From: a virus
IMG/VR virus record: IMGVR_UViG_3300037191_002707
Coordinates: 1 to 24,506 of that record
Length of the DNA stretch: 24,506 bases
Direction: 5' to 3' (one strand)
A model generated the notes under the pieces. That model saw only the letters and a list, made by a program, of their open reading frames with translations, made no database searches and was not told where the DNA came from. This document shows, one piece after another, positions 1 through 24,506 of this stretch (its first letter is position 1; each line of letters begins with the position of its first letter). The position numbers were made by a program, and so were the translations under genes.

Positions 1-639
1 ATATTGATTCGATGTAGAAACATTAAATTCTGCAGAATCACTTAACGACTCGCTAGGTTCTGCAGTGAATGATATCACCACCCCGGCAGCAACTTCCACA
101 GTAACCGTGACCACAACCTGAACCGCGATATTACCTGCAACATCGGTGTGATCATAGGTGAAAGTGTAATCACCTAGAGTATTTACATCAATGGTTCCAA
201 CTGGTGATATTGTTACGTCTGCATCAACGTTATCAGTAGCGGTTCCATCTGGCGCTGTGAATGCGTCACCTTGAGTGACTGTGTATGTTAGTTGTGGGAC
301 AGTGATTACAGGTATAGTGGTGTCGACAGCAACATCAGTAGTATAAGCCCACCCAGCAATATCCGTCCCATCCAAGCCTTGACCAACAAGATTAATGTCG
401 GCCCATGCTTGGTTAATCCGATAATCACCACCACCTAAATAGTCAGGTGTAAGGTTAATCTGGTCACCTACGCCAACTGCACTGGCATCACCTGAAACAC
501 TATAACTGGTATCTGAGGTAACAAACGTAGGGCTGATGCTGTTGACAGCTTCACAATTGGTTACAGATGTTATTGCTATGACACCTGTCAGAACTGCCCC
601 TGAAACCGTAGTAACTAAGCTGTTTTTAACCTGTAACAT
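1..639 (-). CDS. Partial tail-associated protein with bacterial Ig-like (DUF5011-type) domain
   Basis: An open frame of 213 codons runs from an ATG at 639 off the left edge, so the C-terminus is missing. The start is preceded by GTGAGG about 9 bases upstream and overlaps the end of the preceding fibre gene by 14 bp in the +1 frame. Residues about 95-165 contain the pattern DTTIPVITVP, then TQGDAFTAPDGTATDN, then GDYTFTYDHTDVAGN. This resembles bacterial Ig-like DUF5011/HYR domains of surface adhesins and phage fibres. The hydrophobic N-terminus (VLTGVIAI) could pass for a signal peptide, but it aligns better with the last beta-rich segment of the upstream protein, so the two may be parts of one polypeptide. 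The likely role is host-surface or virion-surface contact. The domain call is reasonably sure; the function is inferred. Confidence 0.7.
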   Translation of the reverse strand, partial: MLQVKNSLVTTVSGAVLTGVIAITSVTNCEAVNSISPTFVTSDTSYSVSGDASAVGVGDQINLTPDYLGGGDYRINQAWADINLVGQGLDGTDIAGWAYTTDVAVDTTIPVITVPQLTYTVTQGDAFTAPDGTATDNVDADVTISPVGTIDVNTLGDYTFTYDHTDVAGNIAVQVVVTVTVEVAAGVVISFTAEPSESLSDSAEFNVSTSNQY

Positions 640-2086
640 TTTGAGCCTCACTATCAATTATTAGCACATCACCTGTTGCACCAGTTGCGTCTACGTCTAA
701 CATCTTCATATTACGCAACTCGGTAGTACCTACAGTGGTCAACGTAGCAGTAGATGTAAACTCACCGTCTTCAATTATTAAACCTGTGGGGAATCCCGAT
801 ATTGTAGCACCTACACTATTAGCACCGATATATCTAGTAATATAGCCTGCGTCACTTTCACCAGTAACCATTGAGCTGAGTAATGGATAATCCTGTGAGG
901 TGAACACCTGAGTATCAAAAATAGGCATCCAGCCAGATGTTTTAGCATTCACGATAGTTGCATGATTACCCCCAATCAAATCAGGGATAGTGTCGATGTC
1001 ACCTGTGGTAAAATCCCAATCAAAGCTCCCCACCGTATCAGTCGCAATGACTTTGGTAATAACTACGGGGGTGGTTCCATCTAGCACATGATTATCACTA
1101 CCGCTTATCGCCGCTGTTGTAGTATCTGAATAGGTGACTATGCCTGTGTAAGCCCCAACCATTGGCAGAGTTATAGTCTGGCCTGCGGCATTCAGTGCGT
1201 AACCAATAATCTCATTACTACTCAACTCTCTCACGTACCCAGAGTCAGTAGGGAAGCCTACAAGTGTGCCGTCCTGACCATTAAGTAATTCAGGAACTGC
1301 TACACCTTGGGTTCTGTTGAAGTCGTAGTATTGAGAGCCTGTGGTATCAACAGTTTCAATATATTTAATAGATATCGGAACTGTCCCATCAATTGTATGA
1401 GTGCCTGTACCGGAGATAGCTAAGGTTGTGTTGTCGGTGTAGGTAATAGTACCTGAGTAAGCACCAACTAGAGGTAAGGATACTGACTGTCCAGAGTTGA
1501 TAAACGTCAAACCATAATCCTGCGCTATGGTGATGTCATTCCAAGGTTCGTAGTAGTAGACCCATTGGGAGTCGTCTATCGGGAAACCTATAAAAGTACC
1601 GTCATTAGCTCCTATTGTGTCTGGTAATAGCGAGCCTGTGCCATTTGAAGCACTTGGGTCATAGTCTCTAACTATTTCGCCTGCACTTTTATGCTTAAAA
1701 CTTTTGAGAGACCCAATATAAGTGTATTCTCCCATGTAATCACCACCTAGTCTGTTAGCCACTAGAGGATTGGCTATAACGATTTCAACAACTTGAAAAA
1801 CGCCAGCTGTCATATCAATAACCGCATCAAGCGCCAAAGTTTTATCTACACCATCTATTCTTATCATAGAGAAATCTTCTAACATACCCTCCGTATGGAG
1901 CAATCCGTCAGCTTTATAATATATGCTCAAATAGTTTCCCGCATCAGTATCGTCTATTAGCGTGCAATGCAAGAAGGCAGGCGGCTGTGCGTCTATTTCA
2001 AAAATTAGACTATCCCCCGAGACCACAGCTAATGAAGGGATATCGACATACGCGCCTTGACCATTGAACTTTAGTGCGTAAGCCAT
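626..2086 (-). CDS. LamG-like phage fibre or adhesin with internal module repeats
   Basis: This 486-residue protein starts at an ATG one base after the stop of the 272-residue gene. The N-terminus (ALKFNGQGAYVDIPSLAVV, then a beta-rich stretch to about residue 140) is typical of concanavalin/LamG-like jelly rolls, which bind glycans. Two further motifs then alternate. A PD-hIGGNDGTFIGFP-type motif occurs three times (near residues 155, 265 and 370). A G-SVSLPLVGAYSGTITYTD-type motif followed by ISGTGTHTIDGT occurs twice (near 200 and 300). The C-terminus (RNMKMLDVDATGATGDVLII) looks like a beta-solenoid rung. There are no predicted membrane segments or cysteine-rich parts. Its position after the tail-tip and lysis-type genes suggests a tail side fibre or receptor-binding adhesin. 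That role is inferred from composition and context, and the exact family is not recognised. Confidence 0.75.
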   Translation of the reverse strand: MAYALKFNGQGAYVDIPSLAVVSGDSLIFEIDAQPPAFLHCTLIDDTDAGNYLSIYYKADGLLHTEGMLEDFSMIRIDGVDKTLALDAVIDMTAGVFQVVEIVIANPLVANRLGGDYMGEYTYIGSLKSFKHKSAGEIVRDYDPSASNGTGSLLPDTIGANDGTFIGFPIDDSQWVYYYEPWNDITIAQDYGLTFINSGQSVSLPLVGAYSGTITYTDNTTLAISGTGTHTIDGTVPISIKYIETVDTTGSQYYDFNRTQGVAVPELLNGQDGTLVGFPTDSGYVRELSSNEIIGYALNAAGQTITLPMVGAYTGIVTYSDTTTAAISGSDNHVLDGTTPVVITKVIATDTVGSFDWDFTTGDIDTIPDLIGGNHATIVNAKTSGWMPIFDTQVFTSQDYPLLSSMVTGESDAGYITRYIGANSVGATISGFPTGLIIEDGEFTSTATLTTVGTTELRNMKMLDVDATGATGDVLIIDSEAQNVTG

Positions 2087-2087
2087 A

Positions 2088-2906
2088 TCACTTACTCACA
2101 CTAACTGAACTAACTACTCCGTCATAAGCTGAGATGAATTCGAATCTCAATATCCGTGCAGTACTCGGCAAACCCATGCTCGCTCTTGTGAACGATTGAC
2201 TTACGAATAAAGCATCTTGGCCAGTAAGATTTGTCTTACGTTGAGCTAAGAACTCTTGAGAGTCTACTGCTGTAGCCCAGTAGCATCGTACTGAGATATT
2301 GGCGACTTCTTCAACCAATGTAGCTGAGAATGTAAACACGTCTTGATGTGACACTGAGACTGTATAAGCTTGTGCACCATGGTCACAATCGAGCCATTGT
2401 GGTGGTTGACGTATGGCCAACACCTGTTCAAGGGTAGTGGATGCAAATGGTGTTTCATTATAAGTAGCTGCTTGCTCGATACCCGATATTTCAGCAGCAT
2501 TCAGAACACCTAATGCTTGAGCATTGGCGAACATACCAGCAACTTCAGGGTCAGCTAGATTGATATAAAATTCTGGATTGTAGAGGTTATTTAATGCACG
2601 AAGAATAGCCTTGGATAGTTTAAACTGACTGATAGCAATCTCATTCGCAGTAAGGGGCTCCGCTACTTCACCTTCGAGCAACGGAGGTCTTACAGGCATT
2701 ACCGTAGAAGTACCTGCCAGCACATGCGCTGCAATATTATCGGTCAATCTATCAGTCGTATCATTAACGATAACCACTGTCTCAACTGCGGTTTTACGAA
2801 TAGCACCTTCTATGCGCCAGAGTCTAGTTGTCGGATATGCCTTAGCTTCAGCTAGCGCCAAGTTGTTATCTACGTTTGCTGTTAATAAAAATTCTGATAA
2901 GTTCAT
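2088..2906 (-). CDS. Unknown phage protein, 272 residues
   Basis: The likely start is the ATG at 2906, which overlaps the stop of the membrane-protein gene as ATGA. A TTG at 2921 in the same frame would add five residues but is less convincing. The N-terminal half is helical, with a segment ANEIAISQFKLSKAILRALN near residue 90. The C-terminal part (about 180-272) is beta-rich: QAYTVSVSHQDVFTFSATL, then a strand series ending SAYDGVVSSVSVSK. This suggests a helical mounting region followed by a beta domain, as in structural accessory proteins. Coupling to the flanking membrane-protein and fibre genes suggests it is a virion or fibre-associated component. I do not recognise the family, and no catalytic motif is visible. 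Confidence 0.75.
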   Translation of the reverse strand: MNLSEFLLTANVDNNLALAEAKAYPTTRLWRIEGAIRKTAVETVVIVNDTTDRLTDNIAAHVLAGTSTVMPVRPPLLEGEVAEPLTANEIAISQFKLSKAILRALNNLYNPEFYINLADPEVAGMFANAQALGVLNAAEISGIEQAATYNETPFASTTLEQVLAIRQPPQWLDCDHGAQAYTVSVSHQDVFTFSATLVEEVANISVRCYWATAVDSQEFLAQRKTNLTGQDALFVSQSFTRASMGLPSTARILRFEFISAYDGVVSSVSVSK

Positions 2907-3343
2907 AATAGTGTGACCCAAAAATAAGTTGCGTAAAGTGAAAGCCAGAAAGCTAATGTACCACCGATTGCGCGTCTCGCGCTGAAGTCATATATGTCAC
3001 CAGGCTTCATTGATTTCTTACAGTGATCTATTTCTTTCCTAGCGATGTAGAATAATAGATTAACGATCTTAGCAGCGTAAGTCCCACCCCGACTACCTGA
3101 TGTTTGCATATGACCTAATAGGCTGGATATATATGTCTTGTGATGGCCACCCATAATAAGGTTCGTGGCTAAATCTTCGACCAAAAAAACGCCAGTTAAC
3201 CAACTGATCTTGGGTGTAGTTTTTCTGTCGTAAGCCCATGCGAATAACGTGAATGGTATGGTCAATATGATCAGGCTCCCCCAATTCAACGCAATGAGCA
3301 AAAGGAAGAACCCACCTCTAATCCTATCGAAAACACTTATCAT
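2903..3343 (-). CDS. Small phage membrane protein, possibly lysis-associated
   Basis: This 146-residue protein begins at an ATG at 3343 without a strong ribosome-binding site. It has one long or paired hydrophobic stretch at residues about 12-37 (FFLLLIALNWGSLIILTIP and onward) and another at the C-terminus (about 127-146, LAFWLSLYATYFWVTLL). A central hydrophilic region contains NLIMGGHHKTYISSLLG and ends in KEIDHCKKSM. The GG-xxxxT-xSS-xxG pattern between membrane segments resembles, from memory, a family of small membrane proteins found near phage holin/endolysin genes. That would fit a lysis or membrane-remodelling role, but the similarity could not be tested. No endolysin is adjacent. 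The downstream 272-residue gene overlaps it by four bases. Confidence 0.75.
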   Translation of the reverse strand: MISVFDRIRGGFFLLLIALNWGSLIILTIPFTLFAWAYDRKTTPKISWLTGVFLVEDLATNLIMGGHHKTYISSLLGHMQTSGSRGGTYAAKIVNLLFYIARKEIDHCKKSMKPGDIYDFSARRAIGGTLAFWLSLYATYFWVTLL

Positions 3344-3368
3344 TACATTTACACCATGGTTCTATTGT

Positions 3369-3689
3369 TTAATCAAACTCACCGTCTCGATGGGCGATAA
3401 TCAACTTCAGCGATGTGTCAATTTCGCCTAATTCTGCACCGGCAAAGTATTCAACGTCGCTGAAGTTCAATGGTACGGAGTCAATTGTAATTGCTTCAAT
3501 TGGCATTTCAGGGCCGGTAATGATCACGACGCTGGTTCCGATCAGCACATTTGGCTTTGGTGCATTCACGACTGTTGACACATGTGTTTCCTCAGTGCCA
3601 TCAGAAAATGTAACAACCATTGTATGAGGCAACGGTGCAACTATCGACACGTAATCCTCAGTAGCAATCAGTAGTATTTTCTCAGCCAT
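3369..3689 (-). CDS. Unknown small beta-rich protein, 106 residues
   Basis: The gene starts at an ATG two bases after the receiver gene's stop, so it is probably coupled to it. The protein is acidic and predicted mostly beta: hydrophobic strands alternate with short turns (ILLIATEDYVSIVAPLP, VLIGTSVVIITGP, LKLIIAHRDG). It has no membrane segment, signal peptide or recognisable motif. The fold could be a small beta-sandwich or barrel such as a fibre- or head-decoration-like domain, but this is only an impression from strand periodicity. Its position directly after a CheY-like receiver and before a membrane protein makes it a candidate partner in that accessory cluster. No function is assigned. 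Confidence 0.65.
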   Translation of the reverse strand: MAEKILLIATEDYVSIVAPLPHTMVVTFSDGTEETHVSTVVNAPKPNVLIGTSVVIITGPEMPIEAITIDSVPLNFSDVEYFAGAELGEIDTSLKLIIAHRDGEFD

Positions 3690-3691
3690 AA

Positions 3692-4195
3692 TTAATGTAC
3701 AACCGGGTGGCTACACCCATCTCCATATTTTGCAGTCATTAGCGCTGCAGTTCTCTGTAATTTATCAGCTTGAGATTTTTGATTCACCCACCAGTGTCGG
3801 ATCACTATATCTTCTAGCAGGTCGCCTATCGCCACGGGTTTTGTATACACATTAACGAGGTGTGATGTTAAACCATGCATGACATCGAGAATATTTTCAG
3901 ATGCAGTAACGAATGCCACGGCTATTGTTCGGGTGATAGGGTTACCGGCCAGTTGCTCGGTGACATCCTTGCCGGATAAGTTCGGCATGTTGAAATCTAA
4001 TAGGATGATGTTTGGGTTGAACCTAAGCGCTTCAGATAGTGCTTCACGACTATCAGTTATGCACTCAAACTCAATGCTTGCATGCGACAATGCTTCTTTC
4101 ATCATCGAAGTCCATACAGGGTCGTCGTCCACAACCATTACCCGTAATTCTTCGTCGTTAGGTATTACTTGCAATCCTGAATTGATATTCATCAT
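3692..4195 (-). CDS. Stand-alone CheY-like receiver-domain protein in a phage late operon
   Basis: This 167-residue protein carries a complete response-regulator receiver domain at about residues 17-140. Visible landmarks are the acidic pair in VMVVDDDP (Asp23, Asp24), the phosphoacceptor in ILLDFNMPNLSG (Asp67), the switch threonine in AFVTASE (Thr97) and the lysine before cis-proline in YTKPV (Lys119). All residues needed for Mg2+ binding and phosphotransfer are therefore present. After the receiver there are only about 40 residues (DIVIRHWWVNQKSQADKLQR and a short tail), with no DNA-binding or enzymatic output domain and no adjacent histidine kinase. The start overlaps the stop of the membrane coiled-coil gene as TAATG, and the next gene begins two bases after its stop. 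It therefore sits firmly inside the phage operon. By family knowledge it should accept phosphate from a host kinase or act by protein-protein contact; its target is unknown. Confidence 0.92.
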   Translation of the reverse strand: MMNINSGLQVIPNDEELRVMVVDDDPVWTSMMKEALSHASIEFECITDSREALSEALRFNPNIILLDFNMPNLSGKDVTEQLAGNPITRTIAVAFVTASENILDVMHGLTSHLVNVYTKPVAIGDLLEDIVIRHWWVNQKSQADKLQRTAALMTAKYGDGCSHPVVH

Positions 4196-4584
4196 TATTC
4201 TCTACCTGATAGTTTAATCATGAGTGTTTCCAACTTGCTGTAATAGTTATTAATAAAATCGTTAACTTGTGAGGCAAGCTCGCCGACATCTCTTTTTAAT
4301 TCATCAACCTTAGCATTATTTGCATCGTCAAACCTCTGGATTTTTTCGTCAATTGGTGTACCAACGTTTTCCTTAAATGCATCCGAGAGTATTTTTTGCC
4401 CTTCGGTTGATGCCATGAACTCCTTGATCACTTCCAAGGACGCATCTTTACGCTGCCTTTTCTTTACTTTCGCAACCCAAGCTGATGTGTGCTTTACTGA
4501 GTAATACGCTGGCAGTGCTAATGCAGTCCAAAGAAAATTCAAGGCATTGAAGTCCAACCCTACATCGCTCACCGTCATCATCAT
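4195..4584 (-). CDS. Membrane-anchored coiled-coil protein
   Basis: The most likely start is the first of three consecutive ATG codons, at 4584, preceded by AGCGAGA. A GTG further upstream at 4617 is in frame but lacks a ribosome-binding site. The 129-residue product has a short N-terminal segment, one hydrophobic helix at about residues 14-31 (ALNFLWTALALPAYYSV), a strongly basic stretch (KVKKRQRKD) and a charged helical C-terminal half (about 45-128) with coiled-coil-like heptads (KVDELKRDVGELASQVNDF). The positive-inside rule puts the coiled coil in the cytoplasm. Its layout recalls small phage proteins of the holin or antiholin neighbourhood (XhlA or DUF2730-like), but I cannot name the family. 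The stop overlaps the start of the receiver gene, so the two are translationally coupled. Confidence 0.75.
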   Translation of the reverse strand: MMMTVSDVGLDFNALNFLWTALALPAYYSVKHTSAWVAKVKKRQRKDASLEVIKEFMASTEGQKILSDAFKENVGTPIDEKIQRFDDANNAKVDELKRDVGELASQVNDFINNYYSKLETLMIKLSGRE

Positions 4585-4617
4585 CGTCTCGCTTATATGC
4601 GCAGAACGATTCTGCAC

Positions 4618-4739
4618 TTCACATTAGGAACGATGTTAACGGAAGGTATTGATTTTTACCAATAAAAAAAGTAACCCCCCCGTTAATAGCATCCTATAAT
4701 ATTACGTTTACGCAAGTGATTGGATCACATTAACCATCG
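4618..4739 (-). other. Intergenic gap in the accessory cluster
   Basis: This is the only sizeable gap (about 120-155 bp, depending on the next start) left of the J gene. Read on the minus strand it contains a small GTGAT/ATCAC hairpin, an AT-rich stretch (TATTATAGG) that could be a weak -10 element without a good -35, a seven-G run, a seven-T run, and TTAACGG/CCGTTAA inverted arms about 40 bases apart. The gap may hold a secondary promoter or processing site for the downstream accessory genes. Nothing in it is strong enough to call as a defined signal. Confidence 0.3.
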
Positions 4740-4910
4740 TTACTTAGCGTTGCCAATTTTTAAAGAAAGTATCTTTATCACGGGTGCGACGTAGACCATG
4801 ATCTTACCCAAAACCACATCGTCTTTCATTGAAGGTGTCGCCGCAACAACTGCACTTGCAATTGCTATGACCGATGTTAGCACTACGTATATGGTAAAAA
4901 GCGTATCCAT
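4740..4910 (-). CDS. Small holin-like membrane protein, 56 residues
   Basis: The ATG at 4910 follows an AAGGA ribosome-binding site and overlaps the J stop as TAATG, so it is preferred over in-frame starts lying inside J. The product has an N-terminal hydrophobic helix (about residues 3-26, containing IYVVLTSVIAIASAVVAA), a hinge TPSMKDD, and a second amphipathic or hydrophobic stretch (VLGKIMVYVAPVIKILSL) before a basic end. An N-terminal membrane helix, an ATPxxKDD hinge and a short C-terminal helix match, from memory, very short phage membrane proteins often labelled putative holins. Position directly after the tail-tip gene fits a lysis function. No lysozyme or amidase gene is found in this window to pair with it, so the holin call remains tentative. 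Confidence 0.7.
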   Translation of the reverse strand: MDTLFTIYVVLTSVIAIASAVVAATPSMKDDVVLGKIMVYVAPVIKILSLKIGNAK

Positions 4911-7900
4911 TATGTTTTCCTTAGATTTAAGTGTGACATGATTGTCGAGAGGTCTTCTTTCAGTTTGTCTATCTCTTGCTGTTGTGACTTGCACACTTCG
5001 ACTAGTAAGGCTACTTCAGCCGCTACCGAGACATGCAGCTTACCCTTTGGATTTGCTTTAACAGCTTCAGGGAATACAACCTGAACGTCTTGAGCCATTG
5101 TATGAGCAACTCTGTTATCTGGTTTACCTATCCAGTTGTACGTATACCCCGTCAACCCCATCAGCTTTTCAATAGGGTTGTCTATTACTCGCTCGTTTTC
5201 TTTGTAACGTCTATCCGATGCTGGCAAGTAGTCATCACAAAACGCGCTACCTTCGATATTTAGGTTTGCAAGAATAGTGGTTTCTTGGTAAACGTCGAAG
5301 CTGGTAGAGGTTTGTCTAGTAACCCTTATGTTACTAGAATAAGACTCTAAAATTCCTGTAGTTGATTGACGTATGCCCGTTTGAGAATCCCCTATTGCAA
5401 TACCCTTACCGTTATTCAAATTACCTGAAGCGTTTATATTACCCACGGTGATACCTGCCAGTGACTTTACACCGTTGGCAGAAACACTACCCACTATTTC
5501 CACATCGTCTTGGAAAAGTGATAGCTGGGTAACAGTAAAGCCACCTGTAAATGTTTTTGTACCTGTTATTGTTTGAGTGGTGTTGGTGTAAACACCGTTG
5601 GTGACAGTATCCGCATTGCCCATTAAAGCACCTACAAACCCATAAGCCGTCACCGTCCCTGTAACTGTAAGGGGTTGAAATGAAGTAACTAAGCTTGTAG
5701 TTAAGTTTAAGACTGAGTCCAATGAGCGAGATATACCTGTAGTAGTACTATCGCCTAATGAGAAATCCAGACTAGCTGCGTCGTTGTCCGTACTAGCCCT
5801 AATACGGGCAGATGACTGTGTAGTCTTATCATTATTAGGTATACCTGACGCATGATTAAACGTTACGTTTGCATTACCCGCACCATCATTGATAGTCATA
5901 GCTACACCACCACTAGCATACCCCGCTGTCAGTACCCCTGTAGTTGTAATGTCGTTGCTGCTAGTTAATGCACCTGTTAATGCACCCCCAGTCCTCGCAA
6001 GAGCGCTATTGCCTTTATCATAAGCTTCCTTGACTGCCTTTGAAGATGCAGCGGTAGTAGTGCTATCACTTGTTACCGAATCACTCAACGAAATGGAAGG
6101 TAGGTTACCAGCGTGATAAACCTCAAATCCATTGACCGTAATTCTACCAACTGTTCCCGAACCTGAACCCTCTAATTCTAAATCCCCAATAACAGATATT
6201 GCAGGGAATAAACCAGACGATGCCGATTGAGCAACTAACCCTATATTATCTGATGAATATGCAAATACAGCCGTACCATTTGCACGATAACTATATATGC
6301 CACCACCAACACCTGAAGGCGAATCTACAACTATACCCCTTGACGTGTTCCCCGCACCAGATGTTATGTCTAACCCTATACCACTGACACCAGTAGAACG
6401 TTGGTCTATTTTTATACCATATGCGTCAAGTACATCGGTCTGACCATACGCAGCCCTATCCAAATCTATTCTTATAGCTTGACCATACTCTACAACATAA
6501 TAACTACCGATCGACGCGGTTGTACCAAACACATTAACTTGCTGGAATGCAGTACCAGTAAAGCCATAGTAATCAACTGGAATACCTATGGCATTGATTA
6601 TTACAGCATCACCCCAGTTTGCAGCACTTATATCAATGTCGGCAACTTTTACTTTGTCAGCAGCGATATCACCCGTAGCCAAACTATCAATAATAGCCAA
6701 CCCGTTTACGACAGTTGTCCCATCGATGACTGTATTAACGGATTGCCAAACTGAACCGTCCCAATATCTAGTTTGCGAAAACACGGGTGACGCACTGCTG
6801 ATGGTGACCCTGTCATTTACCCGCTTAGTAAAACCACTGCCTGTGATCGCGGCGTCTGCTGTAGCTGGCAACCATCCAGTACCAGTAGTATAAAACTGTG
6901 CCGCGCCCCTTGGTCCCTCAACTGTGCTGGCTGGCCCCTCAACTGTGCTATCTGAACCTCTAGCAGCTATCATGTTGGTGGTTATTAAATCATTACCTTC
7001 CGTATACGCGATGGTTGTTCTATTCCACATGTACGGGAATGACGCCGATACAGCGCCTGCACCACTAAATGTTCCAGACCAGGCACCTGTTGGCGCAATT
7101 GTCGCGCTAGCTCCGAGTTGATACGCATCAGTTATACTTGATATACCTTTACCATCTTTAACATACTGGGTAATGAGCGAAACAGGACTGTCTATGTCAG
7201 CACCTATGGTTCGGGTATTCTTATTGTAATTCCACAGGTATCGGTTGTTACTTACGGGGATTTGTGGGGAAGTTAGCCAAGATCCAGATGCAATTGTTGG
7301 CGCAGTGGTCGTGTTGGTTAACTTGTAATACTCAATGGTTCCTGTATAGCTGGACCCCGATGGAAGGTCAGTGGCTCTAAGCAGTATGTAGTACCAGTCA
7401 ATACCATTACCATACCAGACATGATATGGAACAGAACTATCAGCGTTGGTAATAATGAGATTAGCACTGGGATTACCAGCGTAAACTGTGGCAGTAGCAA
7501 AATCATTAGTTAGCGAATACCTGAACTGTATTGCCTCAGCATATTTTACAACTCGCACATCATTCGGCACGAAGTATATTCTAGTACCATCATTTTCATG
7601 AATGGGTGGGTATACGATTGGCAGTGATACAGTGAACAGCACCTCAATTTCTTGGGATACACCAAAGCTGCTTCTAGCGAATGCCACAACTTTATAATCG
7701 CCACTCCCTAAGTCGGTGAATAGCTGGGTGTCATCTGATGTAATCAGTGTTTTAAACTCAGCATCGGTTGCAGCATCTTTGATTATTATCACATACTCAA
7801 AGACATTCGGATCGCCTGACTTGTACCATTTAACTCGCACTTGGTCGTCGTTGATAACCGTAGCCTCAACGCCTGTCGGGGGCATTAATATAAACGGGTC

Positions 7901-9361
7901 ACTTAAGTCAGTTTTTGGGTAATCTTGGGAATATGTTGGATTCGCCCATGGGTAAATGCTGTCCTGATGCTCGGTCATCTTATAATTGATGGACCCAGTC
8001 TTAAGTGGGGCAACACTCGTCACTCTGAACGCTTTTGTAACCCACCCATAGAACGGATCAGTTACTGAAACTATATCACCTGGTCGAACCGATTCAGTGT
8101 CAGGCGTACCCTTAAATGATATGTTGCTCAGGTCACGACTTAGGTTGGCCACAACTTCGGCCCACTTCATGACGGACGCCTTATTAATCAAAGTGTCTGC
8201 AGTAACTTCGACAGGTAACGGAACATCATTATCTTCGGCAAGCCATTCGGTATGCACTACACTACCTGTTTCTGGGTACACAACTTGGTCATCTTCAAAA
8301 TTCAACGCTTTGTTTTTAAACGTTACCGTTACTTGGTTTGACTTCCTACCTCTTGATTTTTTGGTTAATTCAACACCCTTTTCGATATTACTTGCGTCAA
8401 ATGCGAATGTTGGTAAACCACTATCCTCAATCAATAATTCCATTTCACCAATTGAGTTGGGTGTCATCCCCCTCATTCCGGCTCGAAGAACATTAATGTT
8501 TTTGAACAAATCTTGGCTTGTATCTATCGTGACATCGCACGGCATTAACGGAGTGTTAATTATCACTTGGTTAGTCACCCACCTGGTTAATGATGGTAGT
8601 CCAAGTTCCAACCACCTATCACCGCCGCCTGACCAATCCTCAAGCAACCAATTTGGTTGAATCGCACCGATAGTATCTATCTCGACAATATTTTGATTCT
8701 CAGTACCACCGACTGCTTGATGGGTGATTGCAGCTGCCGCAATAAAAGAGTCTTTATTAATACTTATTTCACTTGCAGCGCGCCCATATCTTGGACGGGA
8801 TATATAGTCAGCCAAGCAGTATGGAGCAACGTTTGAATATTCAACCACGTTGGTTGCTAGGTTTTTTACCTTCTTACCTTTACTGATGTGTACTGTAATT
8901 TTAGGTACGCCACGGAATATGTTTTGGTCGCCGTTTTGACGCAATCGAATGTAAACATATGCAAGTCCACTAAGTTTATCAGTTGAACTCCAACCCACAC
9001 CGTGGTTGATCAGTGTTTGGCATGCGGATTGACCATCTGCACCATTGAATCTCTCTATGTGAACCCATCTGCTACCACCCCATTTGGGGTCGTGCTCGCT
9101 GATACCGTTAAAAAAAACAGTACCGATTGTATCAATTTCACCTTCACACAACACGTAAACCAAATGGAGGTAATCATTCCAAGGACCACCACTTATATCT
9201 GAACTTCGTTTAAAAATCTCGATGCCACCGACCATTTGCTCACCGTAAACCACAGGTACTTTTTGGTTAGTACCTGACTTAGTGAGAGTTTGACCTTGGG
9301 CCTCTTCTTCTGGTATGAGCCAATCTAAAAGCCAATCTACGATCCCTGATAACAAACCCAT
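4910..9361 (-). CDS. J: Tail-tip attachment protein J fused to a tail fibre with S74 intramolecular chaperone
   Basis: This 1483-residue protein is longer than lambda J (1132). Residues 1-480 match the J tip module (LVYVLCEGEIDTIGTVFFNG, then a PRYGRA segment). A fibronectin type III domain lies at about 487-580 (PPTGVEATVINDDQVRVKWY). A short glycine/proline-rich linker near 810 and a VIDGTTVVNGLAI segment near 877 lead into a fibre shaft. From about 1084 there are fibre-type repeats (VYHAGN, then SDSTTTAASSKAVKEAYDKG). The C-terminal about 102 residues are a peptidase S74/endosialidase-type chaperone: ASDRRYKEN with Ser1382 and Lys1387 (the +5 lysine of the known Ser/Lys dyad), then MAQDVQVVFPEAV and a closing coiled coil. 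This domain trimerises the fibre and cuts itself off before that Ser in relatives. The start overlaps the upstream stop as TAATG. Confidence 0.93.
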   Translation of the reverse strand: MGLLSGIVDWLLDWLIPEEEAQGQTLTKSGTNQKVPVVYGEQMVGGIEIFKRSSDISGGPWNDYLHLVYVLCEGEIDTIGTVFFNGISEHDPKWGGSRWVHIERFNGADGQSACQTLINHGVGWSSTDKLSGLAYVYIRLRQNGDQNIFRGVPKITVHISKGKKVKNLATNVVEYSNVAPYCLADYISRPRYGRAASEISINKDSFIAAAAITHQAVGGTENQNIVEIDTIGAIQPNWLLEDWSGGGDRWLELGLPSLTRWVTNQVIINTPLMPCDVTIDTSQDLFKNINVLRAGMRGMTPNSIGEMELLIEDSGLPTFAFDASNIEKGVELTKKSRGRKSNQVTVTFKNKALNFEDDQVVYPETGSVVHTEWLAEDNDVPLPVEVTADTLINKASVMKWAEVVANLSRDLSNISFKGTPDTESVRPGDIVSVTDPFYGWVTKAFRVTSVAPLKTGSINYKMTEHQDSIYPWANPTYSQDYPKTDLSDPFILMPPTGVEATVINDDQVRVKWYKSGDPNVFEYVIIIKDAATDAEFKTLITSDDTQLFTDLGSGDYKVVAFARSSFGVSQEIEVLFTVSLPIVYPPIHENDGTRIYFVPNDVRVVKYAEAIQFRYSLTNDFATATVYAGNPSANLIITNADSSVPYHVWYGNGIDWYYILLRATDLPSGSSYTGTIEYYKLTNTTTAPTIASGSWLTSPQIPVSNNRYLWNYNKNTRTIGADIDSPVSLITQYVKDGKGISSITDAYQLGASATIAPTGAWSGTFSGAGAVSASFPYMWNRTTIAYTEGNDLITTNMIAARGSDSTVEGPASTVEGPRGAAQFYTTGTGWLPATADAAITGSGFTKRVNDRVTISSASPVFSQTRYWDGSVWQSVNTVIDGTTVVNGLAIIDSLATGDIAADKVKVADIDISAANWGDAVIINAIGIPVDYYGFTGTAFQQVNVFGTTASIGSYYVVEYGQAIRIDLDRAAYGQTDVLDAYGIKIDQRSTGVSGIGLDITSGAGNTSRGIVVDSPSGVGGGIYSYRANGTAVFAYSSDNIGLVAQSASSGLFPAISVIGDLELEGSGSGTVGRITVNGFEVYHAGNLPSISLSDSVTSDSTTTAASSKAVKEAYDKGNSALARTGGALTGALTSSNDITTTGVLTAGYASGGVAMTINDGAGNANVTFNHASGIPNNDKTTQSSARIRASTDNDAASLDFSLGDSTTTGISRSLDSVLNLTTSLVTSFQPLTVTGTVTAYGFVGALMGNADTVTNGVYTNTTQTITGTKTFTGGFTVTQLSLFQDDVEIVGSVSANGVKSLAGITVGNINASGNLNNGKGIAIGDSQTGIRQSTTGILESYSSNIRVTRQTSTSFDVYQETTILANLNIEGSAFCDDYLPASDRRYKENERVIDNPIEKLMGLTGYTYNWIGKPDNRVAHTMAQDVQVVFPEAVKANPKGKLHVSVAAEVALLVEVCKSQQQEIDKLKEDLSTIMSHLNLRKT

Positions 9362-9924
9362 TACTTAATACCCCATTTAACTTCTTTATTAACTTCTGAA
9401 GCATACCGCATACCTGTATCAAGTGGGAAATGCGCTTGCTGGCTGGCTGTCGTCGTACTTCGATTCACGCGCCTGTCGAAATCAGAAAGGATTGTGCCGG
9501 TTGAAATAACAACACTGGGCTTAGCAGGATTACTACTAGCGGTGATGTCAGTTATTATACCCTGCCATTCTAAAACGGGATCCGAAATTATACTATAGCC
9601 ATTCGTTAAATCTGTATCCAAATACACTCGCCTCTCAATCACCTCCCTATTGGTTTGGGGTGCACCCACCACAGCGGCGACGATTGATATATCGGCCCCT
9701 GATAAGTCGTATTTTTTCTTGAGTGCTGAGAGCGCGACAGTTGATTTGATTTTTTCAGTTTTCAAAAGGATCCCACTACCGATGTACGTGTTGCCACCCC
9801 AGTCGAAATCAAATGGTTGATCGCATACGTAAATCGTACCTTGGGCGAAGTAAAACTCAATCAGTAATATCTCGGGCTTACCGTCAGCTTTCGCCTGTAT
9901 AATGAGGGGATGTAAGTCAGCCAT
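9361..9924 (-). CDS. Tail-tip assembly protein (lambda L position, DUF2163-like)
   Basis: The 187-residue protein sits immediately before J, with a TAATG overlap, in the slot of lambda gpL. It has beta-hairpin-rich sequence (LIEFYFAQGTIYVCDQPFDF, WGGNTYIGSG) followed by RRVYLDTD, WQGIITDI and a terminal DFDRRVNRSTTTASQQAHF. This order (strand entry, WQG, then an (R/C)R-type end) resembles the DUF2163/BR0599 hub proteins of siphophage tail tips. Lambda gpL binds an iron-sulfur cluster through C-terminal cysteines. Here the only cysteine is Cys34, so an equivalent cluster is unlikely. It probably helps form the tail tip between the distal tail protein and J. The family assignment is moderate. 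Confidence 0.72.
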   Translation of the reverse strand: MADLHPLIIQAKADGKPEILLIEFYFAQGTIYVCDQPFDFDWGGNTYIGSGILLKTEKIKSTVALSALKKKYDLSGADISIVAAVVGAPQTNREVIERRVYLDTDLTNGYSIISDPVLEWQGIITDITASSNPAKPSVVISTGTILSDFDRRVNRSTTTASQQAHFPLDTGMRYASEVNKEVKWGIK

Positions 9925-10533
9925 TTATATTTCTTCTCTTAGGTCTAATACCGATTTCGAATGTTTACTTTTATTCGAAATCTTATAGCTCCTTTTATCT
10001 GTTCTTTGTCTCATAGTAAAGTAAATATCATCATACGTAACAACTGTGCCTGCTGGGACAGCTGATAGTAAGGGTAATGTTAAGTCTACGGTGATATTAC
10101 CCGCGCCATCGGAGTTTGCATCGTTCAACACTTTATACACTTTAGTGCCATTGCCGAACTGCAGATGTGTCCCTGAGCGCAACGCATTGGCGATTAACCC
10201 GCTGGTCGTGTTCAACAATAGTTGTTGAGCGCCGAGTGCCGCTGAGTTAACTACAGTGAGCACACCGGCCATATTACCAAGTAAGGATGAGCACTCGGGT
10301 ATTTTTACCTGTATTAATCCGGCCCTACCGTTAACGGCCTCAAGCTTGGCTTCGAAACCTCGCTGGCTCAAACCTCGCTTAAGCGCGACTGTGTTCAATT
10401 TACAGTAATAGCGATGTACGGGAAACGCTCTGGATATCACTTGGTAACTAAGTGACTCAGTGGTCACCGTGGGTGTCTCGACACCGAAATCCATTAATGC
10501 GAACCCGATATCGTCCTGTATAATAATATCCAT
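9925..10533 (-). CDS. Distal tail / tail-tip protein (lambda M position)
   Basis: This 202-residue protein starts at an ATG overlapping the tape-measure stop (TAATG). It is beta-rich: an N-terminal strand region with SYQVISRAFPVHRYY, an RGLSQRGFEAKLEAVNG segment, a central alanine/leucine-rich insertion with GNGTKVYKVLND, and a C-terminal strand YDDIYFTMRQRTDKRSYKI. Proteins of this layout, with an inserted nucleation strand and an aromatic FxxxY start, occur between the tape measure and the hub in many siphophages and connect the tail tube to the tip. The lambda M position supports the role. Sequence-level family identity is not certain. Confidence 0.7.
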   Translation of the reverse strand: MDIIIQDDIGFALMDFGVETPTVTTESLSYQVISRAFPVHRYYCKLNTVALKRGLSQRGFEAKLEAVNGRAGLIQVKIPECSSLLGNMAGVLTVVNSAALGAQQLLLNTTSGLIANALRSGTHLQFGNGTKVYKVLNDANSDGAGNITVDLTLPLLSAVPAGTVVTYDDIYFTMRQRTDKRSYKISNKSKHSKSVLDLREEI

Positions 10534-13500
10534 TATCCGAATGCCACCCCTGCTTCTGCGAATTTCTCAGACATCACGCCCACTAAATCAGTGTCGTCAT
10601 TCATGAGCAAATCTCTAACTGAACCACCATCCAATGCTTGAATAGTGACATATGTATCGCCACGACTGGCTTCATCTTCCTGATTCGATCTACTCTCAAC
10701 ACCGAATGCTTTTTGAGCATTACTGAAACTAGTTATTTGGGCATTGGCACCAAATGTTGCAACCTCGGGGCCATCTTCACCGACTAAGTAACTTCTATTC
10801 GCTGTAACACTACCACCTGTCCTTCTTGCTCCTGATGGGGCTGGTTGGGAACGAATTGTGTTTATTTGAGCCATACCAAACGCGATTGCCCCGGCCGCAG
10901 CTATTACGCCAAGTGCAGGCCCAACAATGGGCACTGGTAGCATCGCCTGGTATGCCAATACAGCATTGTTATATGTTGCGATCAACGCTTCTTTAATTGC
11001 GAACGCTTTTTTAATGGCAAACGCTTTTTTCGATGTACTTGCCATGCTATCGGCTGCAGCCATGGCGATGTTCTCAGTAGCACCCGCTTCACCCTTTTTA
11101 AGTTGAATCAACCCTTTAGTAAATTCTGCTTGACCGCCCGCACTGGCCACTAATTCATCTTCTTCGGCTGTCTGCCTCTTACTTCTAGTTCTTGCATCCA
11201 ACTGAGCTTTTTTAAGCGCGAATTCTTCTTCTAAAAGAAGCTTCGATTCAAGTTGTTCTTTGAGGTTCTGAAGTTCAATTTCATATTTTGCATCAATATC
11301 ATCAAGCTCAGTCTCGGTTAACCCAGCCTTAAACAACGCATCCTGTAAAAGAATTTCGCGTTTTGCATCTGACACGACCTTCGCTCTCATTACATCGGCT
11401 TGACCATCTATCTCGGCTTCCTCACCTGATGTGTCGAGATCAATACCTTGACCCAGAGAGTCGGCTTTAAACTTAGCTAGCTTCGCAAGTTGTTCGGCAT
11501 GCCATTCGTCAATTTCATTCGTTTGAACGCCACGGTTTTCGGATTGGAACGTGCCGTATTCCAACTCCAATACACGTCTGTTTTCATTGAACTCGCGTAT
11601 TTCCTGCAGTCTCATTACATCGGCTTCAGCGCGAATTGCAGCCTCCTCACCTGATGTATCGAGGTCAACATTTTTTATAGCAAGTGACTTGGCTTTAAAC
11701 TCAGCTAGTTTCGCAAGTTGATTTGCCTGCCATTCATCAGCAGCGCTGGATTGTTCGCCAAGGTTAGCTCTTTGAAATTTTGCATAACTCGCTTCAATCT
11801 TGCGCTTGTCATCAATGTACTTTTGATCTCTATTCGCCTCAGCTTTAGCTTTATTATCCCGCTTGGTTTTTATATCATCGATTTTCCCATCACGGAATGC
11901 CTCAGCATCAAGAATGAGTTTTGTTTTCAATTGCTCGATAGTGGCAACATCTTGGATTGCAAGATCGGCTATTTGTTTTTCAGTGAAATATAACTCACCA
12001 ATTTTTTCAATTTTCTCATTATGAATACGGTTTTGCTGTCTTATTTGTTTCTCATACCCCTCACCCACACTTGCAAATAATTTTTCATACGCTTTAGTGT
12101 TCGTAGTTAATAATTCGGCAGTAGCCTGCGCTTCAATCTCTTCCTCGCCTTTGCGCTTACCTTCTACTGCTTTTGCCTTCTCATCATTGACTTCTTTGAT
12201 CTTCGCTTTTAGTAAGTTATAACGAGCTATTAACTCAGCCACTCTTTCGGCGTTTCGGTGGGTGAGCTTGTCACCGTCAGCTGTAATAAGGTTGGTAACT
12301 TTGGCTGCAGCGGCAACTTGAGCGTGGGTTAACTCTTGACCTTTGAGCAATGCGTTAACGGCCTCTAGCTGGGCTGCTTCAGTTGAATACGATGCCTCAG
12401 TCTCACCTAATTCTTTTCTTCTAGCGATCACATTAGTCAATGTGGTGCTGGTGTCTTCCAGGCTAGACCTAAGACCTTCGAATGAGGAAAGGTCGAAAGC
12501 TTTTATGTTGGCGAATCCGTCCAACTCATCCTGAACATCTTTTATGTTCTCCCTAATGGCATTACCGAGAGTTTCAAGCTCCCCCGCAAAACCATTAACC
12601 CAGAATGTGAAACCTTTACCTATAGCGCCTTGCAACTCACCGGGTGCTCTACCAATTCCAGCAATCGCTTCAAAAAATTCTCCCCCACGTTGGCTGAGTA
12701 AATCAAACGCACCTTCTAAACCTTCGCTTGCTTTTTTACCTACGCCACCAACCTTACCTTGTATTTCATCCAGTATGATTGCTTGTGCAGCGAACAAATC
12801 ACCTTGCTCTTGTAATTTTTTGATGTTTTCGACTTGCTGATCACTCAGGCTCACACCTAATCGTTCAAGTGAGGCATATTTTCCGATGGGGTCTTGTAGT
12901 GCGATACCTAACCGGCGAACAGATGTAGTTAGGTCTTGACCATAAACAGTCGCTAGATCCTGACCTAAACGAATGCTTCGTTTGAAGTTATCACCCTGCA
13001 CTTTCTTAAATGATGCAAGCGCTGTAACTGCCTTAGCCACGCCCTCAACTGAGGCCAGTGTGTCTGCAGCAACTTCAGCATTTAACTTCTCAAGCTCGCG
13101 GGTTGTGAACCCTGCGGCATACCCTGTAGCCGTTAATACTGCGCCTAACTTAAGTATTCGACCTTCGAGATCAATTGACGCACCTATTGTTGCTTTAATA
13201 CCTGCTACTAGGGCGAATGCTGTACCCGCGAATGCTGCTCCAAATGCTGCTGTCGCAAAACCCACCCGACCAACCATTGCGCCGAATGCACTTACACGAC
13301 CTGTGATTGCATTTAGTGGTCCCGTCATGGTGGCTAAGTTGGACGATACGTTTCGAATAGACGTTGCGTGTGCGGCCCTAGCTTTAGTAATGTTTTTTTC
13401 AGCTACAGCGGCGTCATTCGCTGCCTTAGTGGTTTTTCGAGTATTTTTATCTAAGGTGGTGAGGCTGCGAGAAACAGCTTTGTTTTGGATTGTGAGCTTG

Positions 13501-13571
13501 GCTAATTCCTCTTTCGCCTTTTTAACGTCGTAGGATATTTTTACTTCTTGCTCTGTTGCAAATTTAGACAC
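10533..13571 (-). CDS. H: Tail length tape-measure protein
   Basis: At 1012 residues this is the second-longest gene after J and corresponds to lambda gpH (853 residues). The start is a GTG at 13571 with GGGGCGGTGA just upstream, and that GGTGA also holds the T stop. The sequence is alpha-helical. A hydrophobic segment lies at about residues 95-135 (VGFATAAFGAAFAGTAFAL) and a second near 900-935 (LPVPIVGPALGVIAAAGAIA), which is the usual paired layout of tape measures. Between about 590 and 730 a unit of about 72 residues occurs twice (DEWQANQLAKLAEFKAKSL and DEWHAEQLAKLAKFKADSL, each followed by DLDTSGEE). A short KKAFAI duplication lies near 855. The protein sets tail length and enters the host envelope with DNA. 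GT is the expected chaperone for it. Confidence 0.95.
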   Translation of the reverse strand: MSKFATEQEVKISYDVKKAKEELAKLTIQNKAVSRSLTTLDKNTRKTTKAANDAAVAEKNITKARAAHATSIRNVSSNLATMTGPLNAITGRVSAFGAMVGRVGFATAAFGAAFAGTAFALVAGIKATIGASIDLEGRILKLGAVLTATGYAAGFTTRELEKLNAEVAADTLASVEGVAKAVTALASFKKVQGDNFKRSIRLGQDLATVYGQDLTTSVRRLGIALQDPIGKYASLERLGVSLSDQQVENIKKLQEQGDLFAAQAIILDEIQGKVGGVGKKASEGLEGAFDLLSQRGGEFFEAIAGIGRAPGELQGAIGKGFTFWVNGFAGELETLGNAIRENIKDVQDELDGFANIKAFDLSSFEGLRSSLEDTSTTLTNVIARRKELGETEASYSTEAAQLEAVNALLKGQELTHAQVAAAAKVTNLITADGDKLTHRNAERVAELIARYNLLKAKIKEVNDEKAKAVEGKRKGEEEIEAQATAELLTTNTKAYEKLFASVGEGYEKQIRQQNRIHNEKIEKIGELYFTEKQIADLAIQDVATIEQLKTKLILDAEAFRDGKIDDIKTKRDNKAKAEANRDQKYIDDKRKIEASYAKFQRANLGEQSSAADEWQANQLAKLAEFKAKSLAIKNVDLDTSGEEAAIRAEADVMRLQEIREFNENRRVLELEYGTFQSENRGVQTNEIDEWHAEQLAKLAKFKADSLGQGIDLDTSGEEAEIDGQADVMRAKVVSDAKREILLQDALFKAGLTETELDDIDAKYEIELQNLKEQLESKLLLEEEFALKKAQLDARTRSKRQTAEEDELVASAGGQAEFTKGLIQLKKGEAGATENIAMAAADSMASTSKKAFAIKKAFAIKEALIATYNNAVLAYQAMLPVPIVGPALGVIAAAGAIAFGMAQINTIRSQPAPSGARRTGGSVTANRSYLVGEDGPEVATFGANAQITSFSNAQKAFGVESRSNQEDEASRGDTYVTIQALDGGSVRDLLMNDDTDLVGVMSEKFAEAGVAFG

Positions 13572-13574
13572 TTG

Positions 13575-13904
13575 TCACCGCCCCATGTTTTTTATTTTTC
13601 GCTTAAGTTCTTCATCTGATATTGGTTCATCATCATCATTACTGGTGACCGACAATGGAAGCTCACTATAGCGGCAATTTTCAGCCAATGAAACCTCTGC
13701 TTCTGGGAAAGTATTCTTTAGCGTAGCGAAAAGCATTTGGCTTCTATACCAATCTTCTTTTGCATCTCCGAAAGGTTCTAGTAAATAGAAATGATACCAG
13801 TCGCGGTATTCCACCCATGACATCGACTTGAGCATCGAATTAACATCAACGATGCCCAATTTAAGCGCTAGTCGGTGCGCGAATCTACTGTCTGGGTATC
13901 TGGC
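13575..13904 (-). CDS. T: Tail assembly chaperone T domain, made as a -1 frameshift fusion GT
   Basis: The open T frame (109 residues after the shift) has no usable start of its own: the first in-frame ATG cuts into the domain, and the only candidate before it, TTG at 13859, has no ribosome-binding site. Joining it to G by a -1 slip at positions 13904-13910 gives RFAHRLALKLGIVDVNSML followed by WVEYRDWYHFYLLEPFG. That matches the DUF4035/gpT pattern (LALxLG, then W-xxY-xxxEPFG). The fusion protein would be 248 residues (139 from G plus 109), close to lambda gpGT. By analogy GT recruits tail-tube subunits to the tape measure during assembly and is absent from the mature virion. Confidence 0.88.
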   Translation of the reverse strand, partial: ARYPDSRFAHRLALKLGIVDVNSMLKSMSWVEYRDWYHFYLLEPFGDAKEDWYRSQMLFATLKNTFPEAEVSLAENCRYSELPLSVTSNDDDEPISDEELKRKIKNMGR

Positions 13905-14320
13905 TTTTTTTCGGCTTCATCCTCATCATCTTTAGGATTAAGATTCAAAAATTCTTCTATGTGTTCCCGAGTAGACTCAAACAACACTTTGTGTGCATTG
14001 AGCTTTAGATCATCGAACATACTATCCCACGTCTCGTCAGGATAATTGACAATAGCGCAGCTTACGATTTGCATTAAAAGCACATCTTCCTGCTGATCTT
14101 GCATGAGATGCAATTTAGCTATGACATCGGGAGTGATCTCACCTTTCAAGCTTTCACCCACACTTTCTAGGTCGTTTACGACACCTTCTCGCTCATAAAC
14201 GGCTTTAAGTCTGCGAATATACTCGCGGTAATTAAACGCAGTAGGAGGGCTGAGTAACAGCACCTCTCCACCAACCTTAACTTCTCTTACTTCAGCTAAA
14301 GGTTTTTTAAATAAAGACAT
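13868..14320 (-). CDS. G: Tail assembly chaperone G
   Basis: The true start is the ATG at 14320, with AAGG about 7 bases upstream. A longer in-frame reading from 14470 has a leucine-rich artefactual N-terminus lying antisense-like inside the tail-tube gene region and should be ignored. The 150-residue product begins MSLFKKPLAEVREVKVGGE with LLLSPPTAFNYREYIRRL, a typical chaperone start, and ends in an acidic tail (DEDEAEKKPDTQTVDS). Lambda gpG is 140 residues, made in excess over the frameshifted GT. The acidic tail with its EKK codons contains the slippery site. It binds tape measure and tail tube before tail polymerisation. Confidence 0.88.
   Translation of the reverse strand: MSLFKKPLAEVREVKVGGEVLLLSPPTAFNYREYIRRLKAVYEREGVVNDLESVGESLKGEITPDVIAKLHLMQDQQEDVLLMQIVSCAIVNYPDETWDSMFDDLKLNAHKVLFESTREHIEEFLNLNPKDDEDEAEKKPDTQTVDSRTD
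13904..13910 (-). promoter_or_regulatory. Programmed -1 ribosomal frameshift site A AAA AAG
   Basis: In the G reading frame the codons are GAA AAA AAG, giving the canonical X XXY YYZ heptamer A AAA AAG (also used by E. coli dnaX). The -1 frame from here is open and enters the T domain without any intervening stop. The heptamer lies 12 codons before the G stop codon, as expected for a G/GT site. No strong downstream stem was found at the usual spacing. Confidence 0.88.
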
Positions 14321-14327
14321 AAATACC

Positions 14328-14753
14328 TTAAGTAACAGTAGTATCAGTATTAGACTCAGTAGGAGCACCACTAGTCGTAATAGCCATTTTACGCAATACA
14401 CTGCCGTCTTTAGGCACTTCTTTACCCAGCTTAGAAACAAAACCTTTGAACAAATCAATTGACCCATCACGGTACACTACTTTATAAAACAAAGTGTCGC
14501 CGCTATCGAAATCAGCTTTCAATGTAGTTTGAGTTGCGTCAGCAGAGTCATAAAGCAATGAAAATTCTGATTCGCCAACATCAATCATACCACTTTCTTT
14601 TTGGGTACGGTCATCTTGGGTATCAAGTGGTGTGATGTCTGTCGCAGCACGGGTTTGCTCTGGTATGGTTAAATCCATAATGCCAGAAAGTTGAACGTAG
14701 GTATCGATCAGACCAGTAGGTGAACGAAATAATCTTGTGCCAATAGCGCGCAT
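14328..14753 (-). CDS. V: Major tail tube protein
   Basis: The 141-residue protein lies between the tail-terminator and G genes, exactly the lambda V slot, and has a clear AGAGGA ribosome-binding site before its ATG. Residues include MRAIGTRLFRSPTG, DTQDDRTQKESGMID, and YRDGSIDLFKGFVSKLG. This layout (an N-terminal Gly/Thr-rich arm, a central loop, and a strand ending KGFVSKLG) matches the lambda-type tail tube N-domain. Unlike lambda gpV (246 residues), it has no added C-terminal Ig-like domain; it ends in a short Thr/Ser-rich tail. It polymerises into the tail shaft with the tape measure inside. Confidence 0.88.
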   Translation of the reverse strand: MRAIGTRLFRSPTGLIDTYVQLSGIMDLTIPEQTRAATDITPLDTQDDRTQKESGMIDVGESEFSLLYDSADATQTTLKADFDSGDTLFYKVVYRDGSIDLFKGFVSKLGKEVPKDGSVLRKMAITTSGAPTESNTDTTVT

Positions 14754-14782
14754 GGGGTCATCCTCTTTAAATTAATAGGTAT

Positions 14783-15229
14783 TTATTTATCATAAAACTC
14801 AATGTTAGACCGAAAAATAAGCGCTGTATACACTTGATTTGGGTCGTGCTCGTAAAGAAAATCTTCAATCTCCAAGTCATCCTTCAGTAAACCACCTAAT
14901 GTTAAATCCTCATTTAGAAGGTTTATAGCTGACAATGCGATTTCATCTACCACATCATCGCCATCTTCAGGGTTTGTTCGCGCAATCATAAACTTCAACA
15001 CGACAGTAGTTTTGATCACAAACGAGTCTTCATCATCAATGAATTGGGGTTCGATTTCCTCACCTTCATCTAAGTACACTGATATGCAAGGCAAGTCAAC
15101 AGTGGGTCTGGATATCACGATGTCTGTTTTGAATATTTTGTTTATCTGTCTTGATTTGAGTAATGGGGTAAACGCAGATTTGAAAGCATCCCGTATTAGT
15201 TTATTTTTTGCTATGGATAATATTGACAT
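14783..15229 (-). CDS. U: Tail terminator protein
   Basis: This 148-residue protein precedes the tail-tube gene, as gpU does in lambda (131 residues). Features are RDAFKSAFTPLLKSR, a PTVDLPCISVYLDEGEEIEP segment and a C-terminal strand pattern YTALIFRSNIEFYDK, consistent with the U/gp17-type mixed alpha/beta fold. It caps the tail end and joins it to the head connector. It starts with an ATG overlapping the Z stop (TAATG). The assignment is based on order, length and motif pattern. Confidence 0.85.
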   Translation of the reverse strand: MSILSIAKNKLIRDAFKSAFTPLLKSRQINKIFKTDIVISRPTVDLPCISVYLDEGEEIEPQFIDDEDSFVIKTTVVLKFMIARTNPEDGDDVVDEIALSAINLLNEDLTLGGLLKDDLEIEDFLYEHDPNQVYTALIFRSNIEFYDK

Positions 15230-15945
15230 TAGAATTTAACCTTCTCGTTCATTACGTATTTCTCTTTACTTTCGTAAATTGCCACGCCTTTGCTGTTGAA
15301 TATGGCCTTGCTATATCTTCTTAGTGCCACGCCTGCGTATTTTGCGATGGGGATGGTGATTGGTGACACTGGGTATGCTGCACTACCATCTCGTTGCAGA
15401 ACCTGCCAATGTTTACCCCTCAATACTTTCGGCCCGGCTCCAAGCTTACTGATCAGGCGCTGATTGTATTTTGGGTCGGTCTCACGTCTTTTACCATCTG
15501 CCACGAATGCATTCGGGTAGTTACCCGCCTTGCCTAATTTAATCCCTTTAGTGCTCTGCGCTAACCTAGCCATTTTACTCTGATCAACAACAGGAGGTGC
15601 AGATCCACCACCGGCACCACTAGCTTTTTTGGATAATATGGTAATGCCCTGCACGTCACTCAGTATGATTTGACTCTTGCTGGTCATTTTACCGCGACGA
15701 TAAAAATCTTTAAGCGATGCTTTTCGTTGTAATTTGGTAGGTAGTTTTCTGGCTATGACCCAGCGAGGTACTTTAGCTCGATTCCTAATGTAACCAATGG
15801 ACTTGGTTCTAGCCTGCGCAAGAACTGAATCCATGGTTAGCTTCATTGCGATTGGCATCGCTTTATTGAGCAAATGGTCGTGCCTAGCATCAATCTCAGC
15901 AAACATTCTCTTTGCCTCGGATGAAGAAAACACGCTCTTAGGCAT
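15229..15945 (-). CDS. Z: Minor tail protein Z-like
   Basis: The 238-residue basic protein has an N-terminal helical part and a region VPRWVIARKLPTKLQRKASL, a glycine/serine-rich loop SGAGGGSAPP, and a GKRRETDPKYNQRLISKLGAGP stretch, all in the order seen in Z-like proteins (lambda Z, 192 residues). The gene overlaps FII by 8 bp at its start and U by 3 at its end. Z is needed for DNA positioning and tail-head connection in lambda. Family recognition is fair; the position in the operon is strong support. Confidence 0.82.
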   Translation of the reverse strand: MPKSVFSSSEAKRMFAEIDARHDHLLNKAMPIAMKLTMDSVLAQARTKSIGYIRNRAKVPRWVIARKLPTKLQRKASLKDFYRRGKMTSKSQIILSDVQGITILSKKASGAGGGSAPPVVDQSKMARLAQSTKGIKLGKAGNYPNAFVADGKRRETDPKYNQRLISKLGAGPKVLRGKHWQVLQRDGSAAYPVSPITIPIAKYAGVALRRYSKAIFNSKGVAIYESKEKYVMNEKVKF

Positions 15946-16240
15946 TAGGTTTTATCCAGAGAGTAACTTGCCCGTCAATTTCAGGCAAAATTCTGCTTAT
16001 CGTGAACACCTCGTCGGTATCCTCACTGATCACAACTGCACCTTCGGAGACATCGATTGGAAAATCTTTAGTCATCACTGATAGTTCAACAACAGGTAAC
16101 CACACATTGTTGAACTCTGTGACCGACTCTTCTTTTATGGCAGGTATGCTTAGCGAACCACCAATCGTCCACGGTGAACCGCTCAACTTGAAGTCGAGTG
16201 AATCGATGGACGCTTTTAGTTGATCGAATTTAAGGCTCAT
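15938..16240 (-). CDS. Head-tail joining protein FII-like
   Basis: The 100-residue protein starts with FDQLKASIDSLDFKL and ends with VVISEDTDEVFTISRILPE and VTLWIKP. The last two blocks resemble the gpFII C-terminal hairpin pattern (G-x-I-x-Ile, then a W-containing strand with GxxxLWL). Lambda FII is 117 residues and forms the ring between portal/W and the tail. The gene lies between the FI-position gene and Z, as in lambda, overlapping both neighbours (11 bp and 8 bp). The call is position-led; similarity was judged by eye only. Confidence 0.7.
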   Translation of the reverse strand: MSLKFDQLKASIDSLDFKLSGSPWTIGGSLSIPAIKEESVTEFNNVWLPVVELSVMTKDFPIDVSEGAVVISEDTDEVFTISRILPEIDGQVTLWIKPNA

Positions 16241-16664
16241 AATTTATAGTAGCATGCCCTTTGAGAGCATTAAACGTAGTCATTGAAACAGTTGTCTCTT
16301 CCCCGCCTTTGTAGTCAACGCCACCATATTCAAAATCGAATTTTGGCACGATTTCTTTGGTGGATTCCTCAACTACTGGCTCAGGCTCAACTACTGGCTC
16401 AGGCTCAACTACTGGCTCGGCCCCAACTGCAAATGGGGTTCCAACTGCAAGTGGGGTTCCAACTGCAAGTGGGGTTTCACCACCCAGCATTTCTGGCTCA
16501 GCTGCTACTGGCTCAGCTGCTACTGGCTCAGCTGCTACTGGCTCAGCCTTCGCATCAGCATCTAACTTGGATTTGATTATTCTCAATTGCTTTAGTGATG
16601 GATTTTCTGGGAGATCAATCCCGCGCATTTCCAATTCTGCAGTTAAACTTTCTTTTTCAGTCAT
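16230..16664 (-). CDS. FI-position protein with HeH/LEM-like N-terminus and repetitive linker
   Basis: The 144-residue protein has three parts. Residues 1-40 (MTEKESLTAELEMRGIDLPE, then a K-rich helix) suggest a LEM/HeH/SAP-type helix-extended-loop-helix that often binds DNA or protein. Residues 40-103 are low-complexity: three AEPVA repeats, three PxAVGT repeats and three PVVEPE-type repeats. Residues 104-144 (FDFEYGGVDYKGGEETTVSM) form a compact C-terminal tail. In lambda the same slot holds FI, an accessory of DNA packaging that has a helical N-terminus and a separate C-terminal domain joined by a linker. A packaging-accessory role is inferred. A weak start region lies just after the terminator. 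Confidence 0.7.
   Translation of the reverse strand: MTEKESLTAELEMRGIDLPENPSLKQLRIIKSKLDADAKAEPVAAEPVAAEPVAAEPEMLGGETPLAVGTPLAVGTPFAVGAEPVVEPEPVVEPEPVVEESTKEIVPKFDFEYGGVDYKGGEETTVSMTTFNALKGHATINYEP
16366..16548 (-). repeat. Three families of in-frame tandem triplicate repeats
   Basis: Three adjacent arrays occur in the gene: 18-bp unit copies at 16368-16421, a second 18-bp unit at 16423-16476 and a 15-bp unit at 16501-16545. Each is close to perfect and a multiple of 3, so the protein linker can expand or contract without frameshift. Confidence 0.9.
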
Positions 16665-16684
16665 GTTCTTGTCACTCAGTTAAA

Positions 16685-16724
16685 TAAAAAAAAACCCTCA
16701 GTATCGTCAAGATATCAAGGGTTT
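16685..16724 (-). terminator. Rho-independent terminator after the major capsid gene
   Basis: On the minus strand, AAACCCT pairs with AGGGTTT (arms 16692-16698 and 16718-16724). An inner TATC/GATA pairing follows, and the stem runs directly into nine T residues. It lies between the E stop and the start of the FI-position gene. It should partially stop transcription so that head genes are made in excess over tail genes, or it may be read through by an antiterminated late transcript. Confidence 0.8.
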
Positions 16725-16750
16725 CCTGTAACGTCAAATTAAATTTAACG

Positions 16751-17770
16751 TTAGGTGACTGTACACTTAATGGTCATATCCGGTCTGCGGTTTACCATTA
16801 GCGAGTAAGTAGAAACATCTAAGTCCACGAACTCGTCACGCTTATCATCGACGATGATAGACGAGTAAAGTGCTTGGCCCATTTGACCAATTTGGCTAAA
16901 TGACTCACCAGGTGACATTACGCGACTAAAGATATTGTTGTTACCCCAAGGCACAAACTTAATTTCGTTGTCTGCAACTTTGAATACGCCATCATCAGTA
17001 CCCTGATATTCGACCCACTCAACACCAGCGAAGCGAACAGGCTTCTCGAAATACGTTTCACGCAGTTCAGCACCGGCTTGTTGGGCCAAATACGTTGCGT
17101 AGTATTCAGGGTTAGCTGAAAGGTTATCAAACGCTGTAGCGCCACATATAGCACGTATATACTGGAACTGAGCGCCTTGGGCCTTAGCTCGCATTGGACG
17201 CAAGATCTTCTGGGTGATCTGCTTACGTAAATCACCTTCAGTTAACGTCGTTAACGCTAAACCAATAGCAGGGGATGCAGTCTCACCAAGGATGGTGAAA
17301 TAGTTGTATAACTCATCACCATTATGGTCGAGAATAATACCGTCAATCGCACCCATTGCCATTTTTTCAAGCGTTAAGTTGACATCGTTAACCAGACCAG
17401 TTGGCCCGAATTGACGATTGGCAATTTCTTTTTGAACTTCAATGATCTGGTCTTCTGTGCCGAATTCACGTAAGAACGCAAGCTCATGAGCACGGATGGT
17501 AGATGTCACTGCTAAACGAGGCGTTTCGATGTTACGCAACGAACGAAGATTCGTCTTATCTTTAGTCGTGCGTTTTTCGCCACGTTGACTATATGGTACT
17601 ACTGACACGCTGCCTTTACGTGTTTCAATACCGAAAGACTCGGTTCGAATTGGCTCTGGTGTAAACACCCCTGAGTCAAGTAACGTTGTGGGTGTGTATG
17701 TAGCTTTATCGATAGCCTGAGACATCGATGATAATGTAAAAGCGTCGTTATTAAAAATATCAAGAAACAT
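16751..17770 (-). CDS. E: Major capsid protein
   Basis: The 339-residue protein (lambda gpE is 341) has a strong ribosome-binding site (AGGAGT) before its ATG. It carries the gpE-family landmarks: an extended N-terminus (TTLLDSGVFTPEPIRTESFG), ETPRLAVTSTIRAHELAFL, an alpha-rich middle with LEKMAMGAIDG, a hinge PVRFAGVEWVEY, and a C-terminal block VPWGNNNIFSRVMSPGE followed by MVNRRPDMTIK. It forms the HK97-fold shell. It is the last gene before a terminator, which fits a need for very high expression. D lies just upstream, as in lambda. Confidence 0.95.
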   Translation of the reverse strand: MFLDIFNNDAFTLSSMSQAIDKATYTPTTLLDSGVFTPEPIRTESFGIETRKGSVSVVPYSQRGEKRTTKDKTNLRSLRNIETPRLAVTSTIRAHELAFLREFGTEDQIIEVQKEIANRQFGPTGLVNDVNLTLEKMAMGAIDGIILDHNGDELYNYFTILGETASPAIGLALTTLTEGDLRKQITQKILRPMRAKAQGAQFQYIRAICGATAFDNLSANPEYYATYLAQQAGAELRETYFEKPVRFAGVEWVEYQGTDDGVFKVADNEIKFVPWGNNNIFSRVMSPGESFSQIGQMGQALYSSIIVDDKRDEFVDLDVSTYSLMVNRRPDMTIKCTVT

Positions 17771-17785
17771 GTTTTGGTACTCCTG

Positions 17786-18169
17786 TTAAACGTTTTCGAC
17801 AACGAAGCCAAGGGCTTTCATTGCTTCAATCGCAGCTGTTTGCTCAGCAGCATCAACGCCTGTTTTCCAATTTAGCAACGAGCCATCGACAACGTTACTA
17901 CCTTTATTCGACGCAAGCATAACACCTTTGGTGTCAGCAAGTGATGCGTCAACTCGACCGTACAAGATGCCTGCAACTGCAGCAACTGCAGGAACTGCAT
18001 TGTCGAACTCTTTACCTTTGTCAGCATCAGTTGCGTCAACTGCAAGTACAGTGCCGTCTTCTAACGTCAATCCAGATTTGATTACCACCTCAATTCTCGC
18101 AAAATCCCCCAAAGTGGATAGTATCAAGAATTGACCCATATGTTGTTTTTCTGTAAATGTTGTTGTCAT
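17786..18169 (-). CDS. D: Head decoration protein
   Basis: The 127-residue protein matches the lambda gpD slot and length (110 residues). It has a strong AAGAGG ribosome-binding site. Sequence features are LEDGTVLAVDAT, an alanine-rich segment AVPAVAAVAGILYG, GVMLASNKGSNVVDGSLLNW and a C-terminal helix EAMKALGFVVENV. This layout is typical of the HDPD family (an N-terminal arm, then a beta barrel whose end reads G(x)ILxxxxD). It trimerises on the expanded capsid to stabilise packaged DNA. Adjacent gene order C-D-E supports the call. Confidence 0.9.
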   Translation of the reverse strand: MTTTFTEKQHMGQFLILSTLGDFARIEVVIKSGLTLEDGTVLAVDATDADKGKEFDNAVPAVAAVAGILYGRVDASLADTKGVMLASNKGSNVVDGSLLNWKTGVDAAEQTAAIEAMKALGFVVENV

Positions 18170-18193
18170 CAGACCAACCTCTTAGATTAAAAT

Positions 18194-19330
18194 TTATCGG
18201 ATAGCTGCTTTGTGGGCTGCTGCCCAATTTCCACTTTGAGCGCTAATTTTCGGCTTGGGTGTATCCTCGCCTCGATTAACTATTTCTTCATCAACTGCCA
18301 CTTTCAATTCCAATACGAAATCACTGGCTGCAGCTAACGAAAACCCTTTAGCAATAAACATGGATGCTTTACCCGACATCGCATTCTTATCGCACATATT
18401 TTGTATATCAACGCAACGCTTACGCTCGGCGGCGATGATATCAGAAGCGCTCATCTTGGAGTCTTTTTCTTCTTCTTCATCGTCGTCATCGTTTTTATTA
18501 TCGATGGCGTCTTTATCTTCATCTTCATCGTCGTCATCGTTTTTATTATCGATGGCGTCTTTATCTTCATCTTCATCGTCGTCATCTTTTGCCACAAATT
18601 TGGCTAGGAATTCGGCGGGTACTTCACCATACATGCTGATGTTTTTTGAATCGAATGCTGCAGCGATTGCGGGTTCTTGACCTAGTATTTCATCAATGAA
18701 ACCTAATTCAAGTGCTTGTGTTGCCCCCATCCAAGTGTTAGCAGCTAATAATGCTCGCACTTCATCGTCTGACTTACCACTGGCTTGAGTGTACGGTAAT
18801 AGCAACGCCGCTTCAACCTCATCTAGCTGATCTGCTCTGGCTCGCATCTCAGTGGCATTCGAAGAACTCATGTCACTGATTGGCTTATGCAGGAATAAAA
18901 ACCCAGTTTCAACCATCTTTGTGGTTCCACCTGAATTTTTACCGGCCATGGCAAGCACTGAACCCATGGACATGGCGTAACCATCGACCACAACGTTTGT
19001 CTTGCCTTTGCGCGAAATTAGAGCATTGTACATAGCAGTGCCTTCTTTGGTACAACCCCCATCAGTTGAGACGTGGCAATCAATATCTGCAGCGTCGTCA
19101 ATCATAGACAATTGCTGAATAAACGCTTTTGCAGTGATACCTTCTTCCCACCAACTTGTACCGATGGTGTCATAGATGTTCACCCTGGCGTTGATGTTAC
19201 CGAGCATTTCAGGCGCAGTAGCTTTATCAATAAACACGAATGGGTGTTTTTGGGCTTCCATCGAAACGCCGGACAAACCCAAGCATATCGCGGATAACAA
19301 ATGCTTTTTAAATTTACTTTTCAACATCAT
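18194..19330 (-). CDS. C: Capsid maturation protease (S14/S49-type, ClpP-like) with scaffold-like tail
   Basis: The ATG at 19330 has AGAAGG five bases upstream and is the preferred start (378 residues). It overlaps the portal gene end by 17 bp. Residues about 45-230 are a ClpP/S49-like domain: CHVSTDGGCTKEGTAMYNAL, then VVVDGYAMSMGSVLAMAG with the likely nucleophile Ser121, and FLFLHKP with His148. The sequence WMGATQALELGFIDEI is also characteristic. Residues 249-292 are an Asp/Glu-rich linker with two 16-residue repeats. The C-terminal part (ERKRCVDIQNMCD onward) looks like a fused scaffolding domain, as in lambda C/Nu3. A nested scaffold product is possible but no convincing internal start was seen. 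An unusual hydrophobic N-terminus (residues 10-23) is noted separately. Confidence 0.88.
   Translation of the reverse strand: MMLKSKFKKHLLSAICLGLSGVSMEAQKHPFVFIDKATAPEMLGNINARVNIYDTIGTSWWEEGITAKAFIQQLSMIDDAADIDCHVSTDGGCTKEGTAMYNALISRKGKTNVVVDGYAMSMGSVLAMAGKNSGGTTKMVETGFLFLHKPISDMSSSNATEMRARADQLDEVEAALLLPYTQASGKSDDEVRALLAANTWMGATQALELGFIDEILGQEPAIAAAFDSKNISMYGEVPAEFLAKFVAKDDDDEDEDKDAIDNKNDDDDEDEDKDAIDNKNDDDDEEEEKDSKMSASDIIAAERKRCVDIQNMCDKNAMSGKASMFIAKGFSLAAASDFVLELKVAVDEEIVNRGEDTPKPKISAQSGNWAAAHKAAIR
18481..18586 (-). repeat. 48-bp tandem repeat encoding an acidic linker
   Basis: Two perfect 48-bp units (18481-18528 and 18529-18576) plus a partial third are in frame and encode the 16-residue block DDDDEDEDKDAIDNKN. 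The repeat separates the protease domain from the scaffold-like C-terminus. Unit length is a multiple of three, so copy number can change without breaking the gene. Confidence 0.92.
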
Positions 19331-20909
19331 CTTCACCTTCTTTATCTAAATTATCGGATTCTTCGGTATCATCAACATCAAAGTCATCGATGTCTTCTTC
19401 AGGTTCTTCTTCAGCCAATGTACCTTGGAGTATACCAGTTTTAGTTGTTTTAGCAGGTATGCTGTCGAGTATCAAATCACTTATGGCATCTTCTATCAAT
19501 TCTCTATCGATATCATCGTAGTCGCCGCCTCTGGAATCAATGATGTTACGACGTGAGTTAAACCCGGCCCTAGCATCAAGTAGATCAGCAGTTCTGTCTT
19601 TCAATGGATCAACGTGATCCCAACCTTGCGCCTTGAATGTTGGTAAATGTTCGCTCGGGTCATCCCAGTAATTTTCGATGTTTACCACGCCGGACATTAT
19701 CGCGGCATCTACAAACCATGATGAAATTTTTCTATAAAATCTAAACGCATACAGATGATATTGCACTTGCTCAATAGACCGTCTGAACTCAATTACTCCT
19801 GCGCGGATGCTGGTATAATTGACGCCTGTTAAATCGCCGGTGAATTGCTCGTATGTTAAACCAACACCCTTGGCACATACTCTCAGTTCAGTTTTCAACC
19901 ACGCAATATAATTGGAGCCGACGCCCTCGGGTGTAGAGAAATCAATCTCTTCGCCATCATCTAGGTAGTGCACACCACCTGATGTAATTTTGCGTATTAC
20001 CGTCCCGTCTGCAGTCTCTGATGCTTGACCGGCAGGCATAGCCTCACCAACAGAATTTGCCTCGGGTGTAAGGTCTTCTTCTTCTGCACTAGGTCGCTTG
20101 ATGATCCAGCCGAATAGTTGAGCCAATTTTTGTTTGGCCAATAACCCATCTTGCATTTCATCAATTTCATATAATCGAACGATGATGTTAGCCATTTTTG
20201 GCACACCGCGATTTTGACCGGGGCGCAGTCTTCGGAATGTATGGATCATATCAGCTGCTGGGACGAACGTTCGATCCAACGGATTCACTGTTATATCTAA
20301 TTTACGTTCGCCTGGATGACTTTTAAATATGTGATACCCAGAACGCTTACCCACGCCATCAAATTGGATACCGTGTAGAATTTTTTTAGCTTGATCGTCG
20401 AAACCCACGTCAAGGTAGTCTGCCTCTACAACCTGAAGCTGCAGCGGCACTGTTAACCCATCAGACATTCTTCGAGGTCGCTTGCGCATTAACACTTCGC
20501 CGTCAGAAAATTCTGCTCTGGCACTCATCTCGGCTAAGCCGCTGAGATTACTTAAGCCATCTGCATCACATTCTTCGATCCATTTGTTCCATGCTTTTTG
20601 CAAGGCCTTATTTTTAAATTTGGCTGTGAACCCTTTACCGATAACATTGGCTGCATAGGATGTGACAGCTGTCTCACCGTATGGGTTATTAGCAATGAGA
20701 GTGCGCGAACGACTACGTAATGTAGTGAGTCGGGATGCAAGATTGGCATCGGCACCGGCACTCGTAGTGCCTTTGTTAGCGAGTCTGTATGTACGACTGG
20801 CACCCTCATAGAATGCCTGTATTTTGTTAAAGCGTTCGCCTTCAGTCAGACCACCGAATGTGCCACCTTTGTGACCAACCTTCATTCTAGGTTTTATTTG
20901 AGCACCCAT
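19314..20909 (-). CDS. B: Portal protein
   Basis: The 531-residue protein equals the length of lambda gpB (533). Landmarks are AFYEGASRTYRLANKG, RSRTLIANNPYGETAVTSYAANVIGKGF, FSDGEVLMRKRPRRMS, PADMIHTFRRLRPGQNRGVP and GLTYEQFTGDLTGVNYTSIRAG. All are typical of the lambda portal family, which forms a dodecameric ring for DNA passage and connects to terminase and W. The C-terminus is acidic (about 490-531, EEEPEEDIDDFDVDDTEESD) and unlike lambda gpB. ATG follows directly after the W stop with no gap. Confidence 0.95.
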   Translation of the reverse strand: MGAQIKPRMKVGHKGGTFGGLTEGERFNKIQAFYEGASRTYRLANKGTTSAGADANLASRLTTLRSRSRTLIANNPYGETAVTSYAANVIGKGFTAKFKNKALQKAWNKWIEECDADGLSNLSGLAEMSARAEFSDGEVLMRKRPRRMSDGLTVPLQLQVVEADYLDVGFDDQAKKILHGIQFDGVGKRSGYHIFKSHPGERKLDITVNPLDRTFVPAADMIHTFRRLRPGQNRGVPKMANIIVRLYEIDEMQDGLLAKQKLAQLFGWIIKRPSAEEEDLTPEANSVGEAMPAGQASETADGTVIRKITSGGVHYLDDGEEIDFSTPEGVGSNYIAWLKTELRVCAKGVGLTYEQFTGDLTGVNYTSIRAGVIEFRRSIEQVQYHLYAFRFYRKISSWFVDAAIMSGVVNIENYWDDPSEHLPTFKAQGWDHVDPLKDRTADLLDARAGFNSRRNIIDSRGGDYDDIDRELIEDAISDLILDSIPAKTTKTGILQGTLAEEEPEEDIDDFDVDDTEESDNLDKEGEDDVEK

Positions 20910-21131
20910 TTATAAACCCTTGCTTGTATGAAAAACATTAGTTCGTGGGCGATTTGCTCTGTTCAACGATGCAATAATTTTAGAGCGAATACCTTGAAGT
21001 GTGGATAAGCTAACAGTGGCAAAACTAACCTCTCTCCCATCACGAAATTTCACCGACCCCATTCTTGTACCAGCAATGAAATCGTTGATAGCAGTATCAA
21101 TTCGAGTTAAATCTTCTTGTACATAAGCCAT
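20910..21131 (-). CDS. W: Head-tail connector gpW-like
   Basis: The 73-residue protein (lambda gpW 68) contains the typical gpW outline: two helices around a beta hairpin, with RIDTAINDFIAGTRMGSVKF and SVKFRDGREVSFATVSLSTL. The short gene lies between A and B, as in lambda. gpW closes the portal channel and prepares the head for FII and the tail. Spacing is 3 bases from the A stop and 0 from the B start. Confidence 0.88.
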   Translation of the reverse strand: MAYVQEDLTRIDTAINDFIAGTRMGSVKFRDGREVSFATVSLSTLQGIRSKIIASLNRANRPRTNVFHTSKGL

Positions 21132-21134
21132 TTT

Positions 21135-23087
21135 TTAAATACCCCCTGATACGGTGCCAGCTTTAGACTTTCTTTTCTTCTTCACGATAGCTGGTTGACC
21201 CACTGCCACCATGAACGACTTCTTAAGCTGTTCCATGTTCAATCCAAAATACTGAAGTGATACATAATACGCACCTGTTGCATACACCGTACAATCCAAT
21301 GCTTCATTTCTAATGTGTTCTGTTTTTGGAGTGTACACCCTTTGGCGCTTACCTCCAATAGTTCTCCACTTTTTCACTTCTGAGCACAATTGCCCAAACC
21401 ATGACTTATTACATACAAGCTCATTCCTTGGAAAGTGTGTGGATCCGGCAATGGGGTCACCTAGCTCCCAGTCGTCTGGCTTCTCTGCTAGGAAACTACC
21501 GAATATCTCATCTTTCGCAGTGTCAGTACCTATCATCACCATGTATGTTTCTCTGGCTGGATCCTTCTTCTTACCCATAGTGGCAATTGGGTTGTTATAA
21601 CTAGATGATCCACGACATGGTATCACCCACTCTGCACCCATTCGCTTGCTGAATTCATGTACTTTTTGCGAGAAGTGGCCACCGCTATCGAATAAAATTC
21701 TCCCCATTCCAATTAGATGGCCCGTTGCGTGTTTGTATTTACGATGACATATTTGTTCCAGATCATTCCATAATCTCTGCTGTTCGGGGTTACCAAACAA
21801 TACAAATGAGTCTACAAGGAATTTCTCACCATGGTCGCCCCAGGCCCACATTGCGCCTTCGACGCGATTGTCCTGCATATCGAATCCAGCCGTTATGTAA
21901 TAAGCGCCTGCAGGCACCTGTGCGACATAATGCTCTCGCCGCGCATATAGAATATCTTTATCCAACTTGGCGCTGGCATCGTCTTGAAATGACTCACCCA
22001 ATGTTGTATTGACAAATGTTTTCAATCGGTTGCGATTATTTTTAATTTTTTTGAAGTCACGGACTATTTCAATCCAATGTGAGAAATGACTGTATGCCGT
22101 CCACAAATGGAATGTTACGGAATGGGGTGTACCCATGGGACTTAAGTCTAATGCATCGAAAAAATTAATCCCATCATAGGTAATCATCCCTTGGTCTGAC
22201 TCGTAATAACCCATGTAATCTGCTGATATGAATTGGGCATAACTGAAGTGGTCTAAGCAATGCTCACACTGGTACATCACTCCTTCGTCTCGATGTTCTT
22301 CTGGTAACCTTTTGCCAAATTTCAAACCATAATCAGTATCAGGACTACCAAATTTTAATACTTGATATTCACCACAGCAGCTGCACGGAATTTTTCTCCG
22401 AAAAAATTGTTCTGCTTGAAGCGCCGCTTCGCTGATCAAACACTCCCCTTCGATACCAGGTGAACTACCTCGGATATGTTTACGAAAAGCAGCACCCTCA
22501 GTTCGTTTGTCTGACAGCATCAATGGTGAGCCTTCAGCTTCCACATCGTTGTCGAACTTACTTAGCTCGTCCAGTATTGCCACCTCAATCGATATTTCCC
22601 TGAAATTTTTCGCGGCCTTACCACCTAGTAAATACAATTCCTTTCTGTTGGAAAATGATTTTTGTTCGATATTATTATTTTTATGTTTCTTATCGTACCA
22701 AGGGAATAGGTCAAACAACGTCTTAACATCTCGTATCATCGAGTCTACGTGTTTTTTTGAAAACCTATCTCTTGACCCATCATCAGCCTGCCATACAGCA
22801 ACATGCCGTTGCTTATGCGCGATGAAAAAATTTATGATGCAGCATATCAATTTGGTATAGCCGGTGCGCGCCGACTTAATCCAGTTAACATCTCGAATGG
22901 CATCGTTACCCATCGCATTAAGTATCGCTTTTTGTCCGGGTGTAGTTGTCCACCTACCTTCGATGTAGCTCGACTCTGAAGACATATAGAAATGTTTGTC
23001 TGAATAATCGACTGCTGTCTCCCTCTTCTGCCTGAGAAGAGTTGACAACCCCTTTTTTATGGCCCCGGCTACATGATCAAGATTCAT
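21135..23087 (-). CDS. A: Terminase large subunit (ATPase and nuclease)
   Basis: The 650-residue protein (lambda gpA 641) is a packaging motor. The Walker-like P-loop is KSARTGYTK (Lys71-Lys79), matching the lambda form KSARVGYSK, which lacks the usual GKT ending. Walker B is VAILDE (Asp173, Glu174). A zinc-type pair of CxxC clusters lies at Cys235-Cys238 and Cys274-Cys277. The nuclease domain begins with ITAGFDMQDNRVEG (Asp403) and includes LFDSGGHFSQKV near 480 and RNEALDCTVYATGA near 615. It cuts cos sites and drives DNA into proheads with Nu1. The start overlaps the Nu1 stop by 11 bp. Confidence 0.96.
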   Translation of the reverse strand: MNLDHVAGAIKKGLSTLLRQKRETAVDYSDKHFYMSSESSYIEGRWTTTPGQKAILNAMGNDAIRDVNWIKSARTGYTKLICCIINFFIAHKQRHVAVWQADDGSRDRFSKKHVDSMIRDVKTLFDLFPWYDKKHKNNNIEQKSFSNRKELYLLGGKAAKNFREISIEVAILDELSKFDNDVEAEGSPLMLSDKRTEGAAFRKHIRGSSPGIEGECLISEAALQAEQFFRRKIPCSCCGEYQVLKFGSPDTDYGLKFGKRLPEEHRDEGVMYQCEHCLDHFSYAQFISADYMGYYESDQGMITYDGINFFDALDLSPMGTPHSVTFHLWTAYSHFSHWIEIVRDFKKIKNNRNRLKTFVNTTLGESFQDDASAKLDKDILYARREHYVAQVPAGAYYITAGFDMQDNRVEGAMWAWGDHGEKFLVDSFVLFGNPEQQRLWNDLEQICHRKYKHATGHLIGMGRILFDSGGHFSQKVHEFSKRMGAEWVIPCRGSSSYNNPIATMGKKKDPARETYMVMIGTDTAKDEIFGSFLAEKPDDWELGDPIAGSTHFPRNELVCNKSWFGQLCSEVKKWRTIGGKRQRVYTPKTEHIRNEALDCTVYATGAYYVSLQYFGLNMEQLKKSFMVAVGQPAIVKKKRKSKAGTVSGGI

Positions 23088-23598
23088 CTTTTTCTAATTT
23101 CAGTTCGCGCTCTAAATCAAATTCAAGCGCAGCAATCGCGTTAGAACAATTTCGAGCAGATGTATCGATGTCAGCAATCATCTCTGCCGACATGGTATTG
23201 TACTTTCGCTTAAGCAACATATAGAACGTGTCTAACTCGGCACCAATCTTACTACCGGCCAATGCAAACACTTGTTCCAAAATTTCGACTTTTACATATT
23301 GGCCTTCTTCAAGGTCATTCTTAAATTTTTGGTTACGCACTTTTTGTTTGACCAGCAGTAAATCTGCCTTAGCTTTAGTCAACCCTTCGCCACCCTCAGT
23401 GACATGATCGCCCTTTGCTTGGGCCACACGGTTGTCCACAACATCTTTGATATTGTAGCAGTGTGTGCGCTCGAAACTGGCTGCAGGAGGTACGCCCCAG
23501 TAATCGAAGGCGCGAGTTGTAATACCCAAACTTTGTGCGAGGTCAACCTTGCGCATTAGGTATGTAGGTAGTTTAGCGCTTGACTTAATTTTCAACAT
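23077..23598 (-). CDS. Nu1: Terminase small subunit
   Basis: The preferred start is the ATG at 23598 (173 residues); a TTG at 23622 would add eight residues but lacks a ribosome-binding site. The N-terminus (MRKVDLAQSLGITTRAFDYW, then GVPPAASFERTHCYNIKD) is a winged helix-turn-helix of the Nu1 type that recognises cosB. The remainder is helical (KQKVRNQKFKNDLEEGQYVK), consistent with a dimerisation and gpA-binding region. The length is close to lambda gpNu1 (181). It lies directly left of the repeat-rich noncoding region that is the cos candidate. Confidence 0.92.
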   Translation of the reverse strand: MLKIKSSAKLPTYLMRKVDLAQSLGITTRAFDYWGVPPAASFERTHCYNIKDVVDNRVAQAKGDHVTEGGEGLTKAKADLLLVKQKVRNQKFKNDLEEGQYVKVEILEQVFALAGSKIGAELDTFYMLLKRKYNTMSAEMIADIDTSARNCSNAIAALEFDLERELKLEKDES

Positions 23599-23670
23599 TG
23601 CTATTCTTAATCCTGTTGGCAAAGCATTTATTTTAATTCGACATTAGCACTTTAAAATAATATTGACAAC

Positions 23671-23695
23671 GAATCAAACACCCCACGCTTGATTC
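23671..23695. promoter_or_regulatory. 7-bp inverted repeat, possible operator
   Basis: GAATCAA (23671-23677) and TTGATTC (23689-23695) form perfect arms around an 11-base spacer, about 75-95 bases upstream of the Nu1 start. The size and symmetry fit a dimer binding site, or a Nu1 or IHF-related site; the binding partner is unknown. Confidence 0.4.
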
Positions 23696-23743
23696 AGACT
23701 GTTTACCCCAAACGGTTAAAACAAATTAAAAAACTTAATAAAA

Positions 23744-23776
23744 TGGCCGCGACTTGGCCGCGACTTGGCCGCGACT
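23744..23776. repeat. Three perfect 11-bp tandem repeats
   Basis: The unit TGGCCGCGACT occurs at 23744-23754, 23755-23765 and 23766-23776. An inverted copy occurs at 24049-24059. The period of 11 bases keeps sites on one face of the helix. The array lies between the Nu1 gene and the near-palindrome, the same relative place as lambda cosB R sites. Confidence 0.92.
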
Positions 23777-23857
23777 TTACTTGTTCCGGCCACTTTCAAC
23801 TTTTTGATTCCATTGCACTTTTTCTTGATTACCTACTTTTGGCCGTAAGGTATCAGT

Positions 23858-23943
23858 ATATTGGTGTGGCTGGTATACGGGGTGTTTAGGGTATAACCCT
23901 ACATACTCCCCATCCCCCTGTACACATACACCCACACCAATAT
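23858..23943. repeat. 86-bp element bounded by perfect 12-bp inverted repeats
   Basis: The arms ATATTGGTGTGG (23858-23869) and CCACACCAATAT (23932-23943) are perfect inverted copies. The interior includes a 5-bp stem AGGGT-ATA-ACCCT (23888-23900) and GGGG/CCCC tracts that could pair. No coding potential is seen. It could be a structured RNA, a recombination or binding site, or a part of cos. Confidence 0.8.
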
Positions 23944-24046
23944 GGTGGCGGCCATCCGGCCACTCTATTTATATACCCTTATGTACTTAAATATATATAT
24001 ATAAAACAAGGGGTTAGTGGCAAAAAATAAAATGGCCGTGACCAAC

Positions 24047-24073
24047 AAAGTCGCGGCCAGTGGCGGCCACTTT
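24047..24073. other. 27-bp GC-rich near-palindrome, cosN candidate
   Basis: The element reads AAAGT on the left and ACTTT on the right, with 22 of 27 positions symmetric about 24060. Its left half includes an inverted copy of the 11-bp unit and its centre includes AGTGGC-G-GCCACT. GC-rich partial two-fold symmetry is what a terminase nicking site should show. The nick positions cannot be read from sequence alone. Confidence 0.45.
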
Positions 24074-24074
24074 A

Positions 24075-24297
24075 ACGATTGGTGTGAACGAATACTAAAT
24101 AACTAAAATCTCTCATCTATAAAAAGCGTATGAATCATACGACACAAAAGTTGGGCATCAATCTGCTCATCTCATCAATAATCATCAACCATCCTATTAA
24201 CGCATGGCGTGAACGAGTTGAGGTATGAAATCTCATAACTAAATTTTTGACAACCAATGAAACGGTTAATCATCTATTTTACGAATGGTTCATACGA
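24075..24297. repeat. Four related motifs of about 16 bp
   Basis: Motifs at 24075-24091 (TTGGTGTGAACGA), 24127-24141 (CGTATGA-A-TCATACG, a perfect 7-bp dyad), 24201-24216 (ATGGCGTGAACGA) and 24281-24297 (ATGGTTCATACGA) share an (A/T)TGGxxxxAxACGA-like pattern. They look like iterated protein binding sites, for example cos accessory or phage repressor sites. Confidence 0.5.
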
Positions 24298-24506
24298 TAG
24301 TCATGTGCTGAAATAATATGATGGTTTGTATCATTAATTGATATTTTTACTCTGGTATTGCCCGGTTATTGAGGGTTTATTCCCTATCACTAGGTAGGCT
24401 GATAATGATGATATCCCCTACAACCCACGTCATCATTGGGGTTTCGGCAAGTGAAAGAATGACCCCATAATTTCGAATATAGTCAAAGAACGAGCGGCGC
24501 AGTACC

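Follow-up and report, generated by a model that had tools for sequence, protein, structure and literature searches.

Phage lysis timing is usually attributed to the accumulation of a holin, and in T4 or N4 to lysis inhibition as well. In T4 the holin T is timed by the antiholins RI and RIII, and the domain of T that RI binds is periplasmic. As in the arrangement proposed below, a regulator bound to a single-span holin sets the timing of lysis, but RI and RIII are not receivers. The nearest parallel known from experiment is the gp63 protein of N4 with its regulator gp62 (PMC12642591). N4 gp63 is a small membrane pinholin in which a cytoplasmic helical domain sets lysis timing, and rapid-lysis mutations cluster there (PMC12642591). 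The partner protein described here is likewise a small membrane protein with a predicted cytoplasmic helical part. The N4 lysis cassette contains no CheY-like protein, however, and the "Receiver domain" of gp63 is the name given to a mutational cluster (PMC12642591). Bacterial CheY, DivK and Spo0F have the receiver fold and its catalytic residues without an output domain and act through protein contact. In the literature searched, most of it outside subscription journals, nothing links a CheY-like receiver to phage lysis, and no report of a two-component phosphorylation input to phage lysis timing was found, nor any experimental work on a member of the group described below.

CheY-like genes of Alteromonas phages have been described under other functions. 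V22 gp30 and A5 gp11 were published as CheY-like class II auxiliary metabolic genes belonging to a shared host-recognition module, in passages that treat neither a link to lysis nor the partner gene (PMC7289586, PMC10579305). R8W gp48 was published as "PhoB", a DNA-binding phosphate regulator (PMC8228385), though it has no DNA-binding domain, and R9Y2 gp12 is annotated as hypothetical. In public annotation V22 gp30 (L101:10750-11199) is a "hybrid sensor histidine kinase - response regulator" and R8W gp48 (L003:9037-9498) a "DNA-binding response regulator"; both are receiver-only, and the V22 protein has no kinase domain. Coordinates in other phages are given on loci labelled L101 (V22), L102 (A5), L003 (R8W), L006 (XX1924), L007 (V19) and L008 (Bhz63).

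We analyzed a stretch of 24,506 nucleotides of a marine phage, from IMG/VR virus record IMGVR_UViG_3300037191_002707, here called the window. The sequence-only reading of this DNA had picked out a CheY-like protein with a full catalytic set and with neither a kinase nor an output domain, coupled by TAATG to a membrane coiled-coil gene, followed two bases later by a small gene and lying between tail-tip and fibre genes. Each of these points was borne out (Table 1), although the membrane segment of the upstream protein proves weak. That upstream protein, a membrane-anchored coiled-coil protein, is called TMCC below. Like the window receiver, V22 (a myovirus) gp30 and A5 (a schitovirus) gp11 are stand-alone receivers encoded where the tail genes end, directly after a small membrane/coiled-coil gene. 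R8W gp48 and R9Y2 gp12 also share with the window receiver a coupled TMCC gene, and these two phages have an adjacent lysis gene as well.

Table 1. Features of the window around the receiver gene
Feature	Positions	Strand	Evidence or context
Fibre-like genes	626-2086, 2088-2921		downstream of receiver
146-aa membrane protein, phrog_3342	2903-3343	-	E 2.5e-5; relatives in R9Y2 and R9Y3
106-aa protein, no family found	3369-3689	-	starts two bases after receiver stop
Single-domain receiver (CheY-like)	3692-4195	-	PF00072, catalytic residues, AlphaFold, Foldseek
TMCC: weakly hydrophobic N-terminal segment and predicted cytoplasmic coiled coil	4195-4617	-	stop overlaps receiver ATG
57-aa membrane protein, phrog_9685	4740-4913	-	E 3.7e-7; between tail-tip gene and TMCC
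Tail-tip/central fibre protein	4910-9361	-	directly upstream of module; P24 central fibre match E 3e-30

The receiver ORF begins with ATG and codes for 167 amino acids. A family search of these residues, as the sequence-only reading had proposed, matched Response_reg (PF00072) over residues 19-129 with an E-value of 4.9e-17 and 62.5 bits, against a curated cut-off of 30.2 bits, and the phage searches gave relatives in Alteromonas phages. The acid pair D23/D24, the phosphoacceptor D67, T97 and K119 are all present. Response_reg is the sole Pfam domain in the protein; about 38 residues remain after it, with no domain in them and no C-terminal winged helix. The window protein is a single-domain response regulator of the CheY/DivK type, a receiver without an output domain, and not a DNA-binding regulator of the OmpR/PhoB type. 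The AlphaFold model (mean pLDDT 74.5) has the receiver fold, and Foldseek matches it to the solved structures of PleD, VicR, RpaA, CheY and DivK. In this model the C-terminal extension lengthens alpha-5 to residues 123-157, with low confidence there. At the aromatic switch position (K-3) the window receiver has Val and the other phage receivers have Tyr. The GC content of the gene is 0.438 versus 0.434 for the window. There is one receiver match in the whole record, a 24.5-kb fragment, and in family searches of its proteins we noticed no kinase. Unlike CheY, DivK and Spo0F, the window receiver is phage-encoded, has no known cognate kinase, carries an extended alpha-5 and is paired with a membrane coiled-coil partner.

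The TMCC gene probably starts at the ATG at 4584, with a GTG at 4617 as a possible alternative. At the TAATG junction the last A of its stop codon (position 4195) is the A of the receiver ATG, and a second ATG follows directly after the first. The membrane segment of the window TMCC has a Kyte-Doolittle value of 1.15 over 19 residues, and its AlphaFold model (mean pLDDT 51.6) has nothing interpretable beyond helices. An HMM built from the R9Y/R8W TMCC proteins placed the window TMCC at the top of 993 ORFs, at an E-value of only 0.015, and hhalign of the window TMCC against that family gave a probability of 6.4% (E 0.006). With tblastn the window TMCC had no credible phage relative. Between TMCC proteins of different lineages the hhalign probabilities were 0.2-6.4%, and homology across all lineages is not demonstrable. 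The window TMCC appears to agree with a class III single-span holin or pinholin in topology and size only. In most of these phages a different protein is also a holin candidate, so TMCC need not be the holin. Homology of TMCC to N4 gp60-gp63 was also considered and was not significant, the sole clear match being that of the R8W holin to gp62.

The pair sits in a minus-strand late operon that runs through terminase, portal, capsid, tail genes, the tail-tip gene and the gene for the 57-aa protein to TMCC and the receiver. After the receiver come the 106-aa protein, the phrog_3342 membrane protein, which matches its R9Y2 relative at an E-value of 3e-8, and fibre-like genes up to the contig end. 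The fibre-like gene at 1-657 runs off that end, and part of it matches an R9Y-type contig of IMG/VR (L012:6-434). The 57-aa phrog_9685 protein has no Pfam match and is holin-like in size only. Promoters around the pair showed no excess over shuffled sequence, and terminator-like sites numbered 5 versus 2.5 expected. The terminase shares 47% identity with its counterpart in the Alteromonas phage P24, which makes an Alteromonas-type host likely though unproven. In the window, a 24.5-kb fragment, we recognised neither an endolysin nor a spanin. P24 has its lysozyme gene upstream of the terminase, a position that would fall off the window contig. P24 has fibre and chaperone genes in common with V22 and A5, and no receiver was found in it.

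To determine how widespread the pair is, we searched 50,697 phage records. Stand-alone receivers were found in R9Y1-3, R8W, H4, PB15, XX1924, V22, A5 and V19, all of them Alteromonas isolates, spanning sipho-, podo- and myoviruses. The receivers of R8W and R9Y2 are the closest phage relatives of the window receiver at 29-33% identity, and V22 gp30 and A5 gp11 are only about 20% identical to it. In IMG/VR a single-sequence search with the window receiver found no close relatives, and an alignment query found five loci; further scans gave few or no new relatives, the final one adding two cassettes. The pair architecture is also present at IMG/VR loci L010-L014 and L105-L106. The earlier statement that such a receiver is not a standard phage module holds for phages at large; in Alteromonas phages, though, the gene recurs and had been noted before as CheY-like or "PhoB".

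In each of these Alteromonas phages the gene directly upstream, spaced -10 to +5 nt from the receiver, codes for a small protein (93-129 amino acids) that combines a single predicted membrane segment with a coiled-coil or helical region. The anchor is N-terminal except in PB15 and XX1924, where it is C-terminal. The partner protein of these two phages matches the phage hemolysin family phrog_937, with 88% identity between them. Judged from the charges flanking the anchor by the positive-inside rule, the coiled coil is predicted to be cytoplasmic in all 10 proteins tested. BLAST relatives of the R9Y, R8W and V22 TMCC proteins occur in receiver-bearing phages only. As a control we took 79 cellular receivers, fetched by similarity, and looked next to each for a small coupled ORF whose membrane segment scored at least 1.6 on the Kyte-Doolittle scale. 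None of the 79 had one; the control maximum was 1.53, from an ORF resembling an ordinary soluble protein. The anchors of the window, V22, A5 and L105 proteins are weak (1.15-1.31), so hydrophobicity alone cannot separate these four from the controls. The coupled pair of receiver and membrane coiled-coil protein is real and beyond chance.

Other database matches to the receiver queries were mostly unannotated records, and the few inspected proved to be cellular DNA or systems of another kind. The receiver of Pseudomonas phage Y11 was set aside, as its neighbours, a fused receiver-GGDEF protein and a methyl-accepting-type protein, make it look like host DNA. Stenotrophomonas phage Bhz63 (L008:6001-7547) has a viral two-component arrangement of another sort, with a full PhoP-like regulator and, after it, a gene whose annotation gives a kinase-type conserved domain. 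A large number of matches in unannotated "phage" records of Listeria, Staphylococcus and Acinetobacter were set aside as a group for similar reasons. Many "phage" records matching the queries (OR84xxxx, CAKLQ) resemble fragments of bacterial chromosomes, for example Acinetobacter records of more than 300 kb with the response-regulator genes PhoB, OmpR and CreB.

An endolysin, holin or spanin gene is adjacent to the pair in R9Y, R8W, PB15, XX1924, V22 and A5. R9Y2 encodes TMCC, the receiver and a GH108 endolysin, the endolysin start overlapping the receiver stop, and in R8W the order is class II holin, TMCC, receiver, membrane protein, terminase. PB15 has a phrog_937 protein, the receiver, an M15 peptidase and a 3TM holin; XX1924 has a phrog_937-like protein, the receiver, DUF5675 and a 3TM holin. 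In V22 a C92-type amidase (its Pfam match is below the cut-off) precedes TMCC and the receiver, which are followed by an Rz-like spanin, a 2TM protein and, farther down, DUF5675. A5 encodes TMCC, the receiver, an overlapping Rz-like spanin, a 2TM protein and an annotated endolysin. The V22 spanin gene overlaps the receiver gene by 32 bp, and this overlap of receiver end and spanin start is about 32-35 bases in the two phages (L101:11168-11199 in V22; L102:5410-5444 in A5), suggesting tight translational coupling. IMG/VR contigs L105 and L106 repeat the V22/A5 order, with a lipoprotein-type Rz1 overlapping Rz. In V19 TMCC and the receiver are convergent with a 3TM-like protein and DUF5675, and it is through these two genes that V19 has lysis-type neighbours.

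DUF5675 (phrog_1501) recurs near the receiver, in XX1924 (L006:2438-2836), V22 (L101:12829-13236) and V19 (L007:7027-7422). An ORF similar to it is found at L105:8315-8713, and the recurrent DUF5675 occupies an endolysin-like position.

By a rough hand estimate from gene counts in the records, which leaves aside the enrichment of lysis genes at late-operon ends, the chance that in four independent lineages a random gene would have a lysis gene no more than three genes away is of order 1e-4. Because of shared sequence, R9Y/R8W and V22/A5 each entered this estimate as one lineage. The pair often has tail fibres for neighbours too, so position by itself cannot tell a role in lysis from one in host recognition.

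We also examined selection on the receivers. For R8W and H4 the dN/dS is 0.16, and for R9Y2 versus its close IMG/VR relatives it is 0.10-0.13; more distant pairs gave about 0.09-0.12 with dS saturated, and the receiver values overall span 0.08-0.16. The ratios, about 0.1, indicate that the phage receivers are under purifying selection. In an alignment of seven representatives, one per lineage, only 10 of the 126 columns are conserved in six or more lineages. These are mostly catalytic or switch residues and include D23, D24, D67, K119, G75 and the switch Tyr. The V19 receiver has Pro in place of Asp67 and Ile in place of Lys119 in the alignment, with the reading frame and the pair retained, which points to a contact function. 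It is a natural pseudoreceiver (L007:5998-6450), an intact ORF coupled to a membrane partner.

A tree of 11 phage and 39 cellular receivers placed all the phage proteins on one side of a branch from the cellular ones, with an SH-aLRT of 88, below the program's star level, and with long branches for the window and V19 receivers. A single origin of the phage receivers is possible on this tree. A genome scan for their origin among cellular receivers gave ordinary bacterial receivers of many phyla, which served as controls and outgroup.

The explanation that we favor, at somewhat less than even probability, is that of a lysis-linked, membrane-tethered pair in which phosphorylation of the receiver would control a step of lysis. 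The receiver would be a late-expressed, phosphorylation-competent, stand-alone protein working with the membrane-anchored coiled-coil product of the preceding gene, the two forming a lysis-associated regulatory pair. The cytoplasmic coiled coil would dock the receiver, probably via its long alpha-5. A host histidine kinase or acetyl phosphate could then phosphorylate D67 and so shift the contact between the receiver and TMCC, and with the shifted contact the membrane (holin/spanin) step of lysis may be triggered earlier or later. The more specific form, in which the membrane coiled coil and the CheY-like receiver make up an Alteromonas phage switch, a phosphorylation-gated antiholin/holin regulator tying lysis timing to phosphorylation by the host or acetyl phosphate, is put forward tentatively, as roughly a third of the probability. 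That the receiver might time a late event such as lysis had been one of two suggestions of the sequence-only reading. It gained partial support from the pair lying within or against the lysis cassettes of several unrelated Alteromonas phages and from V19 keeping the pair without the phosphoacceptor.

The other suggestion was interception of host histidine-kinase signalling, for example in motility. Here the receiver would drain phosphoryl groups from a host histidine kinase or mimic its regulator, in envelope stress, chemotaxis or another pathway, with the coiled-coil partner merely tethering it near membrane kinases. The conserved catalytic site, kept in all lineages but V19, is compatible with this, as are the missing output domain and the predicted membrane tether; nothing specific points to motility. 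An intact catalytic site fits lysis control and kinase interception alike. However, the V19 pair persists after loss of the Asp and the Lys, so a phosphate sink cannot be the sole role. Host-takeover genes are usually early, and placement in a late operon, inside lysis cassettes, is not expected of them. A contact role in lysis is favored because V19 loses the phosphoacceptor and because spanin genes overlap receivers, and we consider interception, the main alternative, possible but unlikely. Sequence similarity to PhoB receivers underlies the proposal, made for R8W gp48, of an auxiliary metabolic or transcriptional regulator, a viral PhoB raising phosphate uptake (PMC8228385). This is very improbable because the output domain is absent: no member has a DNA-binding domain, and the proteins end a few tens of residues past the receiver.

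The neighboring fibre genes raise the question of whether the receiver is instead part of the tail-fibre "host recognition module" put forward for V22 and A5 (PMC10579305), or a passenger on it, moving with fibres and chaperones when these are exchanged. V22 and A5 have fibre, chaperone and receiver in common, R8W and R9Y2 share fibre sequence besides the receiver, and the window and R9Y2 have a fibre-like gene in common. P24, however, has the related fibre and chaperone with its lysis gene elsewhere, and no receiver was found in it. The V19 pair is beside lysis-type genes on the opposite strand from the V19 tail genes, and the V22 and A5 receivers are followed by genes for Rz-like spanin and 2TM proteins, not by recognition genes. 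These observations make a recognition role quite unlikely. Less probable again is a sensor for superinfection exclusion or lysis inhibition, in which the pair would detect a second infection at the membrane and delay lysis, much as the N4 pinholin gp63 is suspected of doing through its cytoplasmic region. N4 rapid-lysis mutants map to that region (PMC12642591), and the protein before the receiver in PB15 and XX1924 has the gp63 layout of a cytoplasmic helical domain and a C-terminal membrane segment. The similarity to gp63 is weak and coiled-coil biased, though, and our literature search gave no reports of lysis inhibition for these phages.

The individual genes were already known, and the recurrent module of a membrane partner and a receiver tied to lysis appears to be new. 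The pair recurs among sipho-, podo- and myoviruses that infect a single host genus, and it is a testable candidate for a two-component input to lysis timing. Genes now classed as auxiliary, whether metabolic or PhoB-like, may in fact regulate lysis.
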